A program made the position numbers and the translations under genes. DNA of 64,000 nt from Methanosarcina sp. (lineage in GTDB: Archaea > Halobacteriota > Methanosarcinia > Methanosarcinales > Methanosarcinaceae): NCBI GenBank assembly GCA_003164755.1, contig PLUB01000059.1, positions 1-64,000 of the forward strand, in the 5' to 3' direction. Below, in pieces: positions 1 through 64,000 of the stretch. The notes under the pieces were generated by a model. It worked only from the letters and a program-made list of their open reading frames with translations, was not told the DNA's origin and did no database searches. How positions within the stretch are numbered: the stretch's first letter is position 1; each line of letters begins with the position of its first letter.

Positions 1-56
1 ACCAGCATTCAACTCGGTAGCTGTCTGTCCCTTGTGGACAGATGTGCTCCTTAGAA

Positions 57-1534
<1,478 letters not shown>

Positions 1535-2440
1535 TGTTAATAGTATCGCACACTTAAAGATCTTGGTCGCAGAAACTTGCACTAACAACTATCAATTCAG
1601 TTATTTTCAGTTTTGCGATAGATGTTTTTGTAAAACAACTACCAACCAGAATTAACCGAACCGACAAAATCCTCGTCAGACAGGAAAAAACTCCTGACCC
1701 CATTAGATAAAAGAGAATTAAGATAAACCTTGGATTATAATAAAGATATCCATTATAAACCAAATAATGAAGTTTATCACATCTCAAATGGAATTTGCAT
1801 TTCAACTCTCACACAATTGCTTCATGCGAGGAATATATACAAGACAGATCTTGTATATAAAGACTGGGATTATCCCCCCGCATATTTCATTTGCGTGAGG
1901 ACAATGTAGTAGGTTATAAAAGTATATAAATGTTATTATGCTAAGAAGATCAAACAAATTTAAAGAAAGGAAAATGGAATCTGAGTAAAGATTTCAATAT
2001 AAACATACTTTTATAACTTTTAACTTTGTTTTTTTGAGCCATTACTAAAGTAACATCTCCATACACTATATTATTTCAGTTTCCAACTCTCGTTTTTCAT
2101 CTATTTAATACCGTTGTAGACCCTGAAAAACAGCACTACTGATTGTGGACACTATAAATAATTATCCACCATCTAACACTATTTCTAGCTATTGTAAATT
2201 CGGAAATCATTTTTAGGAGCTCTAAAATTAAAAATTTAACTTAAAAATCTATTCTTTTTTCACCAATTATGTTCTTCAAATATATTTTTATTCGATAGCT
2301 ACAACATCAAATTGTACAAAAGTTACTTAACAGGCTTATTCTTTATAGATATAGAATCAACGAGTTTACAGACATATGGGCAAAAATCTGGATATTTCTC
2401 ATTTTTGCAGTGGAACTTCAGGTAATTAAAATATACTCGT
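1535..2440. other. rRNA leader and AT-rich gap
   Basis: No protein gene is supported here. The part next to the 16S gene is its transcribed leader. A short palindrome (ATATACAAGACAGATCTTGTATAT, given here as two arms around 1836-1859) overlaps the proximal promoter. The rest is AT-rich sequence with no recognisable reading frame. Confidence 0.6.
1853..1931 (-). promoter_or_regulatory. tandem archaeal promoters for the rRNA operon
   Basis: Two TATA-box sequences lie upstream of the 16S gene on its strand: ATTTATATAC at 1931-1922 and CTTTATATAC at 1862-1853, about 78 bases apart. A third AT stretch (GTATATATTC) follows at 1840-1831. The distal box is about 390 bases and the proximal about 320 bases before mature 16S. 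Repeated TATA boxes of this form are usual in front of archaeal rRNA operons; start sites are inferred, not seen. Confidence 0.5.
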
Positions 2441-2521
2441 CAGGACTTATGCACTGAGGTGTAAAATTACGTACAATAGACGTTGTAGTAAAACGTGTGC
2501 TTTAGGCAGTTGAAGGTTTAA
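2441..2521. repeat. dispersed repeat, family with copies at 24.8 and 41.8 kb
   Basis: This stretch begins AGGACTTATGCACTGAGGTG and ends CTTTAGGCAGTTGAAGG. Related sequence occurs at 24841-24921 and, shorter, at 41824-41881. The shortest copy has inverted ends (TTAGGACTTATGCAGTTGAA against TTCAACTGCCTAA), which suggests a MITE or the joined ends of a lost insertion sequence. Confidence 0.45.
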
Positions 2522-2933
2522 GGGTGACCAAAGCCGATATTATAATCTTGTAGGTAACCTGCTTCATAACTAGCAATGCAATCATCGCGGATGTAATGCC
2601 ACTAGGAAAAATGATATACTTGGAAGGGATTAAGTCATTGAAATTTGTTTCATACGGAAGCATTTGTTTGCTGTCAGCGCATCCTTGGGTGTTTCCAGCT
2701 ACAACACCATCTTTTATCACCAGTGTGGTAATCAGCGAAAGAGGTGTTGAGTTGACCGTTCTGACCACTGCCATCGTGATCTCTGGGATTTTGGTTGTGT
2801 AAGCCTCTATGCTTGTGATCATTTTGAAGCATTTTGAAGCTTTGCGATCGCCTACGCGGCTGTCAAAGATACTACAAAAAGAACTGCAAAAAATAACTCG
2901 GACATTTTTAATCCTACATGATGATTGTTTCAA
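2502..2933 (-). pseudogene. possible remnant of archaeal CobT-type phosphoribosyltransferase
   Basis: An open frame of 143 codons with two blocks that resemble the archaeal nicotinate-nucleotide phosphoribosyltransferase family (TIGR00303, cobamide lower-ligand activation). The first, TSIEAYTTKIPEITMA followed by a STP motif, is like the N-terminal IPGIT/YTP region. The second, FPSGITSAMIALLVM then KIIISAL, is like the substrate-binding PGGTTTAMAVLLAMG segment. The two blocks are closer together than in a full protein of about 350 residues, and the C-terminal GGTQM half is absent, so this would be an internally deleted and truncated remnant. The call rests on remembered family motifs and could be coincidence; the plus strand also has a 68-codon frame here. 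Confidence 0.3.
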
Positions 2934-3361
2934 TAGTTATTTATCTTATTTAGATTATTATTGCTTCATAAAATTAAAGCGGAGAAATGAGTGGAATTAA
3001 AATCCAAATAATCTAAAAAAAAACATTTATTGTAAGCCTATAAGTGTTTGATTTATCTCCTCAATGCGTAATTCCCAATTATTTTTACTTCTCCATATTG
3101 TTCAAATTTAACACTAAATTATATATAACCCACTTTCCACCGGCAGGCGACTGTGAAAATATCTACTTGTCAGCTTATTATCCAATTTGATCTTTTAATC
3201 ACTAATTACATTTATAAAAGATATTTCCTGCGCATATATGAATTAAATTTTATTGCATTAGGTTGCTAGATTATTGTGGCTTAACTCTTATGATTTATAG
3301 AACAGGGATGATTACTATATATTTAATAATTTGAGCGTTCAAAATTAAATTCAAGGTGATT
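2934..3361. other. AT-rich gap
   Basis: I see no gene, RNA or clear repeat in this stretch. Confidence 0.5.
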
Positions 3362-4158
3362 TTAATGCCGAAATAATATTTCTAAACCCACAATGACCCT
3401 TTGAATGTAATAACTTCTTTGAAAAATTGAAGGATATGAAGTACTCCAATCTCCACAAGTTGTATAAATCCTTTCAAACGAGTCACAGTGTTTTTTAATT
3501 AATTTATCAAGAGTCACATAATACATATCAGGGAACGGACCTGCCAATGATGGAAATTTTTGTCTCCTGATCGCATTTGAGAGATGATAAAGCTCCATTG
3601 GAAGTACATAAGCTTCCAATCCTCTTTCTTTAGCACTGAGACAGTAGTCTACTGCATACAAATGCCAGTCAACTATTATTTTTTCATCAAATTCAAAAAC
3701 ATCAAAAATGGATTTTGGAATTATTATCAAGCATTCGTCAAGTGTTTGTACTGGTTCAGGCTTTGATATTTGATTCCCCCATGGCCAAATTTCTGGAGGT
3801 TCCCCATGTGTTATAATATTTCTTCCTCTTTTCTGATTAGAACTGCCAGACTCAATCATACCAACTACACCAGCAATTCCTAAATTAGTTATAGAATCTA
3901 GAAATCTCTCAATCTCTTCAAGCCAGGAATTTGAAAAGAAACTCACGTCTTGATGAGCAAACATTATGTATTTGTTCCTGGCTTTTTTCCTCCATAGTTA
4001 AGAGCCTCAGCTGCAGACTTGAATTCATCAGAGGTATTATTAATCCCGATTAATTCAAATTTGACAGTTTGATCTTTCAAACTATTAAGCAGAAAATCGT
4101 TAAATATTTACTCATCATTATAAACACAAACAACAGAGATCTTCACTTTCAACCGCAT
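3362..4158 (-). pseudogene. GT2/StrF-like glycosyltransferase, broken
   Basis: A family 2-like glycosyltransferase of the short StrF-domain type (PF13712), about 265 codons. From the ATG at 4158 the frame reads MRLKVKISVVCVYNDE, then meets an in-frame TAA (about 4113). It continues to LNYGGKK, where a one-base error in an A run near 3975 shifts frame. The rest, from ARNKYIMFAHQDVSF on, is open for 200 codons to 3362. The AHQD motif corresponds to the nucleotide-sugar/metal region of the family, and the C-terminal YHLSNAIRR and WSTSYP segments look intact. With two lesions it is probably dead, so its role in surface glycan assembly is lost. It sits at the edge of the glycan locus, with no partner gene on its strand. 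Confidence 0.8.
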
Positions 4159-4937
4159 TTCAAAATTTTCGTCTGAAGTTAATCTTTTAGCTTGAATATC
4201 TGCTTCTTTATGAACGATTAAAGAAAGATTTATTAGAGCATCAAGATTTTCCTTAATTATGGATTTAAATAATTTAAATCTATTATAACTGATTACATTT
4301 ATTATTAAATATAGATATGTATCACATAGAAGAGATTTGATATTGGACCCACGAGTTGCATCTATTGATTTTATCTTTTCATTATATGGAGTAGATTTTT
4401 ACGGAGTAGATACTGTATGCAATTTTTGAGAATAGGTCTTTGCTATTTTTGATAGTAGCATATGAGAATGTAAGTTATACTAGGTCCAAACATATTTAAT
4501 ATTTTAGAGTATAATATTAATCTATCCTTCTATTTTTATACTATATATCTCTAATTTTCTGGCTTTTGATCCAAAATAAACATGGAATTCCTCGAATAAC
4601 AGGCATAAATATTTCATATGAGTTATCTATATATACGGAACCAAGGTTGAAGTTGACGTTTACACCCCCCAGGCTGAAGACCTAGGAGTTTTACTCTTCG
4701 TTCTATAAAAAAAGAGATATGATTCAAAAGAAAAAGAAATGAACCAATAAGCCACTTAGCCTTCAGCTGAATAGTAGTTCACACATTCTGACTTACAAAC
4801 TTGGAATACTGAATAAGGTACAATAGACGTTAGTTCTTAAACTTTGATTTAATACATTTTAAAATGTAATGCTATTAATTTCTAAGTTCAACAGCATAAG
4901 TCCTATACATAAAACAGAATGCAGTCCGGTAATAACA
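4159..4937. other. AT-rich gap with a decayed gene 3' end
   Basis: No complete gene. The notable part is 4639-4709, which shares a reading frame with 8227-8296 (see the repeat entry). A short stretch GTACAATAGACGTT at about 4817 also occurs in the repeat at 2470. There is no obvious TATA box close to the next gene. Confidence 0.5.
4639..4709 (+). repeat. shared 22-codon gene end, copy 1
   Basis: In frame this reads TKVEVDVYTPQAEDLGVLLF then VL and a TAA stop. The copy at 8227-8296 reads TRVEVDAYIPWADDPVILRF then VL and TAA. The differences are mostly synonymous or conservative, so both look like the last codons of two related genes whose upstream parts have decayed. The family is not recognised. 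Confidence 0.5.
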
Positions 4938-5957
4938 ATGGCTTTTAAAGTTACCATTATAATTCTCAATTGGAATGGTTGGGAAGATACAATAGAATGT
5001 TTAGAATCTGTTTATCAGATCGAATATCCAAATTACGATGTTGTTGTTGTAGATAATGGTTCAAAAGATCAATCAGTTGAAAAAATAAAAACATATGCTT
5101 CTGGAAGTCTCAGAGTAGAATCAAACTTTTTAAAATATAACTCGGATAATAAACCTCTACACTTAATAGAATATTCTCAAGAAGAACTCAAATTTAATGA
5201 CAGCATAAAAAAAGATCTAGATAAGTTGCCACCAGAAAAAAAACTTATTCTAATTAAAAATAACCAGAATTATGGATTTGCTGAAGGAAACAACATCGCA
5301 ATAAGATACGCATTGGAAAAGCTGAAGCCAGATTATATTCTTTTGTTGAACAATGATACTGTTGTAGATCGCTGTTTCCTGGATGAATTAATTAAGATCG
5401 CGGAAAGTGATCCAAATATTGGGATCCTTGGACCCACTATTTTCGACTATAAGTATCCCTGTTGTATTCAGTCAGCAGGCTTAAGAATGCGATGGAATAA
5501 AGGAGATGCTATTAGCTTCGTATTTGAGGGTGATTTCTCCGTATCTGCGCAGAAAGTTGATGCTGTACTTGGTTGTACCCTACTTGCAAAAAGTGAGTTA
5601 TTGGACAAAATTGGCCTTTTAAATAAAAAATATTTTGCCTACTTTGAAGAGGTCGAATGGTGTGTGCGTGCACGAAGGGCATTTTATGAAATAGTATATG
5701 TTCCAAAGGGAAAAGTCTGGCATAAAGGAGGTGGCACCAGCAATAAGATCAAGGGATTTGCCCTGTATCAGTATACAAGAAATCAATTCTGGTTCATGAA
5801 ACAATATGCTTCATGTAAACAATATCGGTTATTCATTGCTTATTTCTTTGGATTCAAGTTATTCTCTTTTGTTGGATGGGCTCTGCTCCACAAAAATAAG
5901 ACGTTACTCATATATTTCCTCAAAGGAGTTAAAGATGGCCTATTGACCAGTGATTGA
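4938..5957 (+). CDS. GT2 family glycosyltransferase (rhamnosyltransferase-like)
   Basis: Intact inverting glycosyltransferase of about 339 residues with a GT-A fold, expected to add a sugar from a nucleotide-sugar donor to a surface polysaccharide or glycolipid on the cytoplasmic face of the membrane. Visible motifs are the N-terminal VTIIILNWNGWEDTIECLES, VVVDNGSKD, the DxD-equivalent LLLNNDT, and the acceptor/base segment FEEVEWCVRARR followed by KGGGTSN. This is the layout of the RfbF/WbbL-like GT2 subgroup. A C-terminal hydrophobic stretch (FFGFKLFSFVGWALL) may anchor it to the membrane. I chose the ATG at 4938 because the protein then begins at the conserved first strand; an ATG at 4869 would add 23 residues without family character. 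Neither start has a strong ribosome binding site. It converges with the GT4 gene downstream. Confidence 0.9.
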   Translation: MAFKVTIIILNWNGWEDTIECLESVYQIEYPNYDVVVVDNGSKDQSVEKIKTYASGSLRVESNFLKYNSDNKPLHLIEYSQEELKFNDSIKKDLDKLPPEKKLILIKNNQNYGFAEGNNIAIRYALEKLKPDYILLLNNDTVVDRCFLDELIKIAESDPNIGILGPTIFDYKYPCCIQSAGLRMRWNKGDAISFVFEGDFSVSAQKVDAVLGCTLLAKSELLDKIGLLNKKYFAYFEEVEWCVRARRAFYEIVYVPKGKVWHKGGGTSNKIKGFALYQYTRNQFWFMKQYASCKQYRLFIAYFFGFKLFSFVGWALLHKNKTLLIYFLKGVKDGLLTSD

Positions 5958-6015
5958 GAACTGTATCAAATTATAGTATTTGTTCGTGATGGTTGAAACT
6001 TCGATATTAGGATTT

Positions 6016-7086
6016 TTAGAGAGGATTTGAGTTTAGCTGCTCATATATTCTACGCATTTCTTCAGCTGATTTTTCCCAGTTAAATAACTGTGCTCTTTTG
6101 AGCCCTTTGCATATCAGGGCTTCTCTTAATTTTTCATCCATTAAAACATCATACATTGCGTTTATAAATGCATCGATGTCATGTGGATCTATTGTAATGG
6201 CGGAATCTGCTACTACCTCAGGCAATGATGTTACGTTGGAGGTTACTACCGGTGTTCCGCATGCCATAGCTTCCAGTGGAGGCATTCCGAACCCCTCATA
6301 TAACGAGGGATATACAAAAAGGTCTGCAGCGTTATAGTACTTTGTAATATCATTCTCGGAAACGTATCCTACAAATATTACCTCTTCCTGCAAACCCAGC
6401 TTTTCAATCAATTCAAGAAGCCCCTCACGTGCACCTGGGACTTGTGAGGTTCCGACTTTAAGGAGTCTTATCCCTGGAATTCTCCTTTTCAGCTGGTTAA
6501 CTGCTTCTAATAAAAAGGGGATATTCTTTCTCGGCTGTTCAGAGCCAACATATAAAATTACTTTGCTAGTATCCAGAATACCCAATTTCTTTATGATTTC
6601 TCGATCTCTTTTCACGTAATAGATATCATGGTCAATTGCTGGGTATACTATGCTAATTTTATTTTCTGGATATCCAGTATGTCGTATAATATCTTTTTTT
6701 GAGTATTCGGAAATTGTGATCATCCTATCTGCTTCCTTTAATCCCTTCATTTTCAGTCTTGAAGTAGGTAGTTGCTCATTATCATATACCCATGGGATAA
6801 TGTCAAAGCAGGTAACAATTGTCTTTTCTAATTTTACCAGTTTTAGAATGTAAGCCAGATCCTGACTCGTTATATGTTTTATGTTGTTTTTTCTTATTCT
6901 TCTATTTACAATAAACGGATATACCAGATATTTAACTGCGTCATTTATGATTCTTTTTTTTGAGATCATAGGATACTCTATAGGATTTAGTTTTATGTCT
7001 ATTATCCTTTCATGTATCTTCATCTGGTATTTTGACATCCCAAATATTTCATCAGTTTTTAGGCCGTTTATGTAATCAATTTCCAT
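6016..7086 (-). CDS. GT4 family glycosyltransferase
   Basis: Intact retaining glycosyltransferase of about 356 residues with a GT-B fold. The C-terminal domain carries YVGSEQPRKN (donor-domain start), VGYVSENDITKYYNAADLFV and the signature YEGFGMPPLEAMACGTPVV, with the two glutamates of the E-x7-E motif. The N-terminal half contains the acceptor-domain segment TCFDIIPWVYD and MITISEYSKKDI. It would transfer a sugar such as mannose or glucose in surface glycan assembly. The ATG at 7086 is preferred over the TTG at 7101 because GGAG sits about 9 bases before it. Upstream (7134-7166) lie two overlapping hairpins that may form a regulatory leader. It is convergent with the GT2 gene at 4938. Confidence 0.92.
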   Translation of the reverse strand: MEIDYINGLKTDEIFGMSKYQMKIHERIIDIKLNPIEYPMISKKRIINDAVKYLVYPFIVNRRIRKNNIKHITSQDLAYILKLVKLEKTIVTCFDIIPWVYDNEQLPTSRLKMKGLKEADRMITISEYSKKDIIRHTGYPENKISIVYPAIDHDIYYVKRDREIIKKLGILDTSKVILYVGSEQPRKNIPFLLEAVNQLKRRIPGIRLLKVGTSQVPGAREGLLELIEKLGLQEEVIFVGYVSENDITKYYNAADLFVYPSLYEGFGMPPLEAMACGTPVVTSNVTSLPEVVADSAITIDPHDIDAFINAMYDVLMDEKLREALICKGLKRAQLFNWEKSAEEMRRIYEQLNSNPL

Positions 7087-7133
7087 GTCTAAATTCTCCA
7101 AAATCTCAAATCTTCTTCATTCTAGTAAAATAT

Positions 7134-7166
7134 CCCGCAACAAGTTGCGGGGATGGAAACTTCCCC
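7134..7166 (-). promoter_or_regulatory. two overlapping hairpins in the GT4 leader
   Basis: On the coding strand of the GT4 gene, GGGG...CCCC with a 10-base loop is followed by CCCGCAACTTGTTGCGGG, an almost perfect stem of 8 pairs. The CCC shared by both makes the two folds mutually exclusive. The element ends about 48 bases before the ATG at 7086. It could be a leader switch, or the hairpin end of a lost IS200/IS605-type element. Confidence 0.35.
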
Positions 7167-7506
7167 AAGAACTGCTATTAACTAACTGAGTGATATTTTT
7201 AGCTAGCTTTGCACTATAAAATGAAAATATGTCGTGTAAACCATTGTATCTAGCAAATAAAATCGCACATAGTTTTTTTGTATGAAATATCGTGACAAAT
7301 TTATTTTACACAATGGTATCATCAACTATTTGAATTATATCTGCTTTGAGATTGGTAAAAACTATTTTTTATAAGTTTGATGCAAAATCTACTAATTGTG
7401 ATAATTTACACATTTTCGTTGATGCTGAATCAAAATATTTCCCTTCAAAAGTGATGTAGATTATAAAAAGTATCACAGCAAGAAAAATTCTCATAGAATA
7501 TTCTTA

Positions 7507-7596
7507 AGAAGATTTCGATAAATCCTTAATTTTTATGAAACATATATATACTATTTAGAAATATCTGAAAAAATTTAGGATTTATCGAAATTCTCT
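7507..7596. repeat. 90-bp inverted repeat, MITE-like
   Basis: The arms are AGAAGATTTCGATAAATCC at 7507-7525 and GGATTTATCGAAATTCTCT at 7578-7596; they pair at 17 of 19 positions. Single arms recur at 57953-57978 (GAAGATTTCGATAAATTCTT) and at 50218-50236 in the opposite orientation. A short element with inverted ends and no coding capacity fits a MITE, or the fused ends of an insertion sequence. Confidence 0.6.
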
Positions 7597-7630
7597 AAAA
7601 AGTAGCTTTTGGATTTTAAACTTTGTAGTG

Positions 7631-7756
7631 ATGGAAGCTACAATTGAACTGGGTAATGGTACAACTTTCGATGTCATTAAGAACCAGGTTGAAAATCAGG
7701 TAAACCAGGAAGAAAAAAAAGCAGGTAGGCGAATAAGGATATTTGATTTTAAATAA
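7631..7756 (+). CDS. small ORF of 41 residues, unknown
   Basis: ATG at 7631 opens a frame reading MEATIELGNGTTFDVIKNQV, then a charged tail with NQEEKKAGRRIRIFDFK and TAA. The codon use looks protein-like and the frame stays open for 11 codons before the ATG. It could be a genuine small protein or the 3' end of a lost gene. No Shine-Dalgarno sequence is evident and I do not recognise the family. Confidence 0.25.
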   Translation: MEATIELGNGTTFDVIKNQVENQVNQEEKKAGRRIRIFDFK

Positions 7757-8226
7757 TTTCTTTATTCAAGATCTTGGCTGAGAACATACCCAGTTGCTTG
7801 AGCGAGATATGCCGCCGCAACTTTTATTTGGAAAAAATATAATATGTAATTAGAGAAAAAAATCAACACAGGCTTAATGATATCCTTAAGAGAAAGAAAG
7901 TGAAGAGAAAATACAAAAAACCGTTTTATTTAATTTCTGATAATATTAAATATAATAAAGAGATATAATAAAGACAATTTTTTCTGTCGACAAAAAGAAA
8001 TTTGGAGAAGTACTTCGACAAGAAAATTCCTTAATCAAGTCATCGAAGCAAACTTTAAACTGATAGTGTCTGGCATAAATAAAAATAGTTTAGAATTAAT
8101 TTGGATTAAATCAAAGATTTCTACATAGCTTATTTCCCAAAAAAATTTTAATGCAAACTCTCATTTTTTATTTCGCTTCTTCCATCGGCAACGTTAGCAA
8201 ATACGCAGCCGAAAATTAGATGCATA

Positions 8227-8296
8227 ACCAGGGTTGAAGTTGATGCTTACATACCCTGGGCCGATGACCCAGTGATTTTACGTTTTGTCCTATAAA
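8227..8296 (+). repeat. shared 22-codon gene end, copy 2
   Basis: Partner of 4639-4709 (see there). Both copies stand a few hundred bases before a glycan gene on the plus strand, here the broken flippase at 8427. Confidence 0.5.
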
Positions 8297-8426
8297 ATTG
8301 TCTAAACACTAGTACAGAACTTAAATTGATGTTGAATCTGGAAAAAGATGTTCCATTTAATGAACTTTTTTCACTTGCCAATATGTTGAAATACAACTAA
8401 TAAAAATATAATCGATGTTTTGAATT

Positions 8427-9913
8427 ATGTACAACATAACTGCCATTTTTTTTAATATCCTTAAAATAGATCCTATCCAACGCCAGAGTATAATATCATT
8501 ATTCTGGCAGATAGCATTCACAGGCATAGGTTTCCTGAGTACAATGTACTTCGCACATGCCGTAGGTGCTGCAATTCTCGGTGCATACTTTATATTTTAA
8601 TCATACAACGGCATTTTTGGTTTGATTACAGATGGAGGATTTGGTGGAGCCGCAGTCAAACGTATTAGTGAAGGAAAAGAACCTGATGCATATTTTAGTG
8701 CATCTATTATACTGCGGTTAGCATTCACGATACTTGTAGTACTCCTTTTGCTCTGGTTTAAAAATTATTTTGTAGAACTTAATTACTCAAATATGTTTGT
8801 TTGGCTGCTTCTTTCATTGTTGGTATCAATGATTGCGGTTGCCATCTCAAGCAGAGTTGCCGGAATGGGGAAAATCGGGATACACAGCACCTGTGTAGGC
8901 ATAAAAAATATCTCATGTGTCCTATTTCAGATCCCGGCAATATATCTCGGATATGAGACTGCAGGTATGGCTGGAGGTATGGTGGCTGGAGTACTAGTAG
9001 CGACGATCATTGAATTTCGTTTTTTTGATCTGCGTTTCGTACGTTTCAAATGGGTCCACATAAAAAGTTTATCGGCGTTTTAATTTTGGTTATTTTTAAC
9101 TACTAGTGGAATGCTGGTGTTTTCACAGGCAGATACTATTATCATTGGACATTTATTAGACATGGCCAATGTAGGCATTTACAGGATAACGCTCCAGTTC
9201 ACCATGGTTGCTTCATTTAGCACAAATGCACTACGTGACACGCTTTGGCTCCGTATCAGCAACTGGAGTAAAACTAATGAGATTGAGCTGGTGGAGGGAT
9301 CTCTGTCGCGTGCTATCACCTATTCATTGGTACTGGCAATTCCTGTATTTGTGGGTGGTGTGTTATTGGGCGATCGCCTGCTACTTCTATTCTATGGTGC
9401 AGACTTTGCTCGAGGTTATAAAACATTAATAATACTACTTGCTGTGCAGGTGATTAATATATTCCAGTTTTTGTTTACCATGTATCTGGATGCTCTGGAT
9501 AATCCAAAAGAATCATTTAAAATCACTGCCGTTGGTGTTGTAGCAAACATTGTGTTGAATATTATACTGATTCCAGTTATGGGTGTAAGTGGTGCAGCAA
9601 TCGCAATTCTAGCAACAATGACAATAAATTCTTTACTCGCAAGACGCACGTTATCAAAACTTATAAAAATACGAATTGAGCAGCATAGCCTGTTGAATAT
9701 TTTGATAGCTTCGACTGCAATGGGAGCACTGGTAGGTGGGTATCGTTTACTTATACCACTTTCCAATATATGGGTTACACTGGTGGCTGTTACTATCAGC
9801 GTGACGGCATATGGGGTGTTCTTGTGCTGAAACTTGATAGACAGATTTGTGATAATCTGCGAAAAATTGTAGAAACGATGGGTATGAGAGTTATATGGCC
9901 TGGATGGTTGTAA
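8427..9913 (+). pseudogene. Wzx-type polysaccharide flippase, broken
   Basis: Remains of an oligosaccharide flippase (MOP superfamily, PF01943) of about 495 codons that would move lipid-linked glycan units across the membrane. From the ATG at 8427 it reads MYNITAIFFNILKIDPIQRQ, then meets TAA at 8598 and another TAA at 9081, both in frame. Near 9825 a frameshift separates the last 28 codons, which end at WPGWL and TAA at 9911. Between lesions the frame is rich in transmembrane segments, such as the ILRLAFTILVVLLLLWF and FVGGVLLGDRLLLLFYGADF regions. Three lesions make it non-functional. An intact paralogue lies at 12178-13599 on the other strand, so the export function is not lost. Confidence 0.88.
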
Positions 9914-9993
9914 ATTGGTTATTATTAATTTATAAACTGATTATGACAATTAGATAAAAGTTGACTTTGATATTTGAGTAAAAACAAATTTCT

Positions 9994-10209
9994 TTGTTTG
10001 TGCTATTTGATTCAATGAATACAAAAACAAAAAAGAGAGCATTTCCTATAATTCCTAACAAAAATATATGCATTCATATTAGATCTATTCTTGCCATTCA
10101 ATCCTTTTATGAAAAACTTAATTTTGTGAGATTTTTAGAATTGGTACAAGAATCTGCGTTTTTCTGTGGGATGAATTGTGAAAAACATAATACGATACAG
10201 TCCCAGTGA
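9994..10209 (+). pseudogene. transposase N-terminal fragment (IS4/IS1634-like)
   Basis: A 71-codon frame whose central part, IRSILAIQSFYEKLNFVRFL, looks like the N-terminal region of the large IS4/IS1634-type transposases. The catalytic DDE part is missing and the sequence beyond is unrelated. It is a relic; the family assignment is from memory and moderate. Confidence 0.4.
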
Positions 10210-10309
10210 AGCAATGTAGAAGGGCTTGAGTTGCTAGTTTGTGAGCCAACTTCTAGTGTAAATGTGCAACCTGCGATGATAAGCGTGAGGCATGAAATGA
10301 CAGATGTGG

Positions 10310-10487
10310 GACATTGGATTAACCCAGTTGACATAGTCTATGGCACACAATTGAGCAACTTTTAACTAGATACATCTGCTTCAGCACCTGAAACCTTTGT
10401 CTATACTTCACCCTCAGAAACTGTATTAAATGCAGGTGATCATAAATTTCACGTTGACTTCACAACTGGATGTTATGGACTGCAGTA
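10310..10487 (+). pseudogene. Ig-like (MBG-type) repeat of a surface protein, remnant
   Basis: The frame NPVDIVYGTQLSNF, TAA, LDTSASAPETFVYTSP, then SETVLNAGDHKFHVDFTT matches one unit of the bacterial/archaeal Ig-like repeat found in cell-surface adhesins (VYGT..LS, FVYT, G.VLNAG). One in-frame TAA and the absence of both flanks show a relic of a larger secreted protein. It abuts the transposase fragment, so the gene was probably cut by insertion and deletion. Confidence 0.5.
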
Positions 10488-11365
10488 AAGGCTGTAATTA
10501 ATGCTTTAAGGAATCAAGTTAGGAAGTAGGGATTATTTGGAATGAATATACAAAACACTTAAAAAACATCAAAAGTGAGGAGTCAAATAGCTTCGCTATA
10601 TTTGGAAATATATATCAATAGGTAATTTTCTTAAGTTATTGATCAATATAGACAAACATTTACTGTCAAGGACAGTTTATAATTCTCCCCTTTCAGCGCT
10701 TTAAATTTCTTCGCCTTTTGATATAAATTCTACTCAATATTTCATGAGTTTTTCATCCTATTATTTAATTGATGTTTCAAGATTAAGTTTCCAGTGTAAT
10801 AAATACTTGTTTTTCCATTCGTTGAAATATGTTTTCACCTATCTCACTGAAGCGCAAAACAAAAAAGCTGAGAAATGACAGTAAAACTATTCTTGAAATA
10901 ACTCAATTAAATAATACAGAATGGCCTAAATGCCGTTGACAAGATTACATAAGATATGTTTCTGTTTTAAATTTGTTAATATATCACGATGTTTTCCTAT
11001 GTTTTTGATAATTCGATTATTACATAACTTATAGGATGTACAAGTTTCTACCGATTATATCACAGTAAATGTAAAAAAATATTAGAAACATATAGCTAAA
11101 ATCAACAAATACACATGATACCCATTTAAATTGAGAAAGAACCTTACAAATTTGCAATATTGGGCCATGCAAATAGAATGAAGTTTCCAGTTAATTCACT
11201 TTTTTATTTTTCATTAACAGGATATATAGAATAAGAATTAAATATTAAAAAGGTTATATTATATAATTATCTAGAAAAACTAAATAATGAAAAACAAAGT
11301 TATAATTAGGAAATGTTATCTCTTGCTTTAGTACATATCTAAAAAAGTTTATATAGTGTTTATAT
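10488..11365. other. AT-rich gap
   Basis: No gene. The part around 10807-10950 has weak similarity to 38565-38690 (both contain TTTCCATT..TTGAAA and ACTGAAG..GAAACAAAAAA.CTGA), perhaps two remnants of one lost gene. Confidence 0.4.
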
Positions 11366-12175
11366 TCATTCCCTCTTTCCACCCCCTTCTAAATAATGCC
11401 TCCCCACGACTCTGTCGATAAAACCAATTCTTACTCCTGCTTCTTTCATTCTTCTCCACATATTCCAATCAGCGGGTTCTTCATATTTCCAAGAGTTGAT
11501 ATCGTATTTAAAGAATCTAAGTTTTGAATGATACAAAACAGAAATATGGGAAATTTTCCCGCATTCACAAGGATATGTACCTAGATCTGTCCATTCTTTA
11601 AGCTTCTTCTCCATCTTTACTTTCCCATAAACCATCTCATAATTCTTAGCCAGTGCACAATTAAGTAAAATTTCTATATGATCTTCCGAAAATTCATCAT
11701 CATCATCTAAGGGTGCTATCCAGTCTCCAGAGCATAATTCTATAGCTTTATTTCGCGGAACAACACCAGCAACCATCCACTGATCGGAAAGATTTCTAGG
11801 ATAATCTCCCCTTTTTGGTAAATTATAAAATTTTATTCGTTCATCAATGAGATTACTGAGAATATCCACTTGATCATTTGTACAATGATCTCCGACAATT
11901 ATTATTTCAAAGTTTTGATATGTTTGCTTCAATACAGATGGAATGGCTCTTTCTACTAAAATATTTGCTTTACTATATGTAGGAATTAGGACTGAAACTA
12001 GAGGAGTTTCATTTTTAGAATCATTTCCCAGAGTTTCACGAATTTGTTTTAGAAAGAACCTATTACTCCTACGCTCAATCCAGTTTTTAAAATAATATCC
12101 AGATAAGATTCTTATTCTGAATGAATGAAGATAACAGAAAAATAGCTTAATAGCTCCCTTTGCTCTAAATTTCAT
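11366..12175 (-). CDS. GT2 family glycosyltransferase
   Basis: Intact glycosyltransferase of 269 residues with a GT-A fold. A basic, hydrophobic N-terminus (AIKLFFCYLHSFRIRIL) precedes the catalytic domain, which begins PLVSVLIPTYSKANILVERA. VGDHCTND and the acidic LDDDDEFSEDH (DxD motif, metal and UDP-sugar binding) follow, and the C-terminal part has WRRMKEAGVRIGFIDRVVG. The ATG at 12175 is chosen because it begins 2 bases after the stop of the flippase gene, so the pair is translationally coupled. A longer frame from 12271 would overlap the flippase. It probably extends the glycan that the neighbouring flippase exports. Confidence 0.9.
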   Translation of the reverse strand: MKFRAKGAIKLFFCYLHSFRIRILSGYYFKNWIERRSNRFFLKQIRETLGNDSKNETPLVSVLIPTYSKANILVERAIPSVLKQTYQNFEIIIVGDHCTNDQVDILSNLIDERIKFYNLPKRGDYPRNLSDQWMVAGVVPRNKAIELCSGDWIAPLDDDDEFSEDHIEILLNCALAKNYEMVYGKVKMEKKLKEWTDLGTYPCECGKISHISVLYHSKLRFFKYDINSWKYEEPADWNMWRRMKEAGVRIGFIDRVVGRHYLEGGGKRE

Positions 12176-12177
12176 TT

Positions 12178-13599
12178 TCAAACTCCGATTTGTTTTAGTA
12201 GTTTCAAGTCCTCTTTTGAAAGAATGCCAGAAATAAACAACATTGTAAAATATATAACTATAGCAATGCAAATCAGCAAAGACAAATTAATATCCATTAA
12301 ATAAATTATAAATAACGCCATCACTAAATTTGATAGGAGTGTTTTTGTAATTAATTTAGAGAGAGCGAACTTGAAAATAAATTTAGAAATAAAATGATAA
12401 CATAATATCAAAGAGACTAATGAAGTAATTACGGTCGCCAAGGAAGAACCTATAAAACTGTATTTAGGAATAAGTATCAAATTGATCACTACGTTCAGTA
12501 GCATACAAATAATGTTGATCTTAAAAGCTAATTTTTGTCTATTTATCGATGCTAACATAATCCCGAGTAGAGAAGATAAAAATATAAAAGGAATCGTCCA
12601 AATAAGGATTTGGAGAGCAAGTATTGATTGAACAAACTCGCCTTTATAGATCAAAAGCATAATTTTATCAGCTAAAAGAGTTGTTCCTACTGCAATAGGA
12701 AAAGCTATAATTAATAAATATTTAAATCCTTTTTGGTAAACCATTTTTAAAGATTCGGGAGAAGAGATAAAAAACTTAGAAATTGCCGGATAAATTGATG
12801 TTGCAAAAATTCCAGGAATAAACATTAAAGCTTCGAGCAATTTGTAAGCTGCGCTATAATATCCTACAGCAATATTTCCCTTCATGATCGAGATCATGAT
12901 TATATCAACTTTAAAAGCAATGATATCTACAATTGCTGATAAAAAAAATGGCCAAGATTGTTTCATAATCGATTTACTGAAATCCAAATCTAGCTCAATA
13001 TTTGGCACAAAAAATTTCCAAGAGAAAACAAAATAAGAATATATTAGAACAATCAAACTAGCAAAAAGATATATGGAAGCGAAAGTTGTAACGTCATATT
13101 TATGGTATATTGCAAATAAAACAGCTGCAAAAATCAGAAAACTGTTAAAAATATTTCCAACCGACGCATACTCCATTTTTTCAAATGCTTGGAAAATAGA
13201 ATTAAAAATATTGCAAGCTGAGTTGAAGGCTGTAGACAAAGCAACAATATATATTACCTTAACTGTTTGCTCAGGATATTTAAAAATATTTATTGATAGA
13301 GCTATTAACCCAAATAAAACTATATACAAAATTGATTTTATTATTGCAATATTTCCAATATATTTTCTCGCTAATGAGTTATTCCTTGCAACTTCTCTAA
13401 CTGTAAATGTGCTTAAACCGAATTCAGGGAAGACTCCAAGTATTCCAGTAAAAGCTAGAGCAAAAGATAAAATTCCAAAGCCTTCTACACCTAGATACCT
13501 ACCAGTATACATAACATAAAAGAAACTAAAGAAGAAACTTACAATTTGTGCAAAAGTCAATACGCCAATGTTTTTTGCGATACTGCGCCCAGAATTCAT
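12178..13599 (-). CDS. Wzx-type oligosaccharide flippase
   Basis: Intact membrane protein of 473 residues, about 12-14 transmembrane helices, of the polysaccharide-synthase flippase group in the MOP superfamily. It would flip undecaprenyl- or dolichol-linked glycan units to the outer face. The N-terminal signature IAKNIGVLTFAQIVSFFF, then YTGRYLGVEGFGILSFALAF, is typical of archaeal members. The ATG at 13599 has GGAG 8 bases upstream. It forms a two-gene operon with the GT2 gene at 12175. A decayed paralogue lies at 8427. Confidence 0.93.
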   Translation of the reverse strand: MNSGRSIAKNIGVLTFAQIVSFFFSFFYVMYTGRYLGVEGFGILSFALAFTGILGVFPEFGLSTFTVREVARNNSLARKYIGNIAIIKSILYIVLFGLIALSINIFKYPEQTVKVIYIVALSTAFNSACNIFNSIFQAFEKMEYASVGNIFNSFLIFAAVLFAIYHKYDVTTFASIYLFASLIVLIYSYFVFSWKFFVPNIELDLDFSKSIMKQSWPFFLSAIVDIIAFKVDIIMISIMKGNIAVGYYSAAYKLLEALMFIPGIFATSIYPAISKFFISSPESLKMVYQKGFKYLLIIAFPIAVGTTLLADKIMLLIYKGEFVQSILALQILIWTIPFIFLSSLLGIMLASINRQKLAFKINIICMLLNVVINLILIPKYSFIGSSLATVITSLVSLILCYHFISKFIFKFALSKLITKTLLSNLVMALFIIYLMDINLSLLICIAIVIYFTMLFISGILSKEDLKLLKQIGV

Positions 13600-14211
13600 A
13601 CTATCTCCAAACTAGATGAATTTAAACAGTAATACTCCCATATTGGTATCCAATGTTCCACATATATGCACAGATGTAAAATTGATTTGCCTATTCCACT
13701 ATTAAATATTAAAGCTAAAACGATTTTTAAGCTACTTATACATTGAGATAATTGATAGCATTTTTGTGTACATCTGTGGAAAATCGGTTGTATTACGTTA
13801 TTTATGAATTTTCGAAATCAAGGTTTTTTGAATCTCAGTTTATTGAAATCCTCAGGAAAGCATTACCTACAGATTAAGAATTATGAGATGAACTACTTTT
13901 TGAAGATTTTACTTTTCGATATACTTGGTGACTAACATCCCTGCCCTCGATAAACCTTTAAAAATCTCGATATCGCTCTAAAACTCTCAAGTACTCCATA
14001 TCCATAAACCCTGCTTCTAGTATCCCCACAATTTTTGCCTGCCTGAAAGGAGCTAACTGGTATTGAAGCCACCGAATAACTCCATATGAAGATCTGGATT
14101 CATTGTCCTGAACGAAGTGCACTCTTTTCCAACTAAATCTTTCAGATTCTTATTATTATAGCTTTCAAAAAAGAAGTAGTATCAGCCATCAGTGAACACC
14201 TTTGGATAGAG
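13600..14211. other. gap with unrecognised coding remnant
   Basis: On the minus strand between about 14190 and 13895 a frame reads NESRSSYGVIRWLQYQLAPF, then RQAKIVGILEAGFMDMEYL, a stop or shift, and further coding-like sequence. It looks like a decayed protein gene of unknown family. The rest is AT-rich. Confidence 0.35.
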
Positions 14212-14453
14212 AATTAAGAGAGCTTTTATTTAGATTTAATCAGGTTCATTTGTTTTATCTCTCAAGCTAATTGATTGGAGTTCCAAAATAGGTTATTTTT
14301 GAATAATCGTACTTCATAATTCTTTGATTAATAATCACATCATACTTATCAACTTTACGCTTACAGTCATTTTTTGGATAATCACTCTTGTTTTTATTTG
14401 GATTATGAGACCTTTTTTATGATAATTATACAGTATAGCTTTCTCAAATAATA

Positions 14454-15528
14454 TAGTCGTCCCTAAATCTAATGCAATATTATTATATTTTAAAATAGTA
14501 GATTATTTAACTCGTGAGTTTGGATGTTTTTACTACGCATTTATCACTAAGGCAACCATTAATTTTTACAACAATAACAAGCAAATTAGACTCCAAGCGC
14601 TATTGTTGGTAAAAAAATGGTTTAAGCCCATCTAAAGTTGCAGAAGTTTATCAGTGTATTGCCCAACTATCTACCGTTGGGTAAAGAGTACTGAAAAAGA
14701 AGGTTTAATCCGCCTTAAATGTAAGCATTGTATAGGAGTAAAATCCTTTTAACAACAGAACAACTTTTTGAGTTAAAAAAGCACTTTCAAAGCTAATACC
14801 AACAGATGATTCCTATTATATGGTTGGTAAACAAAAAAAGCAATTCAATTTGCCAAAGAGAAAATTGAAATATCTTATTCCGAATCAAGAATTATACAAA
14901 TTATTAAAGATATAATATTAAAGATATAAGGTTTAATAAAATAACATATAGACCTAGATCAAAAGGCGAAATGAGGGGCTTACAACTAAATTAATAGCCA
15001 AAGTTCAAAAAAATCCTAATCCTAATATTTATTCGTCACCCATGATGAAAGCGGTTTTTGTGTAGATTCAAATAGATCCAGGTGTTGGGCTATCAAAGGC
15101 TCAATAACTATTAAATTTACAAGTCGTTCAAAAGCTAAAATCAATTTTTGAGGATTCTACACTGAAAATGGAGAGTTTTATGGATATGATTTGATTTAGA
15201 AACCACATAGAATGCAGACTCTTTCCTAAAATCAGTACTCTATTTGAAGAGAGATATAGTAGCAAAGATATTCCTTCTACTAGACAGAACTAGTTGGCAT
15301 AAATCAAAAAAGGCGGAGAAATTTTATCAAAACAATGAGCAAGGGTTGCAAAAAGTATATTTTCCTCCAACTACTCCAGATAGGAACCCAACAGAGTATT
15401 GTTGGAAAACATTACGAAAAAGTTAACGTCAATAAAATCATTTAGAAATATAAAGAAAGAACTTGATAGCTTTTGGTAGGAGCATCTATTTGCATATAAA
15501 ATGTTGAATTATTTTAAATCGTAACAAT
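14454..15528 (+). mobile_element. IS630-family element, degenerate
   Basis: The borders follow from comparison with the uninterrupted arm B near 19785. The insertion lies at a TATA sequence, as expected for IS630/Tc1-like elements, which duplicate TA. The element is about 1.07 kb, typical for the family. The terminal inverted repeats are too decayed to define. Confidence 0.7.
14566..15487 (+). pseudogene. IS630 transposase, broken
   Basis: Pieces of an IS630 transposase can be followed through several frames. They are a helix-turn-helix region (STVYRWVK), SESRIIQIIKD, RPRSKGE, the DDE-domain start THDESGFCVDSNRSRCWAIKG, and TSRSKAKINF. The last open piece, 15244-15423, has LLLDRTSWHKSKKAEKF and FPPTTPDRNPTEYCWK, the second Asp and final Glu region. 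Many stops and shifts mean it is inactive. Confidence 0.75.
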
Positions 15529-15971
15529 ATAGAAGCAAAAATCATTCTGAAAATTTACTGAAAAAATTCTTTTTAAGAGCAGAAATATAGAAAATTGTAG
15601 TAAACTCATTAATTATACTTTGAAAAATCAATTGTAGTTTAGAATGTAAATATTTACGCTTAAGGATCATTAAGAATTAACTTAGGCACATTTTTAACAC
15701 TACCATTTGGATCCGACTGTATTTAAAAAGTATAAAAGTGTTATTTATGCTATATATTGGGAATTATGTTGGAAAATCGCTACCGTTGGTATTCGAAGTT
15801 GTGAATAAAATTGATTAACCGGTGACAAAAAAGCTATAATTACGTTAACCTGCCAAATATAGGATAAAAGATCAGTGGTTTGATTAATTTTAGGGTTAAC
15901 TATACAAATAGTTACAGAGAAATACGATCATGCGTGATAAATAAACATAATTTGGATTGGTTTGTTGGAGA

Positions 15972-17276
15972 TTATATTTTATCATCTAGTAAGAGCTCTA
16001 CCATACTGCAGTCAAATGTAGGTATACCGTACCTTTTAGAAACTTCTTTTCTTTCAGAGAAACTATCATCAATGAAAATGGAGTTTTCTGGATCTATGTA
16101 ATCTGCTTTAGATTCCCCTTTATTAAGTAAAAGAATCTCATCGAATAGGCTTTCTAATCTCCATTTTTTAAGATATGTAGATAAATCATTTACAGTTTTA
16201 GTTATCAAGACTATCTTGCATGTTTTATTAACACATTGGTATAAAAATTGAACTAGCTTTGTATTCACTTTATTTTTTAGGATTAAGGTATCATCAAGAT
16301 CCACATACACTTTATCAAAGGTTATATTATGCCTATATCGATTTATGAGAGCCCTGTCAATCTCTATATCAAAATTGTTTTGAGAAATTTCGATTTTTAC
16401 TAGTTCACTTTCATAAATACTTAACAGAGGGAAATTAATCCCCTGCACTCTATGAGTTGCCATCGTTCCACTAATCCTAGGAGCAATTTCAAGCAATTTC
16501 AATACTCCGTTTTTATCTTCTTTGACCTGAAAAAACCAGGCTCCTCTAAGATCTATACATTTAGAGATTATGGTAGCATATTCTCTGAAAGTCTGGTTTA
16601 AGACAGCATCAACAGGCTTACTATGCATGGAAATTCCGGCCCTTGTTCTAATTCGTTCCCTTCCTCCACAGAACAGTAACCCCCTCTTTAAATCACTAAA
16701 GCAGTCAATGGTATATTCTTTTCCAGGCAGATATTCAAGGACAATGAGATCTGAATTAGCTTTTATTAAAGCTTTCAGGGTTTCTTGATCTGGTACGATA
16801 TTAGCCCCCTGAGACCCCTGGCCTACATCGGGTTTTACGAATAAGGGGAATTTGATCATCTCAAACCCGATGTCTGATAGATCCTGAGAAATATATAACT
16901 CAGGAACAGGTAGTAGCTCCCTAAATGTCTTATATGTTTTTGATTTGGATCGACATATTCTGCAAGTAGCTACTGGAGAAGAGACGATTCTTGCATTAAG
17001 TTCGTTTGAGTTCACAGCTAAAGCCAGGACTACATCATCATGACAAGGAATTACGAAATCAATATTATTTTTGGAAATTACCTCATTTAATGGCTCAATC
17101 CAATTTTTTGAATGAACATCAGGCACAATAAAATGATTTGCAAAAACATAAGGTGCATGATTTGAGATGGCACTGCTAGCCGAAAATAAAGCTATGTCCT
17201 TGCAATCTCTTAAAGAGCTCCAGACTTCCATTGCAATCTCAGTTCCTCCAGGAAAAATTAGTACATTTTTAATCAC
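15972..17276 (-). CDS. ATP-grasp ligase fused to a HAD-type phosphatase domain
   Basis: Intact protein of 434 residues. Residues about 1-110 form a pre-ATP-grasp domain (NVLIFPGGTEIAMEVWSSLR). Residues 115-300 are an ATP-grasp domain with the flexible loop FVKPDVGQGSQGANIV, LEYLPGKEYTIDCFSD and the metal site LLEIAPRISGTMA, where the usual Asn of E-x-N-P-R is Ala. Residues about 321-434 are a HAD domain with motif I VDLDDTLI, motif II near LITKT and motif IV FIDDSFSERKEV. The ATP-grasp part should join a carboxylate to an amine or thiol; the HAD part may remove a phosphate. The substrate is unknown, but the setting suggests amino-acid or amide decoration of a surface sugar. The start is GTG at 17276, overlapping the stop of a decayed upstream frame, so it was once translationally coupled. 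A short broken copy is at 20115-20262. Confidence 0.85.
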   Translation of the reverse strand: MIKNVLIFPGGTEIAMEVWSSLRDCKDIALFSASSAISNHAPYVFANHFIVPDVHSKNWIEPLNEVISKNNIDFVIPCHDDVVLALAVNSNELNARIVSSPVATCRICRSKSKTYKTFRELLPVPELYISQDLSDIGFEMIKFPLFVKPDVGQGSQGANIVPDQETLKALIKANSDLIVLEYLPGKEYTIDCFSDLKRGLLFCGGRERIRTRAGISMHSKPVDAVLNQTFREYATIISKCIDLRGAWFFQVKEDKNGVLKLLEIAPRISGTMATHRVQGINFPLLSIYESELVKIEISQNNFDIEIDRALINRYRHNITFDKVYVDLDDTLILKNKVNTKLVQFLYQCVNKTCKIVLITKTVNDLSTYLKKWRLESLFDEILLLNKGESKADYIDPENSIFIDDSFSERKEVSKRYGIPTFDCSMVELLLDDKI

Positions 17277-17480
17277 GATTTAACTCCCTAAAAGATCCAG
17301 ATATTTTTACATAATTCTGATAATTATAATGCTTACAAGCTAGAATATACTGCTTTTGTTTGTGCATTCTATAAGTAGGTTCTTTGTCTAGAACTTTCAT
17401 ATAAGCACATACCTTTTCAATTAGGATACCGTAATCTAGATATACAGTTTGAATCTCTCCAAAATTATCCGTAAAAACTT
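17271..17480 (-). pseudogene. C-terminal remnant of an unrecognised gene
   Basis: An open frame runs from about 17480 to TAA at 17273-17271, ending GSFRELNRD. It contains VCAYMKVLDKEPTYRMHKQK and overlaps the GTG start of the ATP-grasp gene by a few bases. It joins directly to the broken DegT gene upstream, so a deletion probably fused the front of one gene to the back of another. Confidence 0.45.
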
Positions 17481-17484
17481 TGAA

Positions 17485-17859
17485 TCAAATATATAGAACT
17501 TGTTTTCTCGGTCGTCCCCTTCTCAACGTCTGGTGGGTCGATATTAAATATATAGTGAGATATATTTGTAAAAATAGGTTTAGATATTTTCAGACTATTG
17601 CATTTGTAATTGCTGCAAAGGTAAAATAAGTTGTTATAACTTTTCTACTGATTTTAAGTGTTTTAAGCGCAACCTGAAGAACCAACATACCATTAGAAAC
17701 GAATAATATATTTTTGGCTCCCAAATATTCTTCTAAATTCTGTTCAAATAACCGTACAAGTTCACCATTTTTATCAGTCATTTAATATCCATATTTCCCC
17801 GAGATATTTGATATAATCTTCCAAAGGTAGAAGATCTAATTTAGTGACATTTATCATTT
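17485..17859 (-). pseudogene. DegT/DnrJ aminotransferase, 5' half only, broken
   Basis: The beginning, MINVTKLDLLPLEDYIKYLG, matches the start of the intact paralogue at 21135-22244. A shift near 17785 is followed by NGELVRLFEQNLEEYLGAKN and NGMLVLQVALKTLKISRKVI. A further shift leads to NIDPPDVEKGTTEKTSS, matching NIDPVDVEKKITENTSA in the paralogue. It then stops at about residue 130, before the PLP lysine. It would have made an amino sugar, but it is dead. Confidence 0.75.
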
Positions 17860-17882
17860 AAGTACACCTTTACCTATATAAA

Positions 17883-18683
17883 TCATTTTGATATCATAAT
17901 CAAATTTTCTCTGGGATTTAAGCCATACTTATAAGACTCTTCCTCAATAAAAAGATCGTTATGATAAACGATATTTAACTTAAAGCCCGAAGATTTCAAT
18001 TTTTCAAAAATGCCTAATCCATAAATTCGAACATGATCTTCTTGACCAAAATATGCTAATCTGTCCTTTTCATAGTTTATGGATTCATCTTCATAAGAAT
18101 CAAACATTTCTTCAGAATAAGGCGTCTGCAAGATTACCTTTCCCCCTTTTTTTAAAACTCTGTATAATTCTTTCATTGCCTTAATATCATCTGGGACATG
18201 TTCTAAAACATGATTGCAAATAATGAAATCAAAATACTCGTTCATAAATTGTAAATTTGTAATATCCACTTTTTGTAATAATTTATTTTTGGGATCTGGG
18301 GATAGATCTCCAACTATATATTTATCAGTTTTTAACACCAGGATATCTTGTAGATGTTCTTCAGGAGCTATATGAAGTATGCTTTTGTTTTCCAATTCCT
18401 TCCATATATCTAGTTTATCAAAATAGAGAATTAGATGACGTAATCTATCATGTGATCCACAGTAATAACATCCAAAATTTTGAAGATTACTCCCTATAAT
18501 ATTATATTTTTGGACTCTTTGAGAAACAAAGCCTTTCCATGGGATAAAAGAGTCAAAATGATGCCCACAAACGTTGCATGTATGTTTGGAGCCAATAATA
18601 TATTTAATATTATTAAATCTTAAATTTATGAGATTAACTGTTAAGTTTAAATAACGATTGGATTTTAACTTGAAAAATTTCAT
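17883..18683 (-). CDS. SAM-dependent methyltransferase with zinc ribbon
   Basis: Intact protein of 266 residues. The N-terminal part holds two CxxC pairs (CNVCGHHF and CYYCGSHDRLRHL) that form a zinc ribbon, common in this group of class I methyltransferases. Residues about 105-230 are the Rossmann-fold domain: LHIAPEEHLQD (motif I region), YIVGDLSPD (acidic residue binding the SAM ribose), FDFIICNHVLEHVPDD (motif IV of Methyltransf_11) and LKKGGKVILQTP. It probably methylates a sugar or lipid-linked intermediate of the glycan. The ATG at 18683 is preferred to the TTG at 18695. It lies upstream of the broken DegT and the ATP-grasp gene on one strand, probably a former operon. Confidence 0.88.
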   Translation of the reverse strand: MKFFKLKSNRYLNLTVNLINLRFNNIKYIIGSKHTCNVCGHHFDSFIPWKGFVSQRVQKYNIIGSNLQNFGCYYCGSHDRLRHLILYFDKLDIWKELENKSILHIAPEEHLQDILVLKTDKYIVGDLSPDPKNKLLQKVDITNLQFMNEYFDFIICNHVLEHVPDDIKAMKELYRVLKKGGKVILQTPYSEEMFDSYEDESINYEKDRLAYFGQEDHVRIYGLGIFEKLKSSGFKLNIVYHNDLFIEEESYKYGLNPRENLIMISK

Positions 18684-19530
18684 AAATAAATTCAACTACC
18701 TAGATTAATATTCTTCTCATTAAACTTCCCCGAATTTAATTTTCTAACGGTAAAAATCTGAATTAGGTACAATTCATTAAAATATTTTGCAACTGGTTTA
18801 AATTTCAGTTCAAAATAGGATTTTCACCCACATTTTATTTTCACACTTGTCATAAAAATAACAGCTGTTAGAATCACCATGTGGGGAAGGTCACAATTTA
18901 TTGATAACTTCTCTCCAAATTAATTTTTTATCAAGCTTTCGCCCCCTAAAATAGTTAAAGTATTTAATACAATTTATATTGCCTGCATGTCAGATGATAC
19001 AGCTCCAAAATCCAGTACTGAACGTAAAATTGAAAATCACTCGATTTTGTAATTGGTACAATCCTTTTGAATGTATTTCTTTGTTGAAGCCTTTGGATCT
19101 TAATATTGAGTTTAAACAAAGAACATTTTTCTCCTACAAATTCAGCGTTTCAGTCCAGAAATCCAAAAATTGCTAGATTTTGGACCAAACTCGTTCAGGT
19201 TCAAATGCAATATAATTTATATCCATCATCTGGAAGAAGTTTTATTCTTTTCCGATTGAGTCTTCCAGCTTCATTTTACCCTAATTTGATAGAAAAATGC
19301 ATATTATAATGTATAAATTGGCTTCATGATTCTGGTTGCCCATACAATTTAAAGTATTATCTTTTGTTTTTTGATTTTTGCTATCTTCCATTTTTCTGGT
19401 AGATTCTATGCCGATAAAATGCGTTTTTTTAAGAGAATACTGTATTAATTAGTAGGATAGGTCAAATTAGGATTTTATTGCAACTTTCAAAGAAATAGCC
19501 TCGGAAATTAGTGAAAACATTTAGTCAGAT
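18684..19530. other. gap with unrecognised remnants
   Basis: Plus-strand frames of 60-67 codons at 18979-19309 do not match a family I know and are probably debris. No RNA gene or strong signal is visible. Confidence 0.4.
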
Positions 19531-20110
19531 AATTAAGAGATCTTTTATTTTAGTTTTAATTAGGTTCATTCGTTTTGTCTCGTTAGGTTCGATTTCTCAA
19601 GCTGATTAATTGGGGTTCAAAAACAGGTTATTTTTGAATAATCAAACTTCAAAAATCTTTGAGAAATAATCAAATCATCAAGTACTAATTTTATGCTTAT
19701 AGTTTGTTTTTTGATAGTTACTCTCATATTTATGTAGATGTAAGAAATTTTTCATGATAATTATATAATATAGCTTTCTCAAAGAACTATAAAGACAAAA
19801 AAACTTTTCGAAAATGTACTGAAAAATATCTGTTTTAAGGGCAAAATATAGAAAATTGTAGTAAACTCATTAATTAATTATACTTTAAAAATCAATTATA
19901 GTTTAGAATGTAAATATTTACGCTTAAGGGTTGTTATGACGTAACTTAGGCACATTTTTACACTGTACTCAACAGTTTTCACAAACTTACTAATCGATTA
20001 AATTCCAAAATAAATATGTGTGACCCATTTGGATTCGGTTAAGATTTAAAAGGTCAAAAAGTGTTATTTTTTAGGTTATATATTTAGGAATTATGTTGGA
20101 AAACCACTGT
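19531..20110. repeat. segmental duplication, arm B (empty IS site)
   Basis: Uninterrupted counterpart of arm A. The sequence around 19775-19800 (TATAGCTTTCTCAAAGAACT then ATAAAG) is the empty insertion site of the IS630 element seen in arm A. The similarity continues to TTATGTTGGAAAA at about 20093-20105 and then moves into a copy of the ATP-grasp gene. Confidence 0.8.
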
Positions 20111-20114
20111 TATT

Positions 20115-20262
20115 TTCTTTCACCTGGAAAAATCAGTCTCCTCTAAGATCTATACATTTAGAGATTATGTTAACATGATCCCGAAACTCTGGTTAAAGAC
20201 AGCATCTACAGGCTTGATATGCATTGAAATTCCGGCTCTTGTTCGTATTCGTTCCGGAATCA
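20115..20262 (-). pseudogene. ATP-grasp fragment, duplicate of part of 15972-17276
   Basis: This sequence closely matches bases 16525-16665 inside the ATP-grasp gene, with landmarks CTCCTCTAAGATCTATACAT and CATTTAGAGATTATG and small indels. Only about 45 codons survive and the frame is broken. Together with arm B it shows that a block reaching from the left of the IS element into the ATP-grasp gene was duplicated and then reduced. Confidence 0.8.
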
Positions 20263-21134
20263 TGCGTATATATGGTTTCATCTTAAAACAAAAACAGTCA
20301 TTTATTACGCATCAAATACAATAATCAATAAGGAAAGAGAAATTAGAAGAATAGACCACTGAGTCAATAAAATGGGGAAAAAGTAAGGAGATATCAACCA
20401 AAAATGGAGGCTAAACTAGTTTCCTGAACCATATAAAAATAATTGTATAAGTTTAGAAGTATCTGAAAAACTATAAAACCATAGATGAGTCATTCAAAGA
20501 ACTATATAAAAAAGAGAAGAATGCGAAAGATCATGATCATATTAAGGATAACGTAAAATTTGATGTAATAAAGTAAAAAGAATAGTAGATAAATATATAC
20601 ACTCATGAACTTCGTCGCATATAGCTATTAATGCTTCCGAAATTACAAAATAAAGTTCAAAGCAAAAAATTCATTTGGAGGATATTTTTTAAAAAACAAT
20701 TCTTAAATTAGATCAGAAATTTTAAGAGCTAATTTGATATCCTTTTATTGTTACTATTATAAAACAAAACTTTATTACCGAGAATCTTAGCTTCATTGAG
20801 AAACATGACTTAGGAACTTGTTTGCTATTAATCTATCCCTCGTTAACCCTATTATGATTAAGATGTTCAGTCCTAAATCAGTACAGATCCCTAATGTTGC
20901 GTCAATCACAAAGATTGAACGATTCTAAATAAGTCATATCCAATTTTACACGACATTTTACCATTGACGTGACACTAGTCATATCATAGAGAGAAATCGC
21001 AAATTAGAGGATGTCAAAACCGTCCACTACCAGGTATCGAGCAATAGAGATCAGATAAAAGAATCCTAAAACATAGATCCAAATCTGTGGAATCAGGAAA
21101 ATTGTATTATTTAGTACTATTATTCTAATGGTGT
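20263..21134. other. gap with possible transposase debris
   Basis: Plus-strand fragments such as KYGDINQKWR around 20385-20420 look protein-like but are riddled with stops. No feature can be assigned. Confidence 0.35.
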
Positions 21135-22244
21135 CTACCATTCTGACCTCTTAATTGTTTTTTTGATTATATCAATGATTACATCAGTTGTTGCCATTTC
21201 CAAATCGGCATAGAGTGGAAGACATAATACACAGTTAGCGATATAAGATGCAACATTTAAATGATACTTATCAACTAGATTTTTATCCTGAAAATAAGCT
21301 GAACTTACTGTTAAAGGGAAAAAATATTTCCGGGCTTTTATTCCATTTTGGATTAGATTTGAGTAAACCTTATCCCTTTGACCGAGGCTTTCAAAAATCA
21401 CAGGCATATAAATATAATTATACCTGGACGATATAAGTTTTTGAAATTGAATGTTTAAACCAGACAAACGTTCTTTATAATGAAAATATAACTCCTCACG
21501 TTGCTTTATTTTAGTATCAACATGCTTTAAGTTACATAGGCCCATAACAGCTTGAAATTCATTCATTTTAGCGTTTGTGCCTGCAAGCTCTACTTCTTCC
21601 TCCGATTTGATCCCATGATTTATCAAGAGCCGGATTTTGTCAGATACATCAGTCTTTTTTGCAACAATAGCTCCTCCTTCTATTGTGTGCATTATCTTTG
21701 TTGCATGGAAGCTGAGACAGGACACATCGCCATAATTCAGTAAAGATTCACTTTTGTATTGGACTCCAAAAGAATGAGCTGCATCATAAATTAATTTCAG
21801 GTCATACTTATATGCAATTTTCTGTAGTTCTTCCACATAACATGGATTTCCATAACAGTGAACGGCCAAGATTGCACTTGTATTTTCGGTGATCTTCTTT
21901 TCAACATCTACTGGATCGATGTTCCATGTTTGGGGATCAATATCTGCAAAAACTGGTGTAAGACCTGCCCAGATTAATACATTTGTTGTAGCTGGAAATG
22001 TGAATGGAGTAGTGATTACTTCTCCTGTAATCTCAAGAGCTTTCAATGCAACATTGAGAGCAAGTGTGCCATTTGTCACGGCTACGATATTCTGAACCCC
22101 TAAATACCCTTGTAATTTATTTTCGAAGGTTTGAACAAATTTGCCGTTATTGGTCAACCACTTACTTTCCCATATTTCTTCAAGGTATTCTATGTAATCC
22201 CCTATGGGAGGCATATCTACCCTAGTTACGTTGATTATGTTCAT
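21135..22244 (-). CDS. DegT/DnrJ/EryC1/StrS aminotransferase
   Basis: Intact PLP enzyme of 369 residues that transfers an amino group, usually from glutamate, to a nucleotide-linked keto sugar, giving an amino sugar for surface glycans. Visible features are the N-terminal EIWESKWLTNNGKFVQTFE, VTNGTLALNVALKAL, TPFTFPATTNVLIWAGLTPV, the PLP-contacting YDAAHSFGV, and the Schiff-base lysine in SFHATKIMHTIEGGAIV. GTNAKMNEFQAVMGLCNL follows. It resembles the VioA/WecE-like group of dTDP-4-amino-sugar transaminases; the exact sugar cannot be told. The ATG at 22244 fits the family start. The broken copy at 17485-17859 is its paralogue. Confidence 0.93.
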   Translation of the reverse strand: MNIINVTRVDMPPIGDYIEYLEEIWESKWLTNNGKFVQTFENKLQGYLGVQNIVAVTNGTLALNVALKALEITGEVITTPFTFPATTNVLIWAGLTPVFADIDPQTWNIDPVDVEKKITENTSAILAVHCYGNPCYVEELQKIAYKYDLKLIYDAAHSFGVQYKSESLLNYGDVSCLSFHATKIMHTIEGGAIVAKKTDVSDKIRLLINHGIKSEEEVELAGTNAKMNEFQAVMGLCNLKHVDTKIKQREELYFHYKERLSGLNIQFQKLISSRYNYIYMPVIFESLGQRDKVYSNLIQNGIKARKYFFPLTVSSAYFQDKNLVDKYHLNVASYIANCVLCLPLYADLEMATTDVIIDIIKKTIKRSEW

Positions 22245-23159
22245 ATTGTATAAAACTATAGGTATTTTATATAAATGTGACTCTAAGTTGAGTTATTTTC
22301 CAATGCAGTCTCCAATTATGCCCATTTGGATCTGAAGTAATATATGAGAAATATGAGAACATTCTTTTTGTTTGTTGCTTGCAAAGATAGTTCATTTAAA
22401 ACCTCATGGAAAGGATTGAGAGGATAACTAAGCTCGCAGATACTCGAATTTTTGCTGAAGCAAACCGTGAAATTAAGGGCTCTTCGCTATTTCGAGTAGG
22501 CAATTTATAGACTTTTAAATATCTTCAGAGAATTCCAGAATTTACAATTAATCCCACTGACAACTGACTGCAATAAATCAAAATAATGGAAAATAATAGA
22601 AAATCTCTAACCTTAATTTAAAGTATTCCTATCTATACTGTACAGCTTAGCTTCTCATTCCCATTTTTGTAAAATTTAGAGTTGCATCTTTGCCTTTTGA
22701 TGTTTGACATATTCCATACGTTTAAATAATTCTGTAACAATAAATATGTTTTTAATAAAAATATGATGGTATTAACTTATAAATTCTATCAAATTTAAGC
22801 CCTAAGTCAACATTGCCCTTTCCCAAATTGTAAAAATTGATTGAATTTAAGACCACTTGAAATGATTTTTTTAGAAAATATACATAACAATCATATTCTA
22901 TTGGCTCAACAAAATTTATCTCCGCCCATTTAAAGAGCGACTCAAACATTGGAATTATAGTTTTTCTAGAATCTGTAAGTTAGTACTCCACCTTCGATGG
23001 TACCTGAGCATAAACTTTTCTCAGAACAATACTTCAACGGGAATTTTCAAGTATAGAGATTCATCTGAATGAATATTTTCCAATGCTATGAACCAAATTA
23101 TGTAGTTACAGTAACTACTAAATCCACAATGTTATTCATGGATAACTGTCGCAGTAGTA
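22245..23159. other. gap with a dispersed repeat
   Basis: Bases 22468-22507 carry the CTCTTCGCTATT motif shared with 34928-34973 and 39590-39629. A 65-codon minus-strand frame at 22752-22949 is unrecognised. The right part (22980-23159) is probably the fully decayed 3' end of the DUF11 gene. Confidence 0.4.
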
Positions 23160-23894
23160 TTGGGTGAAATTACGGGTTGGTTATTGAATGAACAGGTTTC
23201 TATTTGAGAAATTGTTCACAGAACTTCCATCAAGATCTGCCTACGTTATTGTGTAGGCACCTGTTTCTTTAACGCTTTTATATGGATAAAGATACGTATT
23301 TGGTATAGAGGTTGGCCATTTCTGTTGTCTGTAATCACAAAATTTCCTTTGCTGCCCACATTTCCAGACTTAGTTACATAATAGGTGTATGACACCTGTT
23401 ATATATAAATAAACTTATGGAGATGATAACGTAGTTATAGTCAAAGCTGGCCTTTATAAGGCTTTTACGGTTGCAGTATCACTAGTGATTCCTGATGTCG
23501 ACTTTGGAATAGTTATACTCACTAAATTGGTTATAGAACCAGCATCAAGATCTGCCTGTTTTATTGTGTAGTTTGCCTGTCCTGTAACAAAAGGTAAAGA
23601 ATATGTTCCACCGATAACATCAAGCTCTGGAACACCATCTGAGAGGACTACTAGCCCAGTTTTGTTGCCTGTAACATTAATAGATCCTGAGATCGGTGAA
23701 GATCCTATGTTGATCACAGTGTAGTCAAATGTGATATTTTGTCCGACAGCACTGTAAGTCATTGGAGATGCTGTTTCTACTATTAACACATTATATGTTT
23801 GTATTGCTGCAGCAGATGTCACAAATACCACAAAAAAAAAGGCTAACAGAACAGTGAGTAACCCCATTCTTTTGTATAATTTAAATTTTTCCAT
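23160..23894 (-). pseudogene. DUF11-type surface protein, broken
   Basis: Secreted protein with a signal peptide (MGLLTVLLAFFFVVFVTSAA) and a DUF11 domain beginning IQTYNVLIVETASPMTYSAV. That domain continues through NITFDYTVINIGSSPISGSI to ADLDAGSITNLVSITIPK, then TATVKAL and TAA at 23454. Beyond the stop a second repeat can be followed: YTYYVTKSGNVGSKGNFVI, TDNRNGQP, then AYTIT, stop, ADLDGSSVNNFSN. These repeats are common in Methanosarcina cell-surface proteins. The ATG at 23894 is followed by a normal signal sequence, so a short 146-residue secreted product could still be made, but the multi-repeat protein is lost. Confidence 0.7.
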
Positions 23895-25189
23895 TTATTT
23901 ACCCCCATATTTTTTGACAACCATTTTAACAATCATTGTGGATAAATTAAACAATTTTCACTATTAGTCTACGAACCAACTTTTTTAAAATTCATGCCTA
24001 AATTTATTCCAATAAGCATGTTTTTTCATATTTACACAAAAATACACATCTACAAGCACATATGCAAGAACAGATATGTTTACTAGGTTAATATATGCTA
24101 AAATATATAAATACAATAGAATTTATTTTCCTTAATATAAATGTATTCTGTAACAATTATAACGATTTAGAAGATTATACTGCCACATATCTAAGAATAC
24201 TGAATTACTATATGTAAGCACATAAAATAAGTAAATACAATCCTATTTTTAATAGCTATTTGGTTCATATAGTTACAATTCTATTCGTATAGGATTTTCA
24301 AATCCAAGTCTGTCTACTTTTACCATACCGAAACAATCTGAGGCACTGAAAAATATTGACCTTTGAGAACCTTCAACTCTACGACCTTGTGGAGATGTCC
24401 TGATTATAAGATACAGCTGGGGTGAGCTTAGCAAACGCATAAGTTTTGTCACTAAAAACTATACATGAAAATGAATGGTAGTCAACTACTTTATATCTTA
24501 CGTGAGATAGTTGACTAAATCATTTGTGTAAATTCTAAACAAGAACTGAAAAAAGAATTGGGGATTTTATCTTAGAGGCATATATTAAGAAAATTAAATC
24601 AAAATGAAAGCTAAAGTCATGATTGTGATCTACTATATTCAGATTATTCAATTGGATCTAATGCAAGAGAATCCACTTGACTTAAATATGCTTCATCACA
24701 AGTTGTTACTTAATACCAACATTTTCTTTATTTAACTTTGCAACAGCCATATAGATATTGTTCTTTACTTATCTTCGCTCGACCATATAATAATGATAAT
24801 GAAGTTTAATGCATGTATCCGAAGTTGATATTTGATTGTACTTAGGCCTTACGCACTTGAGGTATAAAATCAAGTACCATAAATACGGGGTTTAAATATA
24901 CGCTTTAGATAGTTAAAGGGTTAAACCTATTGATATTTCGATTCAACTTTTTAAGTCCAATATAATTTAGGTAGAATAAATCTTCTACGATAAATAATTA
25001 TAAAAACTGAACAATAAAAACTAAAGAGCAATCACTTTTTACCCTGAACTTATACTCGCTGCCCAGATAACCCCTTTTACGGAGCAAAACTTTATTAGCC
25101 GTACAGAAAAAATAATTCCAATTTAATAGTTTGTGTTTTTGATAAATTTTTGAAAAATTCAAAATTTATGATTATGGGAAGTGAAATTC
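23895..25189. other. long AT-rich gap before the alcohol dehydrogenase
   Basis: It contains the dispersed repeat at 24841-24921. Around 24290-24480 the plus strand reads IRIGFSNPSLSTFTIPKQSE and CGDVLIIRYSWGELSKRI with a stop between, an unrecognised coding remnant. No clear TATA box can be singled out for the next gene. Confidence 0.4.
24841..24921. repeat. dispersed repeat, copy 2
   Basis: Similar to 2441-2521 over most of its length: CTTACGCACTTGAGGTATAAAAT here against CTTATGCACTGAGGTGTAAAAT there, and CGCTTTAGATAGTTAAAGG against TGCTTTAGGCAGTTGAAGG. Confidence 0.45.
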
Positions 25190-26338
25190 ATGATATATAC
25201 ATATCTGAACCCGAGAGTAGCACTCATGGGAGCTGGCTGCGTAAAAAGAATCGGCAAACAGGCAAAAGAACTTGGAGGCAATAAAGCTTTGATTGTTTCA
25301 GGCAAAAGTAGGCATGGAGAAGAGCTAGCAGAAGATATACGGAAAATCATTGAAAATTCAGGGCTGAAAGCAGCTATCTTTGCGGGAGCAGAACCGAACC
25401 CCACTGATAATTCGATTATGGAAGGGGCAAAAGTCTACAAAAAAGAAAAATGTGATATGATCGTTGCTGTTGGAGGTGGAAGCCCAATGGACTGTGCAAA
25501 GGCAATTGGCATTGTGGTTAAGAATGGGAGGAGAATTAATGATTACGAAGGCGTTGGGAAAGTTACAAAAGGAATTCCACCTCTTATTACGGTAAACACA
25601 ACAGCTGGTACTGGAAGCGAGATGACGAGGGTTACAATTATTACGGATACAAAGAGACATATCAAGATGGCAATTGTTGACTCTCACATCACTCCTGACG
25701 TAGCAGTCAACGATCCCGAGCTGATGGTAAGTATGCCACCTGAACTCACAGCTGCAACCGGAATGGATGCACTTACTCATGCAGTTGAAGCTTATGTTTC
25801 CACCATGGCTACCCCAACCACTGATGCAGCTGCCATCAAGGCAATCGAGCTTATTTCGAAATACTTGCGGAAAGCCGTTGTTAATGGAGAGGACGTAAGA
25901 ACAAGAGACATGATGGCACATGCTGAATATCTAGCAGGCATTGCTTTCAACAATGCAAGTCTTGGCTATGTACATTCAATGGCTCATCAACTTGGCGGAT
26001 TTTATAACCTTCCACACGGAATCTGCAACGCAATACTCCTGCCCTATGTGGAGATGTACAACAAGCAAGTCTGTTTTGAGCGTTTTGCAAATATCGCAAA
26101 GTCAATGGGAGAAAATATTGACGGTTTAAGTCCGGAAGAAGCTGCAGATAAAGCCATCGGTGCCATCAAAAAGCTTGCAGATGAGATTGGAATTCCCTCT
26201 GGCTTAAAGGAACTCGGAGCTAGAGAAGAAGACTTTGAACTCCTGGCTGAAAATGCCATGAAGGATCACTGCCGCCTAACAAATCCCAGAAATTTCTCAA
26301 AAGAAGATATCATTGAGATTTACAGGAAAGCCATGTAA
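25190..26338 (+). CDS. iron-containing alcohol dehydrogenase
   Basis: Intact group III alcohol dehydrogenase of 382 residues, NAD(P)H-linked, interconverting alcohols and aldehydes in the cytoplasm. The nucleotide-binding part has VAVGGGSPMDCAKAIG and VNTTAGTGSEMTRVTII. The metal ligands are the Asp in VAVNDPELM and the three His in ALTHAVEAY, GYVHSMAHQLGG and NLPHG. Family members are 380-390 residues, so the length is normal. The ATG at 25190 is preferred over the GTG at 25181 because GGGAAGTGA lies in front of it as ribosome binding site. No partner gene is on the same strand; in a methanogen it could serve alcohol oxidation or detoxify aldehydes (inference). Confidence 0.96.
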   Translation: MIYTYLNPRVALMGAGCVKRIGKQAKELGGNKALIVSGKSRHGEELAEDIRKIIENSGLKAAIFAGAEPNPTDNSIMEGAKVYKKEKCDMIVAVGGGSPMDCAKAIGIVVKNGRRINDYEGVGKVTKGIPPLITVNTTAGTGSEMTRVTIITDTKRHIKMAIVDSHITPDVAVNDPELMVSMPPELTAATGMDALTHAVEAYVSTMATPTTDAAAIKAIELISKYLRKAVVNGEDVRTRDMMAHAEYLAGIAFNNASLGYVHSMAHQLGGFYNLPHGICNAILLPYVEMYNKQVCFERFANIAKSMGENIDGLSPEEAADKAIGAIKKLADEIGIPSGLKELGAREEDFELLAENAMKDHCRLTNPRNFSKEDIIEIYRKAM

Positions 26339-26689
26339 CATGGAATTTAATGGCTAATTTCATTTAAGATATTATAACCATGGAAAGCGCATAAATCCCT
26401 TTGCTCTCGATTTCCTTCTTTGGCATTTTCCATACTTTTATAGGTTGTCTCTTAATGTGACATCAGTCAAGTAATTTTGGACTTAATAATTCATTACTTG
26501 CTATCTTTTTTGTAGTTTCAGCAGAAATTCATAACAAGTAGAAACAAATATCGTGAATTTTGTATGGTTCATGAGAAAGTTTCTATCTCCTGAGAATGCA
26601 TTTGTAGAAAGATGTTCATCAAAAAGTGAAGTGGCAAATTAATGACAATGTTTGCGGTCATTAGGCAGGCAAATGTATTATATTCCTAA
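26339..26689. other. gap
   Basis: No gene or clear signal is seen. Confidence 0.5.
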
Positions 26690-26938
26690 TTAATCGACAA
26701 CGGCACATGCAAAATGCCCATGTTCATAATGTCCATACGTGCGTCCTTGCAGGTAACGTCCTTCGATGTCTGTTGGGCTCAGGTCCTCATATACCCGGAA
26801 TCCTAAACTTGCGAGCTCTTCGGCAAAGCTTGACGGATTGAAGCCTTTGCTTTCCATTGGTTCACCTATTTTACTCAAATACTCTAACAGCTCTCGCATT
26901 TGTGGAGACAATTTTTCGGGAATAAAATGAGACATCAC
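26690..26938 (-). pseudogene. leucine carboxyl methyltransferase-like C-terminal fragment
   Basis: 82 codons ending KGFNPSSFAEELASLGFRVY, EDLSPTDIEGRYLQGRT, then HFACAVVD. This matches the C-terminal part of the SAM-dependent methyltransferase family related to leucine carboxyl methyltransferases (TIGR00027), where FL...GF....DLSP..L...Y is conserved. The SAM-binding N-terminal 180 or so residues are absent. It is therefore a truncated gene, though the remaining frame is open. Confidence 0.6.
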
Positions 26939-27119
26939 TAGATTATGGAATTGTGTCTTCTAATATAGTCTGTTCCTAAATCGAGTCATTTCTCATTTTG
27001 AGTTAATCACTAGATTTTTGGACGGAGCCGATTTGGGCGCGCAAATATTTAAGAATACTTCAATTAAATTTAGGATAATAATTGAAGTTTTTATTTACAT
27101 TAACATTGGGGTAAAATGG

Positions 27120-27482
27120 ATGGCTAGAGTCTTAGGTGGTGCACTTATAGGTGTGGCTTGTAATGTTATTTTTTATTTCATCCCAGCTGTAAATGCTATA
27201 GCTCCTCTGCTAGGTGATATTTTAGCTGACTACTACGCAAAAGGAGATTTTGAAGGAGGCCTTAAAACTGGAGTTCTAATGACTATATTTATGGTCATTC
27301 CTGGGATCCTTTTAGGAGGAATGCTTGGATCAATGTTTATAGGTGCTCCCGTCATTGGGGCTTTGGTACCTGCCTCTACGTTTATATTAACACTGATTAT
27401 TGTAGCACATGCCGCTATGATGGTATCATCGGTTCAGTACTTGGAGAAAAGAAGTTATTCTGACATTGGATCTGATTCTTAA
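27120..27482 (+). CDS. DUF5518 family membrane protein
   Basis: Small membrane protein of 120 residues with about four hydrophobic segments. It starts MARVLGGALIGVACNVIFYF, followed by PLLGDILADYYAKGDFEGGL, a loop with the GG/G pattern of the family, and two glycine-rich helices (GILLGGMLGSMFIGAPVIGA). Function is unknown; the family is common in methanogens and haloarchaea. The ATG at 27120 is chosen since GGGG lies about 9 bases upstream; the frame itself is open from 27018. It stands alone. Confidence 0.75.
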   Translation: MARVLGGALIGVACNVIFYFIPAVNAIAPLLGDILADYYAKGDFEGGLKTGVLMTIFMVIPGILLGGMLGSMFIGAPVIGALVPASTFILTLIIVAHAAMMVSSVQYLEKRSYSDIGSDS

Positions 27483-28035
27483 ATTTTGAATCTGGAAATC
27501 TAGAAGACATTTAAAAAATTTGATTAAATGCGATAGATTAATTCCAAAATGAACATGAAATTCTTCGAATTCTCCACTTGACAGTAGTGTGCCAAAAGTT
27601 CTGTAAAATATGATATTATGTATCCTTTTCTTTCACTACAAAAAGCAAAATATAGATAGATCGTTATACTAACAAAATATATGGCTCTATTGTTTTAATT
27701 GATGCACAGTTTTTTGCTATAAAACATATTTATATTCTCAGCGTAAACTCTCCACTACTATTTTATTCGCTAGTACTCCTACAACTCACAAACTTAAAAG
27801 TATAAAAAAAGACATGTCTAATAGATAACTCGATAAGCAAATTAATTATCAATCTAGTTTGCTTATAGATACACAAGTTTGAGACTATTGTAGCTCATTT
27901 TCACAGAATAATACAAGATGCCTATTGCTTCAGATGTATGATTATTAAGGTACAGAAATATATTTAGTATATTTTGATGCCAATTAGATATAAATAAAGA
28001 ATTCACTAACTTATAATAGGTTGATGTATACGAAA
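27483..28035. other. gap with a dispersed repeat
   Basis: Bases 27585-27612 carry the GTGTGCCAAAAGTTCTGTAA motif also present at 32538-32565 and 33939-33964. Nothing else is identifiable. Confidence 0.45.
27585..27612. repeat. dispersed short repeat, three copies
   Basis: GTGTGCCAAAAGTTCTGTAA here, GTGTACCAAAAGTTTTGTAA at 32538-32565 and TGTACCAAAAGCTCTGTAAA at 33939-33964. Each is followed by AAT/AT-rich sequence and a later ATTATACTGACAAAAT-like stretch in the first two, so the repeat is longer and more diverged downstream. It is probably the end of a mobile element. Confidence 0.5.
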
Positions 28036-28206
28036 TTACAAAACGGATGAGAAATAATATGGTAAAATGTAGAAGCTGTCGCCAGGACTGGCTCTAACAC
28101 CTCTGACCAGTGACGCTACTCTGCTATATTTACCGCCTATGTGGCTTGCACTTACTGCTGTAGCCACCAATGAAGCTACGATGAAGGCTACTAACAAAAT
28201 AGTCAT
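28036..28206 (-). CDS. small secreted-type ORF, unknown
   Basis: A 56-residue frame with an N-terminal signal-like stretch MTILLVAFIVASLVATAVSA, then a polar part with RVASLVRGVRASPGDSF. The codon pattern and the signal-like hydrophobic core argue for real coding origin. No clear Shine-Dalgarno motif precedes the ATG at 28206, so it may be the front of a decayed secreted protein. The adjoining sequence to 28380 also encodes hydrophobic runs. Confidence 0.3.
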   Translation of the reverse strand: MTILLVAFIVASLVATAVSASHIGGKYSRVASLVRGVRASPGDSFYILPYYFSSVL

Positions 28207-29645
28207 TTTCTTATTTTTACTAGCAGTTTTGTTATAGCATCATTAACTGTTGGAGCAGCAAGTGCATGCATTCGTATATACATCATCATACTTGTCATAG
28301 CTGTAGCAGTTATGGCAGCTCCCATTGTCACATCTGTAGCTACGGACACTACTGAAACGGGATCTATTGTTACAAATTAGCTGCAACGGCGAAACCATCT
28401 GTGAAAGCTAATTGGGGACTAATTGCAAGTTAAATCATATGCTAAACTGTTTGGATGTATGAAAATACCAGGTTACAATATTTGTTTGCGATGTAGACTA
28501 CATCTATCTGTTAGTACCCATATACTCCCACATACTACTGAGCATCTATCACTCTCTAACTTTCAATCTGTTCGCTTTAAGCTACAATATGTAGTTACCC
28601 CCGCAATTATTTTAAATTAATTATACAAAAAATAGTTTCTGAATAAAATTTACGTCTCCATAAAATGTTTGAAAACTAAAAATAATCCCATATTATATTT
28701 TTCACAATCAAAAAACAATTAAATATTAATAATAATTTTTTTCCAAATTCTTCAGAATATAACATTATGCTTTTCCTGAAGAAGGAGCACAGATTAATTA
28801 TATAAGCTCTTTGTTATTTTAGGTAGGAAATTATACTTTCATTTTTTAAATGGATGTGCAATATGATTAATCTTTCAAAAAACTTATTGTGAAAAAAAAT
28901 CAAGTGTTCCATGAGTTCTATATGTTCTATGAGTCCCATAAGCTCCATAACTAATGGATCAGCAATGTTTTCTTATTCAGAATGGAACCTAGGAAATTCA
29001 GAGATTTTGGCACAAAATCTATGCATAATAAAGCTGTTCATACTCAAATCTGGATCCAGGAAAACAGTATTTTTAACGATTCAGCCTGGGTAAAACAACG
29101 TCTATAACCATTATTATCTAGGCCCAATTGACAAATATCAGTGAGCTTATTTTTTTCAACTGTGAACTCAGCATCCTTTTTAATGTAGTTTTTGGTATGG
29201 AAAAAGTAGAGAGCTTTAAATTTGAAAATCCTATACAAATAAAATTATAATCTACAAAACAAATAATTATTAAAAATATAGATCTAAATAGAATTATTTT
29301 GTGCATAATCTAGCTACAATGATTAATAAAAATATATCGATATATTTATCTAAATACATGTGTTTTTACTTATCTTCGCCCATTTTACTTCTGTATTTAT
29401 AATACGAAAAAAGGATTCTATTGGTTATATATATCCAAAAATATAATACTATGTGCTATCTTCTCCTTTTTTTTCTTTTATATTTATATTACGAATAATG
29501 GATTCAAGCTATAGTAAAGCATATCTAAAAGAGCTCAATTACTTGCTGTAGTGTCTGGGTTTGCAGTAGGTACGCATATCGGATATTTTATAAGAAAGTG
29601 GTCTTGATATTGTGCCTATTTCAAAGAGATAGATGGAAGGGAAAA
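28207..29645. other. long AT-rich gap
   Basis: Only scattered short frames (for example 28911-29093 and 29044-29306), none recognisable. Bases 28210-28380 encode a hydrophobic run on the plus strand (IILVIAVAVMAAPIVTSVAT) ending in TAG, probably debris. Confidence 0.4.
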
Positions 29646-29930
29646 ATGCCGGTTTATATGATAATCGAAATCAAAGTCATGGACAATGAACTGTATACTA
29701 GATACGTCGAGAAAGTTCCAGAAATCGTAAAAAAACATGGAGGCAGATATCTTGTTCGGAGAGGAAAGGTTATTCCAATGTTTGGAAACTGGAATCCTGA
29801 AAGAATAGTCCTGATTGAGTTCGAAACCGAAGAACAGTTAAGAAATTGCTTTAATTCGTCGGAGTACCTGAAGATTGCACCCTTTAGAGAGAATTCCACG
29901 ATTACAAAAGCAGTAATAGTCAATGGATAG
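29646..29930 (+). CDS. DUF1330 family protein
   Basis: Small protein of 94 residues with the dimeric alpha-beta barrel fold of DUF1330 (PF07045). Motifs are MPVYMIIEIKVMDNELYTRY, VPEIVKKHGGRYLVRRGKV and RIVLIEFETEEQLRNCFNS, then SEYLKIAPFRENS. The biochemical role is not known; related barrels bind small ligands or act as monooxygenase-like enzymes. The ATG at 29646 is preferred to an earlier in-frame start at 29598 because the family begins with MPVY and GGAAGGG lies upstream. It has no same-strand neighbour. Confidence 0.85.
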   Translation: MPVYMIIEIKVMDNELYTRYVEKVPEIVKKHGGRYLVRRGKVIPMFGNWNPERIVLIEFETEEQLRNCFNSSEYLKIAPFRENSTITKAVIVNG

Positions 29931-30100
29931 TTATCAGTCAAATAATTTTAACTGAAATTTCTAAACATATCAGTCTAAATAACCTTACTTATTTTTGATT
30001 TCAATACTCAAGAACATCAGCAATAAAACCAAAGTCGCTAAATAAAAAATATAAATAGGATTTCTTTTGAACTCATATAATTGATGGAGTAAATGACTGT

Positions 30101-30280
30101 CATAAAATCCGAAGACTGGAAAGCATAGAAGATCTCAAGGTCGATGTGAATCTGCTTGTTCAATCTGACACGTCTCTTAAAGTTTACAATATGCTTTTCC
30201 ACAGGGTCAACGAAAAGCTGGGGGGAAAAAGGATATTATTCTATATGATCGTATATTTTGAGCCATGTTCTGGATAATAT
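30101..30280 (+). pseudogene. unrecognised coding fragment
   Basis: A frame without start reads RRLESIEDLKVDVNLLVQSD, then TSLKVYNMLFHRVNEKLGGK and ends EPCSG and TAA. It looks like the end of a real protein, but no family comes to mind. Confidence 0.3.
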
Positions 30281-30361
30281 AAGTAATATATTTCAAAATA
30301 TATATTTTTAGGATATACTGGTTTATGCACTGTTTTTGTGTGAAAAACTATTCATCTTATA

Positions 30362-32308
30362 TTAGTCGATGCTTTTTTCTTTTTCTGCTGCTGTGAACCT
30401 AATAGTGAATTCCGTCCCCTTACTCCTTGTCAGCTCAAGTTCTCCAGCTAACTGATCTACTAGAGTGGTTACCAACTGTATACCAAGACTATTTGGATTT
30501 TCTAAATCGATACTTTTAGGTATACCTATCCCATCATCTGAAATTGCCAAAATAAAACTGGCACTTTTACAGCCATCACATTTGCTTTCTTCCTTGCTAT
30601 TTATACGTTCTCCGTTTTTTTCTCTACGAAGATTGATATAAATTCTCCCGTTATCCTTCCCTATAAATGCATGTTTGATAGAGTTTGAAACTAGTTCATT
30701 AACAATTATTCCAAAAGGAACAGCTTCATCCATATTTAAGAATGCATTTTCTTCCTGATCCATGCCCAGACTAAAATTGTTGTTATTTAGTTTGTAAGTC
30801 TGGAAAAGGTTTTCAACCAATTCTCGAATGTATTTCGAAAAATCTAGAGTTTCTAATCCTTCACCTTTGTATAATTCCTCGTGAATAAGAGCCAGCTATA
30901 TCACTCTATCTTGGCTCTCTCTGAAAGCTTCCAAAACTTCCGAATCTTTGATACACTCTAGATTTTTAAACTTCTCAGCCTGAAGATTAAGTAGAGAAGA
31001 TATCACTTGCAAATTGTTTTTGATTCTATGGTGAATTTCTTTCTTTTTAGCTTTTTCAGCTTTCACTTGGGATTTTTCGCTCTCAATTCTCGGAATAATA
31101 TCTCTAACATTAGCTGAGATAGCCACAAGCTCTCCAGATGCATAAAAAATCGGAGAAAGAACTATTGAAACATATATTAACTTATTATCTTTTCTTAACC
31201 TTGAAGTTACGTAGTGCTGGATCTTTTCTCCTAGCTTAACCTTTCCAATTAATTTTTTTGTTTCATCTTTGAGATTATCTGGTGCTGGTATCGATACACT
31301 TTTTCCTATAATTTCTTCCGATGAATAACCATAAATCTGCTCTGCACCCTGATTCCAGCTAGTAATAATACCATCAAGAGACATAGTAATAATGGCATCA
31401 TTTGATGATTCCACAATATTCGCTAAGCTCTGAATTTTCTCTTCAGCTCTTTTACGTTCAGTAATATCCTGAACTATTCCCTTCACTCTAAGGGGGATCT
31501 TTATATCATCAAAAATAGCTTCGGATTTTATATGGACTGTGCGTTCGTCCCCATTATCTAAGAGAATTCTATGATCAATGCTGTAAGTTTTTCCATTTAT
31601 AGCTTTCTTAAAGGTATTATCCACATAGTCTCGATCTTTGGGGTGCACATAACTTAAATATTCATTGTAAGTTGGAGCGAATTCTTGTGAACCACGTCTA
31701 AAAATACGATACAATTCGTCAGACCAATATGCCTTATCAGTTATAATATCCCATTCCCAATGCCCAATATGAGACATTTTTTGAGCTTCAGCAAGCCTTT
31801 TTTCACTTTCCTTTAACGAGTTGTAAGCTTTCTCAAGTTGATTTGTTCTTTCTTTAACTAACTTATCTAAATTATCATATGCTTTTTTTAAAGTTTCCTC
31901 TGCTTCTCTTCGCTCGTTGATATTGCGAGCAACATGAATGCACCCAGTGAGTTTTCCCCCATAATCATGCAGTGGCGAGACGCTTACTATAAAATAACCA
32001 CCGAGAAAATCCTCACAAATCTCCACAGTATGTTCAAGCCCATCACTAAGCAACTGCCTGTGCGGGCAAAAATGGGGAGGCTCCTCCATTCCATGTACAA
32101 CCCTGTAGCAAGTCAATCCAATGCACTGTTCGGGTGTCATCCCCAAACTTGCTACCATGGAGTTGTTTGCACGAACAATTCAAAATTCAGTGTCTAATAT
32201 AACAATCAGGTCTGGCACTACATCAAAAGTATGTTTCAAATCATCTATATCTCGAAAAACTACTTCTTCAGCTTTCTTTCGCCCGAAATTTATCAGGTTT
32301 TCATTCAT
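30362..32308 (-). pseudogene. PAS-PAS-PAS sensor histidine kinase (HisKA_2 type), two nonsense codons
   Basis: Cytoplasmic sensor kinase of about 648 codons. From the ATG at 32308 (GGGGAG upstream) it begins MNENLINFGRKKAEE. The first PAS domain has DVVPDLIVILDTEF and, after a TGA at 32182-32180, IVRANNSMVASLGMTPEQC. A coiled coil (KKAYDNLDKLVKERTNQLE) leads to a second PAS (YWSDELYRIFRRGSQEFAPT) and a third (IVESSNDAIITMSLDGIITS). The H-box is KKEIHHRIKNNLQVISSLLN. A TAG at 30898-30896 falls between DRVI and LALIHEELY, and the ATPase domain follows with NELVSNSIKHAF, DDGIGIP and GIQLV. Only these two codons interrupt it. The N-terminal 460 bases are almost identical to the copy at 42681-43797, which has CGA instead of TGA. 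The latter also keeps a MEDS domain that is missing here. Confidence 0.88.
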
Positions 32309-32876
32309 TTAACTCCCCTTCAAGTTTGAGAATATAAACGCAAAAAACTAATTGCTGTTAGGCTATTTGAGTCAGACTTTTTAGAAATTATTTTGCCATA
32401 TTAGATAACTCTACTCTACTGTTGTGATATCAATGAGATGTATATAATAAATAATTAACATTAATCTTATAATGTATAAATAATACTCATTTGTAAGTAA
32501 GCCGTTAATGTTAAGGTGACTACTGCAATCTTAATGGTAGTGTACCAAAAGTTTTGTAAAATATAACAGGATGCAAAGTCAATGATTATACTGACAAAAT
32601 TTTTGTCTCTAGCGTTTTTACTAATGCGTATATTTTTTTAATAAAATCTATGTATTTCCCAACTTTTCAGCTAAAATTAAATGACATTTTTACCTAAGCA
32701 TCCAGAAAATGCATAATTTTTATTAAAAAATATGTTATGTTAAAAACCAGAAAGTTGCTACATTTATCCTACGAAGGATAAAAATGAATGAGAATTAATG
32801 TAACTATTCAACCTACAAATCAAATTTATTTAATCAATTTAGATAAAATCTCGTTACCATCCCATGCTGATGAATC
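32309..32876. other. gap with a dispersed repeat
   Basis: Includes the repeat copy at 32538-32565. No gene is seen; the plus-strand frame over 32788-33507 is only the antisense of the TPR gene. Confidence 0.5.
32538..32565. repeat. dispersed short repeat, copy 2
   Basis: See 27585-27612. Confidence 0.5.
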
Positions 32877-33626
32877 CTACTGGTTAAGTTCAATTGCTTT
32901 GTCATATGCTTTTATAGCTTCATCTGACTTGCCTAATTTCCCTAGAGCTGCGCCTTTATTTATCCAAGCATTTGAATACTGCGGGTTAATTTCAATTGTT
33001 TTGTCGTATGCTTTTGTGGCTTCATCGAACTTGCCTAATTTGCTTAGAGAAACTCCTTTCTGGAACCAAGCATTTGAATCCTGCGGGTTAATTTTAATTG
33101 CTTTGTTGTATGCGTTTATGGCTTCATCGAACTTGCTTAATTTGCTTAACGCTTTTCCTTTATTGCTCCAAGCATATGAAAACTTCGGGTTAATTTCAAG
33201 TGCTTTGTCAAATGCTTTTATGGCTTCATCATGCCTACCTGAATCATCTAAAGCATTTCCTTTATTGTACCAAGCATTTGAATACTTAGGGTTAATTTCA
33301 ATAGTTTTATCATATGCTTTTATACCTTCATCGAACTTGCCTAATTGGCATAGAATATTTCCTTTATTGTACCAAGCATCTGCATACTGCGGGTTAATTT
33401 CAATAGCTTTGTCATATGCTTTTATTGCTTCATCCAACTTACCTAAATTTACTAGGGCTACTCCTTTATTATACAGATTTATTGAAGAATTCGGTGAGTT
33501 TATTTGATCTGCAAATTGACCAGCGCTGGCAATACTCACTAGTATTAAAACCACCAATGAAGTGATTTCTAGAAACTTTAGGATTGTATACCTTCTACTT
33601 GCTTTCTCATATGTCGCTTTGTTCAT
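32877..33626 (-). CDS. TPR repeat protein with membrane anchor
   Basis: Intact protein of 249 residues. Residues about 17-36 (LEITSLVVLILVSIASAG) form a signal anchor or signal peptide. Then follow six tetratricopeptide repeats of 34 residues with the pattern A.YNKG.AL..LGK.DEAIKAYDKAIEINP, running to the C-terminus. Such repeats are protein-docking surfaces; in this layout they would lie outside the membrane. The ATG at 33626 has AGGAG about 9 bases upstream. High sequence similarity between the repeats is expected for TPR tracts. Partners are unknown, and the neighbours are decayed. Confidence 0.92.
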   Translation of the reverse strand: MNKATYEKASRRYTILKFLEITSLVVLILVSIASAGQFADQINSPNSSINLYNKGVALVNLGKLDEAIKAYDKAIEINPQYADAWYNKGNILCQLGKFDEGIKAYDKTIEINPKYSNAWYNKGNALDDSGRHDEAIKAFDKALEINPKFSYAWSNKGKALSKLSKFDEAINAYNKAIKINPQDSNAWFQKGVSLSKLGKFDEATKAYDKTIEINPQYSNAWINKGAALGKLGKSDEAIKAYDKAIELNQ

Positions 33627-34204
33627 ATTCAGTCTCCTGATATTTGTTTATATATTAAAGATGAAAAATAACTAAGCAATTATACATGGCTTAATACCTC
33701 GCGATATAAATTAAACATTCCTACTTTAAAATCATATTTTCCCACTTATAAAACCAATTTCGATGTTCTTTTTTATAGAACTTATCAGAACTTTTAAAGC
33801 CCCATCAGTACAATAATATTTTAAATTGCAAGGCAACTATTCAGTAAAAAAATTGTTCTGAATTCAGATAAAAGCCAAGAAAAGTTGCATTGTAAAGTAG
33901 GATCTAACTATCAAAAACAATGATGAAAGATTTTGATATTGTACCAAAAGCTCTGTAAAATTTGCTCTCTATCCCTTATGCTTCTTTTGTGATTACTGTA
34001 TGTTTAAGATCAATTAAGTATGCGTTTTTATACTTTTAAGTGTGTGAGTTTGGGGTATACTATTAATACAATTTAATTGGAAGTTAACGTTGAGAATATA
34101 CAGATGTTCTACATTAAAACCTATGTATCAGTAAGAACAATGGAAACAAAAAATTTGTCAGTAAAACTATTGGCTCTGCATCCTAATTTTTGCAGTGAAT
34201 GAAA
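33627..34204. other. gap with a dispersed repeat
   Basis: Contains the third copy of the CCAAAAGCTCTGTAAAA repeat at 33939-33964. No gene is seen. Confidence 0.45.
33939..33964. repeat. dispersed short repeat, copy 3
   Basis: See 27585-27612. Confidence 0.5.
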
Positions 34205-34575
34205 ATAATACAGAATCAATCGCGATTTTGGAACGGCCGATGGATCATCTAACTGTGGCCATGACCAAAGCGGAAGCAAAGGGATCTTTACAGGAAGCAC
34301 ACGATAATCTCCAGGTTAAATCCAAGGAATTTTAGGATCAGTTCGAAGATATCCAGGCGAAGATATCACAAAAAGAATAGTTGCAGACTAAGTCAGAAAA
34401 GCTTCATGAAGCATATGAAACTCTGTGAGAGAGTTAGACCAAGTACCGCGACCTGTTTGAGACGATACAGGAGATATTCTACGCTGATCGGCTCATCTAC
34501 AATGAACAGAGATAAATCGTCGACTAGATTTTCGAGGACCTCAAACCGCCAGATTCGAGCTTATCTGTCTGAAAG
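34205..34575 (+). pseudogene. sensor-protein coiled coil and PAS start, rich in TAG codons
   Basis: One reading frame gives ERPMDHLTVAMTKAEAKGSL, QEAHDNLQVKSKEF, then successive stop-interrupted coiled-coil segments (DQFEDIQAKISQKE, LQTKSEKLHEAYETL). KYRDLFETIQEIFYADRLI follows, which resembles the start of a PAS domain. The stops are four TAG, one TGA and one TAA. Several TAGs sit where Gln (CAG) is likely, fitting C-to-T decay. It is a relic of a sensor or signalling protein. Confidence 0.6.
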
Positions 34576-34948
34576 ATATTGATAATGCCAAAGGAAAAAG
34601 GGGATCAGAAGTTACCGGGTACAATGTAGCTTTATTCGGTCGCCCCAGAATCTAAAAGGCCCCTAAATCGAAAAAGATGTTTACGTTCAGTACCATACCC
34701 CTTACGCGTATAAGGAATCCCTCACCTCGATATAGTTGAAAAATAATACTCGACTATAAATCATTTTAAATCCCAAATAAGCAAGATGATCTTTTCGGGT
34801 TGTATCAAAGCTTGACCATGTTCTATAATTGGGAATTTGAATCTACACTTTACAACAAGACATTGTGATAAGATTCATTTTTTAGATAATTGAAAATTTA
34901 ATTCACTTGATTTATCAATTCAGCCGTGTAAGTCTTAATGACTCTTCG
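34576..34948. other. gap containing one copy of an 80-bp repeat
   Basis: The repeat begins at 34891. Bases 34576-34760 continue protein-like sequence without a recognisable family. Confidence 0.4.
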
Positions 34949-34973
34949 CTATTTTGAATAAGTATTATATTTT
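34891..34973. repeat. 80-bp dispersed repeat, copy 1
   Basis: Matches 39551-39629: both contain GAAAATT.AAT.CACTTGATTTAT, ATTCAGC.GT.TAAGTCTTAAT and CTCTTCGCTATTT. A shorter relative is at 22468-22507 and an inverted part at about 39764-39790. It overlaps the 3' end of the flavin reductase gene. Confidence 0.6.
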
Positions 34974-35554
34974 GTCGTTCTTTTTAATAAGCATTCTTTC
35001 CCGATTGAGAAAGCTTTTCCAAGATTGCACCCGATGCCATAATAGCTTCGGTTCCCTGTCCCATATACAACAGGTCTGATTTTCTCAATGTCAGGATTTC
35101 CGTTTTCGTCAAGTATGGATTCTTCTGCCATTATATCCATAATCTCTCCTACAAACAGGGTGTGAAGCCCAATTTCGATGGTATGAAGTAGTTTACATTC
35201 AATAACAACTGGAAACTCTTCTACGTAAGGAGCAGGGACAAGCTCGCTTTTTTTGGGGGTGAGGCATGTTAACTCAAATTTATTTTCATCCCTTCCGCTT
35301 GCGATGCCGAAGTAATCGGCCTCCTTTACATATTTTTCGGAGGGGATATTCACAGTAAATGCCTTGTTTTCTACGATACCGGCATAGCTATAGGTTGCTT
35401 TTCGTAGAGATATGCTGATACATGGAGGAGTCGAACAGCAAATTCCAGCCCATGCTACAGTCATGGCATTTGGCTTTCCATTCATGTCATAAGTTCCGAC
35501 AACCCAAGTTGGTGTCGGAAATGCGAGAGTCTTTGCACCAATTGATTGCTTCAT
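34949..35554 (-). CDS. flavin reductase family protein (flavoredoxin-like)
   Basis: Intact FMN-binding split-barrel protein of 201 residues (PF01613). Motifs are [40 protein letters not shown] and [19 protein letters not shown], then [14 protein letters not shown], which bind FMN in this family. Such proteins pass electrons between NAD(P)H or ferredoxin and partner enzymes as cytoplasmic dimers. The ATG at 35554 gives the usual length of about 200. The last codons overlap a dispersed repeat, so the natural C-terminus may have been altered. Confidence 0.92.
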
Positions 35555-36024
35555 AGTTATAATTTTCTTTTCGATAATACAAAAAGGTTTTTCGAGATGG
35601 CTATACAGTATCCTGTTTAACTTTATTCTTCGTTATTTTTCCCATCTGTTTTGCTATTATAATCTTCACAATAAAAATCAATACTTTATCAAATAAAGAA
35701 AAAACATTAGATTTCGACATAATTTCTTTCTGCTCTGTTGATTTCTACTATATTTCTTACTAGGTTATCCAACGCATATTTTGCAACAAAATCCATGTCT
35801 TTTTTCCAGTTTTAAGACAAAAATAGAAGAAACAAAAATGAGAAGGCAAAAATTTACAAAATGGGATATATTTTAGTGAAAGTGAATTGAAAAACCGTAA
35901 GTATGAGTTAATTAGAAATCCAAAGGGAAAATCTATACAATTTTAAAAACCAAATCCTGGAAAAAGAAGATATATTTCAAAAATGGTAACTTTTATTGTA
36001 GTTTAAAACAAATTAAATTGGTTA
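35555..36024. other. gap
   Basis: AT-rich; short coding-like scraps lead into the pentapeptide remnant but nothing can be named. Confidence 0.4.
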
Positions 36025-36231
36025 GGAATATTCTAAAGAGAACAGACCTTCAAGGAACTAACCTAAAAGAAGCTAACCTCATAGAAGCTAAACTTGAAGG
36101 AGCTCACCATTTATCACTTAACCAATTTTTTAAAGTGAAAACACTTCATAATACAAAATTAGATAAAAAATTCCTCATAAATTAAAAGAAAAGTATCCTG
36201 CTATTTTCAAAGTACCTTATTACGATGAATG
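36025..36231 (+). pseudogene. pentapeptide-repeat protein remnant, copy 1
   Basis: The frame reads RTDLQGTNLKEANLIEAKLE, then GAHHLSLNQFFKVKTLHNTK and LDKKFLIN followed by a stop. Bases beyond, in another frame, give LKEKYPAIFKVPYYDE and TGA. The A(D/N)LxxA steps are pentapeptide repeats, a right-handed beta-helix of unknown role here. A frameshift near 36180 and a missing front end show decay. A second relic with the same KVKTL..AKL segment is at 49060-49190. Confidence 0.65.
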
Positions 36232-36482
36232 ATCAGATATTACCATAATTTTTCCAAAAATATGTTTTCTCCCCTTTATATCGAGCTGAAAATGTATGTT
36301 TAGAGAGTTTGAAATAAGTTAATTAGCAATCATTCTTAATGGGATAGTTGTCAAGGTTGTTAGGATTAAAGAAGAGCAAAAGGAGTTAAAGGTTAAAATA
36401 TTCTCCACACAAACTCAATTTGTTTTTGCTAGATGATCTCCCCCCCAGATAAACAAGAAATATTAATTTGCTGGTATTGATA
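36232..36482. other. gap
   Basis: Nothing recognised. Confidence 0.4.
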
Positions 36483-36638
36483 ATGTTTTTGATAACGGAT
36501 ATTATTTTAATGATATTGTTTTTGGGCGTACTTTTCTTCGTATTATTGCTAAGCTTAGGGGTTTGGTTGGCAATTTTCTTGATTGTCTTATTGATGCTGC
36601 TAATCTTTTTATTTAAATCATTTTTCGGAATATTGTAA
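36483..36638 (+). CDS. small hydrophobic ORF of 51 residues
   Basis: Starts MFLITDIILMILFLGVLFFV and continues with LLLSLGVWLAIFLIVLLMLL, then IFLFKSFFGIL and TAA. It would be one long or two short membrane helices with almost no polar residues. No convincing ribosome binding site precedes the ATG. It may be a small membrane protein or simply T-rich sequence; surroundings are AT-rich, which favours chance hydrophobic frames. Confidence 0.3.
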   Translation: MFLITDIILMILFLGVLFFVLLLSLGVWLAIFLIVLLMLLIFLFKSFFGIL

Positions 36639-36959
36639 TTTGTGCGACTTCAAAAAAACATTATTTCTGATATTCATCGATGAACTATTCCTTAGAGTAA
36701 AAATATTATGGATAGATGGAATGGGGATTGTTGATCAAGTCTGACAAAAGAGATTAAACAGCGAGAATATCATACTAACGCTATGGTACTGCGGGAAGGG
36801 GGAGGGATAAAACACCTCTAAATGGTTTTTAATTCATTACAGCAGTTGCTCTTAATAACTGTTACATAGGGAAATGGCATATACTCGTGGTCTTTACATG
36901 TTATTTCATGATATCGGCCTCTATTGGAAGCTAGATACATAGATGCTTAATTTACCAAA
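36639..36959. other. gap
   Basis: No gene or repeat is seen. Confidence 0.4.
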
Positions 36960-37434
36960 ATTTTCACCAGGGCTTTTTAGCTTTAAGTGTTTCTATAGCG
37001 TTTTGATTGATGAATGTCTGAACTCGTATCAGATAAATTTTATGAGTTTCTTTGAGGTCCTCTTTATACTGGTCTGCCTTCTCAAGTTAAGCTTTTAGTG
37101 TTTCATTGTGTGCCTATAAACTCTTTGGATCTGGTGCGGAGCTGTGCAATTCCCACAGGTTTTGGTCCCAATTAGAGGCTATACTTAAACTTTCAATCTA
37201 GTTTTTTAGGTTCTTATTTTCTGTTTCCAATTGTGATCGGATAGTCTCGGAATTGCTTCCAATTGTTTATGCTTTAGCTCCGATAGTCTCCGGACTATTT
37301 TCGTTTATTCTCTGAAATAGCTGCTCTAAACTTTTTGTAACTATAATTGTAGGGCTTATGTAGCCATCTTTTTAAATTTCGTCGTATAAAGCAGCTGGAA
37401 TTCAAGCGCCTATTTTTCTCTTTATTTCAGACAT
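36960..37434 (-). pseudogene. KKPWW-type coiled-coil protein, broken, copy 1
   Basis: From the ATG at 37434 the frame reads MSEIKRKIGA, TGA, IPAALYDEI, TAA, KDGYISPTIIVTKSLEQLFQ. It then runs through a coiled coil (IRSQLETENKNLKN, TAG, IESL) to TFINQNAIETLKAKKPW and a stop at W. At least five nonsense codons interrupt it. This looks like a Methanosarcina-specific family with a short DNA-binding-like N-terminus (Y.PA.LYDEI.K.GY.SPT..V...LE), a coiled coil and an EAPGAKKPWWRFW tail. Function is unknown. Another relic is at 48190-48540. Confidence 0.7.
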
Positions 37435-38888
37435 GCTAGAGAAAAAAGGAGATCAATTATAAGATGTATCCATTTTGTCACCATGCTATCTCCTAGATGT
37501 CTCCAATGTACTAAGATTGTCTCTGGAAACTCTGATCGGAAAATAACTTTTTAGCAGTCAAAGGCCGATACATTTTTGTTGCACATATAATTACACTCGA
37601 AAATCGATATTTTGCTAGCAAAATTAGTTTTAATAACCTTATTTATACAGTATAAATCCTATTTAGTATGAAATCGTCTTTTTTCGTCAAAAATCATTTG
37701 ACAGAATGAAAAAATTTAATCAAATATACTTCTAATTTGCTATTTTTTCAGCTCCATAAACACGAAAAAATGAAAGCGTAGATATTTTTTCCCATTTTTA
37801 AAATTTTTGGGATATATTTTGATATACAGTATTTAGATTTAATCTGTTAGCTATTCAATCTGTTAAATTCAATACCAAAAATTTGATCAAAAATTAAGAA
37901 AATAACTATCCAGAGAAATAGAATCGTCTGTCAAATAGAATCCTAAAAAATGGGTAAAAAAATTATTGACCATAATTATTAATTATTCATTCTTATCAGA
38001 TATGAAAATATTCTCCCAACATAAACATAAACTGGCAAGTTAGGGTATAAAAGAATTATCTCAAATTAATTCAGATTAAAAATAGATAGCAAGAATATTC
38101 ATTTAATTTTGCGATGTCTTAATTCCTATTTTTTAAACACGGTAGGCTATAAATAGATCGATTTAGAGATCTTTCTAGAAAATATGGAATGTTTGAGTTA
38201 TCAAAATTATAGGCGTGAAATAATAATTCTTTATATATTTTTTACTTTTTACGTAATTGCTTTCTAAAATTCTGTAAAAATATTAATTTTTAAAAATCGG
38301 TATTATATTCACTTATGTGAATTCGGTAAAAAATATATCTATTTTTTTAGAAGTGTTTTTTGAGGACTATAGTAGTGTAATTTAACTTCCTAAAAAGTCC
38401 GGAGAAAAATTTATAATATTTATAGAACTTGCGACTGTATAAGTCCTAAGAAAAGTATAATGCAATTTATTTTTGGTGAAATCATTATTATTTATAATAA
38501 AAGCCTTATTATTATATAGTTGATTTTTTCGTGATTATGTATATTTATAGTGCAACAAAATTGTGTTTCCATTTATTGAAACAATTAAACTCCAATTTTA
38601 CTGAAGTGGAAACAAAAAACTGATACAAGTCACTAAGTACATGTTGGAAATAACATCAAACAAATAGATTACTGAAAATGGCATTTATGTAAAAACTACC
38701 GAACAAGGAGTCGAAAATGAGAAACTTAGTCGATCTGCTGCCTGGTAAGCCAGAAAAAAGCAGCTGCTAATGAATCAGATTGTGTTTTAAAGTTGCAGTA
38801 CCTTATCGGCATCAAATTAAAAAAAGTTTGTGTGTAAAAAACAAATAAAATTATGAACTACACACCAAGCTTTCGGAAGGAAGATTGA
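37435..38888. other. long AT-rich gap
   Basis: Bases 37662-37709 share TTTAGTATGAAA then TTTTT..GTCAAAAATCATTT with 40743-40780. Bases 38565-38690 resemble 10807-10950 weakly, and 38680-38730 reads ITENGIYVKTTEQGVENEKL on the plus strand, a coding scrap. No complete gene is visible. Confidence 0.45.
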
Positions 38889-39197
38889 ATGAACAATTCT
38901 GTACCTAGGATATTAAAAATTCCGATACTAGCGATGTATTATGATGATAAACGCGAAAATCTGACCCTAGAAGTTGAACTTCCCGATGTAAGGAGTGAGA
39001 ATATAACCCTTGTAATGCATGAGAATAGTTTTTATCTCAAGGCTTTCAGTAAAACCGTGGAATATCTTGGAGCTTTTTTCCTTGATGGGCCGGTAGATCC
39101 AGAAAAGGCTATCGCTGTTAATAATAAGGGAATGCTCACAATCCGAGTTCCCTATAAAGAACGTTTTACGTGCGCAAGAGATATCCCAATCGAGTAG
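38889..39197 (+). CDS. small heat-shock protein (Hsp20/alpha-crystallin-like)
   Basis: Protein of 102 residues built of little more than an alpha-crystallin (CS-like) domain. The core is ENLTLEVELPDVRSENITLV, followed by ENSFYLKAFSKTVEYLGAFF and the C-terminal strands AIAVNNKGMLTIRVPYKE. It should act as an ATP-independent holdase or as a protein-interaction domain. The long N-terminal region and I-x-I tail of typical Hsp20 proteins are short or absent. The ATG at 38889 has GGAAGGAAG 5-6 bases upstream, a strong site. It stands alone on its strand. Confidence 0.8.
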   Translation: MNNSVPRILKIPILAMYYDDKRENLTLEVELPDVRSENITLVMHENSFYLKAFSKTVEYLGAFFLDGPVDPEKAIAVNNKGMLTIRVPYKERFTCARDIPIE

Positions 39198-39905
39198 GCA
39201 AAGAACTCCTTATTAGAAGAAAATTTTGAAAAATTAATAATATATTCGATCAGTTTTTATTTTTTTGTCTTAATCGATGTATTTAATTTTCACAATATCT
39301 TTTGTTAATGAAAAAAGCTATGTAGAGAAAATCTCCACCGAAGAATCAAAAGCATGTATAAGCAAGAGGGTGAAATACAATCTTCAGCCTTATATTGGTA
39401 GTAATTTATGCAGGAAGTTATCTTCAAAAAATGGATAAATTGGCATTTTCGTTATCCTACACCTCATCTTAACTATGAATCTATGGGTTCCCAAAGATGT
39501 AGGAAAAGAACCTGTAAGAAAATGGGGTAACTTCATTAGTTTCAAGTGCTGAAAATTGAATGCACTTGATTTATAGATTCAGCAGTTTAAGTCTTAATAG
39601 CTCTTCGCTATTTAGAATAGGTAATTTAGAGCCACTTCCTAATGTGGGTGTAATAGCTATAATATTTAAAAATCTCTGCTGTTGAAAATCAAGTTCAAGG
39701 TTGATATTTTTTGTTTTAGTTTTGTATCTTTAGAACTAAGCAATTATTTTCAACTCACTCAAAACAGCGAAGAGCTATAATAAAAGTCTCAAATACTGTG
39801 AGAGCTTAGTCTCTTGAGAACTCCTTTTAATTGTAATTAGAGAAGAATGATATCGCTGTGCGTAAAAAGATTCAGTTATTGTGCAACTGAGGACGTGATC
39901 TAGAC
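39198..39905. other. gap with an 80-bp repeat and its inverted part
   Basis: The repeat copy is at 39551-39629; AGCGAAGAGCTATAATAAAA at about 39764-39783 is an inverted partner of GTCTTAATAGCTCTTCGCT. Nothing else is identified. Confidence 0.5.
39551..39629. repeat. 80-bp dispersed repeat, copy 2
   Basis: See 34891-34973. Here an inverted segment about 150 bases away could pair with it and fold a long hairpin. Confidence 0.6.
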
Positions 39906-40565
39906 ATGAGTAAGGAAATACAGAATCAAAAAAACATGATATTTGATCAAATAATCATTGAGAGACGGTCTCATAGGCGGTTCTGGCAAGAATTCCCTTC
40001 CTAAAAAGATATATTGAGCATTATTGACGCTGGTCTTCATGCTCCATTTGCAGCTTTGAGTAGCACAAAGAATTATTTTCGAAGATTTTTCATCCTAAAA
40101 ATGGGTTCAAAAAGTATGACAACTGCAGCGGCCCTTATCTTTGAAGAGATTTCGACAACGGTTTCAAAACTTGAACTTGCTATGGAGAATGACCAGCAGC
40201 TCCGTGAACAAGCAATTGATTTTGCAAATCGGCTTGTCATGATCAAGAAAATTGGGACGGTTCCAGGTGTTGGCACAACTCCCTACTTCATTATAATAGC
40301 TGAGAAAAAGGGTTTTCCTAGGGTAGAACAGCAATCTCTTGCGCACTGTTTGGAGAATAGGTGGTTAAAAGCTACAGCTCTTGATCTCGGATTCCAGTTG
40401 ATTTCTGCGACAGCTCAACTGGCTGACAATCCATCATTCTGTGCAATGCTAGGGATTAATCCGGGTGAATGGGCACTTAATGGATACGCGGTTGGCTATT
40501 CAGCCAAAGAACTTTCACCTTCTATTCTTCCTTCGGTTGATGAGGTCATACGCTGGTTGGAATAA
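39906..40565 (+). pseudogene. nitroreductase-family protein, one nonsense codon
   Basis: About 219 codons. From the ATG at 39906: MSKEIQNQKNMIFDQIIIER, RSHRRFWQEFPS, TAA at 40002, then KDILSIIDAGLHAPFAALSS. It continues to the C-terminal LGINPGEWALNGYAVGYSAK. The RRS.R.F...P motif and the A.APSA-like segment bind FMN in the family, which reduces nitro compounds, quinones or flavins with NAD(P)H. The TAA probably replaces a Glu codon. Translation from a downstream TTG at 40014 would lack the RRSHRRF flavin-phosphate site, so the gene is very likely dead. Confidence 0.85.
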
Positions 40566-41130
40566 AGGATCAAATTACATGCTTCTGCCTCATCCTAAAG
40601 ATAAAGTACGTTTCTAGCCTCACTCTCGTTTTTTTAGAAATCTTCGAGTCTGCTTTTGACAGATTTCCTTAATTTACAGGATTGAGACTAAGCTTTTGCT
40701 TTTCCTCTGTGATTCCTTAATATTCTTAGTTTGACAATATGGCATTTAGTATGAAACCTTTTTTTAGTCAAAAATCATTTATTCGACAATTAATGATTGG
40801 CGAGATACTAACGACTTTTCTACTTCTTTACTCTTGAGTATGGAATATATTTACAAGTAGGAGGGGCAAATAATGTAATTAAGAAAACAGAGTCGTTTTT
40901 ATGAATATAAGATATGCTCTGCCAGTTGAATGCTGATATGTATTGATCGATATATTCGGAAAAATCTGTTCTCAAACCCTAAGATGTTGAAATGAATAGC
41001 CTGGAAGTATGTTTACCTAAAATAGCTCTTCGTTTTGAGCCTTCATCGAGGGCTATAGGCGCTCTTCAGGATTACTTAATTGTCGTTTGCACTGATAAAA
41101 GTGGAGCAATTATTGAATGTCAGGTGGAGT
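40566..41130. other. gap
   Basis: Contains the short repeat at 40743-40780 shared with 37662-37709 and one AGCTCTTCGTTTTGAG stretch near 41023 related to the 80-bp repeat. No gene. Confidence 0.45.
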
Positions 41131-41778
41131 ATGTTCAAAAACCGTAAAGATGCAGGAGAAAAGCTTGCCAAGGCTCTTGAAAAGTACAAGGCAGAAAACC
41201 CTCTTATTCTTGCTATTCCACGTGGGGGAGTGGAAGTAGGATTGCAGGTTGCAAGGAAGCTTAAAGTGGATTTTTCCCTCATCATTGCAAGGAAACTGCC
41301 TTTTCCGGATAACCCTGAAGCTGGGTTTGGGGCAATAGCCGAGGACTGAAGCACTATCATCTTTGAAAATGCGTATTACTAGCTCGAAGGAGAAAATATT
41401 GAGAAAATCAAACAGCAGCAGATTGCAGAGATCGATAGGCGTATAAAAACTCTTAGAGGAGGAAATTCCTTGCCTGATATGAAAGGAAGAACCGTGATAC
41501 TGATAGATGATGGCATTGCAATGGGTTCTACAATGAGAGCAGCCATTGAACTCTGCAAAAATAGGGCAACTAGAAAAATTGTGGTCGCAGTACCTGTAGC
41601 TGGAAGAGAGGTGGCAGAAGAGATCGGCAATAAAGTCGACGAACTCGTAGTGCTTGAAATTCCTCGATACTTCAGGGCTGTTGCGGAGGCTTATACGAAA
41701 TGGTACGATATCACTGACGAGGAAGTTCTCGACCTGCTAAGAGAAAGCATAAGAGAAAAAAACGCTGAAAAATTATAA
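41131..41778 (+). pseudogene. phosphoribosyltransferase-family protein, two nonsense codons
   Basis: About 215 codons from the ATG at 41131 (AGGTGGAG upstream). It begins MFKNRKDAGEKLAKALEKYK and has LAIPRGGVEVGLQVARKL and GFGAIAED, then TGA at 41347 and TAG about 14 codons later. IKQQQIAEIDRRIKTLRGG and the PRPP loop GRTVILIDDGIAMGSTMRAA follow. The frame is kept throughout. Members of this family (type I PRTase fold) often carry the IPRGG and DDGIATG motifs; their substrates are mostly unknown. The remaining catalytic sequence is well preserved, which points to recent loss. Confidence 0.85.
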
Positions 41779-42680
41779 TTTGGATGTACTCAAAGCTTAA
41801 TAGAAGCCATTTTTGAGTTAAATTTAGGACTTATGCAGTTGAAATGAAAATCTATAGCTTTTAAACCTTCAACTGCCTAAATTGTGATTTTGACCACAAT
41901 ATCTATTTGGCTTGATTTTTTACTTCACTTGCTTAATGTTTGCAATTTTAATACAAAATTTAGTCTCATCTTTAATACTTTTTTTGCATTTACTGAGACG
42001 CAATCGGTCCTATATCCTATATGTTGTGTAATTTTGAGTAAGCAAATGATTTTGATAAAATTAAAAAAATAAAAAGATAATTGTTAACTTATTAGTTGAT
42101 CCTTTTTATACAACTGATAAATCAATATTGTTAACATTCTTACAACACATGATGAAATACTAATTATTCTTTTTTTGTAGAGCAGGGGAACAAGTTAATT
42201 TTTGTAACTATGGGTATATTTGGTTAGATTGTTGCCCGATCAGTCATCAAAACCAAAAATTAATGATAATTTCGTGATCTTAGGCACATTTTTAGTTGCA
42301 AAATATCTCCTGTTTATTAAATTCCAAATTTTACGATAAATAGTATAAATAAATTTTAAAATATTATATTTTGATGATGGAACAATTCCTTCCAAATGGC
42401 AACATTGAAAGAAGAAAATTTAGCCTACAAATAGGAATCGAGATAAATTGAGATTATAGTCACTTTAACATTGATAGATTACTTCATTAATTACAAATGA
42501 ATATTATTTATAAATTTTAAAATTAATATTATTTATTTAGTATATATACTTACTGTAGTATATAACAATAGTAGGATAACATTCTCTAATATGGCAACAG
42601 AATTTCTAACAAATCTGAATCAAACACACCAAATTAAATGAGTTTTTATGTTTTATACCCTCAAACTTGGAGAGGAGTTG
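41779..42680. other. gap with an inverted-end repeat
   Basis: Holds the repeat at 41824-41881 and, near 42283, CTTAGGCACATTTTTA, which also occurs in both arms of the 14-20 kb duplication. No gene. Confidence 0.45.
41824..41881. repeat. short repeat with inverted ends, copy 3
   Basis: TTAGGACTTATGCAGTTGAA at the left pairs with TTCAACTGCCTAA at the right. This is the shortest relative of 2441-2521 and 24841-24921, and the clearest sign that the family has MITE-like ends. Confidence 0.55.
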
Positions 42681-43797
42681 ATGAACGAAAACATGAGAAG
42701 ATCTGGTATTGATATTATTGGAGATGTACCTTGGGGAACTCATATCTGCCAATTTTATAATTCAAAAGAAGATTTGACGGAAATTCTGGTTCCTTATTTC
42801 AAAGCGGGATTGGAAAACAATGAGTTCTGCCTCTGGATCACTGCACAACCTCTGGAAGCCGAGGACGCAAAAGAAGCTTTAAGAGGTGCTGTATCTGATT
42901 TTAATGATTATTTGGCTAAAGGGTAAATAGAAATCATCTCTTACACTTGCGTGCAAGTAGCTAGGCACATTTCCGATTCGGAAAGGATCATAAATTACTG
43001 GATCGAAAAACTCAATCATGCCCTGGAAAGTGGCTACAGTGGGCTGAGGTTCAGTGGAAATAGTTCTTGGGTGGGAAAAAAAGATTGGGTTTATTTTGTT
43101 GATTATATGGGAAAACTGGATGATATTATAGGTAAATACCGAATGATAGCTTTGGGCTCATACCTTGTCGACAAGTATAGCACAATCTATATTGTTGAAG
43201 TGGTCTCCAACCATCAATTTTCTTTGAGCAAAAAGGAAGGAAAATGGGAGAAGATAAATAATTTCGGGCGAAAGAAAGCTGAAGAAGCAGTTATTCATGC
43301 CACCAAAGGATTGGGAATATACCTTTGATGCTGTGCCAGACCTGATTGTTATATTAGACACTGAATTTCGAATTGTTCGTGCAAACAACTCCATGGCAGC
43401 AAGTTTGGGGATGACACCCGAACAGTGCATTGGATTGACTTGCTACAGGGTTGTACATGGAATGGAGGAGCCTCCCCATTTTTGCCCGCACAGGCAGTTG
43501 CTTAGTGATGGGTTTGAACATACTGTGGAGATTTGTGAGGATTTTCTCGGTGGTTATTTTATAGTAAGCGTCTCGCCACTGCATGATTATGGGGGAAAAC
43601 TCACTGGGTGCATTCATGTTGCTCGCAATATCAACGAGCGAAGAGAAGCAGAGGAAACTTTAAAAAAAGCATATGATAATTTAGATAAGTTAATTAAAGA
43701 AAGAACAAATCAACTTGAGAAAGCTTACAACTCGTTAAAGGAAAGTGAAAAAAGGCTTGGTGTCATGGCCCATAGTATCGTGATTGTGTACATTTGA
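42681..43797 (+). pseudogene. MEDS-PAS sensor, truncated and frameshifted
   Basis: From the ATG at 42681 (GGAGAGGAG upstream) it begins MNENMRRSGIDIIGDVPWGT, then HICQFYNSKEDLTEILVPYF: a MEDS domain, the sensory domain found in methanogen and methylotroph regulators. A TAA at 42924 interrupts it; the domain resumes IEIISYT and runs to EGKWEKINNFGRKKAEEA. An extra G near 43310 shifts the frame into a PAS domain (DWEYTFDAVPDLIVILDTEF, RIVRANNSMAASLGMTPEQC) and coiled coil. The similarity to the kinase at 30362-32308 ends at ESEKRL, then LGVMAHSIVIVYI and a stop. The PAS section is about 99 percent identical to that copy by eye. No kinase domain remains. Confidence 0.88.
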
Positions 43798-44792
43798 TAC
43801 TATTTATTTAAAGATATTACTTTATATAAAATATGTGAAAAATGTATATTCTTTCATATTCAACTAATATATTTCATATTCAACTAATATTCATGATTCA
43901 GAAATGCACTATTGCTTAGATCCCGAAATAAAATATTTTAGTGTAGTTTTGTGTCTGAAAGTAAAAAATTATCAAGGAGCTCTTCGATAGATCATGTCTC
44001 CTCCCACAACTTATGGGATCTATTTTTTGATACGTCATTGATGCTCATAAGGTCTCAGTTATTCACCACTATTTATCTGGTCAAGGATTGAGATTCCATA
44101 TCTTTAGGATATCCCTGCGGGATCAGACTGCTGCAAAATATTAAGGATCAAGAATTAGAGCACTCTTCAAAATAAGTGCGTATCTTAAAATTAAATCAAC
44201 TTCTGTAATTATATCATTAACAGGCTTGAGTTAAAATATAGATAGGGAAAAATTCCAAAATAAACATAGACATCTCTATCAATTCATATTCATGTAGAAT
44301 TACTCTATATACTTTATTTACAGTTTTTATCTTTTGCAGTTTTTTTCCATTGAAATATTATTACTATGTAACTATGTGGCACATTTTCATATTCAGAGAT
44401 ACGAGTAGCTGTATGTTGGACAAACCCACTTTTGGCAGAAGTCTTCATAAAAATAACATTCTATTGTAATTGTTTTTTTAAAAATTACTCCCAAATCGTA
44501 GTTATTTATCTCAACTGAATCTTCAGGAAGAAAGTTTTCTTCAATAAAATTTAATATTAGGTATCTAAAGACTTTGATAAGGAGAATATTTTCACAGATT
44601 TGGATCCACAAAGTCGATTCATCATATATTTCTTACTTAATCAAAGATGCAAGAAAAAATATAATCGCATCACATCAAAGATTCAATTTATCGATGCAAT
44701 CTCAAGCATAAGATTATTAGCCCTCAGTAGATGTCCATCTGATAAGCTGTTAGCATCAATCCAGTCTTCGAAAATGATCTATTCTGCAATTT
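43798..44792. other. gap with weak coding remnants
   Basis: A tandem TTTCATATTCAACTAATAT pair lies at about 43853-43890. On the minus strand from about 44780 to 44393 a run reads IDANSLSDGHLLRANNLMLE, then further unrecognised protein-like sequence with stops. No family is assigned. Confidence 0.4.
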
Positions 44793-44987
44793 TTAATAGA
44801 TTTCCTTAACCCTTCCAATCTGACCATTTGTTAATTGAACTTTTATTCCATGCTGATGATTTGAAGAATTAGTCAAAATTCGCTTCACAATGCCTTGAGT
44901 AATTTTTCCGCTCCTCTGGTCTTTTTTTAAGACAATCCCTACATTCAACCCTTCTTTAATGTTTGCTCTAATACTACTGCTGTTCAT
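44793..44987 (-). CDS. YwbE family protein
   Basis: Small protein of 64 residues (DUF2196/YwbE, PF09962). It begins MNSSSIRANIKEGLNVGIVL, then KKDQRSGKITQGIVKRILTN and HGIKVQLTNGQIGRVKEI. The conserved pattern G..V.IVLK.DQR.GK.T.GIV..ILT.S..HP.GIKV.L.DGQVGRV is easily seen. This is a KOW-like beta-barrel of unknown function, often suggested to bind nucleic acid. The frame is open to 45077, but family members are 60-65 residues, so the ATG at 44987 is chosen although no Shine-Dalgarno sequence precedes it. Confidence 0.85.
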   Translation of the reverse strand: MNSSSIRANIKEGLNVGIVLKKDQRSGKITQGIVKRILTNSSNHQHGIKVQLTNGQIGRVKEIY

Positions 44988-45085
44988 GGAGGAAGGTAAA
45001 TTTTGGAATATATCAACGTTGCTGTTGAGAATCCTGCTGCAAGTAACTGGGTATGTTAGTGCCACAGTAATGGGCAATATAGAAA

Positions 45086-45340
45086 TTATTCAAAATCAAG
45101 TCTCTTTATTTGATTATATGCATTTTTGTTCTTGCTTCCCTTATTTTCAACATAAATTTTGATAACATCGGAAGTTGTTACATAGTCAAGTATTCCAATG
45201 TTTTTTATCTTCTGCATAATTTTTGAAGGAGAATATTTTGGTTCAGCACCAACGAAAAGATGAATGTGATCACCATCATTATAAATTGCATCAAACTCAA
45301 AACAGTAATTTTGACAAATTCCAAGTATTATGTTCTTCAA
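45086..45340 (-). pseudogene. IS200/IS605 TnpA, internally deleted
   Basis: 84 codons matching a Y1 HUH transposase. CQNYCFEFDAIYNDGDHIHL contains the catalytic His-x-His (HIH), KYSPSKIMQKIKNI follows, and the end is DVIKIYVENKGSKNKNAYNQ with the presumed catalytic Tyr. The section between, normally about 30 residues with WGGEFWSDGYY, is missing and so is the N-terminus. Not functional. Confidence 0.8.
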
Positions 45341-45482
45341 AAAGTTGATGATTTATGTGGTTAAAAGAAAGTGTATACAATATTTGAAACAAAAAAAATA
45401 TGTAGTGCTTTATTTTTTGTACACAATGATTTACATTCATCAGTTACATTTAAATTCCAAAGGAGTTAAGAACATATATCCA

Positions 45483-45890
45483 CTATTTAGCAACTGTTCT
45501 TGTGGAGGTTTCCACTTTTAAGCGAGCTGTGGGAGAATTAGACCTGAATGAGCAGTTATTTTTCAACCTCCCTGCTTTATTATTTAGCTCTTCGGACCCA
45601 AAACTGCTATTGCAGGTACTTTTAATCCCTCTTGCTTTCATGTAGATCTTACATATCCTCGTTACAAAGTCGTCGATTTTATTGTCGATCAATTCCTGAG
45701 CAAGTTTTTTAATCAATTCCTTCGTCTCGCCCTTAGATTCAATCTTGTACCCTCTTTTTCTCAAAATATACTGGGAAACTGCCGATGGAACAATACCCAG
45801 CAACTTTGCGGAAGTTGCCTGTGACTTTTCTTTATTTACAAGTTTGATTGCGATATTGTCTCTTATTGTGGGAACAATAGCCTATACAGC
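45483..45890 (-). pseudogene. HTH transcriptional regulator remnant joined to a foreign tail
   Basis: The front reads VPTIRDNIAIKLVNKEKSQA, then SAKLLGIVPSAVSQYILRKR, a helix-turn-helix of an archaeal XRE-like predicted regulator (COG2522 type), and KELIKKLAQELIDNKIDDFV up to KARG. The last 45 codons (FGSEELNNKAGRLKNNCSFR and on to SPTARLKVETSTRTVAK) do not belong to that family and resemble the low-complexity tail of IS605 TnpB proteins. The start codon region is not intact: a shift separates the ATG near 45903 from the frame. Probably a chimera made by IS insertion and deletion. Confidence 0.6.
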
Positions 45891-46298
45891 CTTCTGGCAT
45901 GGAGGGGGAGTTCACAAAAAAGGAATATATTTAGTCCAATACAGCCCCGAAAATCATTTACATGCGCTAAGAATAAATTTGTAGCTCAGGAAACAGCGAC
46001 ACCTTGGCTTATAAAGTTCCGGTCACTTTTTGGATGCTCGGAGGTACAAACTGTAAATCAATATCATTTTGCAAATAAAATTCAGAAATGTAGTAGATAT
46101 CCGCCTAACATAGCAATATTTATTAGAGTCCACAGTATATAACAGACAAATAAAATTTCGGCCTTATCCATCAGTCATTGATCAAATATGTAAAAAGAAT
46201 AACTATTCCATTTTTAGGAATTTGGAAGGGCTTTGTGTTCCAATTTCAATAACTCAAAGACATGTTCAAAATTTAGATTTAAAGAAAGTAGGTATTGT
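45891..46298. other. gap before the acyltransferase
   Basis: No gene. A possible regulatory region for the acyltransferase; no definite TATA box can be chosen. Confidence 0.4.
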
Positions 46299-47462
46299 AT
46301 GTCCGATCTCAAAGAAACTAGCTTAGGAATTACCTGTGATCCTACGAAAGTGGCTCAAAAAAAAACTCATTATTACCCAGAAATAAATTATTTAAGGGGG
46401 TTTGCAATATTATCTGCGATTAGTGTTCACGTTTCTGGTAATTTTACAGAAATGTCTAAAATTAATTTATTAACAATATTGTATATGGCAATTGATGCTC
46501 TTTCTGGTGTTGCAGTTCCAGCTTTTATAATTATTTCTGGGTTTGTATTATATAATAGTTACAATGTAAATTTTCAAATCGGACATTTTTATTTAAAGAG
46601 ATTTAAATACATTCTACCTCCATACTTCATCTTTTCTATCTTATATACTATTTACGATTCCAAAATCCATCATCTAATAATAATAAATAAACCACTTAAT
46701 TTGGATTTATCAGATTTTTTAATTAAGCTTCTTACAGGTGGAGCTTATTACCATTTATGGTTTTTTGCTCTAATAATTCAACTATATCTTCTATATCCTA
46801 TAATTTTGAAAATATATACTTATTTTGAAAATAAAAATAGTGTTGCGTTATTTTTAGTAGTAGCATGTATATTCGGGATAATATACGATATTCTTCTGAA
46901 GAATCATATTTTATTTTTAAAAAATATTAAATTTATTAGCTATTTATTTTATTTTATATTTGGGATGTTTATGAGAAGTAACTATGAATTCATTAAAATG
47001 AAATCGTTTTCAAAAAAATATTATTCTTATATATTTATTTTTTTGTTACTCGGGACATTCTTAAATATTGTGGATTCTGCAAAAGAGTACTTTTTTTACA
47101 ATTTATTTAGTTTTGGTCCAGGGTATGAACAAATATGGGAAGTATTTGACATTGTTGTTCCACGGTTATATTTCACCATAATTGTTATAGTTATGTTATA
47201 TATTTCAATATTTTTATCTAAGTCAAAAAGCTTACGAATTATCGATAAATTAGGTTCATATTCATTCCCAATTTATTTGGTACATGCAATTATATTAAAC
47301 TTGATTGTTCTAGTGTTATCTAAAATTGGATTTACTTGGAATAATTTATTATTCTATCCTTGTGTATTTGTTCTGACATTGATTTTGAGTATATTTTCAG
47401 TAATAATTTTTGAACAAATACCATATGGTAAATATATAGATGGTGTTGGTAAAACGAGTTGA
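46299..47462 (+). CDS. acyltransferase family 3 (OafA/YrhL-like) membrane protein
   Basis: Integral membrane O-acyltransferase of 387 residues with about ten helices (PF01757), which transfers acetyl or another acyl group to sugars or surface polymers. The signature EINYLRGFAILSAISVHVSG carries the conserved Arg and His. ALSGVAVPAFIIISGFVLY and FYLKRFKYILPPYFIFSILY are the next family blocks, and WFFALIIQLYLLYP and SFPIYLVHAI are near the middle and end. The ATG at 46299 is preferred (AAAGTAGG upstream); a TTG at 46233 would add 22 residues. Codon use is even more AT-rich than the neighbours, which may mean recent transfer. It could decorate the glycans made by the 4-22 kb locus. Confidence 0.9.
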   Translation: MSDLKETSLGITCDPTKVAQKKTHYYPEINYLRGFAILSAISVHVSGNFTEMSKINLLTILYMAIDALSGVAVPAFIIISGFVLYNSYNVNFQIGHFYLKRFKYILPPYFIFSILYTIYDSKIHHLIIINKPLNLDLSDFLIKLLTGGAYYHLWFFALIIQLYLLYPIILKIYTYFENKNSVALFLVVACIFGIIYDILLKNHILFLKNIKFISYLFYFIFGMFMRSNYEFIKMKSFSKKYYSYIFIFLLLGTFLNIVDSAKEYFFYNLFSFGPGYEQIWEVFDIVVPRLYFTIIVIVMLYISIFLSKSKSLRIIDKLGSYSFPIYLVHAIILNLIVLVLSKIGFTWNNLLFYPCVFVLTLILSIFSVIIFEQIPYGKYIDGVGKTS

Positions 47463-48189
47463 GTAGCTAAAATTATGCTGGTCCCGCAAAATCCTAATAG
47501 TCATCAAATAAAACAACTGAGTGAATTTTAGAAAAATCATACTTTGTGCACAAAAATAGTTGAATTATTTAAAACTATGGCTTGAAATTAGTTTTATCCC
47601 TTTTCAAAAAAAGACATCAGTTGCGAATTGACAGAAAAAGGATTTCAGAAAATTGGGTTTGAAGGTATACTTTAATCCATTATTTATCATTGGACTTGCG
47701 CGGCTGAACGAGAAATTGATGGCATTAAAACCCAAACTATTTAAGCATAAATTAAATTAGGGGTATATTGCACTTGATTTTGTAACATAAATATATAAGT
47801 TATATATCAGTAGTACTCTTGTTGATTGTTTAATATATCTTCGTAATCCCTAATATCAGAGTTTATGAAATAAAATAGCATTCTTATCGCGTTATCCTTT
47901 GTAGGGTCCTTACAGCATCTTTTAAATGAATCTTCGGTATGTATCGTTGCATATCTAAAAGCCTAGGTTTCGAATTTTTGAAGATTTTCTTTTCCCATGA
48001 TAGTACCGTTAGTTATACATTTCTCGAGATCCCTTTTAAGCGGATAATAAAAGCAATCTAGTGTTTCTTTTATTTTTTTTCTCGCCATAATATACAAATT
48101 GACGTGGACATACATATAAATTTCACACTGTTTGATCATATCGAATCTTGTCAGAATTATATAAATATCAAAGTTCTTATTACCAAAAT
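47463..48189. other. gap
   Basis: AT-rich with no recognisable gene. The 103-codon minus-strand frame at 47963-48274 covers part of the coiled-coil relic in one frame and noise beyond it. Confidence 0.4.
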
Positions 48190-48540
48190 CGCCACCATGG
48201 CTTCTTAGCTTCCGGTGTTTCTTAGCTTTCTGATTGATTAAGATCTGCATTTGTAGCATGTAATTGTTGTGCATTGATTTGAGATCTTGTTCTATTTGAA
48301 TTGAATTCTCTATTTCTTGCTTTAATGCTTCAATGTGATTCTGTAATTCTTCTGATCATGCGCATAATTGAGCCATTTTTACCGGATCTGGAGCAACATA
48401 CAGGCCTTCATTTAGTCTTTGGATCTCAAATTTCAAGATACATTTCTGTGTCAGGCGTGTGCCCAAACTTATCCATTACATGTCCAAAAGTATCCACTGT
48501 ATGTCTAATTGTATCCATTATGTGACCATTAAATAATAAC
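48190..48540 (-). pseudogene. KKPWWRFW-type coiled-coil protein, broken, copy 2
   Basis: Read on the minus strand, fragments give LNEGLYVAPDPVKMAQLCA, stop, SEELQNHIEALKQEIENSIQ, IEQDLKSMHNNYMLQMQILI, NQKA, and after a shift ETPEAKKPWWRFW with two stops. The tail is diagnostic of the family also seen at 36960-37434. The N-terminal LYDEI region is missing. Confidence 0.65.
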
Positions 48541-49059
48541 TCTAGCCCGTCACATACTGCTCACGTGGGGCTATCATACCTAAGTTACTCGACTTTTTCC
48601 CACAAAGAAACAGGGACCCAAGAATAAACTTTTCTTTTTTCTTCAGCTATTGGTATAAGGACGGACACATAGAATAAAAACTTATATATTTATGCCGAAA
48701 TATCTCTTGGATGTATCCTATTTTTAGGAGTTTGTATCAGAATTATTATACAATAACTCCCCATATTTTTTCCTTGTAAATGGTAATAATAACGATTTTG
48801 TAATGTTCATGGGTATGTATCTTACTATTTTTTGATTTACTAAGTACTTTTCCAGAGCAAATTAGTATATTCGATCTGATATGTCATGATCGTTTTCTAG
48901 GTACATAAACAGAAATTAGGTTGTTTTCTGGAACCCACTAAAGAAAAATTATATGTAACAAATGATGATCATTAACGATGTCTCTAATTGACACAACCAA
49001 AAGAACAGTTGTTTCCACTGTGACTTTCGGAAGTGTGGCTAATGAAATTGCAGTCAAAA
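48541..49059. other. gap
   Basis: No gene; the last part leads into the pentapeptide relic. Confidence 0.4.
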
Positions 49060-49190
49060 AGGAGCTAACTTTTTAGGGGACAACCTTATAAAGGGTAACA
49101 TTATATGAGCTAACCTGAGATAAGTTTATTATTTAATATTAAGCCTTTTAAAGTGAAAACACTTTATTATGCAAAATTAAACGGGGTATT
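49060..49190 (+). pseudogene. pentapeptide-repeat protein remnant, copy 2
   Basis: Reads KGANFLGDNLIKGNII, stop, ANLR, then LLKVKTLYYAKLNGVFL. The KVKTL..AKL segment equals that of the copy at 36025-36231. Too decayed to encode anything. Confidence 0.5.
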
Positions 49191-49429
49191 TCTTAATTTA
49201 TTTTATAGAATGTGTGCTTGCCTTATTAGAAACTAAATATCCTCACACCTATTCAAAATCAATTTTTCTCATTTGCTCATATGCTTCATTGAGCAGATAC
49301 CTGATTAAATTAAAGTATAGGAGAATTTACTTTTTATTGCTAAACGTTGGGTTTCCTATTAGAGATGAAGGATATCTATTATCTTCAATTTAAAACTTCA
49401 AAGTGTATAAAGCTGAATATGATTTAGTT

Positions 49430-49443
49430 ACAAAATATATAAA
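49430..49443 (+). promoter_or_regulatory. TATA box for the small ORF at 49481
   Basis: ACAAAATATATAAATA lies about 40-50 bases before the ATG at 49481, the usual distance for an archaeal promoter with a short leader. A start site near 49465 is inferred. Confidence 0.45.
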
Positions 49444-49480
49444 TAGAGTTAGTGTTATTAATATTGAATGGAGGGCATAA

Positions 49481-49570
49481 ATGGAAAATAATCTTGAAGA
49501 AGTCGAGAGAGATTACATAGAATTTAGAAAAGAAATTGAAGAGGAAGAACACAGAAAGAGTGAAAAATGA
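49481..49570 (+). CDS. 29-residue acidic small protein, unknown
   Basis: ATG at 49481 is preceded by GGAGGGC at 6-7 bases, one of the strongest ribosome binding sites in the window, and by a TATA box at 49430-49443. The product begins MENNLEEVERDYIEFRKEIE and ends EEEHRKSEK with TGA. It is highly charged and probably forms a single helix. I do not recognise it. The initiation signals argue for a real small protein; the alternative is the 5' end of a gene that has lost the rest. Confidence 0.5.
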   Translation: MENNLEEVERDYIEFRKEIEEEEHRKSEK

Positions 49571-50304
49571 CATGTTAAAAACTCAGATAATGTAAGAGAT
49601 CAATGAATAAATTGATGGACAAATAAAACCTCTTCCACTGTTTTTTTAGTACGTAGATTTTTACGGCGGTTTATCAAAATTCTAGTATATCCTTAATATT
49701 CTATGTATCTTTTCGCATTCAGCTTTTAAGCATTTTAATGACTTGGCCATGAAGTTTTGATTTTTTTGTACATTCCAACCTGTAATATTCTTAAATTTTG
49801 GTCTAGGAAACTTAGTTTATCTTCCATTTTTGCATAGCTTTCTCCCCAATCTTTCTACATTTTATTGCTCAATGATCTATTCTCTCAACTTATCTTGCCA
49901 AATTGAATTAAGGCTCTAGCTTGATACCCTGTAGGAAAGATAGTTTTTAGCTCATGAACAGTAGATTCTAGTGCTATCATTACCTCATTTTTTACTTCGT
50001 TAAAGTCGCAGGAAAAACTTTTAAAACAATGTATATTAAAGAAATAGGTAATTACAAATTGACCACAATTCAGGTTTTGCTTGTTCCCTTGCAAATTATC
50101 GAATTTATTATGAACGATCTTAATGTAAAATTTGTATTATATTACTATTGAGGATTTGATAGACATCTAATTTTCACGAGTCATTTATATACCAGTTCTA
50201 AACATATGATAAATATAGGAGTTTATCGAAATCCTCGATTATCTATTGAGATGATATGAATACCTGATATAAACATATTTGAATCAATTTTTATTTCATA
50301 TGAT
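49571..50304. other. gap with coding remnant on the minus strand
   Basis: On the minus strand, 50094 to about 49650 reads IALESTVHELKTIFPTGYQA, a stop, then NRSLSNKMQKDWGESYAKME-like sequence and more stops. It looks like a decayed protein gene of unknown family. The single repeat arm at 50218-50236 belongs to the 7507-7596 family. Confidence 0.4.
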
Positions 50305-50685
50305 TTGCAAAGGACCGCTTTGGTTCTTGTGATAATTGGATTCATTGCTATGATAATGAGATTAGGTATATTAAATAAATATAAATTGAAAATACATGAT
50401 TTAATATTTACACTTGCTTATTTATTAGTAATTTTATCTCTTTCACCCATGATAAATTCTGCATACTTTGTCATAATTTTTCACATAATTTCTTTTTTGA
50501 TTTTAATCCACGGCTTAATAGGAATTGTGTTTTTAGTTATGGGATTTGTATTTGTAATAAATAAAGGAAACTTAAAAATCAAAAGAGAATGGAAAAATAA
50601 AAGAAATATGCAAATTCTTGAAGCTTTGTGGTTTATAAACTTTATATTAGGCACTTATTTAGTAGTTGGTTTGTTCAATCACTAG
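50305..50685 (+). CDS. four-helix membrane protein, unknown
   Basis: Frame of 126 residues with four hydrophobic stretches: ALVLVIIGFIAMIMRLGIL, LIFTLAYLLVILSL, AYFVIIFHIISFLILIHGLI and ALWFINFILGTYLVVGLF. A basic loop (NKGNLKIKREWKNKRNMQIL) follows the third. The HG residues in the third helix and the RxW loop recall small heme-less DUF420-type proteins, but this is weak. The start is uncertain: 50305 is an in-frame start without clear ribosome binding site, and the frame is open some codons upstream. The small ORF at 50747 follows. Confidence 0.55.
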   Translation: MQRTALVLVIIGFIAMIMRLGILNKYKLKIHDLIFTLAYLLVILSLSPMINSAYFVIIFHIISFLILIHGLIGIVFLVMGFVFVINKGNLKIKREWKNKRNMQILEALWFINFILGTYLVVGLFNH

Positions 50686-50746
50686 GTTTGTTGTTAACAT
50701 AATTACATTAAAAAGAATACTTAAAAGGCAGATTAAGGATTCCATT

Positions 50747-50881
50747 ATGATTATGAAAACATTCAGATACGAATTCATTGAACAAACAAACCGAAGAACG
50801 AAACAAAAGTCTATATTCTTTGGCGAGATTGAAAATTTTGATAAATTTGTATATGAGTGCAAAAAGTACAAGCTTTTGTAA
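50747..50881 (+). CDS. 44-residue ORF, unknown
   Basis: ATG at 50747 with AAGGAT upstream; the product has MIMKTFRYEFIEQTNRRTKQ then KSIFFGEIENFDKFVYECKK. Charged and aromatic, it looks like a folded small domain rather than noise. It follows the membrane protein by 61 bases and could share its transcript. Family unknown. Confidence 0.35.
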   Translation: MIMKTFRYEFIEQTNRRTKQKSIFFGEIENFDKFVYECKKYKLL

Positions 50882-51818
50882 CAGTCATTAGCCAAAGATT
50901 CTATAATTTACTGTCTTGTTTTCTACATGTATTCTATTTGTATTTATTAGTTAAGTGATGCGATTTTTTCGATATGAATAGCTGTATGCCTGAAAACTAA
51001 ATTAGAACCAAAATAAGGTTGTATAACTGTTGCAAATTAGGTCTCTCTCCACAGGCACGATTACCAAAAAAGTTAATTGCCATAGAGCTACTACTTTAAG
51101 ATATCTCAGAGAAACAGAGATCAGAATCAACAATACCTTGAACTTATGCGCCTTGAGGGTACTGTTTTGTCTAAAAGGATTCATCTCATAGATATATTTT
51201 CAAATCAACCAGAAACACTTATCACTTAGTTGATGTCACTCAAAAATGAAAGTTCATTCACCAAAAAGACTTAGCATTGGTTCTAAGAGAGTTAGAAAAA
51301 AAATTAAACGTACATTTTTTGAGGTGTATCATTTCAAACATTTAAGTCCTAATATCATAAAATTGGCTATTTGGTGTTTAGTGCGGGTTGAAAATAACTC
51401 TTTAGTTGAAGTGACCTTACTAAGGACCCACCACAAAATAAAATAGATATTTTGGAACAATGTTTGAATTTATACATTTGAGATATATAATTAAGCTATA
51501 ATTGATGTTGTGATTAAAATTTAAATTATAGAGATTTGAATCTTTAATGCTATTGATTTTTAGTTAACCTCCGTAAGTTCCATTAATTATATTTTTGAAA
51601 AATGCTTCCTTAGTAGGCATTATGTAGTGGCTAAAAAGACCGTTCAAATGGTAATATAAGCATCAAACTGAATGAAGAAGCGAAAATCAGATCTATTTAA
51701 GGTGCAACAAGCATGCTTATTGGAACGAATAATTAGGAAAAAATGACCGTCCTGGATATAGCAGAGTCAGGCAGTGTAAGATAAGTCTGATATATTAATT
51801 TTTTTTCAAGCGGTAAAT
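50882..51818. other. gap with unrecognised remnants
   Basis: Plus-strand scraps such as YLELMRLEGTVLSKRIHLID near 51110-51195 and the 66-codon frame at 51246-51446 are protein-like but unidentified. Some of 51650-51818 may be the decayed middle of groEL, although I cannot align it. Confidence 0.35.
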
Positions 51819-52316
51819 TTGATATCCTTAAAGGAATTGGTCATAGATACATGGACTAACTTTGGTGATAAAGCAGCCAGAATGAGGATTGATGATGCCC
51901 TAAATGCCACAAAAGCTGCAGTTGAAGAAGAGGTAGTTACCGGAGGCGGAGTAAGCCTTTTCTGCGCAGCTGCTACTCTAGATTCTCTGAAACTTGAAGA
52001 TGACAGACAGGTAGGCGTAAATATTATTAAGAGGGCTATCGAAGAGCCTATGCGTCAGATTGCTACAAATGCAGGTAGGGAAGGTGCTGAAGTTGTGGCA
52101 ACTATTAGGGCTAAATCCAGCGAGCTATTCGGGTACAATGCAAAGAAAGATGTATTTGAAGATCTTTTCGAAGCAGGTGTAATCGACCCGACAAAAGTAG
52201 TCAGAAATGCTCTCCAGAATGCTGCTTCAATTGCAGGAATGTTACTTACAACTGAAGCCCTTATTACAGACTTCGATGAAGAAAAGGATGAGAAGACAGC
52301 TACAATCATAATTTGA
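51819..52316 (+). pseudogene. groEL: GroEL (group I chaperonin), C-terminal third
   Basis: About 160 codons from [20 protein letters not shown] through [41 protein letters not shown] and [20 protein letters not shown] to [20 protein letters not shown] and the stop. The motifs [18 protein letters not shown] and [16 protein letters not shown] are those of bacterial-type Hsp60, not the archaeal thermosome. Methanosarcina is known to carry both types. The apical domain and N-terminal 370 or so residues are missing, so the folding cage cannot form. It is presumably a truncated duplicate of an intact gene elsewhere. Confidence 0.9.
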
Positions 52317-52801
52317 TTATATTTTTTACCGTAACTATTTAGGGTATAGTTAGCGGTGCTTCCCTTAGTGCCGCAAGAATACCCTCGATAACGGCAAACA
52401 GCTATTTTTTATTGTAGAGATTTAGGCTTTTGTTCTGTAAAAGATCCTTGTTAATGGTGTATTTCAGAAAATCCTTTATATTTTTTTATTTTAATTTGAT
52501 CATCCGGATATTTTTTGCCCACTACCTGACCATGAAGCCTTAAAATGATCTCTCTTTGAGAAGGTCATGAAATATTTGAAATACCATCGTAACTGAGCAA
52601 GGTAGTAGGTCGTGACGAAGCCCAATTCCTTATTAATATAATTGACTGGATAATTAAAATCCTCCTTGGACCCAGTTGTCATAGATGTACCCATTGGGAT
52701 TAAGGATATGTGGGTGAAGCATAACCTTATTGATATTGTTCCAGGCTTTTAGTATCACTACGTTAGACTGTTTTAAGTCCATAAAATACTCTTAAAAAAA
52801 A
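52317..52801. other. gap after the kdp remnants
   Basis: The minus-strand frame of 64 codons at 52500-52694 is unrecognised. The KdpD sequence stops at about 52840, so this gap probably replaces its lost remainder. Confidence 0.4.
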
Positions 52802-53020
52802 TTACAAAATCAAATAAATATGGTGCAATCGATAGTCTGTTCCTTCCAGTAGCCGCTGAAGTGCATCTTGAAGCATTGAGTACGTCTTCCCAAAACCTGC
52901 GGAATAGCCAAAATAAACTATCAACTTTCCTTCATGTGCCTTTTTATCATCACTGCGAGCAATAAAGAGTAAGTCTTCAGCCAGTGATTTTCTTTCTGCA
53001 TCACGAAGATACGTTGCCAT
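52802..53020 (-). pseudogene. kdpD: KdpD sensor domain, truncated
   Basis: 72 codons: MATYLRDAERKSLAEDLLFI, then KLIVYFGYSAGFGKTYSMLQ and DALQRLLEGTD, after which the family resemblance ends. G-x-A-x-G-x-GKT is the Walker-like loop of the KdpD N-terminal domain, which senses potassium limitation for kdp expression. The rest is missing. The ATG at 53020 follows the kdpC stop by 9 bases with AAGGA in front, so it was the fourth gene of the operon. Confidence 0.85.
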
Positions 53021-53029
53021 AGTTTCCTT

Positions 53030-53584
53030 CTAGATACGACCCTTTTCATCAAGTTCTATGTTGAGCATAAGAACATTAACATAAGTTCCAGTGAATGGAA
53101 AGTTGATAGATTCTGAAAATACCAATTTTTTAAGCTCTTCTTCCGGAAGGTTTCGTGCTTTGCCACAGCAGGTATCTGTACAAGTGCAGCTTCCAAGCTT
53201 ATGTGTGGATCAAGCCCACTTCCTGAAGCCATAAACCAGGTCAGAAGGTATAGTGTCATTAACGCCAGCTTCCCTTAGGGCACTAGCCCTATTAGCTACT
53301 AATCCTAGAAGAATAGGATTTGTCGGGCCTAGGTTGGACCCACCTGAAGAGATTGGATCATATCCACTACCTTAAGGCCTACTCTGGAAGTACTGTGGTG
53401 CAGTAAAGTTCTGACCTATAAGCTTAGAGCCAATAATTGTGTTGTTATTGTCGACGATAAGGTTCCCATGTGCCTGAGAAGGAAATAAGCTCTCTGAGAC
53501 TAGTATCACCGCAAGGGGATAGACAAGTCCTGTGATAATAAATAACACTCCGAATAGTAACGTGGCTTTTTTGAGAGATTTCAT
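53030..53584 (-). pseudogene. kdpC: KdpC, broken
   Basis: Potassium-transporting ATPase C subunit, about 185 codons, one N-terminal helix. It begins MKSLKKATLLFGVLFIITGL after an excellent GGAGG site. It then has SQAHGNLIVDNNNTIIGSKL, IGQNFTAPQYFQSRP, TAA, GSGYDPISSGGSNLGPTNPI, and after a shift SGSGLDPHISLEAALVQIPA. A further shift gives ESINFPFTGTYVNVLMLN and a TAG at 53032-53030. SGGSNLGP.N and SGSGLDP.IS are the two hallmark motifs. At least one nonsense codon and two frameshifts. Confidence 0.9.
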
Positions 53585-53597
53585 GATCAATACCTCC

Positions 53598-55667
53598 TCA
53601 GATCTGCAGTAAACCGGCCAATATCAGGTCTATTACCTTGATTCCTATAAAGGGAGCGATAACTCCTCCAAAACCAAAGATGATTAGGTTATAGGCAAAA
53701 AGTTTCAACGCCGACATAGACTTGAACTTTATCCCGGCTAGTGCAAGTGGTATCAGCATTGGAATGATCACAGCATTGAATATGACTGCAGAAAGAATAG
53801 CAGACTACGGTGTTGCAAGACCCATGATATTCAGCACTTCAAGCTGCGGCTATATCCCTACTAGAGCAGCAGGAATGATTGCAAAGTATTTTGCGATATC
53901 GTTAGCTATAGAAAATGTGGTCAGAGCTCCGCGAGTCATCAGGATTTGCTTACCTATCTCGACAATGTCCAGCAGTTTGGTTGTCACTATCTAGATCAAT
54001 AATGTTCGAAGCTTCTCTCGCAGGCTGTGTGCCATTGTTCATAGCTACAGCTACATCGGCTTGGGCAAGAGCAGGAGCATCATTTGTTCCATCCCCTGTC
54101 ATGGCCAACCATGTAGCCTTCCTTCTGGTAGTCCCTGATCATCGTGAGTTTATCTTCAGGTTTTGCTTCTGCCAAATAATCATCTACTCCAGCTTCTGCT
54201 GCAATAGTAGCAGCCGTAAGAGGATTATCTCCTGTAATCATAATAGTCTTTATTCCGATAGTGCGCAAATCTGCAAATCTCTCTCGAATACCAGTTTTTA
54301 AAATATCTTTGAGGAATATCACACCGAGGATAGTTTCATTGCAAGCGACAACCAGCGGTGTACCTCCTTTAGATGCAATCTCATTTACTTTCGCTTTCAA
54401 ATCCGACGGAACTGTGCCTCCATGCTCAAGAACGAACGTAATTATTGCATCCGAAGCACCCTTTAGGTAGATCGTCTCACCACACTGCGCACTACTAACC
54501 CTTGTAGAGGCCGAAAATGGTGTGAAAGTGACATTCTCTGAAGAAACTGGAACTGTTCCGGTCTTTTTTTGGATGAGATCAATAATGCTTTTGCCTTCTG
54601 GAGTCTCGTCTGCAGAAAAGGAAAGCATAGCAGCTTCCATCAGATCATCATATGACTGGCCATTTACTGGCAAAAACTCAGTTGCCTGTCGGTTACCTAA
54701 GGTAATTGTACCTGTTTTATCCAGCAGTAGGACATTTACATCTCCTGCAGCCTCGACTGCTCTTCCGGAGAGAGCGATAACATTCAACTGGAATAAACAA
54801 TCCATTCCAGCTATTCCGATTGCTGATTGTAGGGCTGCAATGGTTGTGGGCGCTAAACATACGAAAAGTGCAATTAGTACTGTGAAGCTCACTGCGGAAC
54901 CTCTTCCGTTTGAAGCAGCACTATACGCAGAAGCGGAGTACATGCTGGACCACAACCTCGAGAAATACAGCTGTCAGCGAAATGAGTAGTATGCTAAGAG
55001 CTATTTCGTTAGGAGTCTTCCGTCTCTCTGCACCTTCCACCATGGAGATCATACGATCCAAAAAAGTATGTCCTGGATCTGCAGTAATTCTGATAATTAT
55101 CTCATTGGCAATAACTGTGGTTCCTCCGGTAACAGCACTCCGGTCACCACCAGATTCACGTACAACAGGTGCTGACTCCCCAGTAATTGCGGCTTCATTA
55201 ACTACTGTAACTCCCTTCACAACGTCCCCGTCCCCAGGGATTACTTTGTTTGTCCTTACAAGGACAAGATCACCTTTCTGTAGATCAGAGGAAGGTACTT
55301 CGGTGAAAAGACTATCGAAAGATTCTGAAGTGAGCTTTCGGGTAGGAACGCTGGTTCTGGACAGCCGCAGAGATGCTGCTCTGGCTTTTCCACGCCCCTC
55401 AGACAGAGCTTCCACAAAGTTGGAAAAGAGCACTGTCAGCCATAGCCAGAGAGAGATAAAGCCAATGAAAAAAGGAGACTCAGTGGTAGCAGAGAAGAAG
55501 CTGATGAGAAAACTTATAGTAGTTAGGATGCCTCCGATTTCCACTGTAAACATTACCGGGTTTTCGATCTGCTGACGTAGGTTAAGTTTCAACACTGAAC
55601 TGAGGAGTGCTTCACGAATAAGTTTCGAATCAAAAGCGCCTAAACGGGAAGATTGAGTTCGTGGCAT
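53598..55667 (-). pseudogene. kdpB: KdpB, broken
   Basis: P-type ATPase catalytic subunit, about 690 codons. From the ATG at 55667 the first part (to about 54950) has ENPVMFTVEIGGILTT and the actuator motif EAAITGESAPVVRESGGDRS. After a frameshift, the second part has LVCLAP-like FVCLAPTTIAALQSAIGIAG, VLLLDKTGTITLGNRQAT (phosphorylated Asp), ETIYLKGASDAI and IMITGDNPLTAATIAAEAGV. A second shift near 54105 precedes [21 protein letters not shown] third near 53992 precedes the membrane part, which contains two in-frame TAG codons (53852-53850, 53807-53805). The stop TGA at 53600 lies 13 bases before kdpC. Five lesions in all; certainly dead. Confidence 0.93.
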
Positions 55668-55669
55668 TA

Positions 55670-57377
55670 TTAATTACCTCCCATCATAATCAGGTGTTCG
55701 ATAATCTGCCCGGTGGCAAAGAGTGGGAAGAACGTGAGAGCACCTATGATCAGGATTACTAGTATCGTCCAAGTAGCAAATGAAAACGAAGCTGTGGGAA
55801 GAGTTCCTGAACTTGATGGAACTTTTTTCTTCTGCGTCATCGATCCTGCTATTGCTAGCATGGCAATTGACGGGATAAACCTGCCTATCAACATTGCTAT
55901 GCTACCTCCAAGTGTGTAGAATGACTTTGTTGCGTCAAGCCCAGCAAAGGCACTACCGTTATTATTAGCCATGGATGCAAAGGCATATACCACTTTATAA
56001 AGTCCGTTCGGGCCTGGATTTGCCATTAAATCTCCAACTTTTGGTAGAACCAGTGCAATACCTGAAAACAGGAGAACAAGGATTTCAGGGACAAGAACTG
56101 TTATGACGGCCATCTTCATTTCCCATGCCTCGATCTTTTTCCCGAGATATTCAGGGACTCGTCCGATCATAAGTCCTGCAATGAAGACCGAAAGCACTAT
56201 AAATCCAATCATAGTGTGGAATCCCGATCCTACTCCACCGAAGACAACCTCTCCAAGGAGGATCAGGAACATGGTCACCAAACCACCTAATGGAGTAAGT
56301 GAATCATGAGCACAGTTGACTGCTCCACATGATGTTGCCGTAGTCGATGTAGCAAAGAGTGAGGACCCAAAAAGCCCGAACCTGACGTCTTTCCCTTCCA
56401 TGGATATGCCGGAAACGCCAAGTTATTTAATTAGTGGATTATCTGCCAGCTCTGCTGCATAAAGTGCACCAAATCCCAATACGAACAGAACTAACATAAT
56501 ACCGTAGATAACCCATCCCTCTTTCATGCTCCCGACCATCCTTCCAAAGACTAGAGGTAGAGCTGCAGATATTATGAGTATAAGAAAAATTGATATTATG
56601 TTAGTCAAAGGCGTCGGATTTTCATATGGATGTGCAGAGTTTGCATTGAAAAATCCTCCTCCGTTAGTACCAAACTCTTTTATCGCTTCCTGGGAGGCTA
56701 CTGGTCCCATTGGGATTGTCTGAGATCCTGGCTGGCCATACCCTGTGACGTTTACGTAAGGATCTATATTCTGAATGACGCCCTGGGAAACAAGCACGAG
56801 AGCAAAAATAAAAGATATTGGAAGAAGGATGTAAAGAGTGCAGCGAGTCATACCTACCCAAAAGTTGCCAATCTTATAGGGTAGACTGGCGGGTTATACC
56901 TCGCATCACTGCAATTGCTATGCATATGCCTGTAGCTGCGGAAAGGAAGTTCTGGACTGTAAACCCAGCCATCTGGGTAAAATAACTTGCTGCCGTTTCA
57001 CCGCTATAGACCTGCCAATTTGTGTTAGTGACAAAACTAGATGCAGTATTGATGGCAAAACTCAGGTTAAAAGAGCCAAATTTTTGTGGGTTTAGAGGCA
57101 GTGAATCTTGAAGAAGAAGAATTAGAAAGAGAATTACAAAACCTATACCATTAAAAATGAGCATATCCCGCGAGTAACCACGCCAGCCCTCTTCTTTATC
57201 AGGATCAGTATCTATTAATCTGTATATTACTTTCTCGAGATGGCCAGGAATTCCTCTTGACAAATTTCCGTCAAAAACACGAACAATGAAACTGCTAAAA
57301 GGAAATGCCACCCCAGTTACGAGAACCAAAAAAAGGATTAGCATTATACTATCTGAAAGTATATCTTGTGTTATCAT
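55670..57377 (-). pseudogene. kdpA: KdpA, broken
   Basis: Potassium-binding channel-like subunit, about 570 codons with ten helices. From the ATG at 57377: MITQDILSDSIMLILFLVLV, then FNLSFAINTASSFVTNTNWQ, YSGETAASYFTQMAGFTVQN (first selectivity-filter region). A frameshift near 56860 precedes [20 protein letters not shown] and [20 protein letters not shown], the second K+ filter region. A TAA at 56425-56423 precedes [20 protein letters not shown] and [12 protein letters not shown], the remaining filter loops. The end GGN and TAA is 2 bases before the kdpB ATG, with GGGAGG inside kdpA. Two lesions; not functional. Confidence 0.92.
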
Positions 57378-59145
57378 CTTATGATCAAATACCAAAATTT
57401 CTTCACTAATCTTAACCTAAACATGAACCGCTGAAAACAGAGATCTGGAAAAATTATTGTTGTATTTTTCTCTTCTTTAGTGTTTTCGGTGGTTATTGAA
57501 CCTCAAATGAATCAAGTACAAATTTTTAGTTCGAAACCATAGTTTACAGCTGTTATATTAGTTCGAAATTAAATCCTACTTCCCAAAGACAGCAATCGGA
57601 AAGCATATGGCAATTTCTTAATAAATAATTTGTTCTTCATTAACTATCACTTTCCCAAAAATCCATACATATGCCATATAATTATTCAATAGAGTTATAT
57701 TTTAAAAATGCATCTACCCCTTTGATGTATAAAGTTGAGCAAATTGGCAAATAAATTATTTATTTTTGTGCACTTTTGGAATATAGAACACATGAAAATA
57801 TTAAGACAACGCAGTCGAACTAAAATTTCAGGAGAATTCAGCCCTTAACTACTAAAAATAAACTTAAACAATAGTCTATTTCACTGCTTGTGTATATTTA
57901 GTGCATGAGTTATAATATAGTCAATCACAAAGCTCAAAATTTGCTTTTTTTGGAAGATTTCGATAAATTCTTAAATTTAATAACATGCTCATAAATGACA
58001 TATAACTAATTCGTGAAAATCAAATGTTTATCTGAATCATCTTTAATATCCTCTTTTGAACCCAAATTGATCAGGAGCATCACCATGTCTGATTTTGATA
58101 CTTGAATAAAACTTGAGTAGAGTTTAGTTGTAAAACGTAAATGTTCGATGAGCTAAATTATTTTGGCTTAGTAGTGTAAAAGCCAAGGATAGAAAAGCTA
58201 TGTGGAAGAAGATTAGGCTTGTAGTTAGATGTAAAACGCAAATGACAAATACATAGTTTACCCCGAATATCCAGGTGATATGCATGCAGAAAATTGCTTT
58301 TCGCTTTTTTGTGTGATTTGAAAATAATTTCTCATTTAAAGTAACTAAACTAAAGAGAAATTACCGATTCGGAATGTTATTTTTCACACAAAATGTTTTC
58401 AAATATTATATGAGTTATATCACATTTAAGAAAGTGATTTTAAATCTTCCACTCTAAATAACAAAGAGCTTTATTTAGTTTGATTAGAATCTCCGCAAAA
58501 TCCTTTGGTGACACAGATGACATATTAATTACATAATAATATATCTATTTTAAAATCTAGAGATTCTTTGCAAAGTTCATCCAGAAAGCTACTTTTGGAA
58601 CAAGATTTAATATTGAGAAAGATATATATATATAATGTGATAACAAGATAATATGGTATTGCTTTCGTTATTTATCTTCTTATTTGAATTCAAAACCTAT
58701 GTCATCCCACAATTTAATAGGCAATACAATCAGTAATAAATACTTACAACCAAACTCATCCTCCAAAGCCATTCTTCGCATAATCTTAAAAAATTTCCGA
58801 ATTGTGATTATGATCCAGATTTGATCGATTATTTAGAATATAAGATTCGAGAAGTAAATTTTGAGTTATATATCAGCTCATTTAGAATAAAATAAGTTTT
58901 GGGATCAACCGAATATTATAAATTCAATAAACTTTAACTGTTAATCGGAGATAGTTAAAAACTCCCTGAATCAAGCTTATAACAAAATAAATATCAGACA
59001 GTTTTTATGAGAGTTTCCTGGTGAAAATCCATACAGGTTAACTACAAAAAAGACCGAGAAGCAATAAAATTAAGCCAATTGATAAGATTATTTGATTGTC
59101 TATATTATTACTTTTTTTTGCTTCTAACATATAGCTTGAAGTCTT
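57378..59145. other. long AT-rich gap upstream of kdp and of the IS element
   Basis: Carries one arm of the 7507-7596 repeat family at 57953-57978. A pair of short direct repeats (GTTTAGTTGTAAAACGTAAATG near 58122 and GTAGTTAGATGTAAAACGCAAATG near 58226) is also present, and an alternating TATATATATA run near 58620. The kdp promoter must lie near 57380-57480 but I cannot pick a box with confidence. Confidence 0.45.
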
Positions 59146-59266
59146 CTTACCTGTAGGGCATCAGCTCAACAGTTGAGAGACGAAAGCTTTCAACTTTTAA
59201 ACTATTAACTTTTTTCAAATATGAAACTTTATTTATAGAGATAGTTATATCTATTTATTTATCACT

Positions 59267-59701
59267 ATGCAATATAATATGGATCATAGAAGCCATTCAG
59301 TGTATTCACTCCATTATCATTTTGTACAATGTATAAAATATCGAAGGGGAGTACTTTGTAATTCATTAATAATTGACTTCTTAAAAAGAAAAATCCATAA
59401 TATAAGTAAAACGTATGATGTTGAGGTACTGAGCATAGAATGTGACAAAGATCATTTTCATATGATTTTCACTTCAAAACCAACATTAGACATTCCAAAA
59501 TATATCAATACTTTAAAAACTATAACTTCAAGAGAAATAAGAAAAGAATTTCCTGAAATTAAATTACTATTATGGGAAGAGACCTTTTGGTCAAGATCAT
59601 ATTTCATAGCTACAACGGGCCAAGTGACTTTAGATACATTAAACAAATACATAGACAGTCAAAATGAATCTAACTGTGAAAGTAAAAATATATCCAACTG
59701 A
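59267..59701 (+). CDS. tnpA: IS200/IS605 transposase TnpA (Y1 HUH)
   Basis: Intact single-strand transposase of 144 residues that cuts and joins the hairpin ends of the element. The fold is complete: SHSVYSLHYHFVQCIKYRRG, EVLSIECDKDHFHMIFTSKP with the HFH (HUH) metal site, REIRKEFPEIKLLLWEETFW, SRSYFIATTG, and TLDTLNKYIDSQNES with the catalytic Tyr in the last helix. The length is typical. The ATG at 59267 has TATA-like sequence upstream (TTTATTTATAGAG). The tnpB remnant overlaps its 3' end. It may still move the element or related copies. Confidence 0.95.
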   Translation: MQYNMDHRSHSVYSLHYHFVQCIKYRRGVLCNSLIIDFLKRKIHNISKTYDVEVLSIECDKDHFHMIFTSKPTLDIPKYINTLKTITSREIRKEFPEIKLLLWEETFWSRSYFIATTGQVTLDTLNKYIDSQNESNCESKNISN

Positions 59702-60170
59702 AGAACAAAAGGTGTTTTATAGAGTATATCGAATCAATGTAGATACCTCCATAATCTTTTTTCCCACTATAGAAAAGAATCCACGAAGCTCAAAAAAGAG
59801 AAAAAGATATTGAACAACATAAAAAATTTTCTAAATCTAAAAAAGATAATCCTAAACTCAGAAGAGTATATTCTACGGTACTTAAATAGGTTCTTAAAAA
59901 ACTTGATAATAATTATAAATCCTTTTTTGCTCTTTGGGAAATAGTTATAAGAACGCCAGAACTCCGAAGTAAAGATTATTTCATAACTATTTCTTATAAT
60001 TAAAGTGGATTCATATGTTTAGAGGGCATATTTCTTTTTTTCATAATGCAAATTATACTAACTTGATCTTTAATTTGAGGAAAAAGCTAGGCATAACAGA
60101 TAGATATTTCTTTATGTGGATCCCATATAGGACCTATGAAGAGATTTTTTAGTAAATTTTATACTAATAG
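59664..60170 (+). pseudogene. tnpB: TnpB remnant
   Basis: The ATG at 59664, overlapping the tnpA end, begins MNLTVKVKIYPTEEQKVFYR, the typical TnpB front (K.R.YPT.EQ...L). Then shifts and stops follow: EAQKREKDIEQHKKFSKSKK, DNPKLRRVYSTVLK, stop, and later SKDYFITISYN. The RuvC catalytic and zinc-finger regions cannot be found. TnpB is an RNA-guided nuclease that helps retain the element; that function is lost here. Confidence 0.8.
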
Positions 60171-60248
60171 GACTATAAGCACTTGAAGAGCAAAATCACG
60201 TTCATTAGATCGTGTGTTTAAAATAATTCTTTAGATATTTGAAGGATT

Positions 60249-60557
60249 TCAGGTCTTTTTATCGTATTCATAAAATATAATTTTAATTTTTTCTTCTGTA
60301 ATCAATCCTTGGGTAATTATTTCATCTAATTTTGGTTTTATTTTATCAATTTTTTCTTCGAGATCAGCTATTTCGAGAAGTATTGGCAAGTCAGTAGATA
60401 ACTGCAATATAGATGTGGTATGGAAATGGCTGTGTTTTCCAAAACCTGCAATGCCCCTAAAAACAGTTACTTCTGCCATCCCATCATTTTTAAGCATCTC
60501 AAGTATATGTATATACAACGACTTGCCTTTATACCTATCAGATTCTCCAATGAATAT
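60249..60557 (-). CDS. DUF190 family protein, N-terminus doubtful
   Basis: Small protein (PF02641), usually 100-110 residues, often encoded next to crcB; it has a PII-like fold and unknown role. The sequence reads IFIGESDRYKGKSLYIHILE, MLKNDGMAEVTVFRGIAGFG, KHSHFHTTSILQLSTDLPIL and ends FYEYDKKT. Homologues start with a few residues before RIFIGESD. Here an in-frame TGA (60560-60558) sits where Arg is expected, and no ATG, GTG or TTG occurs before the TTG at 60518, which would remove IFIGESDRYKGKS. The gene overlaps the end of crcB and would be translationally coupled. It is either point-mutated or started from a rare codon. Confidence 0.7.
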   Translation of the reverse strand: MFIGESDRYKGKSLYIHILEMLKNDGMAEVTVFRGIAGFGKHSHFHTTSILQLSTDLPILLEIADLEEKIDKIKPKLDEIITQGLITEEKIKIIFYEYDKKT

Positions 60558-60984
60558 TCACAATAATATAGCCTGAGATTCCTTTTTCATCTAATTCCCT
60601 CAGCATATACGTGCCAAAGTTCAAAGCCACAATTTTCCGTAAATATACTGCAAACATTGAAAATAATACTGTCGCCATCAAATTTATTACCATCAGTGTT
60701 AGTTTTGAATCATCGAGTAATCTGAATGACTTATAACTAAATGTTGATAATGTTGTATAGCCACCAATTAATCCAATTGTCAAAAATATTCTGGTTTCTT
60801 CGCCAAAGAATCCTTGATATTCAGAAAGGTACATTATTAAACCTAAAAGGAAACTGCTACTAACGTTTACAACCAAAGTACCAACAGGGAAATTAACAAA
60901 ATTGTTCTGTATCCATCCACTTAAAGTATATCTCAAGATAGAGTCTATGAAACCGCCTATGCCTACTAATAGAAAAGTGTACAA
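60538..60984 (-). CDS. crcB: CrcB/Fluc fluoride channel
   Basis: Intact membrane protein of 148 residues with four helices; a dual-topology dimer that lets fluoride leave the cell. Motifs are VGIGGFIDSILRYTLSG (the GG..G...RY start), NFPVGTLVVNVSSSFLLGLI (pore Asn; the usual Gly after N-x-x is Ser) and TIGLIGGYTTLSTFSYKSFR (filter, with Leu in place of the first Phe of TTFSTF). The C-terminal extension (ELDEKGISGYIIVNIHWRI) is longer than usual and overlaps DUF190. The start is TTG at 60984 with GAGG 8 bases before it. A fluoride riboswitch lies just upstream, supporting the function. Confidence 0.92.
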   Translation of the reverse strand: MYTFLLVGIGGFIDSILRYTLSGWIQNNFVNFPVGTLVVNVSSSFLLGLIMYLSEYQGFFGEETRIFLTIGLIGGYTTLSTFSYKSFRLLDDSKLTLMVINLMATVLFSMFAVYLRKIVALNFGTYMLRELDEKGISGYIIVNIHWRI

Positions 60985-60999
60985 GTCAAAAGCCTCGAT

Positions 61000-61066
61000 T
61001 AGTTTATAGAAGTCATCAGCATAAGCTATTTAGACTTAAGAGTCTAGGCGGACTTCATCACCTCTC
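61000..61066 (-). promoter_or_regulatory. fluoride (crcB) riboswitch
   Basis: On the crcB strand the leader reads GAGAGGTGATGAAGTCCGCC, a hairpin TAGACTCTTAAGTCTA, then AATAGCTTATGCTGATGACT and TCTA. This fits the crcB motif: GG.GATG..(G/T)CC.CC at 5', a variable stem, GC, and GCTGATGA..C at 3', which together form the fluoride-binding pseudoknot. It ends about 16 bases before the TTG start, next to the GAGG ribosome binding site, so control of translation or of early termination is plausible. The consensus comparison is from memory. Confidence 0.75.
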
Positions 61067-61964
61067 AAAAAGAAATTTACCAACATTAAATAAATAACTT
61101 ATGCGAGTATGAGTAGGTCATTATTATTCGGTTAGTTTTATTTCCAAAATGAACTTAGCGCTGTTTTTTGGTTTTATTGTTAAACACTTTAGTGATGCTA
61201 GAGTATAAATACTTCAATGCGTGAAAATGCAAATATTCGCTAAATTGGAAAACCTTAATCTTGAAAGAATTAACAAAAGAATATACAACGACCAACCTTT
61301 TAGACAGGCAAGAAAAACATGAAATTATTACTGATCACTGACATCTACATAAATAAAAATTGGAAGAATAATATTGAAATAATATCTTGGTTCGTTTTTA
61401 AACCACAGAAAACAAGAAATAACGGAAATAAGTGAAAAATTTTCCCGTTTATTTCTGTGTTTTCCGTGATTACAGAATTTTAAGCAGCTTAAGTGTAAAT
61501 AATTACAAAAATTATTTATTATTATTTAATAAGTTCTTTTAAACTATTAGTCCACTCATAATCCTTTAAAGTCATCTCTTTTTTCCAGTTTTTGTATGCG
61601 ATGAATCAATATAGATGACCTTTTTAATTCTAATACTAAAACAGATGCATCTAGCAGAACTTTGCTCAATGATATTTTATAGAGTATACTAGCAGGGTTA
61701 TTCTTGAGAACTATAGTGCCTTCTGCAATTGATTATGCAGATTATGATAGTATCTGATACTATATTATAGTTTGTAGAATCGCTTGTTGTGAAACTAGCA
61801 TGTAATATATGCATATCTGTACTCAGTATAGTTCCTAGGGGTGGGTATAGACAAAGGCTCCATGTACTGAAGTAGTTGAATTAAGTTGAACGTTGCTCAA
61901 TGGTGTACATAGAATATGTAAGCAGGTTTTCTCCAAGTAATTATATGAGTTTTTTTGTGAAATC
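61067..61964. other. gap with a long hairpin repeat
   Basis: Contains the inverted repeat at 61402-61470 and a crcB promoter region that I cannot pinpoint. The right part runs into the decayed 3' end of the protease gene. Confidence 0.45.
61402..61470. repeat. inverted repeat, long hairpin
   Basis: ACCACAGAAAACAAGAAATA at the left pairs with TTTATTTCTGTGTTTTCCGT at the right around an AAAAATTTTCCC centre. It resembles the short palindromic elements found many times in Methanosarcina intergenic DNA (inference). Confidence 0.55.
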
Positions 61965-63805
61965 TTTATCAAAATATTTATTGTAGCGAGCATTGAATCT
62001 GTACCAACTGCATTGCTTACTATCAGATTAACTGTATAGACTCCTGCTGCAAAATAAGTATTCTTTGGATTCAGCCCAGTTGAAATAGTTCAGTCTCCAC
62101 CGTTCCATCCATATCCTGTGGCATTTGTCTATAGGTCTGTAAATTGAACCGTTCGGGGAACATAACCATTGGTGACATGGGTACTGAACTTAGCTACAGG
62201 AAGACCTTTTATAGAAAGACCTTGTGGATCAGTAAATGCTTTGATGCACACATTAGTATTTGAGTAACCTAGCTCTGTTGTTATATCGATCCAGATGTTT
62301 CCACCCGGATTACAAAACTTTCTGATGCATTTGCTTTTGCTTGACTACTGTAACCAGAGATTGGCATTTCCACAGCAATTGGATAATTGTATAAAGGGTT
62401 TATAAGCTCCAGTACTACGGAAAATTTTTGGCCGGCGTTGAGCTTAACTCCGGAATTAAGGGGAACTGTATGATAGCCTGCATTTGGAATTGTTCCATTC
62501 TGGGTAAAAGCAGGAGCTTTTTGACTAATGGGATTGGACCCTGTATTATTAAGATATTAATTATATAACTATAGTTTAGGTCTGTCGTGTAGAAATTTAT
62601 TGCTTTGAGAACTTCGTTAGATTTTGCAGTAAAGATATTTGCACCCCAGCCAGTCGTGGGATTAGTTTGAGATATGTTAATTTCCGGATCCATTCAAGTG
62701 GATCGTATTGGTAAATGTTTGTATAATCATTAGAATTTTCAGCCACGAAGAGTGTATTCTTATCATATCCTAAATTAGAATTATAATAGGAAACAGAGAA
62801 ATACCCATTATTATTGTTTACATTACCACAATCTGCCACAGTTGCACCCCAGCTATTTTTTTGATAAACGCTCCATCTCCGGATGGAGTTGGGGAGAAAT
62901 TGTTCTTACTAAAAGAGTCTTCACAGCCTACAATGGTCACTGCATGGTCAGAAGGTGTTGTTCAGCTATAGTAATAACGTATGTGTTTTGGTTATAACTA
63001 GTAGTATTGTGGGATCAGAATACATTGCATTAGTAACTGCTCCATAATTCAGAATTGCCTTTTTGATTTCCAGATTGTCCGTAGAACCATTTCTGCTCGG
63101 AAAAAAGGTTACATTTTGTACATGTTTATGTACAGGAAGGCCTATCTCATTGGACAAAAAGCTTGATGTAGCACTATAAGGGCCATCGCTGGTGTTAACA
63201 GGTCCTGTCCAGCGAATCTGGTAGGCAATTGACATCGGAAAATCGCCCCCGTCGTTGGGGCCTCGATCAAAATCTTGCGGGCCATTTGCAGAAGAAAGTA
63301 GGTTTTAAATATTATTTTCTGAAAAGCTCCAGGTTTCTCTTGGCATTAAATATGATTCAAGGGCTCCATAAGTTGCAAATGTCCAGCACTTACCTGCATT
63401 ACCCTGATTTTCCACAGGGGTTACCCTTTTCAGAATTCCTAAGTCATAGGAAGTTGGAGTAGATGTGTTTGCTGAAGCATATACATCTGCGACTGAAGTA
63501 TGCTTGAGATGACTAAGGTTCACAGGTATGGATGCGAAGCCAAATGTGTTTCCAACAGAGGAATGTGCCGTTTTAGAGACATATTTGTTATTCAGGTATT
63601 TGGTAAATGTAGGATTTTCTGGTGCAAGTCCAACCTTTGGAGAAAATTCAGTTTTGTTTACACCATTTTTTTAAATAAATTTATGATCAGTAGGCACGGA
63701 TATTGGTTTATTTTTTTCTGAAAATCCTGCAGATGCCATTGCTATTGATGAACCTATCACCAAAAATAAAACCAGGATTTCAGTGAAAATTACTAATTCT
63801 TTTAC
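61965..63805 (-). pseudogene. secreted papain-like (C1) protease with lectin-like and PKD domains, broken
   Basis: Remains of a surface protein of about 610 codons. A signal peptide (LVLFLVIGSSIAMASAGFSE) is followed by a TAA near 63670. KVGLAPENPTFTKYLNNKYV comes next, then the C1 peptidase start ILKRVTPVENQGNAGKCWTF with the catalytic Cys. A stop at 63307 precedes IAYQIRWTGPVNTSDGPYSA, and further on SDHAVTIVGCEDSFSKNNFS gives the catalytic His. A shift destroys the Asn-Ser-Trp-Gly segment. YDKNTLFVAENSNDYTNIYQ and TGWGANIFTAKSNEVLKAIN belong to the lectin-like domain. The PKD domain is VAKFSTHVTNGYVPRTVQFT with TAG and TGA inside. Many lesions; a typical Methanosarcina exported protease that is now dead. 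Confidence 0.85.
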
Positions 63806-64000
63806 GATATTTATATTATTTTTGGTATAGGTATCCTTTTTAAGGATATATCCTTATTAATTAATCTATTAATAGCTCACCAACTCTATTTTTTTACACC
63901 CACTATATTTTGAAAATTATCTCGCCCTAAAACCTAACGTTTACTTTTTAAATTTCAAGTAATCTTCGATAGCTATTGATCAAAAACTAAAAATGGTGTA
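63806..64000. other. upstream region of the protease relic
   Basis: AT-rich. TTAAGGATATATCCTTATTA at 63839-63858 is a palindrome that may be part of a promoter or operator. No gene. Confidence 0.35.

Follow-up and report, generated by a model that had tools for sequence, protein, structure and literature searches.

A fused ATP-grasp ligase and HAD phosphatase in a decayed Methanosarcina cassette, with a possible role in amino-sugar acylation

Introduction

The amino sugars of bacterial surface glycans can be acylated with amino acids or small acids, by enzymes of which many are still without assignment. A widespread protein family in which an ATP-dependent ligase is joined to a phosphatase, and which travels with a sugar aminotransferase, represents a testable candidate whose genomic company predicts the acceptor. 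One gene of this type lies on a contig of Methanosarcina sp. (PLUB01000059.1, assembly GCA_003164755.1), within the 64,000 nucleotides analysed here (positions 1 to 64,000 of the forward strand, hereafter the window). What would a ligase and a phosphatase accomplish within a single polypeptide, and is the reaction likely to take place in this archaeon?

Results

The gene encodes an ATP-grasp ligase joined to a small HAD domain

The gene occupies positions 15972-17276 of the minus strand and constitutes an open frame of 434 amino acids, running from a GTG start at 17276 to a stop at 15972 with no internal stop codon. A GGGAG at 17284-17288 (minus strand), read in the sequence, is its likely ribosome-binding site. 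The structural model of the whole protein has a mean pLDDT of 94.4. Residue conservation was determined from an alignment of 45 proteins (the window protein and those of 44 out of 45 fetched loci carrying relatives); L044, whose contig breaks off within the gene, was excluded, while L031 and L047 were included though cut at the start. Judging from Pfam matches to ATP-grasp families, a confidently modelled HAD domain and the retention of both sets of catalytic residues, the product is an ATP-grasp ligase joined to a small HAD phosphatase domain, in agreement with the first-pass annotation.

The ATP-grasp part (residues 1-303; 16368-17276, minus strand) exceeds the curated Pfam cut-offs of two families, PF02655 (45.1 bits versus 23.2) and PF15632 (63.3 bits versus 29.1), the latter being the profile originally proposed as a check. 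PF15632 also matches 45/45 members at an E-value of 0.001. The ATP-binding lysine K148 and the residues E263 and R267 are each kept in 45/45 aligned proteins. Within the motif E263-x-A-P-R267 (16476-16490, minus strand), position 265 is alanine in 31 of the 45 fusion proteins, serine in nine, glycine in two, and glutamate, aspartate or cysteine in one each; asparagine is found in 0/45. Because asparagine is present at this position in the unfused relatives L049 and L050 and in the solved protein 2pn1, all of which have E-x-N-P-R, the form E-x-A-P-R marks the fusion family. The substitution that had been singled out at first reading is therefore real, but it is not odd for this gene. PurK, a working ATP-grasp enzyme, also contains E-x-A-P-R.

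Along with the PRK12767 NCBIfam models, 2pn1 from Exiguobacterium, recorded as 'carbamoylphosphate synthase large subunit', is the closest known match to the ATP-grasp half; among solved structures it ranks first both in sequence (E = 2.1e-15) and in fold (E = 1.7e-20). This protein differs from the fusion in matching the ATP-grasp half alone and in having E-x-N-P-R, and its record provides a name without a tested function. All 21 NCBIfam matches of the fusion protein lie below their own cut-offs. Taken together, the name-only record of 2pn1 and the sub-cut-off matches do not bear out the possibility, raised with the original proposal, that the relatives are ordinary enzymes whose role is already assigned. 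The 3-methylornithine-lysine ligase PylC is an ATP-grasp enzyme that forms an amide bond and has a similar fold (4ffl, E = 5.9e-18), but it leaves the HAD half of the fusion unmatched. PylC was rejected as the identity of the fusion, since its model TIGR03909 reached 42.9 bits versus an equivalog cut-off of 248.3; no protein of this Methanosarcina genome (92.5% complete) scored over the PylC family cut-off.

The HAD part together with a linker hairpin (residues 304-434; 15975-16367, minus strand) is supported by a model of residues 303-434 and its fold matches. Modelled alone, these 132 residues gave a pLDDT of 92.8. The top Foldseek match of the isolated model was Mg-dependent phosphatase 1 (MDP-1, 1u7o; E = 5.5e-5), and VIA matched it to many HADs, with a best Z of 13.2 and an rmsd of 2.4 over 112 aligned residues, providing the fold support on which the idea of a fusion depended. 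The catalytic residues are conserved throughout the alignment: both aspartates of D326-L-D328-D-T (16287-16301, minus strand) are kept in 45/45 proteins, T/S359 and K390 in 44/45 each, and D403 and D404 of the D403-D404 motif (16065-16070, minus strand) in 43/45 and 39/45, respectively. The list of helices and strands in the model suggests that the 132-residue part has no space for a cap domain.

Searches of Pfam and NCBIfam with the window protein recognised no HAD family, a PDB profile search with the HAD part returned 0 matches, and no HAD subfamily was named by any of the three. Weak matches were obtained for other members, namely Hydrolase_3 in Pfam (4/45) and, at E-values up to 0.1 in NCBIfam, Cof-type (17/45), phosphoglycolate phosphatase (8/45), HAD-IIIC (7/45) and FkbH (1/45). 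A possible kinship of the HAD part with the HAD-IIIC/FkbH type is only weakly supported by the last two counts.

The fusion is spread across bacterial phyla and was probably acquired by the archaeon

The 45 fetched loci come from many bacterial phyla and include, by title, two archaeal ones, from Pacearchaeota (L031) and Candidatus Methanoflexus (L044). Several of the loci are closely related, such that the counts given here are not independent, and the scan employed six peptides spanning the whole query, which under-samples unfused relatives. The closest relative of the window protein, at 61% identity, was found in a Nitrospirae bin. Among 392 genomes sampled from the phylum of the archaeon, matches at an E-value of 1e-30 were confined to its own genome, indicating that the fusion gene was probably acquired, with bacteria the most likely donor. 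A contaminant contig was considered and rejected, as a nearby window gene (25181-26338) has a 92% identical counterpart in a congener and finds matches in 16/20 genomes (the source genome counted), and mcrA is present in the genome.

Mobile elements were also searched. No phage record matched the fusion at 1e-10. Plasmid matches at 1e-30 comprised two Cupriavidus metallidurans megaplasmid records with 36% identity, in which the fusion is unannotated; on the one megaplasmid examined, a DegT match of 43% lies approximately 3.3 kb before the fusion. Four loci on viral contigs contained a fusion match, three of them sharing the same one, and no DegT match at 1e-20 was detected near these loci in the stretches covered. 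A comparison of E. coli genomes with the Aeromonas homologue, made at the DNA level only, gave no match, and the fusion could thus not be connected with any structurally known E. coli O-antigen. Judged by title and abstract opening, no paper among the matches listed deals with an ATP-grasp-HAD fusion; the subscription literature may describe the family.

Within the family of the archaeon, matches at an E-value of 1e-20 were found in 3/111 genomes, these being its own and two whose matches, at 28-29% identity, are to ATP-grasp sequence and stop short of the HAD part. The segment 1483-3059 of L050 has both activities on separate genes, an unfused ATP-grasp gene and, 2 nt behind it, a gene for a HAD_2 phosphatase, and in L049 the unfused gene adjoins one for a PIG-L de-N-acetylase, a type of enzyme that liberates an amino group. 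These contexts fit a ligase that requires an amine, in one case working with a phosphatase.

The fusion keeps company with sugar aminotransferases

To describe the neighbourhood of the fusion, ORFs of at least 90 aa in the 45 loci were clustered by BLAST. A DegT sugar aminotransferase is present in 37/45 loci, and in 17/45 the two genes are immediate neighbours on one strand, less than 60 nt apart (DegT preceding in seven, following in ten), consistent with the association that had been suggested for the window. In the same loci, the same closeness to DegT was observed for 17/67 glycosyltransferases and for 24/313 other genes. Eight of the 45 loci have no DegT in the fetched stretch (L005, L012, L016, L028, L031, L034, L037 and L047); L031 and L047 begin inside the fusion gene, and in L028 the place of DegT is taken by NeuB, together with a 2-epimerase and a CBS/NTP-transferase. 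The expectation that the fusion would also sit regularly with a zinc-ribbon methyltransferase was not borne out: matches to the window methyltransferase occur in 7/45 loci at 24-33% identity and fall within its residues 101-239, leaving the cysteine-rich start unmatched.

RmlA and RmlB (counted at >40% and >37% identity, respectively, to those of L011) occur together in 15/45 loci, all 15 of which contain DegT and 13 of which are without RmlC/RmlD in the fetched stretch. The clearest arrangement is that of L035, where RmlB, RmlA, DegT and the fusion are consecutive and both Rml proteins score above their cut-offs. Four DegTs were tested, including that of the window, and for each the best NCBIfam model was DesI, a dTDP-4-keto-6-deoxyglucose aminotransferase. 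DesI is thus the closest model for the partner DegTs, yet all four score below its equivalog cut-off of 650 bits; the window DegT reaches 273.7 bits with TIGR04427, the best of the models listed. In a mirror-tree comparison of 31 fusion/DegT pairs (30 loci and the window), the Spearman coefficient of the distances was 0.06, and 528 of 2000 permutations gave a value as high. Since the two sets of distances are uncorrelated, the partnership appears to be loose.

The Methanosarcina locus is a decayed, repeated cassette

In the window, the first-pass annotation had placed the fusion beside a DegT aminotransferase and a methyltransferase. Both genes are present on the minus strand, the methyltransferase with its cysteine-rich start at 17883-18695 (PF08241, 52 bits) and an intact DegT of 369 aa at 21135-22244 (PF01041, 327 bits), but the immediate upstream partner of the fusion is a second, broken DegT at about 17474-17857 (minus strand), of which the first third only is left as pieces in different frames matching DegT residues 3-131. 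A remnant of a second fusion copy lies at 20103-20254 (minus strand), where residues 207-257 can be recognised in two frames, at 88% and 68%. A [DegT + fusion] cassette has thus left two traces in the window, collinear with each other, one with an intact DegT and a remnant fusion, the other with a broken DegT and an intact fusion. The repetition extends to downstream blocks (15537-15776 with 19798-20103, and 14153-14455 with 19475-19791), some of which are dispersed elements present elsewhere in the genus. At the DNA level the DegT copies are 65% alike and the fusion pieces 86%, which leaves a simple recent duplication unproven. The locus is a decayed and repeated [DegT + fusion] cassette.

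Several other features accompany the two copies. An element of approximately 1.1 kb at 14448-15541 (minus strand), possibly a transposase remnant, has many copies in this genome and in congeners, mostly 66-80% identical; it separates blocks between which the other copy has just 6 nt (19798/19791), so that this other copy looks like an empty site. The non-coding segments 15704-15830 and 13656-13790, of about 105-135 nt, match many places in many congeners and are dispersed intergenic repeats. By translation, flippase-like genes of the polysaccharide type are found at 12178-13599 (minus strand), where the gene is intact, and at 8622-9830 (plus strand), where it is split into ORFs at 8622-9083 and 9111-9830.

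Elsewhere in this draft genome of 124 contigs, an rmlB-rmlD-rmlA run occupies 4587-6545 of locus L065, on contig C101. The second half of rmlB alone is matched there, the RmlA match consists of two pieces in different frames, and a further RmlB piece reaches the end of contig C10. The state of the dTDP pathway in this genome is uncertain.

Discussion

With DegT in most loci and RmlA/RmlB in a third of them, the best reading of the context is a ligase that places an acid on an amino sugar, as the first-pass annotation had suggested. Our preferred explanation, to which we assign a probability of roughly 0.4, is a bifunctional enzyme of surface-polysaccharide synthesis whose ligase acylates the amine of a 4-amino-4,6-dideoxyhexose and whose HAD domain dephosphorylates either the donor or the product. 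In such a pathway RmlA and then RmlB would provide dTDP-4-keto-6-deoxyglucose, and the partner DegT would add an amine to give the 4-amino-4,6-dideoxyhexose. The ATP-grasp domain would convert a small carboxylic acid into an activated acyl phosphate and pass the acyl group on to the free amine of this sugar, generating an amide; a phosphate present on the donor acid or on the amide product would then be cleaved off by the HAD domain. 3-phosphoglycerate and O-phosphoserine would be examples of such acids. The components of this proposal differ in strength: the amide step on an amino sugar is supported by the context, the sugar amine as acceptor, the 4-position and the order of steps are what we infer from it, and both which acid is used and that a phosphate is removed are guesses. 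The acid, and present activity in the archaeon, are unproven. The phosphate step is proposed because the two domains are fused, because the HAD site is intact, and because a parallel has been published for C. jejuni; a phosphorylated acid as substrate would account for the fused phosphatase.

Two published systems offer what we regard as partial parallels. In C. jejuni, the capsule amidoligase Cj1438C couples glucuronic acid with serinol phosphate or ethanolamine phosphate, and the phosphatase Cj1435, called a HAD phosphatase in a title cited there, takes the phosphate off, according to the available portions of the reports (PMC11800379, PMC13276843). Like the proposed enzyme, this pair (and likewise HS19.11C with HS19.09) combines an ATP-grasp enzyme forming an amide in a surface polysaccharide with a HAD phosphatase acting on the product. 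In contrast to the fusion, the two activities reside on separate polypeptides, the ATP-grasp enzyme is TupA-like, the glucuronic acid carboxylate is joined to a phosphorylated amine, and those portions mention no dTDP-aminosugar partner. The second parallel is the type B flagellin locus of C. difficile, where, in the sections available of the reports, the terminal Fuc3N bears a taurinyl-Ala-Gly peptide on its amino group and a mutant in the ATP-grasp gene CDR20291_0245 is without the terminal peptidyl-Fuc3N (PMC5207246, PMC5207245). Here too an ATP-grasp gene accompanies an FdtB-like aminotransferase (CDR20291_0247), with rml genes upstream, but the sugar is a 3-amino sugar as opposed to the 4-amino sugar inferred here, and the same sections mention no HAD domain. 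The authors named CDR20291_0244 as the candidate for acylating the sugar amine and placed CDR20291_0245 in the making of the peptide, leaving its precise role open in the text available (PMC5207246, PMC5207245).

That CDR20291_0244 was named for amine acylation counts against our preferred explanation, as do several of the results above: the eight loci that are without DegT, the loose partnership and the sub-cut-off DesI scores, the glycosyltransferases that likewise often lie beside DegT, and, for this genome, the occurrence of RmlA in two frames and of RmlB in partial pieces. The part of the neighbourhood that was searched for families yielded no recognisable gene for a donor of the phosphorylated-acid kind. 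The examples of 3-phosphoglycerate and O-phosphoserine are not favoured by a review of marine polysaccharides (PMC3210612), the available text of which contains 'alanyl' eight times and 'glyceroyl' and 'seryl' 0 times.

A plain amino or hydroxy acid, carrying no phosphate, is a serious possibility as the group that the ligase attaches to the amino sugar, although we would not favour it. The HAD domain would then serve another step, acting on a sugar phosphate or a nucleotide sugar precursor, or would limit the pathway, and the fusion would merely keep pathway enzymes together. Consistent with this, N-acyl groups known from a fusion-bearing genus are plain amino acids: polysaccharides of Pseudoalteromonas, which accounts for two of the 45 fusion loci, contain 4-(N-acetyl-D-alanyl)amino-4,6-dideoxy-D-glucose according to the available text of the review (PMC3210612). 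For the preferred explanation, the resemblance of this sugar to the proposed product is only suggestive, being a match at the level of the genus. Likewise, the glycine, alanine and taurine on the terminal sugar of C. difficile are described without phosphate in the available sections (PMC5207246, PMC5207245), and the HAD matches of the members are weak and scattered over several NCBIfam families, indicating no substrate. However, the invariant HAD aspartates in a protein fused to the ligase, and the HAD gene that lies 2 nt behind the unfused relative in L050, fit coupled steps better.

For the archaeon itself, it is somewhat unlikely that the fusion is simply being carried along in a dying locus, still whole because it is recent but without a substrate or present function; such a reading would leave those for bacteria unaffected. 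The broken copies of both the fusion and DegT, the RmlA match in two frames, the pieces of RmlB and the split flippase-like gene (8622-9830) all point in this direction. Against it, one full open copy each of the fusion and of DegT persists with its catalytic residues, and in a draft of 124 contigs, with an RmlB piece at a contig end, the pathway may be intact but unassembled.

It is improbable that the fusion follows the C. jejuni geometry, with the ligase amidating the carboxylate of a uronic acid with a phosphorylated amine, the HAD domain dephosphorylating the product and DegT making the amine or acting on another sugar of the polymer, for although this chemistry has been shown for Cj1438C/Cj1435 and HS19.11C in the available portions of the reports (PMC11800379, PMC13276843), the C. 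jejuni ligase is labelled there as TupA-like as opposed to the PF15632/PRK12767 type, the tested DegTs resemble sugar 4-aminotransferases, and the cluster exemplified by a UDP-sugar dehydrogenase-like protein (labelled by eye from its sequence) is present in only four loci.

The preferred explanation, acylation of a 4-amino-4,6-dideoxyhexose, also has a more specific form, in which both steps fall to a single protein: it attaches a phosphorylated acid at the amine of a dTDP-derived 4-amino sugar and afterwards cleaves off the phosphate, the ligase domain serving the open HAD site. We consider this form unlikely. If true, N-acylated amino sugars would be made by one enzyme in a 'ligate then dephosphorylate' order, a route distributed over many bacterial phyla that has also reached a methanogen. 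The archaeon for its part carries a decoration cassette of bacterial type, rare within the phylum and by now partly decayed.

A further arrangement was observed in two loci from different bacterial phyla, where a gene of the radical SAM/SPASM type, an assignment based on a family search with the L016 copy alone, directly precedes the fusion (L016, 1377-2453; L045, 4872-5984). In both, this gene is itself preceded by a methyltransferase-like gene.

Follow-up and report, generated by a model that had tools for sequence, protein, structure and literature searches.

The locus and its surroundings

We analyzed a 64-kb window, meaning the whole stretch of Methanosarcina sp. DNA described here, and focused on a short operon read from its minus strand. 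A fluoride riboswitch aptamer homologous to Rfam family RF01734 (the crcB motif) at 61000..61071 is followed by crcB, which encodes a Fluc-type fluoride exporter (60538..60984), and by the remnant of a DUF190 (COG1993) gene (60249..60590). The TTG start of crcB, at 60984-60982, lies 16 nt after the end of the cmscan match, which places the aptamer in the 5′ leader of a gene of the fluoride response. An SD-like GAGG (60993..60996) stands 8 nt before the start codon. Both the SD and the start codon keep the same positions throughout the genus. The first-pass annotation had described this leader as a fluoride riboswitch in front of a TTG-started crcB, with the GAGG site and start directly after the motif; homology bears out this assignment to the family, and both translation signals are where it put them. 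Upstream of the leader, a putative TATA box, TTATTTATTTAAT (61085..61097, minus strand), appears by eye to be conserved in the genus. If it acts as a promoter element, transcription would begin close to where the aptamer does, near 61065.

Several other features were noted in the window. Short broken frames on the minus strand at 62415-63523, one of which matches a papain-type C1 peptidase, are a decayed peptidase gene adjoining the riboswitch locus. An IS200-type Y1 transposase (PF01797, 131.8 bits) is encoded on the plus strand at 59267-59701, with about 550 nt between it and the DUF190 remnant, and a complete archaeal 16S rRNA gene occupies 57-1534 on the minus strand. No tRNA genes were found anywhere within the 64-kb window.

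Detection of the aptamer

The crcB motif was described by Weinberg et al. in 2010 (PMC2864571), its ligand has been reviewed (PMC7266159), and the riboswitch is known from both bacteria and archaea. We identified it here using cmscan, which matched RF01734 at 61071-61000 on the minus strand over the full length of the model (1-64 of 64) with 32.7 bits and an E value of 1.5e-7, computed over all 4227 Rfam families. A search of the 3.47 Mb genome returned this aptamer as the sole RF01734 match, with an E value of 4.2e-7. The motif is therefore present where it was first reported, far beyond chance. The first-pass annotation had named a covariance-model score above the gathering threshold, with the pseudoknot formed, as the support to look for. 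The match is highly significant and all six pseudoknot pairs can form, but the score falls 1.3 bits short of the Rfam gathering score of 34 bits, which is a curator's cut-off and no property of the RNA itself. Because the score is under this cut-off, a default Rfam scan of the 64-kb window does not list the aptamer.

Architecture of the aptamer

Next, we compared the window aptamer position by position with 53 distinct archaeal aptamers. The arms of P1 are GGUG (61062-61059) and CGCC (61050-61047), spanning 61047..61062 on the minus strand, and all four pairs are formed. The 5′ pseudoknot strand, GAAGUC (61056-61051, minus strand), lies inside the P1 loop and pairs at 6/6 positions with the 3′ strand, GACUUC (61009..61014, minus strand). 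The pseudoknot pairs covary across the 53 aptamers (A-U/G-C, A-U/C-G, and C-G/U-A), and the pairing scheme is therefore sound. P3 is formed by GC at 61026-61025 pairing with GC at 61020-61019 on the minus strand.

Between P1 and P3 lies an extra hairpin, P2, of 6 bp (UAGACU-CUUA-AGUCUA; 61046-61031, minus strand). It consists of a 13-nt insert in the cmscan alignment together with neighboring bases and is absent from the Rfam model. P2 is conserved in Methanosarcinaceae; across 16 relatives it is paired in 90% of cells, and one pair shows a change from A-U to U-A. According to the R2R paper (PMC3023696), 31% of crcB RNAs carry an extra hairpin. The window RNA likewise has one beside the core, 6 bp between P1 and P3, and nothing essential was seen to set it apart from the RNAs described there. 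P2 is probably the same hairpin.

The ligand-site segments GAUG and UGAUG are both present, and the linchpin residues A40 (61016) and U48 (61008) are retained. The A40-U48 pair is reported to matter in the B. cereus riboswitch (PMC8752731), where U41 was also shown to matter (PMC11077080). The J2/3 strip (61027..61031, minus strand) reads AAAUA where relatives have AAACC, owing to substitutions at 61028 and 61027, so that the conserved AACC before P3 has become AAUA (61030-61027). Nearly all archaeal relatives have AACC or AACU at this place, with rare exceptions. The first of the two changes is also seen in a sister copy (L026), and one aptamer with a good score (L086) has a C-to-U change within AACC. 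The CUAU at the end of the window aptamer is likewise found in two other leaders (L029 and L055).

Taken against the family as a whole, the window copy is like RF01734 members in its P1, P3, pseudoknot, A40 and U48, and in its position before a Fluc gene. It differs in its sub-gathering score, its altered AACC strip, and the damage to its downstream genes.

Genes downstream of the aptamer

The crcB product matches PF02537 with 82.9 bits, under the scores of seven relatives, and its frame is open across the whole domain. Alignments show changes at four near-invariant sites: G14D, G43S, E85K, and G116R. G43S is common to L026, while the other three were seen in none of the other copies or intact relatives. 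One G is missing from the G-run at 60599-60597, and because of this 1-nt deletion the normal crcB stop is lost and the frame continues to 60538. The deletion may be a sequencing error. The DUF190 remnant, recognized as a PF02641 match with one TGA inside, has its natural ATG at 60590 and an in-frame TGA at 60560-60558 (AGA to TGA), ten codons past the start. DUF190 had been expected to be co-regulated with crcB. That expectation is undercut by the TGA that interrupts DUF190, and by the loss from crcB of its normal stop codon and of the residues at several near-invariant sites.

Distribution in the genus and phylum

The RNA occurs in at least 16 Methanosarcina genomes, mostly in the order leader-crcB-DUF190, with or without a pyrophosphatase gene. 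In the genus layout, the aptamer is followed after 9–10 nt by the SD, then by a GTG, TTG, or ATG crcB start, an overlapping DUF190 and sometimes pyrophosphatase. The orthologs at the same place in the genus score 41–49 bits and have an intact crcB and, in most, an intact DUF190.

More broadly, 28 of the 150 nearest genomes have a fluoride riboswitch, as do 81 of 393 sampled genomes of the phylum (21%), with up to eight per genome. Riboswitches had been called scarce in archaea; given a fluoride riboswitch in 21% of the sampled phylum genomes, this statement is misleading for the fluoride class. Five to eight copies per genome were counted in G402, G470, G166, G184, and G160. In two of these, the riboswitches cluster within 12–13 kb (G402:C16:70098-82052 and G470:C3:201740-214613), which gives each cluster the appearance of a large archaeal fluoride island.

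Other gene neighbors were also observed. Aptamers with the same P2 hairpin lie ~90–100 nt upstream of the enolase start in two Methanomethylovorans-type genomes (L013 in G076 and L014 in G063). One family (f5) places the aptamer before a CPA-type antiporter gene, identified by eye from its sequence. These neighbors match the known fluoride-response set (PMC11139923). Another family (f23; G373, G378, G441, G445, G476, G327, and G183) comprises sub-threshold matches of 26–34 bits that span 80–112 nt. Their inserts are apparently larger, and they may represent a variant specific to this group that the Rfam cut-off misses.

A second copy and probable decay within the clade

The genome carries a second leader-crcB-DUF190 copy, L031, on the reverse strand of contig C4 (G000:C4), reaching the contig end. 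Its aptamer has UACCG instead of UGAUG, so that A40 and U41 are gone. Its CrcB looks near-intact at 94.1 bits, and its DUF190 contains an in-frame TAG. The sister MAG, fen_51, contributes two further copies with separate lesions. In L026/L033, the pseudoknot is broken, the T of the start codon is lost, and DUF190 has a frameshift, with a TAG in the profile search. In L035, P1 is broken and crcB has a 4-nt deletion; DUF190 is unbroken. Neither the L031 nor the L035 aptamer was recognized by cmscan at E < 0.5. The informative sites for grouping the four copies divide 10:8:6, with no clear majority for any one grouping by which the duplication might be dated.

The ratio of aptamer to crcB divergence is 1.7–2.3 in the window clade versus 0–1.15 in intact species (mean 0.69), meaning that the aptamer diverges faster in this clade. 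Furthermore, each of the genus aptamers scoring 29–36 bits (window, L025, L026, and L058) belongs to a locus where crcB is damaged or missing. In L025 (G013:C2), the aptamer lies ~200 nt before the pyrophosphatase gene because the intervening crcB and DUF190 are largely deleted. The CrcB dN/dS between copies is low (0.14–0.25), which rules out a long-standing absence of selection on crcB. Any loss would thus have happened recently, and part of the function may persist.

Coding density in the window is 44%, compared with 58–75% in two other Methanosarcina. Since four other contigs of the same genome reach 59–74%, the low density is regional. Poor assembly quality across the genome was considered as a source of the lesions and rejected, given the density of the other contigs and the fact that most lesions are substitutions. 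A plasmid origin was also considered and is unsupported, as no match was found.

Proposed control of translation

The first-pass annotation had suggested, from the geometry of the leader, that ribosome access is controlled. This fits the genus, where the SD lies 9–10 nt after the aptamer and is complementary to the 3′ pseudoknot strand. The SD-containing GAGGUU resembles the 5′ pseudoknot strand of intact relatives, GAGGUC. By nearest-neighbor folding, the 3′ pseudoknot strand masks the SD with a mean share of at least 0.74 in 7 of 16 intact leaders, and blocking the pseudoknot strands raises the predicted SD accessibility in those seven. The suggestion fares worse for the window copy itself, where the same folding gives a share of only 0.03 and does not predict the masking fold.

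In intact relatives, the SD-pairing helix shows no convincing covariation of its own. When the masking hairpin was compared with linker shuffles, no extra stability was seen except in Methanolobus L047. We also considered whether the change from CUAC to CUAU together with A(-3) is compensatory within the SD-masking helix, and rejected this, as the A is already present in sister copies and a single change is left.

A translational switch is the putative mode of control in the genus. In the proposed mechanism, without fluoride the GACUUC strand would pair with the SD (GAGGUU) and block translation. In intact relatives, bound fluoride would lock GACUUC into the pseudoknot and leave the SD free, and high fluoride would then allow translation of crcB and DUF190, and in some species of pyrophosphatase too. 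The model given for the Acidothermus cellulolyticus crcB RNA in the R2R paper (PMC3023696) is similar, with an OFF state that masks the SD and a ligand that frees it. The intact Methanosarcina leaders fit this model, unlike the window copy, for which the masked state is not predicted by folding. In hyperthermophiles, an archaeal fluoride riboswitch has also served to make gene expression inducible (Speed et al. 2018, as cited in PMC11077080). As that citation presents it, the system is likewise archaeal and its fluoride response is translational; it differs from the window copy in its organism and in having been demonstrated experimentally.

Interpretation of the window copy

The window RNA is orthologous to the fluoride riboswitch of other Methanosarcina, with its optional P2, and we consider it probable that the operon to which it belongs, present in two copies, has come under relaxed selection. 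The aptamer folds are retained in this copy, but the AACC strip is gone, as are the normal crcB stop and conserved residues of CrcB, and DUF190 is no longer intact. Members of this RNA class at these loci presumably bind fluoride. The window copy itself is probably no longer functional as a regulated operon. What counts against decay is the open crcB frame, the retention of all helices, and the occurrence of similar variants in L086, L029, and L055.

The alternative is a fully working translational fluoride riboswitch with a working crcB, as first proposed, its odd residues being tolerated and the DUF190 stop incidental. In its favor, every helix is retained together with linchpin residues A40 and U48, crcB is open over its domain, and the SD and start codon sit where they do elsewhere in the genus. 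We regard this alternative as unlikely. AACC has become AAUA, CrcB carries three changes, absent from the other copies, at near-invariant sites, and SD masking is unpredicted. The crcB stop is lost, DUF190 carries a nonsense codon, the sister copies are decayed, and the aptamer diverges fast.

Control by fluoride-dependent transcription termination in the leader would have a precedent in bacteria, where many crcB RNAs overlap terminators (PMC2864571). It is very improbable here, as the genus aptamer ends 9–10 nt before the SD, too close to accommodate a terminator hairpin easily, and the absence, judged by eye, of T-runs longer than four after the aptamer speaks against it. A chance resemblance with no riboswitch, for which one could cite the score under the Rfam gathering score, is refuted virtually beyond doubt by the same-place orthologs at 41–49 bits, and the genome-wide E value of 4.2e-7, the unique match, and the orthologous position in the genus all stand against it.

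Within the preferred reading of an operon under relaxed selection, the two copies could have decayed crosswise after duplication, the window retaining the better sensor with a damaged CrcB and L031 a near-intact CrcB with a dead sensor. We hold this possible but rather doubtful. If true, this methanogen's fluoride exporter would have escaped riboswitch control, a loss caught in progress.

Fluoride riboswitches in archaea, the additional hairpin, and occlusion of the SD have each been published before, and the window locus by itself contributes a single degraded example of a familiar class of riboswitch. The position-conserved leader found across the genus, with its aptamer, SD, crcB, DUF190, and sometimes pyrophosphatase, offers a clean test system for translational switching by fluoride in archaea. 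The window clade, in turn, provides a picture of riboswitch loss, in which the sensor diverges faster than the gene it controls.
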